From IMG/VR virus record IMGVR_UViG_3300036846_000518, positions 1 through 44,290 of that record: a stretch of 44,290 nucleotides of DNA; one strand, written 5' to 3'. The DNA comes from a virus. This document shows, piece after piece, positions 1 through 44,290 of the stretch. Position 1 is the first letter of the stretch, and every line of letters starts with the position of its first letter. The position numbers and the translations under genes were made by a program. The notes below the pieces were generated by a model. The model was not told the DNA's origin and ran no database searches. It worked only from the letters and a program-made list of their open reading frames with translations.

Positions 1-102
1 ATGCCCGATGGAACAGACAACTTTTTCAATAAATAACTTTTTTGGCGAGGAACGAACCAGAAAAAGTTATTTATTGAAAAAGTTGTCTGTTCCATCGGGC
101 AT
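1..102. repeat. Left terminal inverted repeat (42-bp arms)
   Basis: Bases 1-42 are the exact reverse complement of 61-102, separated by an 18-nt loop (43-60). The outer arm begins on the first base of the window. The arms are AT-rich except for the GC-rich outer few bases. It could be a hairpin-type genome end read through by sequencing, or a fold-back artefact at a contig end. A short reading frame across the repeat is treated as spurious. Confidence 0.9.
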
Positions 103-260
103 AGCTCTACTTCTTAGCATACCTCCATCTACTTTTGCAACACTTCTTTACTTTCTTTTTTCCTTGTTTTCTTGCTGGCTCTCTCTAATCGGGGGTAAAC
201 CCTTCCATTTCTACCCTAGATAATTATTTGTGGCATCGCGCCCCAATGCCCTGCACGCCT
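103..260. other. Pyrimidine-rich gene-free stretch
   Basis: Between the terminal repeat and the first gene the + strand is strongly pyrimidine-rich, especially 109-195 with several T and CT runs. No ORF with a ribosome binding site is seen. A weak 5-bp hairpin (GGCAT/ATGCC, 232-250) lies just beyond the stop of the leftward gene block and might help end transcription, but it has no clear U-tract. Confidence 0.4.
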
Positions 261-563
261 TCAATTCTCCCGTTGCGGCCCTTGCCTATCTTTCGTCATC
301 TCTAAGAGCGTCTGAGTGCCTTTCTTGTCCGGGTCGTACACCTTTATGACACCCGCCACCGCGTTTTGGATAGCATCGACCGGCAACGCGATCACACAGG
401 CTACCAAAATCCGCCCCGGCTTTATCTCCGCCTCATTGCCCATCCGCACCGTCACCAGACCCGGCTCCTCAAGGCCGGAAACAAACCCGCAGATGTTCGA
501 CGTACCCAGATCGACCAGAACTTTGTCGCCAGCCGCCAAAACGTTGCCGATCCTGTCTTTCAT
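261..563 (-). CDS. Hypothetical protein, last gene of left leftward operon
   Basis: This gene encodes a 100-residue soluble protein that I do not recognise. The sequence alternates short beta-type stretches (DKVLVDLG, GLVTVRMGNE, GRILVACVI) and ends in a charged tail, which suggests a small beta-barrel or SH3-like fold; that is inference only. The start is the ATG at 563, with GGGAG a few bases upstream, rather than the GTG at 575. The ATG overlaps the stop of the upstream gene (ATGA, 560-563), so the two are probably translationally coupled. It is the last gene before the pyrimidine-rich left end. Confidence 0.65.
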   Translation of the reverse strand: MKDRIGNVLAAGDKVLVDLGTSNICGFVSGLEEPGLVTVRMGNEAEIKPGRILVACVIALPVDAIQNAVAGVIKVYDPDKKGTQTLLEMTKDRQGPQREN

Positions 564-724
564 TTCCGCTCCCACGTCTGCGCCGCCATCTTTCTTACCT
601 CCGGGTCAGTAACGGTGTGCCGGTCAACGTCCTCTTTCAGCTTCTCCGCCTCCTCCGACGAGAAAAACCGACCTTGAATCTCAGCCCAGACCGCCCGGTA
701 GTGAATTTCGCTAAGATTGTCCAT
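560..724 (-). CDS. Small hypothetical protein
   Basis: This is a 54-residue charged, helical-looking protein (EEAEKLKEDVDRHTV). The start is taken at the ATG at 724, with GGGGAA just upstream on the minus strand; the frame stays open to 787 but without a binding site there. The start overlaps the end of the upstream gene (711-724) and the end overlaps the downstream gene by 4 bases. The function is unknown. The tight overlaps argue that it is a real member of the left operon. Confidence 0.5.
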   Translation of the reverse strand: MDNLSEIHYRAVWAEIQGRFFSSEEAEKLKEDVDRHTVTDPEVRKMAAQTWERK

Positions 725-920
725 GGTTCCCCGCCAGTTCAGGCCGCAACCGCACCAAATCACGCGCCGCCTTTCTAAAATCAGCATCCGTTTTACAACT
801 ACTCAGATCGTAACCCAACACATCGGAAATCGTCTCATTCCGCACCCTTTTAGCGTCCGGTTTCGCTTCCGCAGACCGCCTCAACCTCCGCGCACCCTTC
901 AACCTTGCCTTTTGTCCCAT
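711..920 (-). CDS. Small basic hypothetical protein
   Basis: This is a 69-residue protein with a very basic N-terminal third (QKARLKGARRLRRS) followed by a more ordinary helical part. The start is placed at the ATG at 920; a TTG at 929 is an alternative, and neither has a strong ribosome binding site. It lies directly after the HTH gene in the leftward operon and overlaps the next gene by 14 bases. The basic N-terminus could bind nucleic acid, but nothing specific can be assigned. Confidence 0.45.
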   Translation of the reverse strand: MGQKARLKGARRLRRSAEAKPDAKRVRNETISDVLGYDLSSCKTDADFRKAARDLVRLRPELAGNHGQS

Positions 921-933
921 CGCAACCAACTTT

Positions 934-1623
934 CTAACCTAAACCATTCTTTCTACGATACTCTTCCCGCCACGCCACATCTTCAGGGCTCTCCTCCGTT
1001 ACCGGGCCACGATACACGCCAATTGCGGCCTCCACCGCCAGCTTTTCCGCCACAGCACGCTTCCCCGTCCGCCATTCCTTATGCTTCGCCCACAAATTCC
1101 CCGCCTCCGCGTATTCAAACTGCTTCCGCCAATGATCCGCCACGTCTCTAACCCGGCGCAGTTCCGAAGTAAGCGCCTCAACTGACTTTTCGAGACCGCG
1201 CTTCAGCGCGGGTGTAGTGGTTTTTAAAGCCTTTTCTCTGATAACAGCGGAGGTTTTGTCACCCACCCCCCTTTTGAACCCTAAGCCAATGAGTTTATAG
1301 AGGTTAGTATCGTTTCGGTTGGCGCTTATGCGCCGCGCTATGGTCTCAAGGAGACCCTTCTTCTCAAGACTCCGCAGTACCCGCTGTACGGTGCGAATCG
1401 AGCGCCGCGCCAGCGCCGCCAGCAGAGCTAGAGAAGGACCGAGTATCCCGCGCTGCGCGAAGCTAATAAGAACGCCTAACACCCGTTGCTCAATGGGTGT
1501 TACTGCATCCTCGATATTCTGAGGCATTGGCGTAAACAGGAAACCGGGACGAGCCAGCCGGGTATCCGAGGATTCACAATTTGAAGAGTTGACAGAGAGG
1601 AATGTGTTTGGTAGCGTTTGCAT
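934..1623 (-). CDS. Winged-helix/HTH DNA-binding protein, possible replication or regulatory protein
   Basis: The protein has 229 residues. Roughly residues 40-120 form a helix-turn-helix region of the HTH_36/winged-helix kind: a block reading ALARRSIRTVQRVLRSLEKK followed by GLLETIARR, the pattern of a recognition helix then a wing. The C-terminal half is charged and helical. Such domains occur in phage and plasmid replication initiators and in transcription regulators. With no other replication initiator in the window, a replication role is attractive but inferred. The start is the ATG at 1623, with AAAGGAG upstream; the frame is open back to a TTG at 1704 that has no binding site. The leader just upstream is strongly folded. 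Confidence 0.7.
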   Translation of the reverse strand: MQTLPNTFLSVNSSNCESSDTRLARPGFLFTPMPQNIEDAVTPIEQRVLGVLISFAQRGILGPSLALLAALARRSIRTVQRVLRSLEKKGLLETIARRISANRNDTNLYKLIGLGFKRGVGDKTSAVIREKALKTTTPALKRGLEKSVEALTSELRRVRDVADHWRKQFEYAEAGNLWAKHKEWRTGKRAVAEKLAVEAAIGVYRGPVTEESPEDVAWREEYRRKNGLG

Positions 1624-1644
1624 AACTGCTCCTTTGACCGGGGG

Positions 1645-1741
1645 CAACAAAACACCTGCACCATGCGCTATGGGAAGCGCATAGATGTTTTGTCGGGGAA
1701 TCAAAAGTAATTCGAGCGGGGCCGGGTGTTCACCCCGGCCC
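1645..1741 (-). promoter_or_regulatory. Structured leader of the HTH gene (nested hairpins)
   Basis: On the minus strand, an 8-bp stem (ACAAAACA 1693-1686 with TGTTTTGT 1654-1647, extendable by a G-U and a G-C pair) encloses a 6-bp hairpin (ATGCGC/GCGCAT, 1682-1663). The Shine-Dalgarno and ATG of the HTH gene follow. Further upstream, 1719-1741 forms an 8-bp GC hairpin (GGGCCGGG/CCCGGCCC) without a U-tract. These are seen directly; a role in translation control or RNA processing is inference. Confidence 0.5.
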
Positions 1742-1745
1742 TTCT

Positions 1746-1889
1746 CTACGTTTGCAGGTTGAAGCGACTAGAGGGAACTGTGGGATTTACATGCCGCACA
1801 GAGAACTCACAGCCGCTTGAAGACACAGACAGGGAAAAACCTCTCCCAACTTCCAAAATTTTCGCGTGATGTAGAACGTCATGCAGCAT
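1746..1889 (-). CDS. Small ORF (47 aa) behind pseudoknot leader
   Basis: This short frame starts at the ATG at 1889 and encodes 47 residues (beginning MLHDVLHHAKILEVGRG), ending in TAG at 1746. It has a good ribosome binding site (AGGGGAG, 1901-1895) five bases from the ATG. The site directly follows the potential pseudoknot at 1944-1903, and part of the pseudoknot can pair with the site. I do not recognise the product. The binding site and placement support translation, but with so short a frame a leader peptide or a chance ORF is possible. Confidence 0.4.
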   Translation of the reverse strand: MLHDVLHHAKILEVGRGFSLSVSSSGCEFSVRHVNPTVPSSRFNLQT

Positions 1890-1894
1890 TGGCA

Positions 1895-1944
1895 CTCCCC
1901 TACTGATACATGGGGCTGACCGGGGGAGGTATCAGACTCCCCCG
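1895..1944 (-). promoter_or_regulatory. Candidate H-type RNA pseudoknot with anti-Shine-Dalgarno pairing
   Basis: Read on the minus strand, stem 1 is CGGGGGAG (1944-1937) with CTCCCCCG (1928-1921), 8 bp. Its loop holds CTGATAC (1935-1929), which pairs perfectly with GTATCAG (1909-1903), 7 bp. Loop lengths are 1, 0 and 11 nt, a sterically reasonable H-type pseudoknot. The 3' strand of stem 1 (CTCCCC) can instead pair with the ribosome binding site GGGGAG (1900-1895) of the 47-aa ORF. That gives two exclusive states, one exposing and one hiding the site. Pairing is seen; switching is inferred. Confidence 0.5.
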
Positions 1945-1981
1945 ACCACTGCGCCGGTAGCGAACCGACGTTTAGCCTCAA

Positions 1982-2021
1982 AGTCTCGAACAGCGCCGCC
2001 GCCCGATGACAATTCGAGACT
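1982..2021. repeat. 9-bp inverted repeat overlapping promoter -10
   Basis: AGTCTCGAA (1982-1990) and TTCGAGACT (2013-2021) are perfect inverted copies 22 nt apart. One arm overlaps the proposed leftward -10 element (2024-2019). It could be a pair of operator half-sites, or an RNA hairpin if transcription starts further upstream. Confidence 0.5.
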
Positions 2022-2048
2022 ATACGCAGACCCGGCCTTTCTATGCAA
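2019..2048 (-). promoter_or_regulatory. Candidate sigma70-like promoter for left operon
   Basis: On the minus strand there is TTGCAT (2048-2043), an 18-nt spacer and TATAGT (2024-2019), matching the -35/-10 consensus at 4/6 and 5/6. The 1890-2109 interval holds no convincing gene. Transcription from here would give a long structured leader before the 47-aa ORF and the HTH gene. Confidence 0.4.
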
Positions 2049-2109
2049 GTGTCTAAGATTAAAGGGTTAACGATTAAGGTTCAACTTTAAGTGTTGAGAG
2101 CATAGGAAC

Positions 2110-2397
2110 TTATTTTTTTTTCCAAGGTCGTCCTGGCATCGTTTCCGCGACCCGGATCACCTTGGCGACCGCAGCGCGGAGATGCGTGGGAACCTCCAGC
2201 AGCGAACTTTTTTCCAACCTCAGACCCGGCCCGAACTTCAACACCGTAAGACAACCGATGCACACCGAAAAATCGCCAACCACCGGCCTATCCCGCGAGG
2301 TCAGGTTGGTGACAGAATCCAGCTTTTGAAAACAAACCGGGCAGGTGCACAAAGGCACCTGCCCGGTATAGCCATCCCGAATGAACGGATTGAACAT
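2110..2397 (-). CDS. Zinc-ribbon-like hypothetical protein
   Basis: The protein has 95 residues. It contains a CPVC pair near residue 20 and a second CIGC pair about 30 residues later, the arrangement of a small treble-clef or zinc-ribbon fold. The C-terminus is basic and ends in three lysines. The start is set at the ATG at 2397, with AAAGGG about 11 bases upstream; a TTG at 2448 would overlap the preceding gene. It lies 14 bases after the 3-TM protein gene and probably shares its transcript. The function is unknown. Confidence 0.6.
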   Translation of the reverse strand: MFNPFIRDGYTGQVPLCTCPVCFQKLDSVTNLTSRDRPVVGDFSVCIGCLTVLKFGPGLRLEKSSLLEVPTHLRAAVAKVIRVAETMPGRPWKKK

Positions 2398-2411
2398 CAG
2401 AGATGGCCCTT

Positions 2412-2723
2412 TCAACCGCAGTGTAACGACCGGAGGATTGAGATGCAAAGAGCTAGAACGGAAATTACCGCTAGTGCCGTCGCTATAAATGGCTCATTGG
2501 CTTCAATTCGCTCACGATCCGTAGTTGCTTTAGCTGTACTTCGCCGCGCCCATCTATAGGAGCCGAAACAGAAGGACGCGGGGATAATCAGCATGATTAA
2601 GTTGTTCAGATTCCAATGAGATTGCCATAGCAGCCAAGCCATAAACAATCCCACCACAACAAGCAAACCGCCCTGAACGACAGACCAGTTTTTTTCAGGA
2701 AAGGCTTTTAATACTTTCTCCAT
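2412..2723 (-). CDS. Small multi-pass membrane protein
   Basis: This 103-residue protein has hydrophobic segments at about residues 16-35, 41-57 and 80-97, separated by a short basic-acidic stretch (YRWARRSTAKATTDRERIE). It is therefore predicted to cross the inner membrane three times. The start is the ATG at 2723, six bases after GGGAGG; an ATG at 2729 is too close to that site. It sits between the Tat-signal gene and the zinc-ribbon gene. A role in lysis, exclusion or envelope modification is possible but not shown. Confidence 0.6.
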   Translation of the reverse strand: MEKVLKAFPEKNWSVVQGGLLVVVGLFMAWLLWQSHWNLNNLIMLIIPASFCFGSYRWARRSTAKATTDRERIEANEPFIATALAVISVLALCISILRSLHCG

Positions 2724-2739
2724 AAACATCCTCCCTTCC

Positions 2740-3261
2740 CTAGCAGTAGGCAGCGATTGCAATTAACGCGATGACCAGAAGCACCCCCATTATCAGCACA
2801 GCGGCAGGGGCAACATCCATGATAAAAGCGACCTCTTCCAGCACTTCGGGGTTTGCGATCAGCCAAGCCCTCAGTTGCCCTAAGCTGTAAATACCAATCG
2901 CATCAAGGAATTTGCAAGTGTTGAAACTGGGGGCAGCGCCGCCACTGGCAAAGTGATTCGCGATGTTCGCCCGAAGAAGAGCCTCCGTAAAAAAAGTGTA
3001 GTTGGTCTCATCATCAGGATTCGGCCAGTCGGTAAGATAGTCGCCGCCACGGTCCCTCCCTCCCAAATAAATCTCTTCTTCGGGGGGATACATCGAGTCT
3101 TGCCAGTCAACCCAACTAACCCACCAATACCAATACGTGGGATCCCACTGTGGAGCTACGGCAGTGCTTTGTGCGACAGCGGGTTGAGGGGTGAAAGTGA
3201 AGGCGGCAGCGGTAGCTGTAGTCGCCAGCGAACAAGAAAGAAAAGTTCTGCGATTCATCAT
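2740..3261 (-). CDS. Tat-signal, membrane-anchored exported protein
   Basis: The protein has 173 residues. The N-terminus carries a twin-arginine motif (NRRTFLS), a moderately hydrophobic alanine-threonine stretch and an AVA-Q type cleavage site near residue 31, so export by the Tat system is likely. The middle is rich in Trp, Tyr, Asp and Pro, and a C-terminal hydrophobic segment (about 152-172) would anchor it. I do not recognise the family. The ATG at 3261 is preceded by AAGGAGAGG at ideal spacing. In a phage, an exported anchored protein suggests superinfection exclusion or envelope modification, but this is inference. Confidence 0.65.
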   Translation of the reverse strand: MMNRRTFLSCSLATTATAAAFTFTPQPAVAQSTAVAPQWDPTYWYWWVSWVDWQDSMYPPEEEIYLGGRDRGGDYLTDWPNPDDETNYTFFTEALLRANIANHFASGGAAPSFNTCKFLDAIGIYSLGQLRAWLIANPEVLEEVAFIMDVAPAAVLIMGVLLVIALIAIAAYC

Positions 3262-3282
3262 TGTGATTCCTCTCCTTAAAGT

Positions 3283-3292
3283 GTGTAGTTAT
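3283..3292 (+). repeat. GTGTAGTTAT interspersed word
   Basis: This is one of the exact GTGTAGTTAT copies, in the intergenic gap between the DUF3846 gene and the Tat-signal gene. Here it lies opposite in orientation to the flanking leftward genes, which argues against a simple promoter element at this copy. See the finding on the repeated word. Confidence 0.5.
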
Positions 3293-3318
3293 TATCGGGC
3301 CGGTATCTTCTTTTTTGG

Positions 3319-3615
3319 CTATCCCTCCGCCTCGCCCTCCCCCGGCCCGTTCACTTCGAGCCATGTATCGACCACCAGCGCATCGCCGACTACCGGATCA
3401 CGGCGACCATACTTGTAGACGCGGGTTGCCGCCGCATTCAACGGCTTCCGCTTTAACTTGCCTTCGTCATCGAGTACCATCCACCTGCCGTCAAGCGTCA
3501 TCGCAATTTCGATGTAGCCGCCGACCAGTGTTTGCAATTCCTGAAGGCTCCAATTGACTCCGTTCGGCGGTTGCAAGACCTCCGCCGTGCCGTCAGCGCG
3601 TAACAGTGTCGCCAT
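3319..3615 (-). CDS. DUF3846-like protein
   Basis: This is a 98-residue protein. The phrases PPNGVNWSLQELQTLVGGYIE, in parts, then LDGRWMVLDDEGKLKRKPLN, and finally VVGDALVVD follow the layout I associate with DUF3846, a small family common in phages and plasmids with no known function. The ATG at 3615 is used; a GTG at 3618 lies directly before it and overlaps the upstream stop (GTGATG junction), so coupling to the upstream gene is likely. It is preceded by GGGGAG. A 57-bp gap separates it from the next leftward gene. Confidence 0.7.
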   Translation of the reverse strand: MATLLRADGTAEVLQPPNGVNWSLQELQTLVGGYIEIAMTLDGRWMVLDDEGKLKRKPLNAAATRVYKYGRRDPVVGDALVVDTWLEVNGPGEGEAEG

Positions 3616-3827
3616 CACTCCCCTGCACTTTCCGCAGCCGGAGCCGCAGGTACTAACAGTTCGTTGACCAGTTCTGCAAGCCGCACAGCGTTTTCTACGC
3701 CGGAACCTCTCAGCACCCCAAGCAGATAAAAAATCTCATGCCGAGGGTCTTTCGGTTGCGGATGTAATGTTGCGTTGTTGTTGCTCGAAGGGCGAGCGTC
3801 CCTAGCCGGTACTGTTGTTTTCGCCAA
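3615..3827 (-). CDS. Small hypothetical protein, TTG start
   Basis: This 70-residue protein has a basic, Pro- and Asn-rich N-terminus and a helical C-terminal part (LLGVLRGSGVENAVRLAELVNELL). The start is a TTG at 3827, supported by GGAGG six bases upstream. The stop overlaps the start of the DUF3846 gene. It begins one base after the stop of the zinc-ribbon gene. I do not recognise a family. Confidence 0.55.
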   Translation of the reverse strand: MAKTTVPARDARPSSNNNATLHPQPKDPRHEIFYLLGVLRGSGVENAVRLAELVNELLVPAAPAAESAGE

Positions 3828-3828
3828 G

Positions 3829-3945
3829 TTATTCCTCCGTGTGCTGTTCGATGTAGCCGCAGTTATGACACTCCCATTGCGAACCTGCGCGGCAGTGGGA
3901 AGCGCCCAGTGTCATCCATCCTCCGCATTTCGGACACGTCTTCAT
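3829..3945 (-). CDS. Short zinc-ribbon protein
   Basis: This 38-residue protein is essentially one zinc ribbon: CPKC near the start and CHNC near the end, with a glycine after each pair (CPKCGG, CHNCGY). The ATG at 3945 overlaps the stop of the RHH-like gene (ATGA). Single zinc ribbons of this size are common in phages, often of unknown role. The frame stays open upstream of 3945 but that part lies over the RHH-like gene. Confidence 0.6.
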   Translation of the reverse strand: MKTCPKCGGWMTLGASHCRAGSQWECHNCGYIEQHTEE

Positions 3946-4196
3946 TCCGTTACCTGTTTCTGTTTTGCCACCTCTTTCCGCTTGAGAACCTTTGCAGCTT
4001 CCCGCGTGAGGGTTTTGGTTGCCCAACCGTTGAAGGAGATGCCTTCCGCCTTCGCCGCATTGTGCAAGTTCGTGTTGTCCGCAGCCAAGAGCCGGATGGA
4101 TTGGACGACCACCCCGGTACGGCGCTTAGAGCGCCGCCCTACCCCCTTGGTGTAGCTATTGATTCGGATTTCTTTTGCTTCACGTTTAATTGCCAT
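3942..4196 (-). CDS. Ribbon-helix-helix-like DNA-binding protein
   Basis: This 84-residue protein is rich in Lys and Arg. The segment LHNAAKAEGISFNGWATKTL resembles the C-terminal helices of HicB/Arc-type ribbon-helix-helix proteins (an LxxAAxxxGxSxNxW pattern), which dimerise to bind operators. It is the first gene of its leftward cluster and faces the rightward RusA gene across a roughly 30-bp divergent gap containing the GTGTAGTTAT word, so it could regulate that region. The ATG at 4196 is chosen; a TTG at 4202 is possible and neither has a clear binding site. Confidence 0.6.
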   Translation of the reverse strand: MAIKREAKEIRINSYTKGVGRRSKRRTGVVVQSIRLLAADNTNLHNAAKAEGISFNGWATKTLTREAAKVLKRKEVAKQKQVTE

Positions 4197-4216
4197 AATC
4201 AAGGTTGTAGATGTTA

Positions 4217-4229
4217 GAGTGTAGTTATG
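4217..4229 (+). repeat. GAGTGTAGTTATG word at divergent gene junction
   Basis: This 13-mer also occurs exactly at 9241-9253 and 24973-24985. Here it sits between the divergent RHH-like and RusA genes, and its last three bases are the proposed RusA start codon. It may be an operator or a -10-like element; a related word (ATGTAGTTAC) lies at 4249. Confidence 0.55.
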
Positions 4230-4652
4230 TCAACCCCCGAAATGGAAGATGTAGTTACGTTCACCGTTCCCTACCTCATCCCGCCGAGCGGGAATCACTA
4301 CAGAGTGCCTTGTGTCTTCCGCGACCTCTATGGCAAAACGCGCCGGGGCTTCAAGGTCACACCCGAGGCCAAGGCGTACAAAGAGGCCGTTGCTGTCTTC
4401 GCCCGAGGCCGCACCGTCGCCCCGCCCGATGCCCTCAAGAAAAAAACCGCCTATGACGTGCGGATGGTGGTCGTGCTTGGCCGAGGCCAACGCGGAGACG
4501 AAGACAACTTTCATAAGGTGGGAATCGACGCACTTATAAGCGCCGGAGTCATCCACTCCGACGCCTACGCGCATTGCGTCTGCGATGTCATCCGCGACCA
4601 GCGCGACAAACCCCGCACCGAATACACCGTAGCCAGAAAGAAGGACCAATGA
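4227..4652 (+). CDS. rusA: RusA-family Holliday junction resolvase
   Basis: This is a 141-residue endonuclease of the RusA family, which cleaves four-way DNA junctions during recombination or before packaging. Visible landmarks are the N-terminal PPSGNHYR motif (residues 19-26), the acidic DEDNFHK block (91-97) followed by DAL (101-103), and a further Asp at 112 in the GVIHSDAY phrase, matching the metal-binding pattern and the usual length of the family. It is the first gene of the rightward block. The ATG at 4227 lacks a Shine-Dalgarno site and overlaps the GTGTAGTTAT word; an in-frame ATG at 4242 is an alternative, perhaps leaderless. Confidence 0.85.
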   Translation: MSTPEMEDVVTFTVPYLIPPSGNHYRVPCVFRDLYGKTRRGFKVTPEAKAYKEAVAVFARGRTVAPPDALKKKTAYDVRMVVVLGRGQRGDEDNFHKVGIDALISAGVIHSDAYAHCVCDVIRDQRDKPRTEYTVARKKDQ

Positions 4653-5035
4653 GAGCAGATCACTTTTCCGGCATCATTCCCCATTGCGTGATGTGCGGTG
4701 CAGTTATTCCCAACGACCGGCCCAAGCACGCCATCACCTGTAGCAAGGAATGCAGCGACACCCGCAAAAACTGGAGGCGCAGCAAACAGGATGCGCGGGA
4801 GTGCCGCTATTGCCGCCGCCCCGCGTCCATGGCCGAGCGCAGCCGCTACCAGCGCTGGAGACGATGGGAGGAGAAGAACCCGCCGCCCGACGCCGACCTC
4901 TCCCCGGAGGAGCTTGCGGAGCGGGAGTATCGTAGAGCCAACCCGCCCAAGAGACGCGGCCCCAAATCCAAACCCACAATCGAGACCAGCGATGACCCAT
5001 CCCCATCTGACGATAGAGGAGTTACGCAAGCGTAA
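4649..5035 (+). CDS. Zinc-finger hypothetical protein
   Basis: This 128-residue protein has an N-terminal Cys/His cluster: CVMCG near residue 12, then CSKEC about 17 residues later and CRYC after that. The first two resemble the small phage zinc fingers that accompany resolvases and terminases. The rest is strongly basic, then acidic and Pro-rich. The ATG at 4649 overlaps the RusA stop (ATGA), so the two are likely coupled. A DNA-binding or packaging accessory role is plausible but not demonstrated. Confidence 0.6.
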   Translation: MRADHFSGIIPHCVMCGAVIPNDRPKHAITCSKECSDTRKNWRRSKQDARECRYCRRPASMAERSRYQRWRRWEEKNPPPDADLSPEELAEREYRRANPPKRRGPKSKPTIETSDDPSPSDDRGVTQA

Positions 5036-5324
5036 CCGCGACCTGATTGAAGAGGAGCGCCAGCAGACCAAGGGCGCGACCTCCCTTTGGTATCTCTCCT
5101 GTGCCAGCCCGAGCGGGTTTCTGGGAGGCGTCATCGTTCGCGCCTTTGGCTTTGTACACGCTTGTCAGCGAGCGCGAGACCTTGGCATCAATCCGGGGGG
5201 GGAAATTCGTGGGCTTCCAATCCCAACGCTAAAGAACCCCCCTGCAAAGTACATTGACAGACTGTTATCGGAGGAGGAACTAGAGGAGTGTTGGGGAGAG
5301 ACGATTCGATGGGGAAAGCAATGA
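4992..5324 (+). CDS. Hypothetical protein
   Basis: The frame encodes 110 residues starting at the ATG at 4992, inside the last 44 bases of the preceding gene in another frame. The N-terminal third is a charged helix (ELRKRNRDLIEEERQQTKG). The middle is a small hydrophobic Gly-rich stretch (SGFLGGVIVRAFGFV), and the C-terminus is acidic. I recognise no family. Only a weak ribosome binding site is present, so the start could lie further down. Confidence 0.5.
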   Translation: MTHPHLTIEELRKRNRDLIEEERQQTKGATSLWYLSCASPSGFLGGVIVRAFGFVHACQRARDLGINPGGEIRGLPIPTLKNPPAKYIDRLLSEEELEECWGETIRWGKQ

Positions 5325-5506
5325 GTATCCATTGGGAGGTTGAGATAGTCTCCCGTTCTGGCGGAGGTTGGGTGTCGCCGTTCATGCCCATGCAGGAAGA
5401 AGAGGCGCGAGCGCTGATGACGCAACTGAAGTTCAGCAAGCGTTTGGTGAAGGTGCACACGGTTCGACGGGTGGAGGAAGAGTTTGAAGAAAAAAGACCG
5501 CACTAG
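5321..5506 (+). CDS. Small hypothetical protein
   Basis: This 61-residue protein begins MSIHWEVEIVSRSGGGWV and is rich in Glu and Arg towards the end. The ATG at 5321 overlaps the upstream stop (ATGA) and GGGAAAG lies just upstream. It overlaps the next gene by 23 bases. No family is recognised. The compact beta-strand-like start and the coupling support a real gene. Confidence 0.5.
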   Translation: MSIHWEVEIVSRSGGGWVSPFMPMQEEEARALMTQLKFSKRLVKVHTVRRVEEEFEEKRPH

Positions 5507-5735
5507 TGAAGAGAAACAGTTCGATGGTATGCTCAAAACCGCGATGAAACGGCTTGGGCCTAATCCCCAGACCGCAGAGCCGCCAACCCCCTTCCCCTAT
5601 GTTCTCGTCTGGGATCGACTAGGGCGCAAGGGGCAGCGGGTGAAGATTACCCGCCAATCCGCCAAGACAGCGCAGATCAAGTTTGAGGACGGCTTTACCA
5701 CCGTCATCAACCGTCAAGCACTCCGGCGCATCTAG
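5484..5735 (+). CDS. Small basic hypothetical protein, TTG start
   Basis: This 83-residue protein starts at a TTG at 5484, a few bases after GAGGAAG. The second half (FPYVLVWDRLGRKGQRVKI then QIKFEDGFTTVINRQALRRI) looks like a small beta-barrel of the kind found in many phage and plasmid proteins, with a basic surface. No named family is recognised. It lies within a run of coupled small genes ahead of the terminase. Confidence 0.5.
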   Translation: MKKKDRTSEEKQFDGMLKTAMKRLGPNPQTAEPPTPFPYVLVWDRLGRKGQRVKITRQSAKTAQIKFEDGFTTVINRQALRRI

Positions 5736-5765
5736 GGCGCGTCCGGGTGCACCCGGAGGCGCGTC

Positions 5766-5936
5766 ATGCTGCTAATCGTTGTCATCCTGCTAGTCGCCTA
5801 CGTCACGGTTCCGCTCATCGACCTAGTTCTTAACGAACGGGTACGCATCCCCGTCAAAATCGCCGTCTACGCTGTCACCTTCGTATGGGTGGTCTGGGTA
5901 CTCGTCGCCGGGAGGCCGGGATATGCCGGGACTTAG
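5766..5936 (+). CDS. Small two-segment membrane protein
   Basis: This short frame starts at the ATG at 5766 and encodes 56 residues (beginning MLLIVVILLVAYVTVPL). It has two hydrophobic stretches, about residues 1-21 and 30-48, separated by a short charged turn (NERVRIPVK). It overlaps the next gene by 14 bases. The size and topology fit a small holin- or spanin-like membrane protein, but no motif proves this. GGAGG lies about 10 bases upstream of the ATG. Confidence 0.5.
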   Translation: MLLIVVILLVAYVTVPLIDLVLNERVRIPVKIAVYAVTFVWVVWVLVAGRPGYAGT

Positions 5937-6102
5937 AGGAAAGAAAAACGTAGGCCGCAACATCCGCGAATTTACGAAGGGTAAGACTTTCAAAAAAACG
6001 GCCGCAAAAAAAGGCCGCAAACGCGCCTTACGCCAAGCGATAGCTGTGGGACTTCGGCAAAGTGGCGTACCCCGCAAAAAAGCCAGAAAGAAAAAGAGGT
6101 AG
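5923..6102 (+). CDS. Small highly basic protein, DUF6496-like
   Basis: This 59-residue protein has more than a third Lys and Arg. The motif KRALRQAIAVGLRQSGVPRKK resembles, in parts, the RQAIAIxLSxA core of small phage proteins annotated as DUF6496. The ATG at 5923 lies inside the end of the preceding gene, and GGGAGG is some 9 bases upstream. Strong basicity suggests nucleic acid contact, for instance in the virion, but that is inference. Confidence 0.6.
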   Translation: MPGLRGKKNVGRNIREFTKGKTFKKTAAKKGRKRALRQAIAVGLRQSGVPRKKARKKKR

Positions 6103-6106
6103 AGCG

Positions 6107-6355
6107 ATGGAAGCCGACAGCGCCGCCAAGGTTCTCAGCAGCAAGGGCAAGAAACTCCACACCCATGGTATGCATCTCCGCCGCACCGCCAACGGGTATA
6201 TCGCCAAACACGAACTCCGCGATAGCAAGGGCCAGCCCCCCCAGGACGGGCAGAGCGCCGAGGCCGAGTACAACGTGGCCAACCCCGCCGAGCTTGCCGC
6301 GCACGTCGGCCAGCACATGGGACCAGTCGAACCCGACGAGCCGGAGGCGGCGTGA
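6107..6355 (+). CDS. Conserved phage small protein (HGMHLRRTANGYIAKH type)
   Basis: This 82-residue protein contains the phrase HGMHLRRTANGYIAKHEL, which resembles a short conserved block (MHxRRxxNGGYIAxH) in small podovirus proteins near the packaging genes. No function is known to me. The ATG at 6107 is four bases after the preceding stop. The gene ends in a GTGATG junction that may couple it to the Ig-like gene. Confidence 0.55.
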   Translation: MEADSAAKVLSSKGKKLHTHGMHLRRTANGYIAKHELRDSKGQPPQDGQSAEAEYNVANPAELAAHVGQHMGPVEPDEPEAA

Positions 6356-6843
6356 TGTGGTTTCAACGCCGACCGCTCAAGGTCAGTCTCAGCTTTGACT
6401 CGCCGCTACACCTCACCTTCGACCCACCCGCCGCGCCGTCGCAAGCGGGAGTTTGGGTTACATCCACCATTGACGGCATCACCGTGAAAGGAATGGCACC
6501 CATGGCCTACAAACTTCCCAACGATAAAGAAGTCGCCGTAAACATTGCCTACGTGGATGCGAAGGGCAATCCCGCCACGGTTGACGGCGATGTGCAATGG
6601 GCATCCTCAGACGACAACATTTGCACCGTGACCGCCAAGCCAGAAAACCAAGCCATGAATGCGCTTGTTGTACCCGGCGCTAACCTTGGCAACGCCCAAA
6701 TCAGCGCCACCGCCGACGCCGACCTTGGCGAGGGTATAAGAGAAATCATTACCCTCTTCGATTTGACCGTAGTCGGCGGAGAAGCGGTTGCCGGAACCAT
6801 CACCCCCGCCGAAGTTATGCCAGTAGACAAGAAGAAGAAGTGA
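6355..6843 (+). CDS. Ig-like (BIG2-type) structural or accessory protein
   Basis: This 162-residue protein has a segment at about residues 45-130 that reads like a bacterial Ig-like domain: a VNIAYVDAKGNPATVDGDVQWASSD pattern (in parts), then an alternation of beta strands. Such domains decorate phage virions. The ATG at 6355 follows a GTG at 6352, either of which overlaps the upstream stop. Its own stop overlaps the GTG start of the terminase. The position beside the terminase suggests a virion or decoration role; this is inferred. Confidence 0.55.
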   Translation: MWFQRRPLKVSLSFDSPLHLTFDPPAAPSQAGVWVTSTIDGITVKGMAPMAYKLPNDKEVAVNIAYVDAKGNPATVDGDVQWASSDDNICTVTAKPENQAMNALVVPGANLGNAQISATADADLGEGIREIITLFDLTVVGGEAVAGTITPAEVMPVDKKKK

Positions 6844-8576
6844 CACAGCATTTCAATTGGCGAAGGCTACGTGATCCGTCCGCCGAGCGCGGCGACAACC
6901 AAGCATGGCGGACGGAGCTAACGGATAGGGTCTTGCACGATGAGACCGTCAAAGGGGATGGGAGGCGATGCTGCAAGACCAACCTGCTCGCGCTCTGTTA
7001 CGTGTTGGGATACTGCCTGATAGACGAAGCCGTTCACCATGACGCCATCCAGTTTTTCCCCGAGATTGACCCGGCGCAGACGGTAGCCGAGCTTCACATC
7101 GGACGCAAGCGGAGGCGGACCCTGCTCTATCCGCGCAACACCTACAAGACCACACTCGACAACGCCTATTGCGTGCAACTCATCCTGCATTACCACATGA
7201 CCATCGCCATCCTAATCATGAGCGGAGGTAAAGAACTCGCCTTCGCCTTCGTGGATCAGGTTGCCAGCTTCTTCGTTAACCCTTCGCACCGACCGCGAAC
7301 CCTGTTCCAATCCCTCTTTCCCGAACTCTGCGTGCCGCGACCGTCGAAGATTCCGGGCCAGTTCACTTGTCAGCTTCGCCAGCATGACCCAAAAATTATT
7401 GAGCCGCTGATATGGGCCAATTCGATTGACTCCAACGTGACCGGATGGCACCCCGACGTGTTGATCTATGACGACATCAACACCAACCGCAATTCGCGCA
7501 AGTTTGAGGGACGGGTAGCCGTCACCAAGGCATATAAACTCACCCGCAAAATTCTCAAACCCACAGGCTTTGAGATTAAGATTGGGACGCCCTATGGTTT
7601 GGGTGACACCTTCAGCGATGAGGTTCTGACCGCGAAACCGGGCAGCTACCACCGCGTCTTCAAACCCGCCCTCCGCCTGCGCAACGGCGAGCGCCTAGAC
7701 CCCAACGGATTCCCCCCGCTGCATGAAATGGAACTGCTGTTTCCCGCCATCCTCAGCTACGAGTTTTTGAGCGAGGAATATGCAGCCGACTACGAATTTT
7801 TTATGAGCCAGTACATGCTCGACAGCTACGGAGCCGCCGAGTTGGTTTTCACCGAGGCAGCGATGCTAGCGGCGATAGTGGAGGAGGCCGACGTTCCCAT
7901 GGAAGGCCAGCGCTTCCTCCACTTCCGGCTACCCTGCCGCTCGATCAACTGGCTTACGACCTCCGGCGCGGTAGGCATTATGCACCGGAATCGCATGTAT
8001 ATCGCGGAGACTTTGCAAGGCCACTACAAGCCATCGGCACTCGCCAAAATCATCCACGATACAGCGCGGCGCAATGGTTTGCATAACATCTCCATCGAGG
8101 AGTCGCCGGGAGCGCGATTGATGCAACCCGCGATCAATAACTACAGTTTGACAACGGGATGGCACATCACCGTCACATGGACAGAGTTTCAGGCCGACGG
8201 CGCCGAGCGCGACACCCGCATCCGCCACCTAGAGCCGTTGCTGGCGACCTCGAGAATTTTCTTTTCCGATGCCCTGAAGACCAAGCCGTTGATTGAAGGC
8301 TTTGTGCAATACGGCATGACCCCGGACGACGGACTACCCGATGTCATCTCCCGCGTGGCCGATCACCTTCCGGTAAGCGTGGCAGCGGAAGAGCTCGATG
8401 AGGAAGACCTAGCCTGGGAGATGATGCGCGAGCGCGATCACTACAACTTGATCTATGGGCGCGGGGTGTACTCCCCGCCCGAGCCGGAGCCGGAGGAGAC
8501 CGAACCGCTCACCAGCTTTGAGGAACACGCGTATACGGAACAAGGGTTAGAGGTTATGATTCCGGGCCTTGAATAA
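6840..8576 (+). CDS. terL: Terminase large subunit
   Basis: This 578-residue ATPase-nuclease packages DNA into the prohead. Residues 98-105 (PRNTYKTT) are the Walker A-like loop, 206-212 (DVLIYDD) the Walker B with its acidic pair, and IGTPYG near 248-253 fits the coupling motif. In the C-terminal nuclease part, E420 (SIEESPG) and the Asp-rich TPDDGLPD block at 494-501 match expected acidic positions. The first nuclease Asp is not apparent: the strand reads LPCRSIN (364-370). The GTG start overlaps the upstream stop (GTGA). No small terminase is recognised; one of the small zinc-finger or basic genes upstream may serve. Confidence 0.88.
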   Translation: MTQHFNWRRLRDPSAERGDNQAWRTELTDRVLHDETVKGDGRRCCKTNLLALCYVLGYCLIDEAVHHDAIQFFPEIDPAQTVAELHIGRKRRRTLLYPRNTYKTTLDNAYCVQLILHYHMTIAILIMSGGKELAFAFVDQVASFFVNPSHRPRTLFQSLFPELCVPRPSKIPGQFTCQLRQHDPKIIEPLIWANSIDSNVTGWHPDVLIYDDINTNRNSRKFEGRVAVTKAYKLTRKILKPTGFEIKIGTPYGLGDTFSDEVLTAKPGSYHRVFKPALRLRNGERLDPNGFPPLHEMELLFPAILSYEFLSEEYAADYEFFMSQYMLDSYGAAELVFTEAAMLAAIVEEADVPMEGQRFLHFRLPCRSINWLTTSGAVGIMHRNRMYIAETLQGHYKPSALAKIIHDTARRNGLHNISIEESPGARLMQPAINNYSLTTGWHITVTWTEFQADGAERDTRIRHLEPLLATSRIFFSDALKTKPLIEGFVQYGMTPDDGLPDVISRVADHLPVSVAAEELDEEDLAWEMMRERDHYNLIYGRGVYSPPEPEPEETEPLTSFEEHAYTEQGLEVMIPGLE

Positions 8577-8799
8577 ACCGCCGGTTTCGCCTAGTTTTCG
8601 CTAGTAGTTTGTGGAAGTTGCAGTAGACCAAAGAAAGGGTTTAGTATCCCCGAATTGATTCACACTGCTGTCATCTTCCAGTCTGAGAAAACGCACTCCC
8701 CCCAAGGGACTGCCATTTAACTAACGGAAGTGGCCGGAATAGCAAGAGTTACCGACCCGTAACCCGTTCCAAGAGAACAAACGGTTTAAGGGTGAAGGT
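8569..8799 (+). promoter_or_regulatory. Gap between terminase and portal, candidate promoter and hairpin
   Basis: The 223-bp gap 8577-8799 has no convincing gene. A weak promoter-like pair, TTGAAT (8569-8574), 17-nt spacer, TAGTTT (8592-8597), lies at the end of the terminase gene. At about 8739-8754 there is a small hairpin (GTTAC/GTAAC). The portal Shine-Dalgarno is GGGTGAAGG just before 8800. A promoter for the virion operon is plausible here but unproven. Confidence 0.3.
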
Positions 8800-10920
8800 A
8801 TGGCTGCATCTTCCGTTCTGGAGATGAAAAGTAATCCGCACGCGCCGGTATTACCGGGAGACGTGAAGACCTCCGCCGATCCGACCATCCCCCCGAGGTA
8901 CACCGACGAAGCGGTAATCAGCATCGTCGTACAGGACTACGAACGCGCCAGCGCTTGGCAGAATGACCGCCGCTGGCCGCTGCAATGGACCGAGAGCGAC
9001 ATCCTGTATCAATCGCCGCGCACCGCGAGCGTTTTTGAAGGGTCCAGCGTTACCCGCTCGAACGTTTCACGATTTACGGTTGCCAAACAGACCAATTCCC
9101 TAGCCCCTGCGATCACAGGGGCCATTTTTTCGGACACTACCCCATTCCTTGTACGGCCCCGCCCCTCCACCAGTCAGGACACAACCCGAGCATGGACCGA
9201 CCTTGTATCCGAACTGCTAGACGAAATCAATTTTAAACAAGAGTGTAGTTATGGGATTCAGGGGATGGTGAACTCCGGCACCGTCATTTACAAAATCGGA
9301 TGGGAAACCGAAACCAAGATGGAGACCCACTACCGGAGAAAGAAAGCCCCGCCACAAGTGCCGATGCCGATAGGCAAGCCAATGACGGTGTTTACCGAGG
9401 AGAGCGACGAATTTGAAGCCGTAGACGAATTGGTGACGCGCAACCGCCCGACCTTCGAGAAGTGCGAGCTAGGGGAAGTCTTCATTGATCCGAAATGGCG
9501 AAACCCTAACCAGCTATGGAAGGCAAAGTTCATCGTTCACCGCAACTACCTCAACTACGATGACCTCACCAAACTCCGCGAGAACCCCGACTACGACATC
9601 CCGAGCGATGACATTCTCCGGCACATCTTTATGTCGGATGAGGAGCAAACGGAACCCATCGAAGGCGCGGAAGAATCCATGAACGCCAACACCAGCGTGC
9701 ATCACGCCGCCCGAGAGGACACCGACTGGACCGAAGACCCGTTACTAAAACCAATGCAGGTTCTGGAATGGTGGGACAAGACCCAGGTACGCGTAGTGCT
9801 GCAACAGAAATGCGTCATCCGCAACAGCAAACACAAACTCCCCGACAAGCCCTACCTCAGCGCCAACTATTGGGACATCGACAACTCCGGCTATGGCATG
9901 GGAGTAGGCCGCATCTCCGGCGCAGATCAACGCGTAGAGCAGGGGATGATTAACGCAATTCTCGACATCCTAGCCTTCGCGGTACAACCCGAGTACGCCA
10001 TAGCACGAGGGGCCAATGTGCCGACTCAGGACCAGCGGCGAAGGCTAGGCGGCATCCGCATGGTGGACGGCAACGACGCCACCAAAGCAATTTCTCTTGT
10101 ACCGCAACCGCAGGTTCCCCCCGATGGCTGGAGAGCGATTCAAGCCGTGGTGGGATCGAGCGAAGGCGCAACCGGAGCCGATCAAGCTACGGTGCAAGGC
10201 GTTCTCCCCGGTCGCGGCAGTAGTGTGGGGCATTCCGGCACAGGCGCGGGAATGCTCCAAGCCGCTTCCTCCGGTCGTCTGCAAAGCCCGGTTGAGCGCT
10301 TCATCGACGGGGTGTTTTTACCTTTTTTGAATTTTTTGTTTCAGATGGTGAAGGAGCGGATGCCGATACAGGAAATCCGCGACCGCATTGGAGAGCGCAG
10401 CAAAGACCTTGTAACCGACTTTGGCGACTTTATGACCACCAACGTTAAGTTTGAGACGTTGGCGGGAACGAAGCTGGCAGCGCGGAACCGCATGGCGCAA
10501 GCCCTTCCCTTCCTCTTGGAAGTTTTCGGCAATCAGGCACTCATCCAGCAACTGTCACAGGTTGGTTACAAAGTGAACGTGATGGAACTGGTAAAGATGG
10601 TGCTGGATATGTCGGAGTGGAAGAACCGCGCCGACCTTGTTGTACCCATGACCCCACAGGAAATGCAGAACATGATGCAGCAGAACCCCGGAGCCATCAA
10701 AGCCCAAGCCGACGCCGCCGCGCTTAACCAGAAACACCAAAACGATATGGAGTTAGAAGACAAGAAAATTGCCGGTCGCATCGCCACCAAGAGCGTAGAC
10801 ACCACCCATAAAACGTTAGTCGAATCCCCACTCGAACGCGCCGCCAGCTTTGCCCAACGCACCGCCGACGAGCGCCAACTGCAAGCCAGCCAGTTTTTCG
10901 GCTCATCACCGGGAGGGTAA
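8800..10920 (+). CDS. Portal protein (T7 gp8-like)
   Basis: This 706-residue protein forms the dodecameric portal at the capsid vertex through which DNA passes. Its length, its place after the terminase and before scaffold and capsid, and its sequence character (an N-terminal region contacting capsid, long helices around residues 450-600, and a disordered Gln- and Met-rich C-terminus) fit a podoviral head-tail connector. The MVNSGTVIYKIGWE and EVFIDPKWRNPNQ phrases resemble those of phage portal proteins. The ATG at 8800 follows GGGTGAAGG. The GAGTGTAGTTATG word lies inside it at 9241. Confidence 0.82.
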   Translation: MAASSVLEMKSNPHAPVLPGDVKTSADPTIPPRYTDEAVISIVVQDYERASAWQNDRRWPLQWTESDILYQSPRTASVFEGSSVTRSNVSRFTVAKQTNSLAPAITGAIFSDTTPFLVRPRPSTSQDTTRAWTDLVSELLDEINFKQECSYGIQGMVNSGTVIYKIGWETETKMETHYRRKKAPPQVPMPIGKPMTVFTEESDEFEAVDELVTRNRPTFEKCELGEVFIDPKWRNPNQLWKAKFIVHRNYLNYDDLTKLRENPDYDIPSDDILRHIFMSDEEQTEPIEGAEESMNANTSVHHAAREDTDWTEDPLLKPMQVLEWWDKTQVRVVLQQKCVIRNSKHKLPDKPYLSANYWDIDNSGYGMGVGRISGADQRVEQGMINAILDILAFAVQPEYAIARGANVPTQDQRRRLGGIRMVDGNDATKAISLVPQPQVPPDGWRAIQAVVGSSEGATGADQATVQGVLPGRGSSVGHSGTGAGMLQAASSGRLQSPVERFIDGVFLPFLNFLFQMVKERMPIQEIRDRIGERSKDLVTDFGDFMTTNVKFETLAGTKLAARNRMAQALPFLLEVFGNQALIQQLSQVGYKVNVMELVKMVLDMSEWKNRADLVVPMTPQEMQNMMQQNPGAIKAQADAAALNQKHQNDMELEDKKIAGRIATKSVDTTHKTLVESPLERAASFAQRTADERQLQASQFFGSSPGG

Positions 10921-11175
10921 ATGGAACACCAGCGCCAGCGATTCTCAGCAGACAAGCGATGGGGAGTCTTCCGCAGAGATGCACAGATCGACGTAGCCCC
11001 CTGCAAACGCGGAGGACAGCTTGCATCCGGCCACAGGCTAGGACCGCATTGCCCCTGTCACCCGCGAGAGGATCACGAGTTGTACTACGCCACCGTCTAC
11101 GTTCACGACAACCGCCTAACGGAGCCGAGCGATGGAAAGTATGACGCCAGCGAAGAGAAAGAGGCCATCGCATGA
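10921..11175 (+). CDS. Small hypothetical protein
   Basis: This 84-residue protein has several His and Cys residues (PHCPCHPREDHELYYATVYVHDNR) that could bind a metal. The ATG at 10921 starts directly after the portal stop, with GGGAGGG of the portal 3' end acting as ribosome binding site. It overlaps the next gene by 4 bases. It lies in the head module, but no family is recognised. Confidence 0.55.
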   Translation: MEHQRQRFSADKRWGVFRRDAQIDVAPCKRGGQLASGHRLGPHCPCHPREDHELYYATVYVHDNRLTEPSDGKYDASEEKEAIA

Positions 11176-11567
11176 TGGGCAGTTTTGAAATCCGCGGACG
11201 CTACCGCAGCCAGCGCCGCTTTGGAGTGACGGCCAACCTCACCCCGGAGGCACGCGGACGCCTGTATCGGATACGCAACGATGAGGGATGGCCGGACCTG
11301 CTAGACGTGATGGAAATGTGTTGTATTGAAATCGAAACCCAACTCATCAACACCGACGCCGCGCAAGAGGCCGAGGTATTAGCCAACCACAAAATGGCCA
11401 AAGCAGCATGGCAAATCTTCATGCACCTGCAACAGAAAGTTGATAACGAAATCTCCCTCTATCTGACTAGCATCACCCAACAATCCTCGATGCCGGAGGC
11501 AACCGAAGAGGAGCGCCTGTTCGAGAACATACTTGACCCGACCCGCTCTATGGTCATCGAGGAATAA
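11172..11567 (+). CDS. Hypothetical head-module protein
   Basis: This 131-residue protein is mostly helical. Its start, RYRSQRRFGVTANLTPEARG, is basic and the rest has long helices ending in an acidic tail. The ATG at 11172 overlaps the previous stop (ATGA). Its place between portal and scaffold-like gene suggests a virion assembly role, which I cannot specify. Confidence 0.55.
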   Translation: MMGSFEIRGRYRSQRRFGVTANLTPEARGRLYRIRNDEGWPDLLDVMEMCCIEIETQLINTDAAQEAEVLANHKMAKAAWQIFMHLQQKVDNEISLYLTSITQQSSMPEATEEERLFENILDPTRSMVIEE

Positions 11568-11588
11568 CTATTAACGAGGAGAGCAGTG

Positions 11589-12416
11589 ATGAAATACGAA
11601 TGGATGAACAATGGCGAACCCGATGAAAACGGCGACTACATAGCCGTCATCGAAAACGCAGCAGGGGCGCGAATCTCCACCTTCAAAGGCAAAACCCACA
11701 AGGAAGTTGCGGATGCACTCTTGCAGTCTCAGGCCAACGCCAATCGTGAAATCAGTCGTCTACGAAGGCCCGACCGTGCGAGGATTCCCCAACCGTTTCA
11801 AACCGCCGAAACGAAAGAGCTAACCAGCGCCGACAAACTCCGCCTATCGACGGACATTACCGACCCCGACAAAGTTGTAGAGGCAGTGACGGAAATCGTC
11901 ACCAACGTAGGCGGCACTCATCCGCGTGTGCTCAGTACAACCGTTGGCAATCTGTCCGCCGAGCAGCGCGACCAGTATTACAAAGACGAAGCGGTAGCGT
12001 TCGTCCAAGCCACCCCGGATTACTACCCCGTCCAACAAAACCGCGACAAACTGTTTGCGGCATTGAAAGAAAACCAGCTAGACCTCACCCGCAATAACCT
12101 CACTCTGATTTACCAAACGCTCTCCGACCAAGGCGAATTGATCGCATGGCCGACCGAGCCAACCGATGGGCCAAAACCAAACGGACAGATGAGCGAAGCC
12201 CAACCTTCGCCGGAGCCTAATCCTCCCTCTCCTACGAGCAGACAGCGCAGCGTATCGACAGGGATCAGGAGCAGTGACGCATCGGCTACCGCACCCCCGC
12301 CGCCTACGCCAAAGAAGGTGACACGCGCAGACATCGAACGCATGTCAAGGGCGGAGTATCAGGAACGATTGCGAGACCCGGCCTTCCGACGAGCGGTTGA
12401 TGCATTAGGCGCGTGA
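11589..12416 (+). CDS. Probable scaffolding protein
   Basis: This 275-residue protein lies directly before the major capsid gene, where tailed phages encode the scaffold. It is hydrophilic, helical and charged, with a Pro/Ser-rich linker around residues 195-240 and a basic C-terminal helix (VTRADIERMSRAEYQERLRD), a layout common for scaffolds whose C-terminus binds capsid. No motif proves it. The ATG at 11589 is chosen after a GTG at 11586, with AGGAG upstream; both fit the binding site. Confidence 0.55.
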   Translation: MKYEWMNNGEPDENGDYIAVIENAAGARISTFKGKTHKEVADALLQSQANANREISRLRRPDRARIPQPFQTAETKELTSADKLRLSTDITDPDKVVEAVTEIVTNVGGTHPRVLSTTVGNLSAEQRDQYYKDEAVAFVQATPDYYPVQQNRDKLFAALKENQLDLTRNNLTLIYQTLSDQGELIAWPTEPTDGPKPNGQMSEAQPSPEPNPPSPTSRQRSVSTGIRSSDASATAPPPPTPKKVTRADIERMSRAEYQERLRDPAFRRAVDALGA

Positions 12417-12439
12417 CTTCCCACGAGGGGGATAGTCAC

Positions 12440-13585
12440 ATGCAAGACCTATCGAAAGCCGCCGAGCGCGGCAGGAAGTTTGCCAAGAATGTAGTTATTC
12501 CGTTCATCGAGTTTGCCGCCGCCATCGGCGGACAACTCTTTGTGTGGACCCATAGCGTTGCGCAATTCCGCGTCAACGGAGCGTTAGCGGTTGGCGTCTC
12601 GCCAGCTTCCAACTTGACCACCAACCTACCGCAATCGGTAGTGACCTCTTTCGACAAAGTGTTCATCGAGAACTTAAAAGCTGAGACGCCATGGCTCAGA
12701 TGCACATCGCGCCGCGCTATTGATGAGCATTCCGGTAACAAACTGGTCCTGTATATGTACACCAATCTTCCGGCTCCGCCACTCACCCAGGCACCGGAGG
12801 GGACAATCCAAACCGGCCTAACCGTCGCCGTCGTACAGAACACATCGACCATCGGCAACTACGCCGACTACGCCAATATCTCGACCTATGCCCTCCAGAC
12901 CGCTATCGACCCCGCCTTGGAAGCCCTTGGCGTGCAGATGGCCTATCGTTTGGCGCAAGTCGTTAACCTCATCCTCCAGAACACCGCCGACGGAGCCAAC
13001 ATCGTTGATGCGCTGGTAGCCCACACCCCGTTAGGAACCAACTTAGTCGCGCAGGACATTACTTCGATGGTGCAGAGCTTGACTGCGGTTAACGCTTTGC
13101 CCTTCGAGAATGGCCGTTTTGCCGGAGTCATTCATCCGTTCATAGTTGGAGATATTCTCATTAGCACCCAACCCAACGGCATAACGGATGTTTTAAAAAG
13201 ATCGGCGGAGGGGCAAGAGAAGTTGCGCGAGCTTCCCGCACCCGATGGCGACAATGTAACCGTGATTGATTGGGGCGGAGCCAGCTTCCATCAATCAACG
13301 TTGGTTAAGCAGGTAGGATCAGCGCCAGTCAAATTCCGCACCTATGTCATCGGGCGCGACGGGCTGATCGGGGTGTCTTTCGGAGCCAAGGAAAACACGC
13401 AGATTGGCGACGGCGACTGGAGAAACTTGCAGGTTTGGGTACGCCGGATTACCGAGCCTTCCGGCTACGATCCGTCGAGAATGATTGGAGGATTCGCCAG
13501 CTACAATGCCATGTTCACGGCGACCCTTCCCCCCGACCCTGTTCAACGCATCCGCTACACCGATGCCGCCAGCGCCATTACCTAA
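12440..13585 (+). CDS. Major capsid protein (HK97-fold, N4 gp56-like)
   Basis: This 381-residue protein forms the capsid shell. The block reading QAPEGTIQTGLTVAVVQNTS (residues about 114-133), followed by a stretch on YADYANISTYALQT, recalls the N4-gp56 family of major capsid proteins, and the length is typical. The ATG at 12440 follows GAGGGGGAT; an upstream GTG at 12413 overlaps the previous stop but is less well placed. It lies after the scaffold-like gene and before the tail module. A TGTAGTTAT word lies at 12490. Confidence 0.78.
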   Translation: MQDLSKAAERGRKFAKNVVIPFIEFAAAIGGQLFVWTHSVAQFRVNGALAVGVSPASNLTTNLPQSVVTSFDKVFIENLKAETPWLRCTSRRAIDEHSGNKLVLYMYTNLPAPPLTQAPEGTIQTGLTVAVVQNTSTIGNYADYANISTYALQTAIDPALEALGVQMAYRLAQVVNLILQNTADGANIVDALVAHTPLGTNLVAQDITSMVQSLTAVNALPFENGRFAGVIHPFIVGDILISTQPNGITDVLKRSAEGQEKLRELPAPDGDNVTVIDWGGASFHQSTLVKQVGSAPVKFRTYVIGRDGLIGVSFGAKENTQIGDGDWRNLQVWVRRITEPSGYDPSRMIGGFASYNAMFTATLPPDPVQRIRYTDAASAIT

Positions 13586-13681
13586 AAAGCTGGAGTCGTG
13601 TTGCGTCGGCGCAACCGGGAGCGGAGGGTTTGCCTCCCTCTTCTCCCACTCCAACTCACCCAAGCCAAGGAGGGATGCTAT

Positions 13682-14176
13682 ATGCCACTCGATAGAGCCA
13701 AGATCACAGCACAGCTAGAGGAGCTACAGCTAGAGGAGACGCAGGAACGAGTACACCAGATGCGCCAAGCAAAAGAGTCGCGGATTCACCGCGCCGCCAC
13801 CCGCGACCGGGACATCACGCGAGACCGCCAATTGACCAAAGCGCGGCAAGATGCGTGCTGGCACAAGAAGGGCGGCAAAGGCGTGGAGATGCTGGCGCGG
13901 GGTAACGACCATAACTACGCCGTCATCAAGCACCAGCTAGGCCATGGGCCAATCATCATCGTCTGTCAGCGATGCCTGAAGGTGGTAGAGCCGCCCGACC
14001 CCGCACTTAACGCGAGGACCGCCACCGCGCCGCAGAAGGCCGAGTACAAGCGCCTCTATGACGAGTATCTAGTTTGGCTCAACCTGCCCACCGATAACGA
14101 AATGAGCGGTACACAACTCTTCGTTGTTGGGCCACCCCCACCGCCGCAGATCACGGCGGAAGCACCCGCAGCCTAA
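13682..14176 (+). CDS. Putative zinc-binding head-tail module protein
   Basis: This 164-residue protein starts with a charged coiled coil (EELQLEETQERVHQMRQAKES). It then contains CWHKKGGKG, a His near HNYAVIKHQLGHG and CQRCLK, a plausible Cys/His metal site. The ATG at 13682 follows AAGGAGGG. It lies in the virion module directly after the capsid gene. The product is not recognised; a tail or packaging accessory role is suggested by position only. Confidence 0.55.
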   Translation: MPLDRAKITAQLEELQLEETQERVHQMRQAKESRIHRAATRDRDITRDRQLTKARQDACWHKKGGKGVEMLARGNDHNYAVIKHQLGHGPIIIVCQRCLKVVEPPDPALNARTATAPQKAEYKRLYDEYLVWLNLPTDNEMSGTQLFVVGPPPPPQITAEAPAA

Positions 14177-14180
14177 CCCC

Positions 14181-14789
14181 ATGCCGAAGACCAAGCCCAA
14201 GCCGCCGAAGAAGAAGCCGCCACCACCGCGACGGCCTATCCCGATTCGCGCATTGCCGAAACCGAAGAAGCGGATGCGGGAAGCAGTTCACCGACAACCT
14301 ATCAAGAAAGCGAGTATCGCCATGACAGCAGACACCCCCAAAGTTGACGAGAAGGACAAGGCAAAAGACAAAGCCAAGGACAAGGGCAAGACGACGGAGT
14401 ATCCCAAGGGCGACATCGAAAAGGGCCGCATCGACCCCGAGGAAGTAACCGTAGGACAGACCGCCGAAATGATCGCCGCACGCGACCGCCGCGCATACCT
14501 GCTCGACCAAGCGGAGAAAAACGAAGCCGCCAACGACGAGCTAAACGCGATTCAGGTAGAGCAAATCAAACGCGTGCAGTTGGGCCAGAACATCATCCAA
14601 GACCCCGACGAACAGCGCGAGGAGTCGATGGAAACCGCCATCAACGCACTCAAACAGCACGACCCCGACGAACGCAAGAAACAGGCCGAGGCCGCGCAAA
14701 AGCAGCAGGAGAAAGGCGCAAGCGCGAACCCCAGATATACCCAAAGTCCCACTACAGCGGACTTCAAACAGGGCCAAGCCGCAGGGTAA
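14181..14789 (+). CDS. Pro/Lys-rich then acidic helical hypothetical protein
   Basis: The frame gives 202 residues from the ATG at 14181, five bases after the preceding stop. The first 45 residues are a Pro/Lys/Arg tract (KPKPPKKKPPPPRRP) with no clear binding site. An in-frame ATG at 14322 is an alternative start. The remainder is Lys/Asp-rich with helices up to the Gln-rich C-terminus. It lies between the capsid and tail tubular genes and is probably a minor virion or assembly protein, although the family is unknown. Confidence 0.5.
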   Translation: MPKTKPKPPKKKPPPPRRPIPIRALPKPKKRMREAVHRQPIKKASIAMTADTPKVDEKDKAKDKAKDKGKTTEYPKGDIEKGRIDPEEVTVGQTAEMIAARDRRAYLLDQAEKNEAANDELNAIQVEQIKRVQLGQNIIQDPDEQREESMETAINALKQHDPDERKKQAEAAQKQQEKGASANPRYTQSPTTADFKQGQAAG

Positions 14790-14807
14790 TAACTACAGGG
14801 GTGCGCG

Positions 14808-15794
14808 ATGGGCAACAGCAATGTAAAGCTGATGGATATCGTGGATGAGGTTGCCGTGATGGGCGACCTCACCCCGGTATTGAAATCCACCGGAGGCTAC
14901 GCCGCGCAACCCGCACTCTCCATCGCCAATACGGTGATGGGGGAGATGCTATCGGTGCGGTTCCCATGGAAATGGAACCGGGCCAAGGTTCCCGCCTTCG
15001 TGCTGACTCCGCTGCAACAGGACTACGCCAGCCTCACGGTTAACAACATCGGATGGCTGGAGAACGGTGTTCGCATCGACATCAACAACACGCAAGTGCC
15101 GCCGCCATCATGGAAGGTGACGGCAGTACGCGACATCGAGATTGACAACTCCATCGGAGGCTTCCCCGGAGAAGTGTGCTGGTATTCCAATCACCAACTG
15201 GAGTATGCGCAGTGGCCGGGGCCGGGAGTCGTCTACACCAATCCCGTAGGACAAGCCGCCCCCAACAATAACAAGCCGACGAACATCTACGACGCAGCGG
15301 GAAACATTCTGGTATTGACGCAGTACGGCACCACCGGAGCCAGCGCACCGAGCGGCACAACCGGAGCCGCAGCGGGTGTAGTTATTCCCGATGGAAGCTG
15401 TCAATGGACCGTAGCCGACCCCAACGCGCAGGGCTTCCGTTTCCTCCCCCGACCTCCCACCGGAGGAAACGTTTGGCTGATGCGCATCTTCGCGCAGATG
15501 AAACAGCCGCCGCGCTACATCAATCTGGGACAGTTCATCGACCCGATACCGGACGAGTACGCCAAATGGTTCATCGACGGCTTTATCGCCTACACCCACC
15601 GCTACTCCACCAACCCCGCCGTACTCGCACGCTACCCGCTAATGAAAAGGGAATGGCTGGAGTCGGTAGCCGCCGCCGCCCGGCAGGGCGACAAAGAGGA
15701 CGAAGCGAAAGGCTTCTTCCCAGATCAGGCCATCCAGTCTCCGAGCTTCATTCAGGATCAAGGCCCATACCCCTACCGCTATGGATGGAGGTAG
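14808..15794 (+). CDS. Tail tubular protein A-like (gp11-like), first copy
   Basis: This 328-residue protein starts at 14808 after AGGGGTG. It shares with the next protein a block reading TVMGEMLSVRFPWKWNRAKV then a beta-rich region, and contains PDEYAKWFIDGFIAY near the C-terminus. Position after the capsid and before the long gp12-like gene fits T7 gp11, which joins portal to the tail nozzle. An inserted Gly/Ala/Thr loop around residues 155-190 is not shared with its paralogue. Family assignment rests on synteny and paralogy. Confidence 0.65.
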   Translation: MGNSNVKLMDIVDEVAVMGDLTPVLKSTGGYAAQPALSIANTVMGEMLSVRFPWKWNRAKVPAFVLTPLQQDYASLTVNNIGWLENGVRIDINNTQVPPPSWKVTAVRDIEIDNSIGGFPGEVCWYSNHQLEYAQWPGPGVVYTNPVGQAAPNNNKPTNIYDAAGNILVLTQYGTTGASAPSGTTGAAAGVVIPDGSCQWTVADPNAQGFRFLPRPPTGGNVWLMRIFAQMKQPPRYINLGQFIDPIPDEYAKWFIDGFIAYTHRYSTNPAVLARYPLMKREWLESVAAAARQGDKEDEAKGFFPDQAIQSPSFIQDQGPYPYRYGWR

Positions 15795-15796
15795 CC

Positions 15797-16525
15797 ATGG
15801 TGACGCGCAACATTCAATCCAGCATGTTGTTTTCGTTGCCGTACATCGGCTATCAACCAGCCAACGTCTCCAACGGTGAACCCGCTGTCACCGCCGCCAA
15901 TCTGGTTAAGCAGACCATGCTAGGCGCACCCTTCAAATGGGCATGGAACCGCGTCAACTTTGAAATCACCATCCCCACCGTGGACGCCTTTGGCGACATT
16001 GCCATCGTGCAGGACTATGGCGTAGAGACCACCCGTTTCGCCTTCCTCGAAAAAGCATGGCTGACCAACAGCGACACCGGAGAAGTGAAGGAACTTCCCA
16101 TCGTCTCCAGTCTCGCCGCCGAAAGTGCAGTGATGCGACCGCAGAGCATAGCCGTGCAAGCGCAGGACGACGACAGCATAACCCTCCGCATCAATTCCCT
16201 TCCCGACCGTAGCTACCTGCTTAACGGCTTCTACCAGCAGACCCCGAACCAAGTGACTTCCCCGGCCTCGACCTGGGGGCCGATTCCAGATCACCTCAGC
16301 TACATCTACGATTGGGGATTTTTGGCGATGCTGGCGATGCTCACCAAAGACGTTCGCCAACTTGTCTTTCAACAAAAATTCGTGAGCCACCTGTTAGGTG
16401 CGCAAGATGGAATCACGGCAACCCAACGCAATATTTTCATCGGAGACTGGCTGGCTCTGATGGGCGAAGCGGGACGCAACCAACTCACCACACAACAAGG
16501 CGTACAGGCGAGGAGCGCCACCTAA
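15797..16525 (+). CDS. Tail tubular protein A-like, second copy
   Basis: This 242-residue protein starts at 15797, two bases after the preceding stop, with GGAGG upstream. It parallels the previous protein: TMLGAPFKWAWNRVNFEI corresponds to TVMGEMLSVRFPWKWNRAKV, and DHLSYIYDWGFLAM to its C-terminal PDEYAKWFIDGF block. It is probably a diverged duplicate, or one of two adaptor proteins in the head-tail joint. It overlaps the next gene by one base (TAATG). Confidence 0.6.
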   Translation: MVTRNIQSSMLFSLPYIGYQPANVSNGEPAVTAANLVKQTMLGAPFKWAWNRVNFEITIPTVDAFGDIAIVQDYGVETTRFAFLEKAWLTNSDTGEVKELPIVSSLAAESAVMRPQSIAVQAQDDDSITLRINSLPDRSYLLNGFYQQTPNQVTSPASTWGPIPDHLSYIYDWGFLAMLAMLTKDVRQLVFQQKFVSHLLGAQDGITATQRNIFIGDWLALMGEAGRNQLTTQQGVQARSAT

Positions 16526-19056
16526 TGGCAGGGCCGCTACAGATCGAGGGAGCGCAGAGCGCACCGAGCGACTACGCGCCCTTGCACATCAATCGCATGG
16601 TGACGGGATTCTGGACCAACACCAACCCGCTCCGCGATGCCGCGACGGACTTGTTTACCGAGAAGTTTTATGGTGGACGGCAAGACCGCATCGCAGCGGG
16701 ACGGAATGCCGAGGTTAGTTCTAAACTCACTCTCCGCCGCCGCCCCGGTCTCTCCGTCTTCAACTCGCAAATCTTTCCCCTCATCATGCGCTTCTACGGT
16801 TGGAATACCTTCACTCTGACCAATGAAGCGGTACGCCTGATGGCGGATACCGCGACCGCCGTTTATGACGCCACCGGGCCGGATACCAAGACCCTGATAT
16901 GGACCAAAACGATGGGTTCCGGGCCAACCTTTTTCCTTGGCGTGGGAAACATCCTGTACTTCACGAACGGCGTCGAGAATAAGCAACTCAACAACGCAAC
17001 CGGGATCGTCAGCGATTGGGGCATTCAAGCCCCCGTAGACGCCCCCACCGTCACCCAGACCGCGAGGCCCAACCCCTACCCCACATGGCAAGCCGACACC
17101 TGTTACAGCACCAACGATGTTTTTGGTCTCGCCATCGAGGACGGCAATAACAATATTCAGCGAGTAACTACATTCGGAGTCACCGGAGCCATGGAGCCTT
17201 CGCCATGGAATACAACTATCTATGGAGCGACCCCGGACAATACCGTGATGTGGCAAAACATGGGGCCGAGCGGCTGGACTACAGGACATAACTACGTCTA
17301 TGGCGACCCGATTGTAGGCCGAGCGCTGGACCCGGTTAGCGGCCTGATGATTGGACAACTTTTTTGGTGCATTCACGCCGGAACCAGCGGAGCCTTGGAA
17401 CCGCATTGGTTAGCAGGAACGGGAACCCTCATCAACGATAACGGAGTCACTTGGAAAAACGCGGGGAACCTGCTCTATTGGTCTACCGACATCGGCGCAT
17501 CCTGCCCTATCGTTTCCACCGCTACCATCCTCGACCCCAACGGCTATTTGCAAACCATCCTGCAAGCCGGGAAGAGTGGCAGCTTCGCCTCCGTTCCCGA
17601 CTGGCAAACCGAGCCGGGAGCTTACACCAATGACGGCGGAATTACATGGCTCAACTCCGGCAACTTCGCCTCCGGCACTACCGACCCTTGGCGGTATGGC
17701 TACGCCTACAAAAACAGCGTGGGAGACATCAGCAATATGTCTCCGCCGAGCGATGCGATCAGCGTAGCCAGAGGCGGAGAAGTCATCGTGCAGGGCGCAG
17801 GTACAGGCGACCCGCAGGTAGCCACCATCGTTCTCTACCGCACCGTGCAGGGAGGCTCCACCTTCTTTCTGCTCGATGAGATTCCCAACCCCGGCGCAGG
17901 AGCGACTTGGACCTACACCGACACGCATCCTGATTCCGACCTCACGATAGAGATTCAGGCGCAGGTAGGCGGAGAGGGAACCCCGTTGCCGATTGGCGCA
18001 ACCTGCTTGGAGTACCACGTAGGACGCATCTTCGCCGCCGTGGGCAACGTCGTGTATGTCTCGTCAGGCCCAGACGCCATAGTGAGCGGATCGAGCGGCA
18101 ACGCAGGGTTCGACATCACCTTCACCGCGCAATCCAAGATCACCCGTTTTTGGGTTAGTTCGCTTGGCGTCGTCGTCTTCACCGTCCGCGACGCCTACAT
18201 CATCCTTGGCAGCGGCACCAACGCCGATCCGTTGTACATGGTGAAGTACATCGAAAACCTGCCACTGCTCAATTACGATGCCTTCGCCATCTTTTTGACA
18301 ACCCCCTATCTGCTCACCGGACACCGCATGGTTAACGCGCTGGACCCGAGCGCGGGAATCGTAGAAGCCAGTTTTCCTATCGCCGATGAGATCGCCGCTA
18401 TCGACCCGCGAACCGCTTATGTGACCTTCCATAACGGACCGAGCGGAGAAACCGCGCTCTACGTGGCCAATAGCCAACGCTGGTACAGAATGGCCCCTAC
18501 AAGCGCCCCGGAGCATGGCTTGAACTGGAACCCTCCAGCCTTCGTCACCAACGGCACCAGCGCCGTGCAAAGCGTGGAAACCGCCCCCGGCCAGATGACC
18601 CTTTTGATAGGGCCACCGGGCTTCTCCCATGGGCCAATCCTGATGCGCGACACCAGCGTCAACACCGACAACGGCATCACCTATCCGGCCTTCGCCGACC
18701 TTGGCAATATCGTGTTGGCGCACACCGGGCAACTGGCAGGACTGGCGTGGATTGCCCTCGAATCCGAGGCCATCGGAACGCCTACACAAGTGTCCATTAT
18801 GCTGGACGAAACGGAGGAGAAAACCGGATCAAATTCGGCACGATTTTTCCCCGTTCCGCGCACCCGGCAAGACCCCCCGAACCTGCCCCCGAGCGAGACC
18901 ATTTTCAGTAACCGCCACAGTCTTTTACAAGACCAGAAACCAGTGTGGTGCAAGAGCCTGAAACTGCGTCTCGAATGGCCAGCGGAAGACGCCGCAAACG
19001 AGCTTGATACCTTCGCTATTTTCGGACAGGTTTGGGCAGAACAGAGGAGCCAATAA
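16525..19056 (+). CDS. Large tail protein (gp12/tail tubular B-like)
   Basis: This 843-residue, beta-rich protein starts at the ATG at 16525, overlapping the preceding stop (TAATG). Length and place match T7 gp12, the nozzle protein that forms the lower tail tube. Internal repeats are visible around residues 240-390, where phrases such as NTVMWQNMGPS, NGVTWKNAGN and GGITWLNSGN recur. An Arg/Pro-rich loop occurs near the end. No enzymatic motif is seen. Assignment relies on synteny and architecture. Confidence 0.65.
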   Translation: MAGPLQIEGAQSAPSDYAPLHINRMVTGFWTNTNPLRDAATDLFTEKFYGGRQDRIAAGRNAEVSSKLTLRRRPGLSVFNSQIFPLIMRFYGWNTFTLTNEAVRLMADTATAVYDATGPDTKTLIWTKTMGSGPTFFLGVGNILYFTNGVENKQLNNATGIVSDWGIQAPVDAPTVTQTARPNPYPTWQADTCYSTNDVFGLAIEDGNNNIQRVTTFGVTGAMEPSPWNTTIYGATPDNTVMWQNMGPSGWTTGHNYVYGDPIVGRALDPVSGLMIGQLFWCIHAGTSGALEPHWLAGTGTLINDNGVTWKNAGNLLYWSTDIGASCPIVSTATILDPNGYLQTILQAGKSGSFASVPDWQTEPGAYTNDGGITWLNSGNFASGTTDPWRYGYAYKNSVGDISNMSPPSDAISVARGGEVIVQGAGTGDPQVATIVLYRTVQGGSTFFLLDEIPNPGAGATWTYTDTHPDSDLTIEIQAQVGGEGTPLPIGATCLEYHVGRIFAAVGNVVYVSSGPDAIVSGSSGNAGFDITFTAQSKITRFWVSSLGVVVFTVRDAYIILGSGTNADPLYMVKYIENLPLLNYDAFAIFLTTPYLLTGHRMVNALDPSAGIVEASFPIADEIAAIDPRTAYVTFHNGPSGETALYVANSQRWYRMAPTSAPEHGLNWNPPAFVTNGTSAVQSVETAPGQMTLLIGPPGFSHGPILMRDTSVNTDNGITYPAFADLGNIVLAHTGQLAGLAWIALESEAIGTPTQVSIMLDETEEKTGSNSARFFPVPRTRQDPPNLPPSETIFSNRHSLLQDQKPVWCKSLKLRLEWPAEDAANELDTFAIFGQVWAEQRSQ

Positions 19057-19296
19057 ATGGCCATGCCGCGACAAGCCGCAAGAGTCAACATGGAAGGGTA
19101 TCAGCCGATGCGGACGCAGGGCAGTTTGCAGCCGCAAAGACCGGCCCAAGACCCCGGCCCAAGACGCCACCCTAGCATGTTGGCTTCCATGCCTCTGATG
19201 GCGAGTACGGGAGACGCCTTCAATCTCCAGTTTTACGGCGGAGCTAGGGTTCCGACGTACCGCACTTTGCCCGTCAAGAGAGGAGGCGGAGCATGA
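19057..19296 (+). CDS. Small Pro/Arg/Gln-rich hypothetical protein
   Basis: This 79-residue protein is disordered in appearance, with a central stretch rich in Gln, Pro and Arg. The ATG at 19057 lies right after the previous stop, with AGAGGAGC upstream, and its end overlaps the GNAT-like gene by 4 bases. Its place in the tail module suggests a minor virion component; nothing more can be said. Confidence 0.5.
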   Translation: MAMPRQAARVNMEGYQPMRTQGSLQPQRPAQDPGPRRHPSMLASMPLMASTGDAFNLQFYGGARVPTYRTLPVKRGGGA

Positions 19297-19865
19297 GCGA
19301 TGTGCTTGACAAAATGATGATGGACAATTTGAAGGCGGATACTCCCTTTAAAGGAACCCCAAGCGACAACAACTTCTATTTTGACAACTATGTAGTACGC
19401 CCGGTTACTGAAAAGGATCGTGCCTATCTGGATACCCTGATCGCCGCCGACCCCTACCACCAAGACCGCATGGATGCCGATTACTTCCTCAAACTCCAGC
19501 CGGGAGAGGATGCATGGGCTTTAGAAGACCAGACGGGCAAAGTCCTCTTCTACTTCAAGACCCAGACCGCAGTACGGCTCTCCATGCAGTTCGCCACGGC
19601 GGAGACCAGCGCCGACAAGACCCGCAACCGCATCGCTCTCCTGAAAGGTTTGGCGTGGATTGAGGCGCAGCTTCGCGCCAACAACTTCCGCGAACTTCTG
19701 TTCGAGAGCGACGCCCCCGAACTGATGGCCATGGCGAAACGGCGGATGGGCTTCAAGGAGACTTCGGGACTGGCGAGGGATATTGGACTAGCCCTAGCAC
19801 CGGATCAGATGCGTGTAGAGCCTTGGGACGCAACCCCACGAATATCTAAGGAAGGGCGAGGATAG
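19293..19865 (+). CDS. GNAT-fold protein (T7 gp13-like position)
   Basis: This 190-residue protein resembles the GNAT acetyltransferase fold: VVRPVTEKDRAYLDTLIAAD (residues about 34-53), then WALEDQTGKVLFYFKTQT, and a helix (LLKGLAWIEAQLRANNFRELLFES) ahead of a MAKRRMGFKE motif typical of the last GNAT strand. T7 gp13 occupies the same place before the internal core proteins. An enzymatic role is uncertain because the acetyl-CoA loop is not clearly seen. The ATG at 19293 overlaps the previous stop. Confidence 0.65.
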   Translation: MSDVLDKMMMDNLKADTPFKGTPSDNNFYFDNYVVRPVTEKDRAYLDTLIAADPYHQDRMDADYFLKLQPGEDAWALEDQTGKVLFYFKTQTAVRLSMQFATAETSADKTRNRIALLKGLAWIEAQLRANNFRELLFESDAPELMAMAKRRMGFKETSGLARDIGLALAPDQMRVEPWDATPRISKEGRG

Positions 19866-19869
19866 GCAA

Positions 19870-20490
19870 ATGTGCGGTGCAACCAAAGAACAAACCCAAA
19901 TCTCCGACGAACAGAACCAATTCTATAAGACCCTTACGGATCAATACTCAACCGTCTTTGGCCAGTCTCAGGGGATCATCGGAGCCTTGACCAGCGCGTT
20001 TCTCCCCATCCTCCAGCGAGGCCCGTCACAAACCGGGTTCGCGCCGGGAGAGGAAAACGCCCTCCGCACCCAAGCCACCGAAGGCATAGGCCAGAACTAC
20101 GCACAGGCGCAACGGGCCACCGCGCAGATACTTGCAGCCCGAGGCGGAGGCGACACGCTGTTGCCTTCCAGTATTACCTCCAACATCCTCGCGCAGAACA
20201 CCAACCAAGCCGCACAGCAACGCTCACAGGCCATGAACTCCATCACCCAAGCGAACTATGCGCAGGGTTATCAAAATTGGGGAAATGCGGCGACCGTTTT
20301 AGGCTCCACCGCAGGACTGGTAGACCCTACCAAGTTCGGCGGATTGACCAACACAGCGGGAGGCACCGCCATGCAGGGAGCAACCGACATTGCCAATGCC
20401 AGCAACAGCCCATGGAACGCCGCCTTTGGTGCGCTTGGCTCCATCGGCGGAGCCGCCGCCACCGCAGGGATTCCAAAGATACATTTCTAA
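19870..20490 (+). CDS. Internal virion protein (gp14-like)
   Basis: This 206-residue protein begins MCGATKEQTQ, a start common in podoviral internal core proteins. It is Ala/Gly/Gln-rich with helical periodicity and hydrophobic stretches near the C-terminus (AAFGALGSIGGAAATAGI). It follows the GNAT-like gene, as T7 gp14 follows gp13. Such proteins are ejected into the cell envelope to form a channel for DNA entry. The assignment is from synteny and composition. Confidence 0.6.
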   Translation: MCGATKEQTQISDEQNQFYKTLTDQYSTVFGQSQGIIGALTSAFLPILQRGPSQTGFAPGEENALRTQATEGIGQNYAQAQRATAQILAARGGGDTLLPSSITSNILAQNTNQAAQQRSQAMNSITQANYAQGYQNWGNAATVLGSTAGLVDPTKFGGLTNTAGGTAMQGATDIANASNSPWNAAFGALGSIGGAAATAGIPKIHF

Positions 20491-20499
20491 GGGGAAGTT

Positions 20500-22452
20500 A
20501 TGCCTGATACCGCCGCCGATGTATTAGCACCGAATGCCCCCCCACCGGACCTAACGGGCGGCAATATTCCGCCCTCTCTGACCCCCAACGCCGTACCCCC
20601 CATAGCGTCTACTCAGCCCCCGATTAGCGACCAAACGGCAGGCGATTTAGGGGGGATGATTCCCACCCAGACCACCCCCGCCTACCAAGACCCGGAGATG
20701 GTCGCAGGGGTGCATCATCAATCATGGCTGGCCCACGTCATGGACACGGTTGGAAACATCCTTGGCGGGGATACCACCCTGCATGTAACCAAGAAGGCGG
20801 ATGGCAGTGTAGAAGTCACCCATGACCCGTCTACCAGCGGCGAGAAATGGGGCCGCGTAGCCGCCGCCGCACTAGGGGGAGCGGCAAGGGGTTTAGCCGT
20901 AGGACAAGGGCCGGGAGGACCAGCCCGAGCCGCCGCCGCAGGGACAGAGTACGGATTGCAACAACCACAGCAACGGCTCAATGAAGCCAATCAGGAGGCC
21001 ACGGTAGAACAGGAGCGCATGACCCGCAACGCCAATAACGCCCGTCTGCATCAGTTGGCTTATCAAGCCACGCTGACCTCGCAAGACCTCAAAACCAACA
21101 TCGACAAACAATCCGCCGACCTATTGAACGGCTATCGCGATGAGATGGCGGGAAGCCCCAACGCCAAGGACTTTGGCGTTATAAAAAGTTTTGATGACCT
21201 GAAGAAAACGGCAGATCAGAACCCCGACTTTTTCAAATCCCACACCGACTACAGCCTCAAGGCGGTACTTGTGCCGAGCAAAGACGGCGGGGTAGAGATA
21301 CACGCCCTTGCCACCGACCCCGGCGATGATGCCGCAGTAGCGAAAGATGACGCACAACTACACGTCATCAACGTAGACCCGACGACGGGAAAGCCGACTC
21401 TGACCACAACCAAGGCAGCACGGGGAACCAAAAACGGGCAACTCCGCCTAGCAAATCAGGCGGTTGATATTCAGTTTGCCAACCTCGCTAATAACTTTGA
21501 GAAGACCAACAAAGCAGCCGTAGAAAAAGTTCCTGATACCTCCGGTAAAGCCTTTGGGATGGCCGCACAGACCAACGATCCGAGCGAGAAAGAGAACTTT
21601 ACCAAGCTAGGCACCAAGCTACTCGCTAACGAAATGAGCAAGGCAGCAGCGGGACGGTCAGTGATGACCAATCAACTAGCCGGTCCAGCCAACGACGACG
21701 CGCTAAACTTGGCGGCAGATAACTACAGAAAGACAGGCGTTCTACCAGCAGGATTCAGCCGCAGCCCACAGACCACCGCAGCCATCATGCAAAGAGCCGC
21801 CGAACAGGATAAACAGGCCGGAGGCGAAGGCATCACCGCCAATAAAGCCAACCTCGACGCCTACCGCAAGTCGCTGGAGAAACTGCAAACCAACTTCAAT
21901 CAGGTTCAGGCATTCGAGAACACCGCATTACGCAACATGGACAGGTTGCAGCAGACCCTTAAGGACATCCCCGACCTTGGTAGCCGCTTTGCCAATATCC
22001 CCGCCCGACAGATTAGCGCCAAGATGATTGGCACCGAGGCCATGGCCCGATTCAACACCGACCTACAAACCGTACAGACCGAGGCAGCAAAGGTACTCAA
22101 CTCTTCCACCGGAAGCGGGACCGTTACCGACAGCGCACGCCATGAACTGCAAGACATTATCGACGGCAAAGCCCCAATCTCCGCCATCATCGCTTCGATG
22201 AATGAGCTACGCGTGGATATGAATAACCGGACGCAGTCTTATCAGGCGCAGATTGGCGACGTGCAGCAACGCATCCGGGGAGTAGGCGGAACCACAACAC
22301 AGGCAACGCCAACGGGAGCGCCGCCGCCAGCCGCCAATCAGAAATTTGCGGACACACTGCCAAATGTAGAGGTAAGAACAGATGGAAAAGGCAACTACAA
22401 GCAACTTCAAAACGGCCAATGGGTTGACGTAGCACCGCCGCCGATTCGCTAA
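20500..22452 (+). CDS. Internal virion protein (gp15-like position)
   Basis: This 650-residue protein has a Pro-rich, disordered N-terminus (first 60 residues), a small Gly/Ala-rich patch near 125-150 and long helical, Gln/Asn/Asp-rich regions with coiled-coil character thereafter (for example ENTALRNMDRLQQTLKD). No catalytic motif is visible. Length and place fit T7 gp15. The ATG at 20500 follows AAGGGGAA. It is probably an ejected internal core protein, by synteny. Confidence 0.55.
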   Translation: MPDTAADVLAPNAPPPDLTGGNIPPSLTPNAVPPIASTQPPISDQTAGDLGGMIPTQTTPAYQDPEMVAGVHHQSWLAHVMDTVGNILGGDTTLHVTKKADGSVEVTHDPSTSGEKWGRVAAAALGGAARGLAVGQGPGGPARAAAAGTEYGLQQPQQRLNEANQEATVEQERMTRNANNARLHQLAYQATLTSQDLKTNIDKQSADLLNGYRDEMAGSPNAKDFGVIKSFDDLKKTADQNPDFFKSHTDYSLKAVLVPSKDGGVEIHALATDPGDDAAVAKDDAQLHVINVDPTTGKPTLTTTKAARGTKNGQLRLANQAVDIQFANLANNFEKTNKAAVEKVPDTSGKAFGMAAQTNDPSEKENFTKLGTKLLANEMSKAAAGRSVMTNQLAGPANDDALNLAADNYRKTGVLPAGFSRSPQTTAAIMQRAAEQDKQAGGEGITANKANLDAYRKSLEKLQTNFNQVQAFENTALRNMDRLQQTLKDIPDLGSRFANIPARQISAKMIGTEAMARFNTDLQTVQTEAAKVLNSSTGSGTVTDSARHELQDIIDGKAPISAIIASMNELRVDMNNRTQSYQAQIGDVQQRIRGVGGTTTQATPTGAPPPAANQKFADTLPNVEVRTDGKGNYKQLQNGQWVDVAPPPIR

Positions 22453-22464
22453 GAGGTTAAGAGT

Positions 22465-24930
22465 ATGGCAGACCAGAACGCGCCAGCACCGCCACCGGGA
22501 TTTGATACGGTTGTCGCCGCGCCGCCACCACCAGCGGGATTCGACACGGTTGTAGGCGGAGGCCAGCCGCCAGCAGCGCAACCCTCGCTCTTTCACCGGA
22601 TGGTAGACCCATACGTTGAAGGGGCAAAAGGCTTCGTGAAGGAAGGGGAAAAAACCGCCGCAGGACTCACCGATCTAGCCTCCGCCTATCTGAGCGGAGG
22701 CGTGGCGGGGCCGGGTGTTCCCACATTGCCTATTCAGACCAGCCCCGGAGGACCGACGCAACAGGCATTCAACACCGCCGCGACGTGGCTACGAAAGAAC
22801 ACCAACCTAACCAACGCCCCGCAGAAAGAGGGAGCGATTGCGGAGGCGGTTCTGGAGTTTATGGCTCTACCCCAAGGGGAAGAGGCAAAACTAGCGGGAG
22901 AAATCCCCGGCATCGCTGACAGCTTCACCAGCGCCGGAAAACTTATCAAGACCCTGCAAGGCGACACCAAGCTAGCGCGAGTCTTCCGCGTGGGACTGGA
23001 CGCATTGAAGACAGGAACACGCGCCGGATTGGAGCAGGGACAACAAACCCTCGTTAAGACCGGAGGCGATGTGGAGCAAGCGAAAGAGGCCGCTACCACA
23101 GGCGCAGTCATCGGCGGAGCGATGGGAGGCGGAGGCACCGCCATACGCGAGACGCGGGAAGCCCTGCAAAAGCTACGCCCCGGAACCCGCACCATCGCAG
23201 GAGCCGAGTTTCCCACGCTGGCAACGGGCGAACTCTATCACCCACCGGGAAGCCCCAACGCCGCCAGCGCCGCCACCGACGAAGCTACAGGCAATATCGC
23301 CAAGACCGCAGTAGCCAACTCGCTCAACCGCTCCAACGCAGCCCGACCCGTAGGAGCGCCACAGATCACCGACCCGGCACGGATGCTACCCGGTCGCGCA
23401 GGGTTTGAAGTGGAAACCACGCCGCCGCGCGAAGTGGGAACGCCGCCGCGCACGGCGACAGTCACCGAACAAACGGGAACGCGCACCGTTCCCAATCCCG
23501 AATACGAAGAACCCGGAGGAACGCTAACACGAGAGCCAGGACAAACGGCGGAACAAACCGCGCAAGAGATTGGACCGGGAGCCACCACCGCAACACCGGA
23601 GCGAGCCTATGCGGGGCCGGAGCCGATTGATACGCGCAACGCCGCACAGCGCCGCATTGATGCGGCACAAGGCCGCGTGCCAGAGCGCATGATTCTTCCA
23701 CCCAAGACCGTAGAGGAGCCGGTATTCCAACAAAGGCCGGTTGTCACTCAAGAGGGAACGCAGACACTTGGAGGAGGCGGGACAGTTAGATTAAGCGGCA
23801 CCCCACCCGTTAGTGAAATCAGAACACAGCAAGGGAATCTGGTTAGACCCGCGATCCTGACCAGCGATGGACAGGCGTTAAGCGTGGAAGGCGCGAGAGC
23901 GCAACAGGCACGGTACAACCGCATTCTTAACGACCCGGACCTAGTTGATGAAATGGGAGTCAGGCAACATCGGCAAATGGTTGATGCTAACGCCGACCTA
24001 TCCGAACAGTTACGCCGCTACGACGACCACGCCGCCAGTCAACCCAACTTTCCCCCGCATGATGCCGTTGCCGCCGTCCGCAATACCGACAGCCTAGCCA
24101 CCGCAGGGAAACTACTCAAAGACGCACATTCCCCGTTCTGGGAGAAGGGCGGAGACGAATGGAGAACCTTGCGGAAAGAGGAGCAATTCTTAGAGAAAAA
24201 AATGCAGAACCCAACCGGGAGTTTCGATGAATTGCAGCAGCAGCTACAAGAGAATCAGCAAAAGCAGATGGATTTTTTTGACCGCCACCGCACCGAGCTA
24301 TCACCGCAGGAGTGGGAATACCACCGCGCCGGTTATCAGGATGGCATCGTAGTTTCCAACCTGAATAACTTCATGGAACGGCAATTCAATGGCATCACAC
24401 GCGCCGAGGCCGCGCAGACAGGCGGCAAATTGCAACGTATCTTTAAGCCGACCGCGAATTTCAATCAGCAGCTAGAGGACTTCTATAACACAGGAGCCAA
24501 CCGCGAAGTGCTGGAGAGAACCATCGGCAAGGATCACATGCTAGACCTCAAGGAACTAGGCCAACTCTTCGAGAACGGCGACAACAAAGTAGCGGCGAAA
24601 AACATCATGGATTCCATCGGCAGCGCCATTCGCCGCCACCATTGGGGTGTTGGCGGACTCGCCGGAGGCGGGTTGGCGTATGGACTTACCCACTTAGTGG
24701 GAGGCCCGGCAGCGCTACTTGGAGGCGCAGCCGCAGCCGGAACCGTAACCGGAGTGTTGAACCATGTCACCGACCGGCTTATGACCGACCCGGACTATGC
24801 CAAGAGCTTTATCTATGCCACCAAAAACAAGGTCGCGCCGCGCATCGCGGGGCCATTGCTGGCATCGCGTCTATTGCAGAGTGCAGCGACAGAAAAAATG
24901 AAGGAACCGAAACAACAGGGAGCCAAGTAA
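22465..24930 (+). CDS. Internal virion protein (gp16-like position)
   Basis: This 821-residue protein starts with a short duplication (PPGFDTVV then PPAGFDTVV) in a Pro/Gly/Ala-rich N-terminus. A long Thr/Pro/Glu-rich low-complexity middle (about 280-450) follows, then a helical, Gln-rich region. Near the C-terminus (about 725-770) is a Gly/Ala-rich hydrophobic segment that could insert in a membrane. I cannot find a lytic transglycosylase motif like that of T7 gp16. The position supports an ejection protein. Confidence 0.5.
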   Translation: MADQNAPAPPPGFDTVVAAPPPPAGFDTVVGGGQPPAAQPSLFHRMVDPYVEGAKGFVKEGEKTAAGLTDLASAYLSGGVAGPGVPTLPIQTSPGGPTQQAFNTAATWLRKNTNLTNAPQKEGAIAEAVLEFMALPQGEEAKLAGEIPGIADSFTSAGKLIKTLQGDTKLARVFRVGLDALKTGTRAGLEQGQQTLVKTGGDVEQAKEAATTGAVIGGAMGGGGTAIRETREALQKLRPGTRTIAGAEFPTLATGELYHPPGSPNAASAATDEATGNIAKTAVANSLNRSNAARPVGAPQITDPARMLPGRAGFEVETTPPREVGTPPRTATVTEQTGTRTVPNPEYEEPGGTLTREPGQTAEQTAQEIGPGATTATPERAYAGPEPIDTRNAAQRRIDAAQGRVPERMILPPKTVEEPVFQQRPVVTQEGTQTLGGGGTVRLSGTPPVSEIRTQQGNLVRPAILTSDGQALSVEGARAQQARYNRILNDPDLVDEMGVRQHRQMVDANADLSEQLRRYDDHAASQPNFPPHDAVAAVRNTDSLATAGKLLKDAHSPFWEKGGDEWRTLRKEEQFLEKKMQNPTGSFDELQQQLQENQQKQMDFFDRHRTELSPQEWEYHRAGYQDGIVVSNLNNFMERQFNGITRAEAAQTGGKLQRIFKPTANFNQQLEDFYNTGANREVLERTIGKDHMLDLKELGQLFENGDNKVAAKNIMDSIGSAIRRHHWGVGGLAGGGLAYGLTHLVGGPAALLGGAAAAGTVTGVLNHVTDRLMTDPDYAKSFIYATKNKVAPRIAGPLLASRLLQSAATEKMKEPKQQGAK

Positions 24931-25635
24931 ATGCCAGAAGCCGGGGAAATCAGATCGAATCTAAAAAGAGTGGAGTGTAGTTATGACGAGGAGCTTCCGA
25001 CTCCAGTAGTGAAGGAGCCTTTGCCCTACACCGACACCAGCAGTCAAGAACTCATCGAGGCCGAACAGAAGGCATGGGAGGAGAACTACCGCGCCCGAGC
25101 GTCCTACCGCTGGCAAGGACAGGAGCGATGGCAGGGACGCGAGAACGAAGAGATGCGCCTAGTTAACATCCTGCATCCTCACGCCGTCTTCCAGAAGCTG
25201 AAAGACGCGGGAGTGGATTGCAGCATCGAGGCCGCAATTGAGTGGGTGTGGGACGCCGACCCCAAGACCGGCCTAGCCATCCCGGTACAGCGGACGCGCA
25301 ACAGCGCCCGTTTCTGGCTACACGATGTAGTTATCAAAGACCGCATCGGCATCACCGGATGGGTGAACCGCAATGGCAGACGCACCGCGCAGTACATCAC
25401 CTATCTGCAATATCCCAAGGGTCCGGAGTGGAGTTTGATGAAGTTCGATGACTTCGACGTGCCTATGTATGAACGCTATCGCGGATGGCGCACCGCACTC
25501 CTCCGCCTGATTCAAGAAGAACTCGTCACCGAGGACGAGGTAGACCGCGCTTTTGGGCCAGTACAGGAGAACGACGCAAGCGACCTGTACCTGCAACAGT
25601 TGGTCGAGTATCGCAAGACCAAGGCAACAACATGA
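24931..25635 (+). CDS. Hypothetical protein
   Basis: This 234-residue protein starts at the ATG at 24931, right after the preceding stop. It is rich in Trp, Tyr, Arg and Glu and looks soluble and helical, with a segment (EYRKTKATT) at the end. It carries two copies of the TGTAGTTAT word (24976, 25326). The stop overlaps the hydrolase start (ATGA), so it is probably co-translated with it. The function is unknown; a virion or lysis-associated role is suggested by position. Confidence 0.55.
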   Translation: MPEAGEIRSNLKRVECSYDEELPTPVVKEPLPYTDTSSQELIEAEQKAWEENYRARASYRWQGQERWQGRENEEMRLVNILHPHAVFQKLKDAGVDCSIEAAIEWVWDADPKTGLAIPVQRTRNSARFWLHDVVIKDRIGITGWVNRNGRRTAQYITYLQYPKGPEWSLMKFDDFDVPMYERYRGWRTALLRLIQEELVTEDEVDRAFGPVQENDASDLYLQQLVEYRKTKATT

Positions 25636-26063
25636 CCTATGAAAACTACATCAAGGGCCGACTGGTAGACTACGCGGTTCGCGAGGCGTACCACTACGGC
25701 GGCACCCACTGCATGATGGCAGTGGCGCAAGTCATCGCCAACCGTGTAGCCGCAGGTTGGGGAGAATGGAAGACCGTACTCGACAGCGCCGATAACTACA
25801 TCGGAACAGTGTGGGAAAAGCCAGAGCCAGTAGACCCCAGAGACTTCACCTTTCGGCGGATACTCGCCATGATTGACGACGTATATCTTGGCACCGCCGA
25901 CGACAGCAACGTAAATGTGACCGACGACCGGGGAAGACTGACCGCGCTCTACTACGCCGACATCAGCAACCTCAGCCGCAATTGGTTCCGCGCCAACGTC
26001 ACCGATCACATCGACCGACATCCGCGCATCGCTACCGTAGGGCCGCTATCTTTCTTCGCATGA
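25632..26063 (+). CDS. Cell-wall hydrolase, SleB-like
   Basis: This 143-residue protein shows a pattern close to SleB/CwlJ-type cell-wall hydrolases: REAYHYGGTHCMMAVAQVIANRV (residues about 17-39, in parts), with a second half ending RHPRIATVGPLSFFA. Such enzymes cut peptidoglycan glycan strands. I see no signal peptide, so export would need a holin or it may be virion-borne. The ATG at 25632 overlaps the upstream stop. It could be the endolysin or a tail-associated lysin; the only other lysis candidates are small membrane proteins. Confidence 0.65.
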   Translation: MTYENYIKGRLVDYAVREAYHYGGTHCMMAVAQVIANRVAAGWGEWKTVLDSADNYIGTVWEKPEPVDPRDFTFRRILAMIDDVYLGTADDSNVNVTDDRGRLTALYYADISNLSRNWFRANVTDHIDRHPRIATVGPLSFFA

Positions 26064-26076
26064 GGGGGTATGAGCT

Positions 26077-26745
26077 ATGGCCATAGTCAACGGCAAATTG
26101 CTGACCATCTTGGATGACGAGGCGGAGGCTGGCAGCGTCGTGTTTGCGCTCTGCGGATATGGCAACCAGATTCCCCGCTATGCGAACGAAGGCGCACTAG
26201 TGGCGCGAGCTACCACTATCGACATCGATGCCGGAACAGACGGCAGTTTCACAGAGGAAGTACCGGGCAACGACAGGATTCAACCGAGCGGAACCTACTA
26301 CACCATCACGGTAAAAAACTCTAACGGCGACGTGATCCAGATCAACGCCTATGTGTTCCTTGGCGACAACGTTTACAACCTTGAGGCTACGCAGCCATTC
26401 GACCCCACGTTGCCGATGATGCCGTTGCCTCCGCTCATCATCAATCAGCTTTTGATTGTGCCAGCCAGCGACAGCATGACCTTTAGCGGCACCAACTTTA
26501 CCGCCTTCAAGACGACGTTGTATAGCAACGTGCTACACCCGGTAGCGACGGGCATGGTTCCGGGCAATCTCTACACCTTCGTCATCGTGCAGGACGGCAC
26601 CGGAGGATGGGAGTTTACGTGGCCTGCAAACATCCACAACGGAACCATGGTTAACCACGACGCCAACGCGGAAACCGTTCAAACTTTCGTGGCGGATGCA
26701 GACGGGCAACTGTACGCCATTAGCGCAGGGGCATACTACCCATGA
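26077..26745 (+). CDS. Virion-type beta-rich protein
   Basis: This 222-residue protein starts at the ATG at 26077, after GAGGGGGTATG. The N-terminal half reads like a small beta-sandwich (LTILDDEAEAGSVVFALCGYG). The C-terminal half carries a module also found in the next gene: VPGNLYTFVIVQDGTGGWEFTWP and a terminal ADGQLYAISAG. It sits just before the fibre gene. I suggest a tail or fibre-associated protein, by place and paralogy only. Confidence 0.5.
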   Translation: MAIVNGKLLTILDDEAEAGSVVFALCGYGNQIPRYANEGALVARATTIDIDAGTDGSFTEEVPGNDRIQPSGTYYTITVKNSNGDVIQINAYVFLGDNVYNLEATQPFDPTLPMMPLPPLIINQLLIVPASDSMTFSGTNFTAFKTTLYSNVLHPVATGMVPGNLYTFVIVQDGTGGWEFTWPANIHNGTMVNHDANAETVQTFVADADGQLYAISAGAYYP

Positions 26746-27041
26746 TTCGACCCTACCTACTCTTTAGTTCGTCCACACCGATGCACTTTGACGGCACCTT
26801 GGCCGTCTGTTTCATCGTGCACATGCACAACAACGTCACCACTGCAAAAATGACGAACGTCGTACCGGGAGTTAACTACACTTTCGTTTTCCATCAGGAC
26901 GCCAAGGGAGGCCATACGTTTGCATGGCCGTTCAATTGCCGCAACGCGTCCGACGTGGGACGGAGGCCAGGACAAACCAGCGTGCATAACTTTATCGGCA
27001 ACGAAGGCGGGTACATGGACGCCAGTATGCCGGGAACTTAA
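26742..27041 (+). CDS. Small paralogue of the preceding virion-type protein
   Basis: This 99-residue protein consists essentially of the module seen at the end of the preceding protein: VPGVNYTFVFHQDAKGGHTFAWP aligns with VPGNLYTFVIVQDGTGGWEFTWP. The ATG at 26742 overlaps the upstream stop (ATGA). The pair probably arose by duplication. It lies 12 bases before the fibre gene and is plausibly a fibre-base or accessory protein. Confidence 0.5.
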   Translation: MIRPYLLFSSSTPMHFDGTLAVCFIVHMHNNVTTAKMTNVVPGVNYTFVFHQDAKGGHTFAWPFNCRNASDVGRRPGQTSVHNFIGNEGGYMDASMPGT

Positions 27042-27053
27042 AGAGGAGCAGTC

Positions 27054-30000
27054 ATGGCGACAGCGACGAATCTAGGCCCCATCGAAATCAACCAAGTTAA
27101 TTCGACCTTCTACGTGGGAGGCGACGGCGGATTCGACAGCATACAAGCCGCCGTGGACTACGTACAGAAGTACAACGCGGGTGTAGGCCACGTCACGATC
27201 CTGCATGGCTACTCCGGCAGCGAGGCAATAGGCAGCGTGCTACGCGGATCGAATGCGACCTACATCGAAGACGAACGCGACAGCAAGAGCCAAGTATGGC
27301 AGTGGAACACGGCAACCGCCAGATTTTCGCCGGCCGATTTTTCGCAATTGGCACACGGCACATTCGGGGGACAGGTAACCGCCCACGGCTTGGCGGCACT
27401 GGATTTTAGCGCGTCGAATGCTTCGATAGGCGTAGGCAACGACGGGCCGGGATGGGCCTTGACCAACGTCACCGCGCCCACCGATCAAAAGGTGTGGGAT
27501 TTTTTCGCGTACACCGACCGGCTTATTTTTTCCTCAGAAGAGGACACCGGCATCGACCACTACTGGCTATGGGCCAACCGCAGCGGCCCCATCGTGACTA
27601 AGGTTGTCATCGTGCCGAACGTGGATGTACAAGGCGTGCTGACCAGCCAAGGCTCACCCGTCCGCACCTTTGCCAACACCCCGGATAGCGGAGGCGGAGG
27701 CGGAGGCACCGGAGGCGTCAACCCCGGCATTCATGGACAGCTACCGTTTTACGGAGTGGATGGCCCACTGGTTTCGCCATCGCAGATCACCACCGACACC
27801 GGAACCCAATCGACGCTCAATGTCCCATCCGTGATTACCGCTGGAGGCCCGGTAAAAGCCTATGGATTCCAAGCCCCGGATTTTGTTGCGTCCCACGCCT
27901 ACATCGGCACCGGCAGCAACACCACCATCCCCGAGCTTGCCCTAGTCAACGCCGCCGCACCCGTCAATCAAAGACTGTGGGCCTTCTTCGCGCTGACAGA
28001 CCGTTTCGCCTTCTCCGCCGAGGCCGACGCAGGTACGGATACCTTCTGGCTCCAAGCCCTCCGCAGCGGCGCAGCCGTAACGAAAGTGATTATCGGACCA
28101 CCGCTGAATGTGACCGGCCAGATTACATCCGGCAGCGCCGTAAAAGGATATGGATTTCAGGCACCGGATTTAACCGCGTCCAATGCGTACATCGGCACCG
28201 GCACCACCACTACCATTCCCGAACTTACCCTTATCAACGCAGCCGCCCCCGCCGATCAGAGGCTATGGGCCTTCTTCGCATTGACCGATAGATACGTATG
28301 CTCCGCCGAACTGGATTCCGGGGTAGACACCTACTGGCTACAAGCGCTCCGCACCGCTGGCGCAGTCACAAAAGTTATCATCGCGCCAGCGCTCGACGTG
28401 ACAGGCGTCATCACCAGTCAAGGCTCACCCGTCCGCACCTTCGCCAACACCACCAGCGGAGGCGGAGGCGTTAACCCCGGCACCAGTGGGATGCTCTCTT
28501 TCTATCCGGCAGCGGGATCACAGGTATCGCCCTCCGGTATCTCCACCGACACCGCAACCATGTCAACGCTATACGTTCCCGCCATGATTACATCGTCACA
28601 GGCGAAAACAGATAGCTCAATTTTTGCCGACACCATAGGGCATTACGTCCAAGAGCCAACAGTTTGCGTGGTGGGAGGTGGCGCCATCAGCATGGGTTCC
28701 CCATGGACCGTGAACCAATTGAGTAATGACGTAATGTATGGATTTCAACGCGGTATCACACAGTTGCGGACGGGAAGAATAGACCGCTTCTCTACTGGGG
28801 ATACGGCAGCACTGTATTACTACACTTATTCGGATGGCGGAGTGACTACATGGGCAGACGAAGGAGTGGCCGGGATAACCGTTGCCTGTAACGAGTACGA
28901 AACCTATTATCACGGCACCGTCAACACCACTACCGGATACGGCGACCGCGCCCCGACCTTTACCAGTACCAGCGGATCAGGCCACACCAGCGACGGCGCG
29001 TTTATGTTGAACATCAGCAAAGGCCAGATCGCCGGAAGCTGGAGCGGCAACAGCGTTAACACTGCCATGGATACAGGCGGAGGCGCAGTAGCCACCTACC
29101 TCAACCAGCTACCCGTTACCAACGTGGTGGTGACGACGGCAGCGTGGGACGGGACCAAGACCTATGCGGCTGGCAATATCGTTTCTTTCGGCGGGAATAA
29201 CTACGTTAGCCTCGCCCCCGGCAACCACAACAACACCCCGCCCTCCGCTGCATGGGTGCTATTGCCGAGCGGACAAATCCCAATCAGTACTGCTATCGGG
29301 AGCGTGGCACAGGACCATGCGATACACAACCCGGACGGCAGCACCACTTACTGGGCAGTCCCCCCAACCTACACCCCCACCAATCAACCCGTTAGTCAGA
29401 CCCTCACGGTAAACCTTTGCAAGATTAACGGCATCTTCCCCGGGTTTGCTATCGGCGATGTGGTTACAGTTGCCGGGGACGCGATGCCGGAGCAGGCCAT
29501 CATCATTGCACCGATCAGCCGAACGGGCAATCAGCAGACCTTGACGCTGAAACTACGCAACCCCAATCCTAGGGCTTTTCTGTTCAAGGGCGGAATCCAA
29601 GGCCAGTACATCAGCATGGATTTCAGCTACACGCGGAGTAGTTATTACGCGCTTGGGTCACAAACCGGAACGGAAGTTATCTACGCCTTCAATGCACAGG
29701 GACAAGTAGAAGGAAGGACACTCCCGCAACTCGGAGCCGAACCCGCAAGCTCAAGCGGAGCGAACGCAGGGTTTCATTTGTTCCCCGGCGCGGAGATTGA
29801 CGCGAACACCAGCCAAACCACCTGTACCCTCGAACAAAACGGGGTGCGATGGGAGGCGGGGGATGTGGTAGAGAACCCGCACTACCCGGCATTCGGGGGA
29901 AGCGGAATCATGCTAACCAAATACCAGATGACCCCGACGCCCACAGGCTACGGATCATATGGGTTACGCATGGAATTGGAAGGGCCGGGATTCAGCGGCA

Positions 30001-31058
30001 GCGCGGCAGCAGTCTTTATCCGCAACACCTCGCCCTCCACCATGTTCTATGACGATGGCGGACACTTGGCCGCACCGGGAGGAATACAGTTAATCGGCTA
30101 CTTCACCTATGGACTATGGATGTCCGCCCCGCAATCGGGAGGAGCCTGTATCTTGGTGGACCGCCCCGCCGCCCCCACCCACAATCCCAATGCGGTGGTT
30201 AATGTGGTTGAGATTAACTACGCCGGAGGGGGCTTGCTGAGTTTTAACCCCGCGACCAGCTACTGGAACTTCGGCGGGTCAGTGTCAACACCCTTAGCCA
30301 TGTCAGTGGGCACCAGTCTAGGCGTTGGCGGTGCAGGCTCTTTTATGACCGGAGGCGGGACACAGTCAACCGTGACCATCGACGGCGCGAACGACTACCG
30401 GGAATTGGTGTTCACGCAGAACGACACCAGCAGCAGCGGCACCAAATCGCGCATCATGGTTATGGCCCATCCTTTCGGCGACATCATGTACTTCGATACC
30501 CTATTTGACGCCAAATTTATATGGCGGAGCGCCTCATACGGCAATCCGAACTACACGGTCATGCAGCTCGACTACACCAATGGCTTAAGCGTCGCCATTC
30601 CGGGCGGCATCCACGCCACGGCGGGAAACATCACCGCGAGCGGCACCACCAGCGGCACCAAAGTCACATCGGACAACGGTAGCGGCAATATCATGTTGCT
30701 GGATAGTACAAGCCCATCGGTTGCCTACGTAGATTGGAAAGCATCGGGAGGCGGCGAGTATGGGATGGCGCTATGGGGTACAGGCGCTGGCGGTGGTCTC
30801 CTCGGAGTGTTGGGCCTCTATCGAGGCGGAAGCTCCCAAATGATCTGGGCTACCAACGGCAGCGGCGATATGTTTTTCAATCTGCCATTCACTAACGTCG
30901 TGGCGGGAGTTGGCGCAACCGCTCACATCCTTGCCACCGGAGCCATCGACGGCACCGCCTTTAGTGTGGCGGGTGTGGCCGGAGGCAGCGGCACCTTCAC
31001 CAGCGCCGACAGCAAGACCGTAACCGTTTCGCACGGACTTATCACATCCATTGTTTGA
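27054..31058 (+). CDS. Tail fibre / receptor-binding protein
   Basis: This 1334-residue protein is the largest in the window and lies at the end of the virion operon, where T7-like phages place the fibre. The N-terminus (LGPIEINQVNSTFYVGGDGGF) is followed by at least three tandem repeat units of about 95-110 residues (approximate starts 110, 265 and 360), with recurring LWAFFALTDR and KVIIAP phrases. Gly-rich linkers and long beta-rich Ser/Thr/Gly regions follow. The C-terminus (TFTSADSKTVTVSHGLITSIV, in parts) is of a kind seen at the ends of tail fibres. SD GAGGAGCAGT precedes the ATG. Receptor binding is inferred from type. Confidence 0.7.
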   Translation: MATATNLGPIEINQVNSTFYVGGDGGFDSIQAAVDYVQKYNAGVGHVTILHGYSGSEAIGSVLRGSNATYIEDERDSKSQVWQWNTATARFSPADFSQLAHGTFGGQVTAHGLAALDFSASNASIGVGNDGPGWALTNVTAPTDQKVWDFFAYTDRLIFSSEEDTGIDHYWLWANRSGPIVTKVVIVPNVDVQGVLTSQGSPVRTFANTPDSGGGGGGTGGVNPGIHGQLPFYGVDGPLVSPSQITTDTGTQSTLNVPSVITAGGPVKAYGFQAPDFVASHAYIGTGSNTTIPELALVNAAAPVNQRLWAFFALTDRFAFSAEADAGTDTFWLQALRSGAAVTKVIIGPPLNVTGQITSGSAVKGYGFQAPDLTASNAYIGTGTTTTIPELTLINAAAPADQRLWAFFALTDRYVCSAELDSGVDTYWLQALRTAGAVTKVIIAPALDVTGVITSQGSPVRTFANTTSGGGGVNPGTSGMLSFYPAAGSQVSPSGISTDTATMSTLYVPAMITSSQAKTDSSIFADTIGHYVQEPTVCVVGGGAISMGSPWTVNQLSNDVMYGFQRGITQLRTGRIDRFSTGDTAALYYYTYSDGGVTTWADEGVAGITVACNEYETYYHGTVNTTTGYGDRAPTFTSTSGSGHTSDGAFMLNISKGQIAGSWSGNSVNTAMDTGGGAVATYLNQLPVTNVVVTTAAWDGTKTYAAGNIVSFGGNNYVSLAPGNHNNTPPSAAWVLLPSGQIPISTAIGSVAQDHAIHNPDGSTTYWAVPPTYTPTNQPVSQTLTVNLCKINGIFPGFAIGDVVTVAGDAMPEQAIIIAPISRTGNQQTLTLKLRNPNPRAFLFKGGIQGQYISMDFSYTRSSYYALGSQTGTEVIYAFNAQGQVEGRTLPQLGAEPASSSGANAGFHLFPGAEIDANTSQTTCTLEQNGVRWEAGDVVENPHYPAFGGSGIMLTKYQMTPTPTGYGSYGLRMELEGPGFSGSAAAVFIRNTSPSTMFYDDGGHLAAPGGIQLIGYFTYGLWMSAPQSGGACILVDRPAAPTHNPNAVVNVVEINYAGGGLLSFNPATSYWNFGGSVSTPLAMSVGTSLGVGGAGSFMTGGGTQSTVTIDGANDYRELVFTQNDTSSSGTKSRIMVMAHPFGDIMYFDTLFDAKFIWRSASYGNPNYTVMQLDYTNGLSVAIPGGIHATAGNITASGTTSGTKVTSDNGSGNIMLLDSTSPSVAYVDWKASGGGEYGMALWGTGAGGGLLGVLGLYRGGSSQMIWATNGSGDMFFNLPFTNVVAGVGATAHILATGAIDGTAFSVAGVAGGSGTFTSADSKTVTVSHGLITSIV

Positions 31059-31067
31059 GGAGGCAGC

Positions 31068-31304
31068 ATGATTAACGGCAACTCGACCTTGACCGAACTC
31101 GAAATCACGAAGCTGGAAAATTTCGCGCTCAAACATGCAGGACTGCAACAGGCGATCCAAGCCAACCTCACAGCGCGAACCAAGTACATTGAGCAGATCG
31201 AGGCCGCGCACCCCGGTTACTATTTTTCGGAACAGACCGGGCAACTGGTAGGCAATGAAACCGCCAACCAATCGCCCGACCCGCAAAGCATTGCTCAAGC
31301 GTGA
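31068..31304 (+). CDS. Small hypothetical protein after the fibre
   Basis: This 78-residue, helical protein (TELEITKLENFALKHAGLQQ) starts at the ATG at 31068, with GGAGG just upstream. It might be a fibre chaperone or a small virion protein because of its place, but there is no motif. It is followed at 31360 by an intrinsic terminator that closes the virion operon. Confidence 0.55.
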   Translation: MINGNSTLTELEITKLENFALKHAGLQQAIQANLTARTKYIEQIEAAHPGYYFSEQTGQLVGNETANQSPDPQSIAQA

Positions 31305-31359
31305 GAAAGCAGATAGCATCACCAGAGCCGGTAATTTTGTAAAACCAAGACGCTTGCTT

Positions 31360-31396
31360 GCCCTGCCACGCCCCGCGTAGGCAGGGCATTTTTTTA
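31360..31396 (+). terminator. Intrinsic terminator after virion operon
   Basis: GCCCTGCC (31360-31367) pairs with GGCAGGGC (31380-31387) and is followed by A then seven T residues (31388-31395). This is a classic rho-independent terminator on the + strand, ending the long operon that includes the fibre. Confidence 0.85.
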
Positions 31397-31446
31397 TTTC
31401 CCCTTCTTTTTAAAGGTGGGTTTGCGGCGCATTTTTGAGAGACTTC

Positions 31447-31476
31447 TTGACAGAGGCCAATAGTGGCGAGTAGTTT
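31447..31476 (+). promoter_or_regulatory. Candidate promoter for the accessory operon
   Basis: TTGACA (31447-31452) is a perfect -35 hexamer. Eighteen bases downstream is TAGTTT (31471-31476), a weak -10 that recalls the TAGTTAT word. Transcription would start close to the ATG at 31483, giving a leaderless or very short-leader mRNA. It follows the 31360 terminator, which supports a new unit here. Confidence 0.5.
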
Positions 31477-31482
31477 TGAGCA

Positions 31483-31680
31483 ATGAATAAAACGTATGCC
31501 GTACACACAGCGGTCGCGAATATCAAGCGGGTGGACGAACACGCCCAACGGATGCGCCGGTCCCGAAACTCGCTACTGAATGAGGCAATCGAAATCCTAC
31601 TAGAGCGCTACGATGCCGCAACCCTCCACCACCACAACGGCACCAAGACCAAACCGCAAAAGAAAGCGGGGGTTCGTTGA
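31483..31680 (+). CDS. Ribbon-helix-helix-like regulator
   Basis: This 65-residue protein reads VHTAVANIKRVDEHAQRMRRSRNSLLNEAIEILLERY, in parts, which has the strand-helix-helix form of CopG/Arc-type ribbon-helix-helix regulators. The C-terminal tail is basic and Pro/Lys-rich. It is the first gene after the terminator and promoter, so it could control the accessory operon. The ATG at 31483 has little or no Shine-Dalgarno site. Confidence 0.65.
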   Translation: MNKTYAVHTAVANIKRVDEHAQRMRRSRNSLLNEAIEILLERYDAATLHHHNGTKTKPQKKAGVR

Positions 31681-31880
31681 TTACTTTCGGACAGCTTTTA
31701 CTCGCCGTTTCTGTGCCTAGCATCGTTGCCCTCATCGGCATCTTGGTTAACAAACACGACTTCGCAATGTTGCGGCAGGATATTGCAGACGTGCGCCGCC
31801 AAATCCAATACCTAATCGATCTGCTTATCAATCACGAGGGACGCATCGCCGCAGTGGAAGAGAGAACAAAACCCAAATGA
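31677..31880 (+). CDS. Small single-TM protein with coiled coil, holin-like
   Basis: This 67-residue protein has an N-terminal hydrophobic segment (LLLAVSVPSIVALIGILV) followed by an amphipathic coiled-coil tail (RQDIADVRRQIQYLIDLLINHEGRIAAVEE). The start is a TTG at 31677 overlapping the preceding stop (TTGA). Its shape fits a small class of phage membrane proteins, sometimes holin or accessory, but no function can be assigned with confidence. Confidence 0.55.
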   Translation: MITFGQLLLAVSVPSIVALIGILVNKHDFAMLRQDIADVRRQIQYLIDLLINHEGRIAAVEERTKPK

Positions 31881-32119
31881 AAACACTAGACGAGATTTGC
31901 GAACAGCTACAAGACTTCATCGCCCCCGACCTCGCCGCGATCAAAGAGAAGATCGACGGCGAAAGCAAGGTATCGGATGCCCGGTATCAGGCCGCACAAT
32001 CGCAATATGAAGCGCTGCAAACCAACCTGGACCTCATCAAGCAACACGTCAAAATCGTAGACACAAAACTCGACACCATCCTTAACCGCATCAACCTACT
32101 CGAAGTGGAGACAAACTAA
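31877..32119 (+). CDS. Small coiled-coil protein
   Basis: This 80-residue protein is almost entirely helical and coiled-coil-like (KIVDTKLDTILNRINLLEVE). The ATG at 31877 overlaps the preceding stop (ATGA). It may pair with the preceding coiled-coil membrane protein or with the long ATPase that follows. No named family is recognised. Confidence 0.55.
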   Translation: MKTLDEICEQLQDFIAPDLAAIKEKIDGESKVSDARYQAAQSQYEALQTNLDLIKQHVKIVDTKLDTILNRINLLEVETN

Positions 32120-32122
32120 ACC

Positions 32123-33454
32123 ATGCGAATTATCCGGCTGACCACTGAAAACATAAAGCGCATTAAGGCGCTCGACATCACCCCCGGCAAGTACATCAAC
32201 CGCATCTCTGGAGGCAATGACGAAGGCAAGACCTCCGCGCTCGACAGCATCCTATGGTGCTTAACCGGAACCGCCAAAGTGCCAGCCGAGCCAGTACGCA
32301 GAGGGGCAGGGAAGGGCAAGATTGAGGTAGACCTTGGCGAAATCACCGTGACCCGCCGATTCTATGAAAACGGCAACCGCAACGGAACCCTTGCTATCAC
32401 ATCGAACTCCAACCACACCCGCTACCCTACACCACAGGCTTTGCTGGATGGCTTCATGGGCAAGGTATCGTTCGACCCGCTAGAGTTTATGCGGATGAAA
32501 CCAGAGAAGCAGTCAGAGGTTTTGCGCTCACTGGTTAAGTTGGACGTGGATGTAAACGCGCTCAACAAGGAAATCGACGCCGACTACCTCCGCCGCCGCG
32601 AAGCCAAGAAGGAACGCGATTCGCTGCAAATCCGCCGCGATGCCTTTGCTGTTCCCGATGGCCTACCCAAAGAGAAGGTGAACGAGGCCGCGCTGGTCGA
32701 GGAACTACGCGAGGCCAGCACCTACAACGAAGGCATCAACCGCCAGCAGCGCCAGAGGGACGAAGACAGAGGCCACCGCGACGTACTCCAGCGCGACATC
32801 AACGACAACTTAGCCAAGGTTCAAGAGCTACAGGCGCGAATCAAGGCACTTAATATAAAGCTGCAAAAGGCCGACGAAGAGATGGCCGCATGGGAGCCGT
32901 TGCCAGCGCTCAAGGATGCCGAGCAGCTAGCCGCGCAGATCACCGAGGCCCGAACCATCAATCAGGGAATCGCCCGACGCCAGCAGCGCGAACTCTTCGA
33001 CAAGGACATCACCGCGCTTGATGAAGAGGTAGAGAAGCTGACCGCCGCCATGACCGAACGCGAAGCCATCCGCGCCAAGGCCATCAGCGAAGCGGAGTTT
33101 CCCATCCCCGGCCTAGCATTCGGTGACAACGAAGTTATTTACGAAGGGTTCTCTTTCAATCAGGCATCGAACGCCGCGCAGATCAGAGCCAGTGTAGCTA
33201 TTGGCATGGCCAGCAACCCCGAGCTTCGCGTGATGCTCATCAAGGACGGGAGCCTGTTGGATGCGAAGTCCATGAACGTGATTGCAGAGATGGCACTGGA
33301 ACACGACTTTCAAGTGTTCATGGAGGTAGTAGATACTTCCGGCAAGGTTGGAATTTACATCGAGGACGGAGAAGTGGCACGCGTCAACCCGGAGCCGGAG
33401 CCGAAGCCGACCAAGGCGAAGCGCAAGACCAAGCAGATTCCCGCGACGGCGTAG
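32123..33454 (+). CDS. SMC/RecF-type ATPase
   Basis: This 443-residue protein has an ABC-type ATPase head split by a coiled coil. The Walker A motif is GGNDEGKTS (residues 30-38). The coiled coil runs at about residues 175-330, and the C-terminal head contains the FNQASNAAQIR signature-like block and MLIKDGSLLD as Walker B-like strand, in which the usual catalytic Glu is not apparent. SMC/RecF/SbcC-like phage proteins take part in DNA repair or recombination. No partner nuclease is seen next to it. The ATG at 32123 follows GGAGAC. Confidence 0.75.
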   Translation: MRIIRLTTENIKRIKALDITPGKYINRISGGNDEGKTSALDSILWCLTGTAKVPAEPVRRGAGKGKIEVDLGEITVTRRFYENGNRNGTLAITSNSNHTRYPTPQALLDGFMGKVSFDPLEFMRMKPEKQSEVLRSLVKLDVDVNALNKEIDADYLRRREAKKERDSLQIRRDAFAVPDGLPKEKVNEAALVEELREASTYNEGINRQQRQRDEDRGHRDVLQRDINDNLAKVQELQARIKALNIKLQKADEEMAAWEPLPALKDAEQLAAQITEARTINQGIARRQQRELFDKDITALDEEVEKLTAAMTEREAIRAKAISEAEFPIPGLAFGDNEVIYEGFSFNQASNAAQIRASVAIGMASNPELRVMLIKDGSLLDAKSMNVIAEMALEHDFQVFMEVVDTSGKVGIYIEDGEVARVNPEPEPKPTKAKRKTKQIPATA

Positions 33455-33486
33455 TTACCCCCCATGAGCGTCGCGGGGAGAACAGA

Positions 33487-33524
33487 GGCGGAGGAAAGGT
33501 TGTTGGTCCAACACTCCCTCCGCC
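33487..33524 (+). other. GC-rich hairpin between ATPase and zinc-protein gene
   Basis: GGCGGAGG (33487-33494) pairs with CCTCCGCC (33517-33524); within its loop GTTG can pair with CAAC. It is not followed by a U-tract, so it is not a classic terminator. It may be an mRNA processing or stability element, or attenuate readthrough into the next gene. Confidence 0.5.
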
Positions 33525-33546
33525 CTGTGTCCTGAGAGGAGCAGTG

Positions 33547-33759
33547 ATGCCGTTCCCCGAAACATGCCGAGCCATGCAGGAGGCCGGATACCAGCGGCAG
33601 AGCTACACCGCCTGTAAAGGTTGCCGCCAGCCTATCGAATGGTGGAGTACCCCCAAAGGCGGAGCCATCCCCATGGAGCCGATGGCGGTAGACGACAGCC
33701 CCGCCGTTAGCCATTGGGCAACGTGTCCCAAAGCCGAAGACTTCCGAAGGAGACCATGA
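33547..33759 (+). CDS. Zinc-binding hypothetical protein
   Basis: This 70-residue protein has a CKGC pair, and downstream a His and a Cys in SHWATCPK, which could form a Cys3His site. The ATG at 33547 follows a GTG at 33544 and AGAGGAGC. The stop overlaps the next gene by 4 bases. It is one of several small zinc-binding proteins in this cassette, with unknown function. Confidence 0.55.
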   Translation: MPFPETCRAMQEAGYQRQSYTACKGCRQPIEWWSTPKGGAIPMEPMAVDDSPAVSHWATCPKAEDFRRRP

Positions 33760-33935
33760 CCATGCCGGGACGACTCGCCACCGCTCAAGCCCTCATAGCC
33801 GCCGCCGCAGTTCACCGTGAAGCAATCCGAGAAGAAAGGCAGCGAGCAACGCAAGCCGCGCTACTGGAGGCCACCCAAGGGCGCGACCAAGACAGAGTAG
33901 AGCTACCCCCACTAGACCGGAGAGCAGAATCTTAA
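33756..33935 (+). CDS. Small helical Ala/Arg-rich protein
   Basis: This 59-residue protein (MTMPGRLATAQALIAAAAVHR) is Ala-, Arg- and Glu-rich and helical. The ATG at 33756 overlaps the preceding stop, with GAAGGAG upstream. The start of the following gene overlaps its last base (TAATG). No family is recognised. Confidence 0.5.
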   Translation: MTMPGRLATAQALIAAAAVHREAIREERQRATQAALLEATQGRDQDRVELPPLDRRAES

Positions 33936-34213
33936 TGGCCATGCGAAGCATGATGACTTTTCTTAACCTCATCGTGGACAACGAAATTACCACGAGAGAA
34001 CAAGCCGCCGCGCTAGTTGAGCAAGAGGCCCAAGTGATGGCGGAGTTTTACCAGATCACCCAAGAGGAGGCCAAAGAGAAGCTGTTAGCAAACATTCAGG
34101 AAGTAACCCGGTATCTCTCGCACAAAAAAGCCGCCGACGTGAGAGAGCTATTCGGCATCGAACATCCCCCGCAACCAAAAGGAGACTATGACGACACCCC
34201 CGGCAAAATTTAA
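33935..34213 (+). CDS. Small helical hypothetical protein
   Basis: This 92-residue protein is helical and acidic (TTREQAAALVEQEAQVMAEF). It starts at the ATG at 33935, overlapping the preceding stop. It overlaps the C2H2 gene by 26 bases. No named family is recognised. Confidence 0.55.
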   Translation: MAMRSMMTFLNLIVDNEITTREQAAALVEQEAQVMAEFYQITQEEAKEKLLANIQEVTRYLSHKKAADVRELFGIEHPPQPKGDYDDTPGKI

Positions 34214-34631
34214 GTGTACCCAACCCAATTGCGACAAGGAATATAAAGACAGAGCGCATCTTGGCATTCATCTCCGCGCCGCGCATGGCATCGCGGGTAA
34301 ATCGCTCAACGCCGTGAAGTCACGAAACAAACGAGAACTCGCCGCCGCCGCTATCCCCGCCGACCAAGCCAAAGCGAAACGGAAGTACAACAAAAGGAGT
34401 ACATCACTTGCGACTACCCGCCATGAAACCAACGGACAAGCCCACCACACCACCATCAACGGCCAAGCCCACCAAATTACATCTCGTCGTTTCACCACCG
34501 AAGCGGCCCTCGCCGTTGCCTATGTCCGATACCAAGAACTATGCTCGCGCACAGCGTTTGAATATGACCTACCTCCGCGCACTTTTGCCGCCCAACTTCG
34601 AGACGTCATTGCAGCCGAGACGCTACGGTAG
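34188..34631 (+). CDS. C2H2 zinc-finger protein
   Basis: This 147-residue protein has an N-terminal classical C2H2 finger: C10 and C15, then H28 and H33 (a C-x4-C-x12-H-x4-H spacing), in the block FKCTQPNCDKEYKDRAHLGI then HLRAAH. The remainder is Lys/Arg/Thr-rich and less structured. C2H2 fingers are unusual in phages, where Ros/MucR-type variants are known; the role, probably DNA or RNA binding, is inferred. The ATG at 34188 follows AAAGGAG. The last 224 bases overlap the next gene in another frame. Confidence 0.7.
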   Translation: MTTPPAKFKCTQPNCDKEYKDRAHLGIHLRAAHGIAGKSLNAVKSRNKRELAAAAIPADQAKAKRKYNKRSTSLATTRHETNGQAHHTTINGQAHQITSRRFTTEAALAVAYVRYQELCSRTAFEYDLPPRTFAAQLRDVIAAETLR

Positions 34632-34752
34632 GCGCTTGGGATATCCGATTGTGTGTGAAGATTGCGGAGAGAAGCCGCCCTACTTCATCCCGCAGTGGAA
34701 CCGCTGGCGATGGATGGCTTTTCACGAGCGAATATGCGGGAAGGCAAAATGA
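34408..34752 (+). CDS. Zinc-binding protein with TTG start, overlapping the C2H2 gene
   Basis: The 114-residue protein starts at a TTG at 34408, eight bases after an AAAGGAG site, whereas no in-frame ATG (34423, 34522, 34564) has one. So the gene overlaps the C2H2 gene out of phase by 224 bases. The first 30 residues are Pro/Thr/Lys-rich. The C-terminus holds CEDCG and a His and Cys (HERICGK), a possible zinc site. The role is unknown. Confidence 0.55.
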   Translation: MRLPAMKPTDKPTTPPSTAKPTKLHLVVSPPKRPSPLPMSDTKNYARAQRLNMTYLRALLPPNFETSLQPRRYGRRLGYPIVCEDCGEKPPYFIPQWNRWRWMAFHERICGKAK

Positions 34753-35048
34753 GCGGCCCCGGCGAGGGAGAGGTAGCGCAACTCTCCCTTGCCGGTAGAC
34801 CCGGACAGTGGAGAGTCTGTAAGATGATGACCCGAGACGAACATATTGAAGAGTGCAAAAAACGCGCACTCTTTAACCTAGACCGTGGAGACTCACGCGA
34901 AGCCTTTACGTCAATGTTGATCGATGTACCCAAGCATCCGGACTGTACCGAACACCCCGGCCTAACAATGGGAGTGGGGTTTATGATGCTCCCCGGATGG
35001 ATTGATAACCCGGTTGAAGTACGCCGCTGGATTGTAGGGTTTCGATGA
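34749..35048 (+). CDS. Conserved phage hypothetical protein
   Basis: The 99-residue product starts at the ATG at 34749, overlapping the previous stop (ATGA). The phrase RDEHIEECKKRALFNLDRGD followed by a helix ending in RRWIVGF resembles a conserved domain of many phages (RDEHxxWCKxRALExVDxGD pattern). The role is unknown. It lies in the cluster of zinc-binding proteins. Confidence 0.6.
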   Translation: MSGPGEGEVAQLSLAGRPGQWRVCKMMTRDEHIEECKKRALFNLDRGDSREAFTSMLIDVPKHPDCTEHPGLTMGVGFMMLPGWIDNPVEVRRWIVGFR

Positions 35049-35299
35049 TGGACACCACCGACATAGCCGCCGCCGCGCTCAAGCCCGATGGTATCGGGGT
35101 GTGCAGTTGCAGCCGTCACACCGACAAACGCAAGCCCATCCAACGTTGCCCCAAGTGCCACGGCACCGGAAAACTAACCGCTTGTCTCGATTGCGAGGGA
35201 AGCGGTTGGAGGCCAGCAACCAACAGCTTTTGTCCGAAGTGCCAAGGCAAAGGCTACATCCCGCCGCCGCAACTGGAAATGAAACTTAAGCGAGCCTGA
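35045..35299 (+). CDS. DnaJ-like zinc-finger protein (no J domain)
   Basis: This 84-residue protein contains three CxxCxGxG-type repeats: CPKCHGTG (35-42), CLDCEGSG (47-54) and CPKCQGKG (63-70). These are the metal-binding motifs of the DnaJ central domain, but no J domain is present. Such stand-alone zinc domains occur in several phages. The ATG at 35045 overlaps the preceding stop. It might be a chaperone-like accessory or a nucleic acid binder, but that is inferred. Confidence 0.75.
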   Translation: MMDTTDIAAAALKPDGIGVCSCSRHTDKRKPIQRCPKCHGTGKLTACLDCEGSGWRPATNSFCPKCQGKGYIPPPQLEMKLKRA

Positions 35300-35368
35300 G
35301 ACCGACTCGCCACCCAAACGGCCCTAATCGCCCCCCACCCAAAACGATGTTCCAAGGGGAGGCGGTTT

Positions 35369-38185
35369 ATGTGGTCGAGCCTCAGCAAAAAGCAACAGCT
35401 TCTTATCGGCCTCATCGTTCTCATCGTGGCGGCAGTTGTGGTTAAAGTTTCCTTGTTCTCGACGCCGAGGACTCCGGTCACATGGTATGTTCGCGCCGAT
35501 GGTGGGACGCGCCATTCCTCCCTGATGACCAGCGGCCAGTGTGACGGACAAGCCGACGTTGCCTACCCCGGCAGCGGAGTGAATCAGCACTGCGCCTTTA
35601 ACGACTTCCGTTATCTGTGGGACGACGACAGCGGACTTATCGGCGCAGGTTCGTGGATCATCACAGGCGGAGATACCGTGATCGTGAGAGGTTGCCACGC
35701 GCTACCGACGCAACAGAACCCATCGAACCCCGCGTGCCGTCTGGGATGGGACATCAATTCAGGCGGAGGCGCGTCGAACAACTGGTGTAACAGTGTTGGC
35801 TCCTACACCTGTTACAACCCGCCCATCCCTTCCGGCACCGCCAGCGCCCACACCAAAATATATGGCGGATGCGTCGGAGCCGGAACCTGCAACTCCGGCA
35901 ACGTCACCAACCGAGGCAACCTCACCCAACTTTTCAGCGGGTTTAGCTTGCAGTTCGCGCTCAATTTCGCCAGTACCAGCTACGTCGATTTTGAAGGGTT
36001 TGAATTGACCACCCACAACGGAGCCTGTAGTCACCACGGCGCACCGCCCTATCCAAGAGGATGCAGCACCAGCCCCCCCCTGGACGACTACGGCGACAAC
36101 GGAATTTTGACCAACAACGCCACGTCGAACGTCACGTTTCAAGACGTGTACATAGACGGGTTTGAGTCAAACGGTCTTTTCGGTCCCATCGGAGGCCCGA
36201 TCACCATGACCCGCGTCAACGTCAGTTTTAATATGCAAAGCGGATGGCAGTTTGATGATGGAGTCAGCACCGCGAACGGAGCGGGTAGTTCGGTGAACGC
36301 AAGCTACGTCACCATGAACGGCAACGGATGTAAACAGCAGTACCCCATCCCCAATCCCATGTTCCCCGCGCTGGCTTGTTGGGACTCCAACAGCGGAGGA
36401 TTCGGAGACGCATGGAGCGGACAAAATACCGAGATTGATTCCTTCGTCTGCGATCATTGCGTCATGCTCTACAACACCAAGGACGCGTTTATCGGCCCCC
36501 ACACTCAAGTCAACCTCTTGACCATCACGAACAGCTACAGCGCCGGGAACATGGGCGCACAGATGAAGTTTGGCGAGACCACCAGCGGGACCATTGTTTT
36601 TCAGAACAACATTCTGATAATGAACCCGTACCGCATGACCGAAATTCTGCCTGGAGCCGCGCAGAACTTTAACCAATCCACCGGATTAGGAGGCTCCTAC
36701 CTCACCAACTACGGACGCGCCGGAGGCGATGGCATGGCCTTCCTGATCCGCGCTGGCTCCATCAACAGCTTCTACGGCAACACGATCATCGCCGCCAACC
36801 CCACCATCATGGACATCAACTGTGGCTACGTCGATGCCGGAGGCGTGCACGAAGAGACCAACTGTGGCTCCGCCGTCATGGACTGGAAGAACAATCATTT
36901 TCTTGGCTACACCGACCCGATAGTTGGCAGTCAACCGGGCATGTGGTTTTTCGACCCCGGAGCCGGAGGATCAATCCCGCTCTCGTCGAGCTATAACAAT
37001 TACTACGGTGTACGCAACTACGCCCCCGACGCGTGCGGGACCAATCACATCACTTGCAACGACCCGCAACTAGTTTCGCAACCCGTTCAGCCGTGGCCGG
37101 GAACCGAGACCGCGTTGGACGTGTACAACGCGTTCGCCACCGGCAACAGCCTCTACCCCAAAACCACCAGCCCCCTACTTGGCGCAGGTATCGCCATCCT
37201 CACCAGACAGCGCTCTTTGTGGAACCGGATCACTGGCAAAGCCGCAACCGGCAAAGCCATGACCGACGACTATTACGGCACCGCCCGACCCAACCCGCCA
37301 GCCATGGGCGCGGTTGAGTTGAGCGGAGCCGCGCCGCCGCCCACGCTGACCTCTGTTACCGTTTCCCCCAACCCCGGAAGCGTCATGGTATCGGCCACCC
37401 TGCCCATGACCTGTACCGCGCACTATTCCGACACGTCAACGGGAACATGCGCCACCCCCACATGGACCGATACCCACGCGCACTCCACCATCAACTCATC
37501 GGGTGTAGTCACCGGCACCAGCGCCGGAAGCGACACCATTACCGCGACCGTAGGCACCACCAGCGGCACCGCCACGGTTAACGTCACCGCCGCGCCGCCG
37601 CCCACGCTGGCTTCCATGGTCGTCACCCCCAACCCCGGCACCGTGGCCGTCACCGCCGCCCTGCCGATGACTTGCACCGCGCACTATTCCGACTCGTCAA
37701 GCGGAGTATGCGCCACCCCCACATGGACCGATACCAACGTGCACTCCACCATCAACTCATCGGGTGTTGTGACAGGCACCAGCGCCGGGAGTGACACCAT
37801 CACCGCCATGATTGCCGCCATTAGCGGCACCGCCACCGTCACCGTCACCGGAGGCAGCAGCGGAGGCGGAGGCCAACCGATAGTTGTTGGAGGCGTACAG
37901 ATCACGCCAGCGACCAACGTTACTATCACCGATCCGCGAGTCGTTAACGGACACGTTTCGTTTACCCTCACCACCACCACCGCCACCACCGACCTAGCCA
38001 CGGTCTTATTCAAAAACGCGAAATTGAAGTATCTAAGTTGTGGAGTCGTCCCCAACGGAGAAGCAACCGTGCATTCCCTAGCTTGGGCAGCAACGGCCAC
38101 TTATAACGCCCTTGCGATCACCAGCCGGAACGCATTGCAGCCCGGAGAGACGCTTAATATCCACGTGGATTGCTGGACAGCGTAA
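35369..38185 (+). CDS. Membrane-anchored beta-helix and Ig-like domain protein
   Basis: This 938-residue protein starts with an N-terminal hydrophobic segment (about residues 9-30), a membrane anchor or uncleaved signal. The middle 600 residues have the Gly/Asn/Ser-rich look of a right-handed parallel beta-helix (for example GDTVIVRGCHA, NVTFQDVYIDGF). They are followed by two tandem BIG2-like Ig domains (about 660-740 and 742-828) with nearly identical DNA, then a final beta-rich domain. Function is uncertain: a host-derived surface protein, a polysaccharide-binding or -degrading protein, or an exclusion factor. SD AGGGGAGG precedes the ATG. Confidence 0.6.
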   Translation: MWSSLSKKQQLLIGLIVLIVAAVVVKVSLFSTPRTPVTWYVRADGGTRHSSLMTSGQCDGQADVAYPGSGVNQHCAFNDFRYLWDDDSGLIGAGSWIITGGDTVIVRGCHALPTQQNPSNPACRLGWDINSGGGASNNWCNSVGSYTCYNPPIPSGTASAHTKIYGGCVGAGTCNSGNVTNRGNLTQLFSGFSLQFALNFASTSYVDFEGFELTTHNGACSHHGAPPYPRGCSTSPPLDDYGDNGILTNNATSNVTFQDVYIDGFESNGLFGPIGGPITMTRVNVSFNMQSGWQFDDGVSTANGAGSSVNASYVTMNGNGCKQQYPIPNPMFPALACWDSNSGGFGDAWSGQNTEIDSFVCDHCVMLYNTKDAFIGPHTQVNLLTITNSYSAGNMGAQMKFGETTSGTIVFQNNILIMNPYRMTEILPGAAQNFNQSTGLGGSYLTNYGRAGGDGMAFLIRAGSINSFYGNTIIAANPTIMDINCGYVDAGGVHEETNCGSAVMDWKNNHFLGYTDPIVGSQPGMWFFDPGAGGSIPLSSSYNNYYGVRNYAPDACGTNHITCNDPQLVSQPVQPWPGTETALDVYNAFATGNSLYPKTTSPLLGAGIAILTRQRSLWNRITGKAATGKAMTDDYYGTARPNPPAMGAVELSGAAPPPTLTSVTVSPNPGSVMVSATLPMTCTAHYSDTSTGTCATPTWTDTHAHSTINSSGVVTGTSAGSDTITATVGTTSGTATVNVTAAPPPTLASMVVTPNPGTVAVTAALPMTCTAHYSDSSSGVCATPTWTDTNVHSTINSSGVVTGTSAGSDTITAMIAAISGTATVTVTGGSSGGGGQPIVVGGVQITPATNVTITDPRVVNGHVSFTLTTTTATTDLATVLFKNAKLKYLSCGVVPNGEATVHSLAWAATATYNALAITSRNALQPGETLNIHVDCWTA
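37345..37850 (+). repeat. Tandem Ig-domain DNA repeat (period about 261 bp)
   Basis: Two stretches about 261 bp (87 codons) apart share near-identical sequence, for instance a run near 37415 and 37676 and another around 37480 and 37741, both coding for BIG2-like domains. This suggests recent duplication within the gene, or concerted evolution. It could also recombine and change domain number. Confidence 0.7.
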
Positions 38186-38241
38186 AACAACAACAAAAAG
38201 AACATGACCTGCCTTGGGGTTTCGCAAAAGGATAAAGCGTT

Positions 38242-38260
38242 GAGGAGCCGAACGATGGCT
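38242..38260 (+). other. Hairpin near the lipoprotein start
   Basis: GGAGCC pairs with GGCTCC around GAACGAT. The hairpin overlaps a possible Shine-Dalgarno site (GAGGAG) for an alternative ATG at 38255. No U-tract follows; a role in start choice is conceivable but unproven. Confidence 0.35.
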
Positions 38261-38284
38261 CCCTCCCACAAAGAGGTGAAGACC

Positions 38285-38497
38285 ATGCAGGCTCCTCAGA
38301 TTTCGCGGTTACTACTCGCTTGTCTACTGCTCGCCCTCACCGGATGCCGACACGCCATCATCCTCCAGCTTGGCCGACACCCCACCGTCTACTACATAAT
38401 TGTTGATCCGAATCACCCCTGTAGTAACCTCATTCCACCACCCGGAGACTCAAAGCATGATCGAAACTTGCCCCCATGCCCATGCCCTAAGACCTGA
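38285..38497 (+). CDS. Small lipoprotein (Rz1-like candidate)
   Basis: The 70-residue frame starts at the ATG at 38285 with AGAGGTGA upstream; an in-frame ATG at 38255 with GAGGAG is an alternative. It has a lipoprotein signal: QISRLLLACLLLALTGC, with LTGC as lipobox, so the mature protein would begin with a lipid-bearing Cys. The mature part is short, Pro-rich and His-containing. Size and Pro content resemble Rz1 outer-membrane spanins, but no Rz gene is seen next to it. It overlaps the next gene by 41 bases in another frame. Confidence 0.65.
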   Translation: MQAPQISRLLLACLLLALTGCRHAIILQLGRHPTVYYIIVDPNHPCSNLIPPPGDSKHDRNLPPCPCPKT

Positions 38498-39209
38498 TAT
38501 TGCCGAGCCGCCCCGGTTCATGCAAAAACTCCCGATAGATGCACGCGGATACCCCGTCCCATGGTTTGTACAGTGGGTTAACGGAGAGCCGGAGTTTCGC
38601 GCCATGGATAGACGCAAGTTCTACCGCGCCGTGACCGATCGCCTTTGCTGGACTTGCGGCACCCCGCTTTTTGGAGAGGAAGTATTCGTCATCGGCCCCA
38701 TGTGCGCCGTCAACCGCATTAGCTCCGAGCCGCCGAGTCATCGCGAGTGCGCCACCTACGCCGCGAGGAATTGTCCGTTTTTGACCAAGCCGCAGATGAC
38801 CCGCCGCACCGATGAAACGCTGGAAGCCATGAGAACGCCAGCCCCCGGAATTATGATCGAACGGAACCCCGGAGTCACCCTGCTTTGGTACACCCGCCGC
38901 CACCTGCTCCTCACCGTCAAGAATCAACCTGGAGCCGCCGATGGAGTTTTGATTCAGCTTGGCCGACCGTTTAAATGGGAGTGGTATTGCCGAGGCCGAC
39001 ACGCCACCCGCAGACAGGCGATGGAGAGCATGGAGAGCGGAATCCCGATCCTGCGCCAACAGGCCGAGGCCCACGACGGCCCCGAGGGGGTAGCCTTCCT
39101 TGAATACCAGATCACCCAAGCCTATCGACTGCTCCCACCGGAGGCCCGAGGACGCGCCGCCGCCGACCCGATGACCCTAACCACCCCCCCAGACGCAGCA
39201 AAGCCTTGA
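38457..39209 (+). CDS. Conserved phage protein with CWTCG zinc motif
   Basis: The 250-residue protein starts at the ATG at 38457, with GGAG upstream, inside the end of the lipoprotein gene in another frame. The block RLCWTCGTPL (a CWxCG pair) then IGPMCAVNRISSEPPSHREC and CATYAARNCPFL resembles a conserved phage and actinobacterial hypothetical family in which a zinc-like site precedes a His/Cys motif. Its function is unknown. It is the last rightward gene and ends at the terminator of 39201. Confidence 0.6.
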   Translation: MIETCPHAHALRPDIAEPPRFMQKLPIDARGYPVPWFVQWVNGEPEFRAMDRRKFYRAVTDRLCWTCGTPLFGEEVFVIGPMCAVNRISSEPPSHRECATYAARNCPFLTKPQMTRRTDETLEAMRTPAPGIMIERNPGVTLLWYTRRHLLLTVKNQPGAADGVLIQLGRPFKWEWYCRGRHATRRQAMESMESGIPILRQQAEAHDGPEGVAFLEYQITQAYRLLPPEARGRAAADPMTLTTPPDAAKP

Positions 39210-39232
39210 GGCCACGCCCCAAGGCTTTTTTG
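39201..39232 (+). terminator. Intrinsic terminator at end of rightward block
   Basis: AAGCCTTG (39201-39208), overlapping the last codons and stop of the preceding gene, pairs with CAAGGCTT (39220-39227), followed by a run of T residues. This is a rho-independent terminator on the + strand between convergent gene blocks. Confidence 0.8.
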
Positions 39233-39258
39233 CACCCGTTTAGCGGATGGTTGGCGAG

Positions 39259-39714
39259 TCAATAACGCCGATCACCCGGAGCGTAATCGTTAAGCGCATT
39301 GGCAACCCGCTTTGCCATGTTCGCGGAGCGACACTGGCAGATACGTTCATCCCCCCGGATCACGTTGCAGCCCTTCGCCATGAACAACGGAAGCCGACGC
39401 GGAGGCGGAGGAATGTACCCGCCCGCCCGCATCGCATCGCTGATGGTTTGCCCGGAGGCCAGTAGTTCGGTACGGCTGAAGATATGAAAGCCATCCCCAA
39501 ATCTGACAATCGCCGCCCCGTGCACTTCCGCATCGCGTAAGATGTCCATCGCAAAACGGTAATCCATCGTCCGCATCTGCTCCTCGAAACGCCGCTCCCG
39601 CACTTCGCGGAGCTTCCCATCCCGGCACTGCGGACAGCAGCGGGCCACCGGAGCCCCCGCGTCGTCGTATTCCCAGAAGGAGACCAGCCCGGAACCACAC
39701 AAGCACAGCGCCAT
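39259..39714 (-). CDS. Zinc-binding hypothetical protein
   Basis: The 151-residue protein has Cys near the start (ALCLCGSG) and a CCPQC cluster near residue 27, suggesting a zinc-ribbon. The C-terminal part (RICQCRSANMAKRVANALN) resembles a short motif seen in other small phage proteins. The ATG at 39714 overlaps the previous stop; a GTG at 39717 directly precedes it. It is the last gene of the right leftward block. Confidence 0.55.
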   Translation of the reverse strand: MALCLCGSGLVSFWEYDDAGAPVARCCPQCRDGKLREVRERRFEEQMRTMDYRFAMDILRDAEVHGAAIVRFGDGFHIFSRTELLASGQTISDAMRAGGYIPPPPRRLPLFMAKGCNVIRGDERICQCRSANMAKRVANALNDYAPGDRRY

Positions 39715-39926
39715 CACTCACCCGCCTTAGACGTGAGAATTGCCCGCATCTCTGCGACACTGCAAAGAGCAAAGGCAGCGCGATGCTTCGCCCACATTTT
39801 GGCCCCTTTTTTCTCGTCACTCATGCGGGATACAGCAGCCTCAGAAGGCCGGATGGCAGGATGATGTTTTTTGCGACCCTCCGCAATCACATCCGCCCAG
39901 AGTTCGATAAATTCAGATCGTTTCAT
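39714..39926 (-). CDS. Hypothetical protein
   Basis: This 70-residue protein is helical and charged (EFIELWADVIAEGRKKHH). The ATG at 39926 follows AAAGGGA. Its stop overlaps the start of the next gene. Upstream lies a complete two-hairpin leader (39941-39991). The function is unknown. Confidence 0.55.
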   Translation of the reverse strand: MKRSEFIELWADVIAEGRKKHHPAIRPSEAAVSRMSDEKKGAKMWAKHRAAFALCSVAEMRAILTSKAGE

Positions 39927-39940
39927 GTTGTCCCTTTCGC

Positions 39941-39991
39941 GGTTGAGGGCCGGAGCCCGTTGCGGTTGAGAGCGGGCCCGGAGGCCCGCCC
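39941..39991 (-). repeat. Two-hairpin leader repeat, copy R1
   Basis: On the minus strand the repeat reads GCGGGCC-TCCG-GGCCCGC, then TCTCAACC, a short spacer, GGGC-TCCG-GCCC and TCAACC. Both loops are closed by a C-G pair around UCCG, a UNCG-type tetraloop. It ends about 15 bases upstream of the ATG at 39926. Confidence 0.85.
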
Positions 39992-39998
39992 CGATAAA

Positions 39999-40334
39999 CT
40001 ACGCTATCCGTTCAAGCCTTTGCATGAGTTCAAGCGCATCCGAGAGCCACGGACGATCAGTTGTATCCCCGTTAGTGAATGGCAGGATGCCGAGCAGCAG
40101 CGCCCGCAGCACCGGAGCCACTTCGGAGGCCAGCACCTTTGCCCCGTAGGGCTCCGCCCCGTCACAGCCGTACATGGAAGCGTAGTTTTCCAGATCAGCC
40201 AGCAGCGCCGCCCGCGTGGGATAGTGTTGTCCGACTTGCCGCCCATCCTCAAGAGAAACAATTTGCCACGTCACGGAATCCAGCCGGGTATAGCCGAGTT
40301 CGCGATACTTAGTGCGATAGGTTGAGCTTGCCAT
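39999..40334 (-). CDS. Hypothetical protein
   Basis: The 111-residue protein, from the ATG at 40334 after GAAAGGTGG, contains a segment TWQIVSLEDGRQVGQHYPTR followed by helices, with no recognised family. It lies between leader repeats R1 and R2, so it is probably a single-gene or short transcription unit. Confidence 0.55.
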   Translation of the reverse strand: MASSTYRTKYRELGYTRLDSVTWQIVSLEDGRQVGQHYPTRAALLADLENYASMYGCDGAEPYGAKVLASEVAPVLRALLLGILPFTNGDTTDRPWLSDALELMQRLERIA

Positions 40335-40351
40335 GGAGCCACCTTTCCAAA

Positions 40352-40402
40352 GGTTGAGGGCCGGAGCCCGTCGCGGTTGAGAGCGGGCCCGGAGGCCCGC
40401 CC
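40352..40402 (-). repeat. Two-hairpin leader repeat, copy R2
   Basis: This is a complete copy with both cUCCGg hairpins. Immediately upstream on the minus strand is a GTAGTACAGTTAT word similar to that of R3. It precedes the gene beginning at 40334. Confidence 0.85.
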
Positions 40403-40413
40403 AGATAACTGTA

Positions 40414-41106
40414 CTACAGCAGCCCCCGCACCAGCCGGATAATTGCCGCCGCCGTTTCCTCGCTCACGTCGTTAATTTTCATATCGACAGACGACCGCGA
40501 ACCATGAACGTCGATTGTGCGCTCCCCCTCTCTCCCGTAGAGACTCAAATCACCGCGATCAGGATTGATGGCGACCCGCTCCCCCGTAGTCGCTACCACA
40601 TCCGCCAGCCGTTCGAGGATGCCCATTCGCGCTCCGCGAAAATCCGCCGCCGCCCGCGTCCGTTCGTCCAACTTCGCGACGACCGCATAAAACTCGCCCA
40701 TGAACCGCCGCACAATCTCTTTCCCGAGAACCTCGCCGCCGCGAGACTGCGAAACCGAAATGGAAGGCGAGGAGAGACCGTAAGGCATCCCAAGATTGAG
40801 TTCGGACGGCCCAAAATCGTACCAGCCATGAACGTAGAACTTGCCGGAGTGCCCATAGTTATCGCCATCAATCGCGATGCGATGCCCACGCCCCCCGCAG
40901 CGCAACACCGCCCGACACTCATCTCCTTCAATGCCGCTGTTGGGTTCGAGGGCCCACTTAGCCCACGTGCCATCCGCTATTGATGCTTGGTTAAGGATGC
41001 CCGCCACCGTTCGCGCCGCCGCCAGTGTCGCCAGATGCCGCGCCCTTTTTTCGCGCTGTTCCCGTTCGCGTTGCTGTTCCCACGTTTCGTTTGACTTGGT
41101 TTGCAT
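40414..41106 (-). CDS. Hypothetical protein
   Basis: The 230-residue product starts at the ATG at 41106 (AAAGGAT upstream) with a strongly charged helix (EQQREREQREKRARHLATLA). A beta-rich middle follows (RCGGRGHRIAIDGDNYGHS) and a C-terminus with DVHGSRSSVDMKINDVSE. I do not recognise the family. It lies between leader repeats R2 and R3. Confidence 0.55.
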   Translation of the reverse strand: MQTKSNETWEQQREREQREKRARHLATLAAARTVAGILNQASIADGTWAKWALEPNSGIEGDECRAVLRCGGRGHRIAIDGDNYGHSGKFYVHGWYDFGPSELNLGMPYGLSSPSISVSQSRGGEVLGKEIVRRFMGEFYAVVAKLDERTRAAADFRGARMGILERLADVVATTGERVAINPDRGDLSLYGREGERTIDVHGSRSSVDMKINDVSEETAAAIIRLVRGLL

Positions 41107-41123
41107 TGGAATGATCCTTTCGA

Positions 41124-41174
41124 GGTTGAGGGCCGGAGCCCGTTGCGGTTGAGAGCGGGCCCGGAGGCCCGCCC
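41124..41174 (-). repeat. Two-hairpin leader repeat, copy R3
   Basis: This is a complete copy with both cUCCGg hairpins and the CTCAACC tracts. Upstream on the minus strand is TATAGTTAT, a possible -10. It serves the gene starting at 41106. Confidence 0.85.
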
Positions 41175-41184
41175 AATAACTATA

Positions 41185-41346
41185 CTACCAGAACAACCTT
41201 TGTAGCGAATAAGTAATATCAATCGCCGCATCCACCCCGCGAAGCTGTTCAAGGGTTAGAGAGCGATCACAGCAAGCCACACCGTTAAGGTAGCAGCGCA
41301 CCCGCCATATCTTTTCAATCGCACCGAAATCAGTTCTGGGAACCAT
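41185..41346 (-). CDS. Small hypothetical protein
   Basis: The 53-residue protein (MVPRTDFGAIEKIWRVRCYL) starts at the ATG at 41346, with AAAGGAT just upstream. It ends with a helical segment (LTLEQLRGVDAAIDITYSLQRLFW). It lies between R3 and R4. The function is unknown. Confidence 0.5.
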   Translation of the reverse strand: MVPRTDFGAIEKIWRVRCYLNGVACCDRSLTLEQLRGVDAAIDITYSLQRLFW

Positions 41347-41364
41347 GGGGGAGAATCCTTTCAC

Positions 41365-41417
41365 GGTTGAGGGCCGGAGCCCGGTAGAAGGTTGAGAGCG
41401 GGCCCGGAGGCCCGCCC
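41365..41417 (-). repeat. Two-hairpin leader repeat, copy R4
   Basis: This is a complete copy with a slightly longer spacer between hairpins. It precedes the 53-aa gene starting at 41346 with AAAGGAT between repeat and ATG. Confidence 0.85.
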
Positions 41418-41419
41418 GC

Positions 41420-41731
41420 TTAGAATTGGAAGCCATCGAGACGCGCCAACGCCCTATCGCCGCCATACGAGAACATAAACCAGTCAGTATGCAGCAGCAG
41501 CGCCGCCGCCGCCGATCCGAACAATTCATTAAGCCGCGAGTCAATCAAGAGAGCCGCAGCGCCCGCGTCCCTGTAAACGCTATCGCCAATCGTGATAAGC
41601 AGAGAGCAGGAGTTCGCCCGCGAGAGGTTAACAGCGATACCAGCCAAAAGCAGAGTGGCGGATTCGCCCCGCTCCACTGACAAGCTAGTGTGTAAGAGCC
41701 GTTGCATGATGTAGGACTGTGTAGGAGTCAT
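41420..41731 (-). CDS. Hypothetical protein
   Basis: The 103-residue protein begins MTPTQSYIMQRLLHTSLSVE at the ATG at 41731, with AAAGGAT upstream. It has a hydrophobic middle (SATLLLAGIAVNLSRANSCSLLITI) and an Ala/Leu-rich helical stretch later. It may be peripheral to membranes, but this is uncertain. It lies between R4 and R5. Confidence 0.5.
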   Translation of the reverse strand: MTPTQSYIMQRLLHTSLSVERGESATLLLAGIAVNLSRANSCSLLITIGDSVYRDAGAAALLIDSRLNELFGSAAAALLLHTDWFMFSYGGDRALARLDGFQF

Positions 41732-41747
41732 GGAGTAATCCTTTCGA

Positions 41748-41799
41748 GGTTGAGGGCCGGAGCCCGTTAAAGGTTGAGAGCGGGCCCGGAGGCCCGCCC
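41748..41799 (-). repeat. Two-hairpin leader repeat, copy R5
   Basis: This is a complete copy. It lies 16 bases upstream of the ATG at 41731, with AAAGGAT between. Both hairpins have the cUCCGg loop. Confidence 0.85.
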
Positions 41800-41808
41800 G
41801 CCCTGCTT

Positions 41809-42699
41809 TTACGCTGCTACTGTCTTGACGCCTTTCAACTCCGCCATGCGCTCCGCCAACTGCCACAGAGCCCGGTTAAGCCGCACATCCTGATCGATAC
41901 CGCGAACCTCGCGGGTAGTTTCACGGCGGGCCGGGCGACCGTCCGCCGCCGCCCGCCACGCGGAGAGCCCGCCTTTGATGGCGTTTTCTTGAACTACGTT
42001 CATCGTGCGATACAAGTCAGGAGCGGGACGCGACCAGCCATTGGAGGCTTCGCCCGCGCCCGCCCTGTCTTCACTGCGACGCGGAGTTAAGAGAGCCGCT
42101 GGAGTGATAGCCGTTGAAACTTCGCCGTCACTGTCAGCGAAGCGAAGCGTGTGCGCCGCCTCCGCGAATGCGTTTTGTTCGCCCGCTGTAAGGCGGAGCC
42201 CAGACCAATTTTCGATAGTGCCGAGCGCCTTTCGCGAGTCATCAATAATTTGAAAAGACCCTTCGATTACTTGGTTAATAACGTTGCCCTTATGCGGGAT
42301 GGTCAACTCGCCCATGTTGCGCTCACAGACAACCATCCCATTGGTGCAAATCAAGCGAAAGATGCCAGCGAACAACTTATAAGACGATGTGCCATCATGC
42401 GAGTTAACCAGAACAACCTCCGGTATGTTCCCGCCCACTTGAACGGCGGACGCGGACGCATGGCGGAAGCGAATCATGTGCTTTGTAAATTCGCTTTTGC
42501 CTTCGATGCGAGAGCGGGACTGGACAGCTTTAAACGGGCTAAAACCCTCAGCAATGAGCCCGTCAATCACTTCTGATGTTGGAATGTAAGCATATCGGGC
42601 GGAGCGGGACGAATGAGCCTCTACAGCGAAGGCGGAGGGAACAACTGCCCGCAGTTGATCGATGGTGAGAGCGTTAGAGAATGAGCGGTTAAATCGCAT
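41809..42699 (-). CDS. DUF932 (phage/plasmid-like) protein
   Basis: This 296-residue protein has the look of DUF932, a family found in phages and plasmids. RHASASAVQVGGNIPEVVLV then NSHDGTSSYKLFAGIFRLICTNGMVV (in parts) matches the family pattern, ending in a helical C-terminus. Its biochemical role is not known. The ATG at 42699 follows GAAAGGA; the frame is open upstream over leader repeat R6, which should not be coding. It is flanked by leader repeats R5 and R6. Confidence 0.8.
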   Translation of the reverse strand: MRFNRSFSNALTIDQLRAVVPSAFAVEAHSSRSARYAYIPTSEVIDGLIAEGFSPFKAVQSRSRIEGKSEFTKHMIRFRHASASAVQVGGNIPEVVLVNSHDGTSSYKLFAGIFRLICTNGMVVCERNMGELTIPHKGNVINQVIEGSFQIIDDSRKALGTIENWSGLRLTAGEQNAFAEAAHTLRFADSDGEVSTAITPAALLTPRRSEDRAGAGEASNGWSRPAPDLYRTMNVVQENAIKGGLSAWRAAADGRPARRETTREVRGIDQDVRLNRALWQLAERMAELKGVKTVAA

Positions 42700-42716
42700 G
42701 GTGAAATTCCTTTCAA

Positions 42717-42769
42717 GGTTGAGGGCCGGAGCCCAGTCGAAGGTTGAGAGCGGGCCCGGAGGCCCGCCC
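42717..42769 (-). repeat. Two-hairpin leader repeat, copy R6
   Basis: This is a complete copy with the GTCGAAGG-type spacer also seen in the partial copy at 43754. It leads the DUF932 gene starting at 42699. Confidence 0.85.
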
Positions 42770-42773
42770 GCTG

Positions 42774-42959
42774 TTAGTTGGCGAGGTACGTTGTAACCGG
42801 GCACGTTCCAAGTAAATGTTCCTCTACCACCCGGCCAAGACTAAGAGACGTGAGCGGGGCGAACGGGTAAACCTTGCCGTTATAGGCAACGTGGATAACC
42901 TCTTGGCCCGTTGCAAGTTTGGCGGATTCGATTTCGATTTTCAATTGATGTACTCCCAT
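42774..42959 (-). CDS. Small hypothetical protein
   Basis: This 61-residue protein (MGVHQLKIEIESAKLATGQE) starts at the ATG at 42959. It is a compact alternation of strands and a helix (PLTSLSLGRVVEEHLLG). It lies downstream of a promoter-like region and a single-hairpin partial leader. No family is recognised. Confidence 0.5.
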   Translation of the reverse strand: MGVHQLKIEIESAKLATGQEVIHVAYNGKVYPFAPLTSLSLGRVVEEHLLGTCPVTTYLAN

Positions 42960-42973
42960 GTTTGTGAAGTTGC

Positions 42974-42985
42974 GGGCCGGAGCCC
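42974..42985 (-). repeat. Partial leader: single cUCCGg hairpin
   Basis: Only the second hairpin of the leader (GGGC-TCCG-GCCC on the minus strand) is present here. The long GGCCCGC hairpin is absent. It lies between the promoter-like elements and the ATG at 42959. Confidence 0.7.
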
Positions 42986-43005
42986 GGTACAAAATAACTA
43001 CAGAA

Positions 43006-43039
43006 ATAACTATACTCCGATGGGCCCGGATGCTGTCAA
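43006..43039 (-). promoter_or_regulatory. Leftward promoter candidate with TGTAGTTAT words
   Basis: On the minus strand TTGACA (43039-43034), a 19-nt spacer and TATAGT (43014-43009) resemble a sigma70 promoter. TATAGTTAT (43014-43006) and TGTAGTTAT (43002-42994) follow in tandem. It lies immediately after the terminator at 43041-43070, supporting a new transcription unit for the 42959 gene. Confidence 0.55.
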
Positions 43040-43040
43040 C

Positions 43041-43070
43041 AAAAAAATGCGGGCCCGATAAAAGGCCCGC
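43041..43070 (-). terminator. Intrinsic terminator downstream of clamp-loader gene
   Basis: On the minus strand GCGGGCC and GGCCCGC (43070-43049) form a 7-bp stem with a loop including TTTTATCG, followed by A then T residues from 43047 to 43041. This ends the leftward clamp-loader transcript. Confidence 0.75.
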
Positions 43071-43092
43071 GAATACAGGGGAAAACGCCCGC

Positions 43093-43734
43093 CTAAGCTA
43101 CTAGTTGCTCCAATTCCATAAGCGAAGTGCGGATGTTGTTGTTCGCTTCTTTTACGATGCGGGCGAAGTTGGGAGTAGCCGCAGCGGGCGAAGCCTCCGA
43201 ACCCCAGACGCGGGCGAGTAATTCCGTTGCTTCTTTCGCGATACCCCAACTGCTAAAATCCAACTGGAAACAGCGGGATTTGAAGCGAGTCTTAAGGGTA
43301 TCTGTTTCGTTACAGGTGAAAATGAAGATGGTGCGGGCCGGTCTCGCCGTCTCATCCAAGAGCGAAAGAAAGGCATCCTGTGCGGGCCCGCTCATGGAAT
43401 CCGCCTCATCCACTAGGACTAGATGCCAATCCTTGCCAGCCATTGGCAGATATGCCACGCGTTTCTTAATCGACTCAACCGTTTCAACCGTGCACTTTTG
43501 CGAGGGAACGTGAAACAATTCCGCATTAAGTTCGTCCGCCACGGCGAGAGCCATGGTGGTTTTACCAACTCCAGAAGGCCCGCAATAAAGCCATGCGCAA
43601 CTTTTCGGGCGGGCGATCAGTGCCAACATCCGCTCTTTTGGCTTGTCTAGTCCGATAAAATCAGCAACGGCACGCGGGCGATACTTCGATGTGAATACTT
43701 CCGTGTCGGATGTGGCTTGAGTGAATAGCAGCAT
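43093..43734 (-). CDS. Truncated clamp-loader-like AAA+ ATPase
   Basis: The 213-residue protein matches replication factor C/DnaX-type ATPases, which open sliding clamps. Visible motifs are GPSGVGKT (52-59, Walker A), LVLVDEAD (105-112, Walker B), FTCNE (139-143, sensor 1-like) and SRC (153-155, the Arg finger motif). The length is about two thirds of a typical small subunit; the C-terminal collar domain is essentially missing. No clamp or DNA polymerase is seen in the window, so it could act with host factors or in another ATP-driven role. The ATG at 43734 follows AAAGGAT and a partial leader. Confidence 0.8.
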   Translation of the reverse strand: MLLFTQATSDTEVFTSKYRPRAVADFIGLDKPKERMLALIARPKSCAWLYCGPSGVGKTTMALAVADELNAELFHVPSQKCTVETVESIKKRVAYLPMAGKDWHLVLVDEADSMSGPAQDAFLSLLDETARPARTIFIFTCNETDTLKTRFKSRCFQLDFSSWGIAKEATELLARVWGSEASPAAATPNFARIVKEANNNIRTSLMELEQLVA

Positions 43735-43753
43735 AGTGGAGTTATCCTTTCTA

Positions 43754-43773
43754 GGTTGAGGGCCGGAGCCCGG
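43754..43773 (-). repeat. Partial leader repeat upstream of clamp-loader gene
   Basis: The proximal half of the leader (GGGC-TCCG-GCCC plus TCAACC) is intact. The distal hairpin appears replaced by the end of the 43958 gene, whose stop codon lies in what would be the remaining repeat. Confidence 0.65.
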
Positions 43774-43781
43774 TCGAAGGT

Positions 43782-43958
43782 TTAGCGGAACGAATCAGCC
43801 AAAAGTGTGCGTCCGAATTGGTGACCAACTAGAAACGGGCGGTTAAGTTCGATAGCGTGTTGGATGGCAGTGTGCAAAGCCTCTAAGCTGTACAGTTGGG
43901 TTTGCGTGCCAATTCCGGGCCTGTGGTAGATGGTGATGGAGTAGATTGTGCTTGCCAA
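43782..43958 (-). CDS. Small ORF (58 aa) with TTG start
   Basis: On the minus strand, an AAGGT site lies eight bases before a TTG at 43958. The frame encodes 58 residues with a well-formed sequence (ASTIYSITIYHRPGIGTQTQ then a helix ALHTAIQHAIELNR). It ends in TAA at 43782, just at the partial leader of the clamp-loader gene. Another frame with an ATG nearby is less convincing in sequence character. The function is unknown. Confidence 0.5.
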   Translation of the reverse strand: MASTIYSITIYHRPGIGTQTQLYSLEALHTAIQHAIELNRPFLVGHQFGRTLLADSFR

Positions 43959-43974
43959 TGTTGATTACCTTCAT

Positions 43975-43992
43975 TTGAGGGCCGGAGCCCGG
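43975..43992 (-). repeat. Partial leader repeat upstream of the 58-aa ORF
   Basis: The single cUCCGg hairpin (GGGC-TCCG-GCCC, then TCAA) is present, followed by the AAGGT site and the TTG of the 58-aa ORF. Confidence 0.6.
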
Positions 43993-44003
43993 ATTCGTCC
44001 GCG

Positions 44004-44137
44004 AAAGGCCCGCGAGAGCGGTGCGAACTAGTAGAACCATAGGTGAAGGCCCGCCCGCTTGTCAATAATTATTTGGGATGCGAACCCACAAGCCCGCACT
44101 AAAGGCCCGCGAGAGTCATGCGAAAGGCCCGCGAGAG
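44004..44137. repeat. 15-bp direct repeat AAAGGCCCGCGAGAG, three copies
   Basis: Exact copies lie at 44004-44018, 44101-44115 and 44123-44137. The three are all in the same orientation in the region near the right end. No gene is convincingly seen in 43993-44230; a reading frame over this area with a hydrophobic stretch has no good start. Confidence 0.7.
44036..44065 (-). promoter_or_regulatory. Leftward promoter candidate near right end
   Basis: On the minus strand TTGACA (44065-44060), an 18-nt spacer and TATGGT (44041-44036) resemble a sigma70 promoter. It lies upstream of the partial leader and the 58-aa ORF. Confidence 0.5.
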
Positions 44138-44230
44138 CCAGTAAAGAGCCAGCCAATAAAGCTAGAAAAAATAAATCAGCAAAGGGTCTCCAAAAATAAT
44201 ATGAAGCCGGGGGCGGGGTATCGTTTGACT

Positions 44231-44290
44231 CAGGCAAGGGAAAAATGTTATGCTAGGTAATCTCAACGCATAACATTTTTCCCTTGCCTG
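44231..44290. repeat. Right terminal inverted repeat (23-bp arms)
   Basis: Bases 44231-44253 are the exact reverse complement of 44268-44290 with a 14-nt loop. The outer arm ends on the last base. Sequence and length differ from the left end repeat. As there, this could be a hairpin end or a fold-back artefact. Confidence 0.9.

Follow-up and report, generated by a model that had tools for sequence, protein, structure and literature searches.

What is carried on the minus strand just ahead of a 47-codon open reading frame (ORF) at position 1889, and does it form an RNA that controls translation? The stretch of DNA analysed here (the window) is the viral IMG/VR record IMGVR_UViG_3300036846_000518, positions 1-44,290, with a length of 44,290 bases, in which the minus strand carries genes of replication type and the plus strand those for head and portal. 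An earlier note, made from the letters alone, drew an H-type pseudoknot in front of the ribosome binding site of this ORF and suggested that it acts as a switch. Comparison with related phages makes it probable that the element is an undescribed RNA switch setting the time at which the phage replication protein is made.

Helices of the leader and their support in related phages

Both stems of the proposed pseudoknot are present when the minus strand is read directly. Stem 1 pairs eight bases, 1944-1937 (CGGGGGAG) with 1928-1921 (CTCCCCCG), and stem 2 pairs seven, 1935-1929 (CTGATAC) with 1909-1903 (GTATCAG), leaving pseudoknot loops of 1, 0 and 11 nt as had been claimed; the Shine-Dalgarno (SD) sequence GGGGAG at 1900-1895 and the ATG at 1889-1887 follow. 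Stem 1 lengthens to 12 bp (1948-1937 with 1928-1917, including two G-U pairs), forming a hairpin, K1 (1917-1948), with its loop at 1936-1929. Stem 2, called S2 here (1903-1935), joins this loop to the loop (1911-1901) of a hairpin K2 (1897-1915), a third helix that had been missed, in which 1915-1912 (CCCC) pairs with 1900-1897 (GGGG) and hides the SD. Across the elements compared K1 is mostly of 10-12 bp with a loop of 6-9 nt and K2 of 3-8 bp.

From 5' to 3' the leader consists of promoter-like hexamers, a hairpin P1, a conserved core with hairpin P2, K1, a linker of 0-4 nt, K2 and the start codon. The promoter-like element of the earlier note is only partly borne out: TTGCAT (2048-2043) and, after an 18-nt gap, TATAGT (2024-2019) recur in the same arrangement in L005, L006 and L021 and as near variants in L011, L012 and L017, with TATAGT a conserved -10 hexamer, but scored by itself the window gives no significant match to the promoter consensus (p = 0.25). 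The inverted repeat noted upstream, 2020-2013 with 1990-1983, likewise exists, but its left arm is upstream of the predicted transcription start; folds of the relatives suggest a tentative and variable P1 at 1983-2012. The core (1946-1976), identified by comparison, is GGCTAAA, P2 and CAGTGG in the window, GGC-N-AAA being the general form, and it is much better conserved than the loops of K1 and K2. P2 pairs 1970-1965 with 1957-1952 around the loop TTCGCTA (1964-1958), and in all members read the second to fourth bases of this loop are U-N-R (CUGAUCC or UUCGCUA type), which resembles the U-turn loops known from antisense systems. The loop sequence UGAUCC could presumably also pair with GGAUCA close to the 3' end of 16S rRNA. 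Farther upstream, at 2336-2367 (minus strand), an ORF of 112 codons contains a separate 13-bp hairpin followed by T-rich sequence.

Folding of the window by RNAfold, with pseudoknots excluded, gives K1 and a K2-like hairpin at an unremarkable energy (z = -1.16), so that single-sequence folding alone gave no support to the claim and comparison was needed. Relatives were obtained with the window portal protein (36 viral contigs) and with a portal profile (74, the two sets overlapping), and several of these carry the element likewise upstream of a small ORF; more members came from DNA patterns for the P2 region and from covariance models R1 and R2, which are limited to the stems of P2 and K1. As queries, the replication protein of the window and an exact DNA pattern gave no relatives, and blastn against phage records returned a short chance match only. 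All carriers are uncultivated phages and every relative is a metagenome contig; the nearest isolate by portal, Tunturiibacter phage Tunturi_3 (37% identity), is without the element under model R2. Pattern matches in bacterial genomes (L080, Bacillus; L081, Clostridiales) and in L135, L136, L138, L141 and L143 were on reading judged to be chance and were set aside. This left 23 distinct elements, the window and 22 from other viral contigs: L005, L006, L011, L012, L017, L021/L058, L026, L027, L029, L032, L035, L036 (an identical element in three records), L037/L066, L038, L044, L045, L123, L132, L133, L134, L139 and L142. The members share ancestry, so that counts over elements are not counts of independent events.

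Perfect complementarity of 5-8 nt between loop 1 and loop 2 is found in all 23 elements, in 22 different sequences, with the match averaging 6.6 nt for a loop and its own partner and 2.7 nt for foreign pairs; none of 100,000 permutations reached the observed sum, the borders of K1, K2 and the loops having been placed by hand for the permutation tests. This is no product of model building, since the 11 members found by patterns or models that hold no loop pair (L021, L026, L027, L035, L037, L123, L132, L133, L134, L139 and L142) all have 6-8 nt of perfect complementarity, and in L139 and L035 S2 is kept although the K1 stem sequence is largely different. P2 is paired in 100% of cells of the alignment with 5 of its 6 pairs changed on both sides, and K1 in 93.8% with 8 of 11; together this makes 13 of 17 pairs and 96% of cells, counts biased toward structure by the fitting of the alignment to the model. 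None of 500 shuffles reaches any of the measures, and the signal is lost when the partners are slid by 1-3 columns. The covariation that had been proposed as a check on both stems is therefore present, in K1 as covarying pairs and in S2 as unbroken complementarity.

The arms of K2 suit their own partner better than permuted arms (26/20,000), and 22 of the 23 elements have an SD-like sequence within or abutting the 3' arm of K2, the exception being L027 with its SD in the loop. In L029, L038, L045 and L037 the K2 stems are weak, at 3-4 bp and near 0 kcal/mol, the energies being a rough guide. On the minus strand G-T pairs outnumber A-C pairs by 25 to 5, and this excess points to an RNA read from that strand. 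Over 0.67 Mb of contigs from related phages a mechanical two-hairpin descriptor gave 12 matches, each of them at the homologous position; a Markov-shuffled control of equal size gave 2.

As the element lies beside a replication initiator gene, it might be thought that the pairings are due to chance or belong to a structure of the DNA, for instance a replication origin, and not to RNA. The permutation and shuffle controls exclude chance, the ratio of G-T to A-C pairs speaks against a structure in DNA, and the SD and start codon remain in register, which makes this explanation extremely improbable. What the comparison backs is an RNA element in which a hairpin loop pairs with sequence downstream, directly before the ribosome binding site of a real ORF.

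The putatively gated reading frame and the replication operon

The 47-codon ORF (1746-1889, minus strand) that the earlier note took as the target of control is a genuine ORF, though one that forms a leader in front of a replication initiator. In the 20 members examined the gated start codon opens an ORF of at least 47 codons, against a median of 10 codons in other frames; in L027 the start is inside K2 and its ORF has 52 codons. This ORF is either a leader of 47-105 codons before the initiator or the initiator itself, and the leader peptides are of at least two kinds, ...SKSG...NP... and M..GLNFS.GLSSTT.... In most phages an ORF of winged-helix type begins about 200-420 nt downstream of the small leader. 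In the window it lies at 934-1623 (minus strand), with matches to PHROG 270, replication initiation protein (2.1e-9), and Pfam HTH_36 (2.4e-7); the L017 protein also matches HTH_36, and those of L036 and L037 have no match in Pfam. The gated ORF of L045 is itself a DUF1376 protein, that of L142 looks DUF1376-like on reading, and in L139 a small ORF is, on reading, followed by a helicase-like gene.

The place of the initiator is held in L003 (920-1891, minus strand) by a plasmid-type RepA_C protein (2.6e-20), and the L007 gene is similar; neither contig has the element under models R1 and R2, as if the replication module had been swapped. The initiator-like gene downstream of the element, together with RepA_C in L003 without it, indicates that the element travels with a replication module.

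A second hairpin, P7 (1651-1690, minus strand), covers a second SD-like sequence, AGGTG, before the replication gene, and was recognised by its recurrence in relatives. About nine of these have the stem variants ATGCG/CGCAT and ACTCG/CGAGT, within a pattern of CCCCTA, ATGCG (or ACTCG), a loop, CGCAT (or CGAGT) and GGNACAGGAG over an SD-like AGGAG, both sides of the stem changing; it stands at the matching place in L005, L012, L017, L021, L026, L035, L036 and L132. P7 may couple translation of the leader and the initiator. Just past the leader stop (1718-1741, minus strand) there is a further hairpin, recurring in relatives on different stems, whose loop resembles GCGGAAC or TGAAC, and at about 1755-1815 on the same strand the SKSG...NP part of the leader ORF lies within a nested hairpin whose loop resembles AAATAAATC. 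RNA structure thus seems to overlap the coding part of the leader.

Further afield on the minus strand, a tRNA with anticodon CTA (named tRNA-Pyl) is predicted by ARAGORN at 4084-4161; it overlaps an ORF and could be an amber suppressor or a false call. At about 41000-44100 similar peptides (GGPPGPLSTxxxGSGPQP, GLRPST) recur in frames between genes, which suggests that several minus-strand genes are preceded by a repeated element of intergenic DNA.

A putative switch and its variable loops

In the switch as first proposed, the off state was formed by the 3' strand of stem 1 pairing with the SD. This pairing reaches 6 bp in only 3 of the 20 elements tested (the window, L005 and L012) and is of 1-4 bp in the other 17, and as it is not conserved that off state is rejected. 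The conserved strand predicted to cover the SD is the 5' arm of K2 and not the 3' strand of K1.

How the three helices could work together is constrained by the linker of 0-4 nt between K1 and K2. On geometry the two loops would face apart, and kissing within one molecule with both stems intact has been set aside for this reason; pairing of the loops would therefore either open K2, giving the H-type pseudoknot, with S2 and K1 adjoining and no unpaired base between them in 21 of the 23, or join two molecules. The SD is on the 3' arm of K2, so that opening K2 would free it, and the conservation of both K2 and S2 fits a two-state switch in which K1 with K2 is off and K1 with S2 is on. A translational switch of this type, in which a hairpin that hides the SD competes with a pseudoknot that frees it, is somewhat favoured as the device gating the phage replication operon. 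In the off state K1 and K2 would both be formed and the SD of the first ORF hidden; in the on state, exclusive of the first within one molecule, the K1 loop would pair with the K2 loop sequence, forcing K2 open. The freed SD would allow translation of the leader ORF and then, by coupling, of the initiator, or of the initiator directly where it comes first. As K1 and the partner sequence of S2 are transcribed ahead of the SD, the on state can form first. The comparison of sequences carries K1, K2 and S2, the strand of the RNA, the place of the SD, the ORF and the gene after it; the exchange of states, which of them is on, the coupling and the trigger are inferred. This trigger could be an RNA, a protein or a small molecule, with the K1 loop or the conserved P2 core as its target. 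Set against a switch in cis are the weak K2 stems of some members and loops that vary more than a cis structure seems to need.

The extent of this variation is large. Between relatives, identity over the final six bases of loop 1 is about 34% whether the flanks are 80-91% or less than 70% alike, with K1 stems at 79-88% identity; between L006 and L011, with flanks at 91% and the aligned genome at 81.5%, 1 of 6 loop bases is shared. Five phages in sample 3300036791 have five different loops, and the window and L005 have the same loop. Such variety points to selection that favours difference, or to recombination exchanging the loops, as with the loops that set plasmid incompatibility, and the loops may also act between molecules; drift with compensation in a cis structure could give this result as well. 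A loop pair that always matches and is yet hypervariable is unusual, and raises the question of whether it serves only as a cis structure or gives specificity between co-infecting phages.

Pairing mainly between molecules would account for such loops. Here K1 of one transcript would kiss K2 of another from the same type of phage, stabilising K2 and shutting off the initiator as transcripts build up, with the variable loop as a tag of self-recognition for copy control or for the exclusion of like phages. In many members both loops are fully used (6/6 in L006, L021, L036 and L132, for example), and in 13 of the 23 loop 1 is complementary throughout from its first base; as this leaves 0 nt for crossing S2, short of fraying at an end pair, these 13 would suit kissing between molecules better than the cis switch. 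The loop diversity described above, within one sample and between L006 and L011, is in its favour too, but the window and L005 have one loop in common, drift or recombination could produce the variety equally, and the finding of no integrase above cut-off in 21 records makes lysogenic immunity unlikely. On balance this reading appears rather unlikely. That the loop pair is a barcode, short, fast-changing and self-complementary, by which transcripts of a phage's own kind are recognised and replication limited or gated accordingly, is doubtful; if true, it would be an RNA-only self/non-self system in a replication leader with no separate antisense gene.

The core invites a different explanation, in which GGCNAAA, P2 with its UNR loop and CAGTGG sense a ligand or protein, and K1 and K2 are a freely varying expression platform. 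Conservation of the core far above the loops of K1 and K2 is the pattern that a sensor with its platform should show, but the core is small with a single hairpin, the gene context is replication only with no metabolic gene, and Rfam holds no match, so that a leader gated in this way must be regarded as distinctly unlikely. Compared with these, the cis switch remains the preferred reading.

Comparison with known systems

The earlier note did not recognise a known riboswitch, and this is upheld by Rfam 15, in which the window reaches the gathering threshold of no family (the only match being a chance one to a lncRNA, E 0.3) and five relatives have no match. No description of the element was found in a literature search in which coverage of subscription journals was thin, and it is apparently an undescribed RNA family common to many uncultivated phages at a control point of DNA replication.

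The guanidine-II riboswitch has two adjacent hairpins with interacting loops close to the SD, but its loops are a fixed motif, whereas those of the element vary freely and are always complementary. PreQ1 riboswitches form an H-type pseudoknot at or beside the SD (reviewed in PMC11625349). The element is like these, SAM-II and other H-type pseudoknot riboswitches in this respect, but it differs in its replication gene context and in that its pseudoknot letters are unconserved, which argues against a binding pocket there. The c4 immunity RNA of phages P1 and P7 is a leader RNA in which loops pair near the ribosome binding site of a small ORF, with the loop letters setting immunity specificity. 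It is, however, a processed trans-acting RNA of the ant operon in temperate phages, whereas the element belongs to a replication operon; the element has no match to c4 in Rfam, and no integrase was found above cut-off in the 21 records.

In its presumed working the element is most like the pseudoknot control of rep genes in IncI and IncB plasmids, but it is no member of that group, and no relation in sequence was found: there is no blastn match among 72,556 plasmids and no Rfam match. Pseudoknot control of repZ/repA is described for IncI-alpha (ColIb-P9), IncB and IncL/M (rep-gene control is summarised in PMC8383071), and the loop letters of plasmid replicons decide compatibility (PMC10724649). 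Plasmids and element share a leader peptide and a hairpin loop that pairs with sequence next to the hairpin holding the SD of a replication gene. In the element this loop pairing is seen in 23 of 23 members, and a leader peptide ORF and a replication initiator, the latter assigned from protein families, are present too. It might follow that control is by an antisense RNA as in IncI, with an RNA from the opposite strand binding the K1 loop and blocking the pseudoknot. The logic and gene context agree with this, and antisense specificity would yield loop variety, but promoter-like sites on the opposite strand are not above shuffles at 17 loci and in the window, which is weak evidence against it; antisense control is considered very unlikely. 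The layout also differs from the IncI type in that the pseudoknot would directly gate the leader ORF (or a DUF1376 initiator), in that the carriers are phages and in that the loops vary far more. With the element, RNA control of replication in the plasmid style would extend to phages that show no tyrosine integrase.
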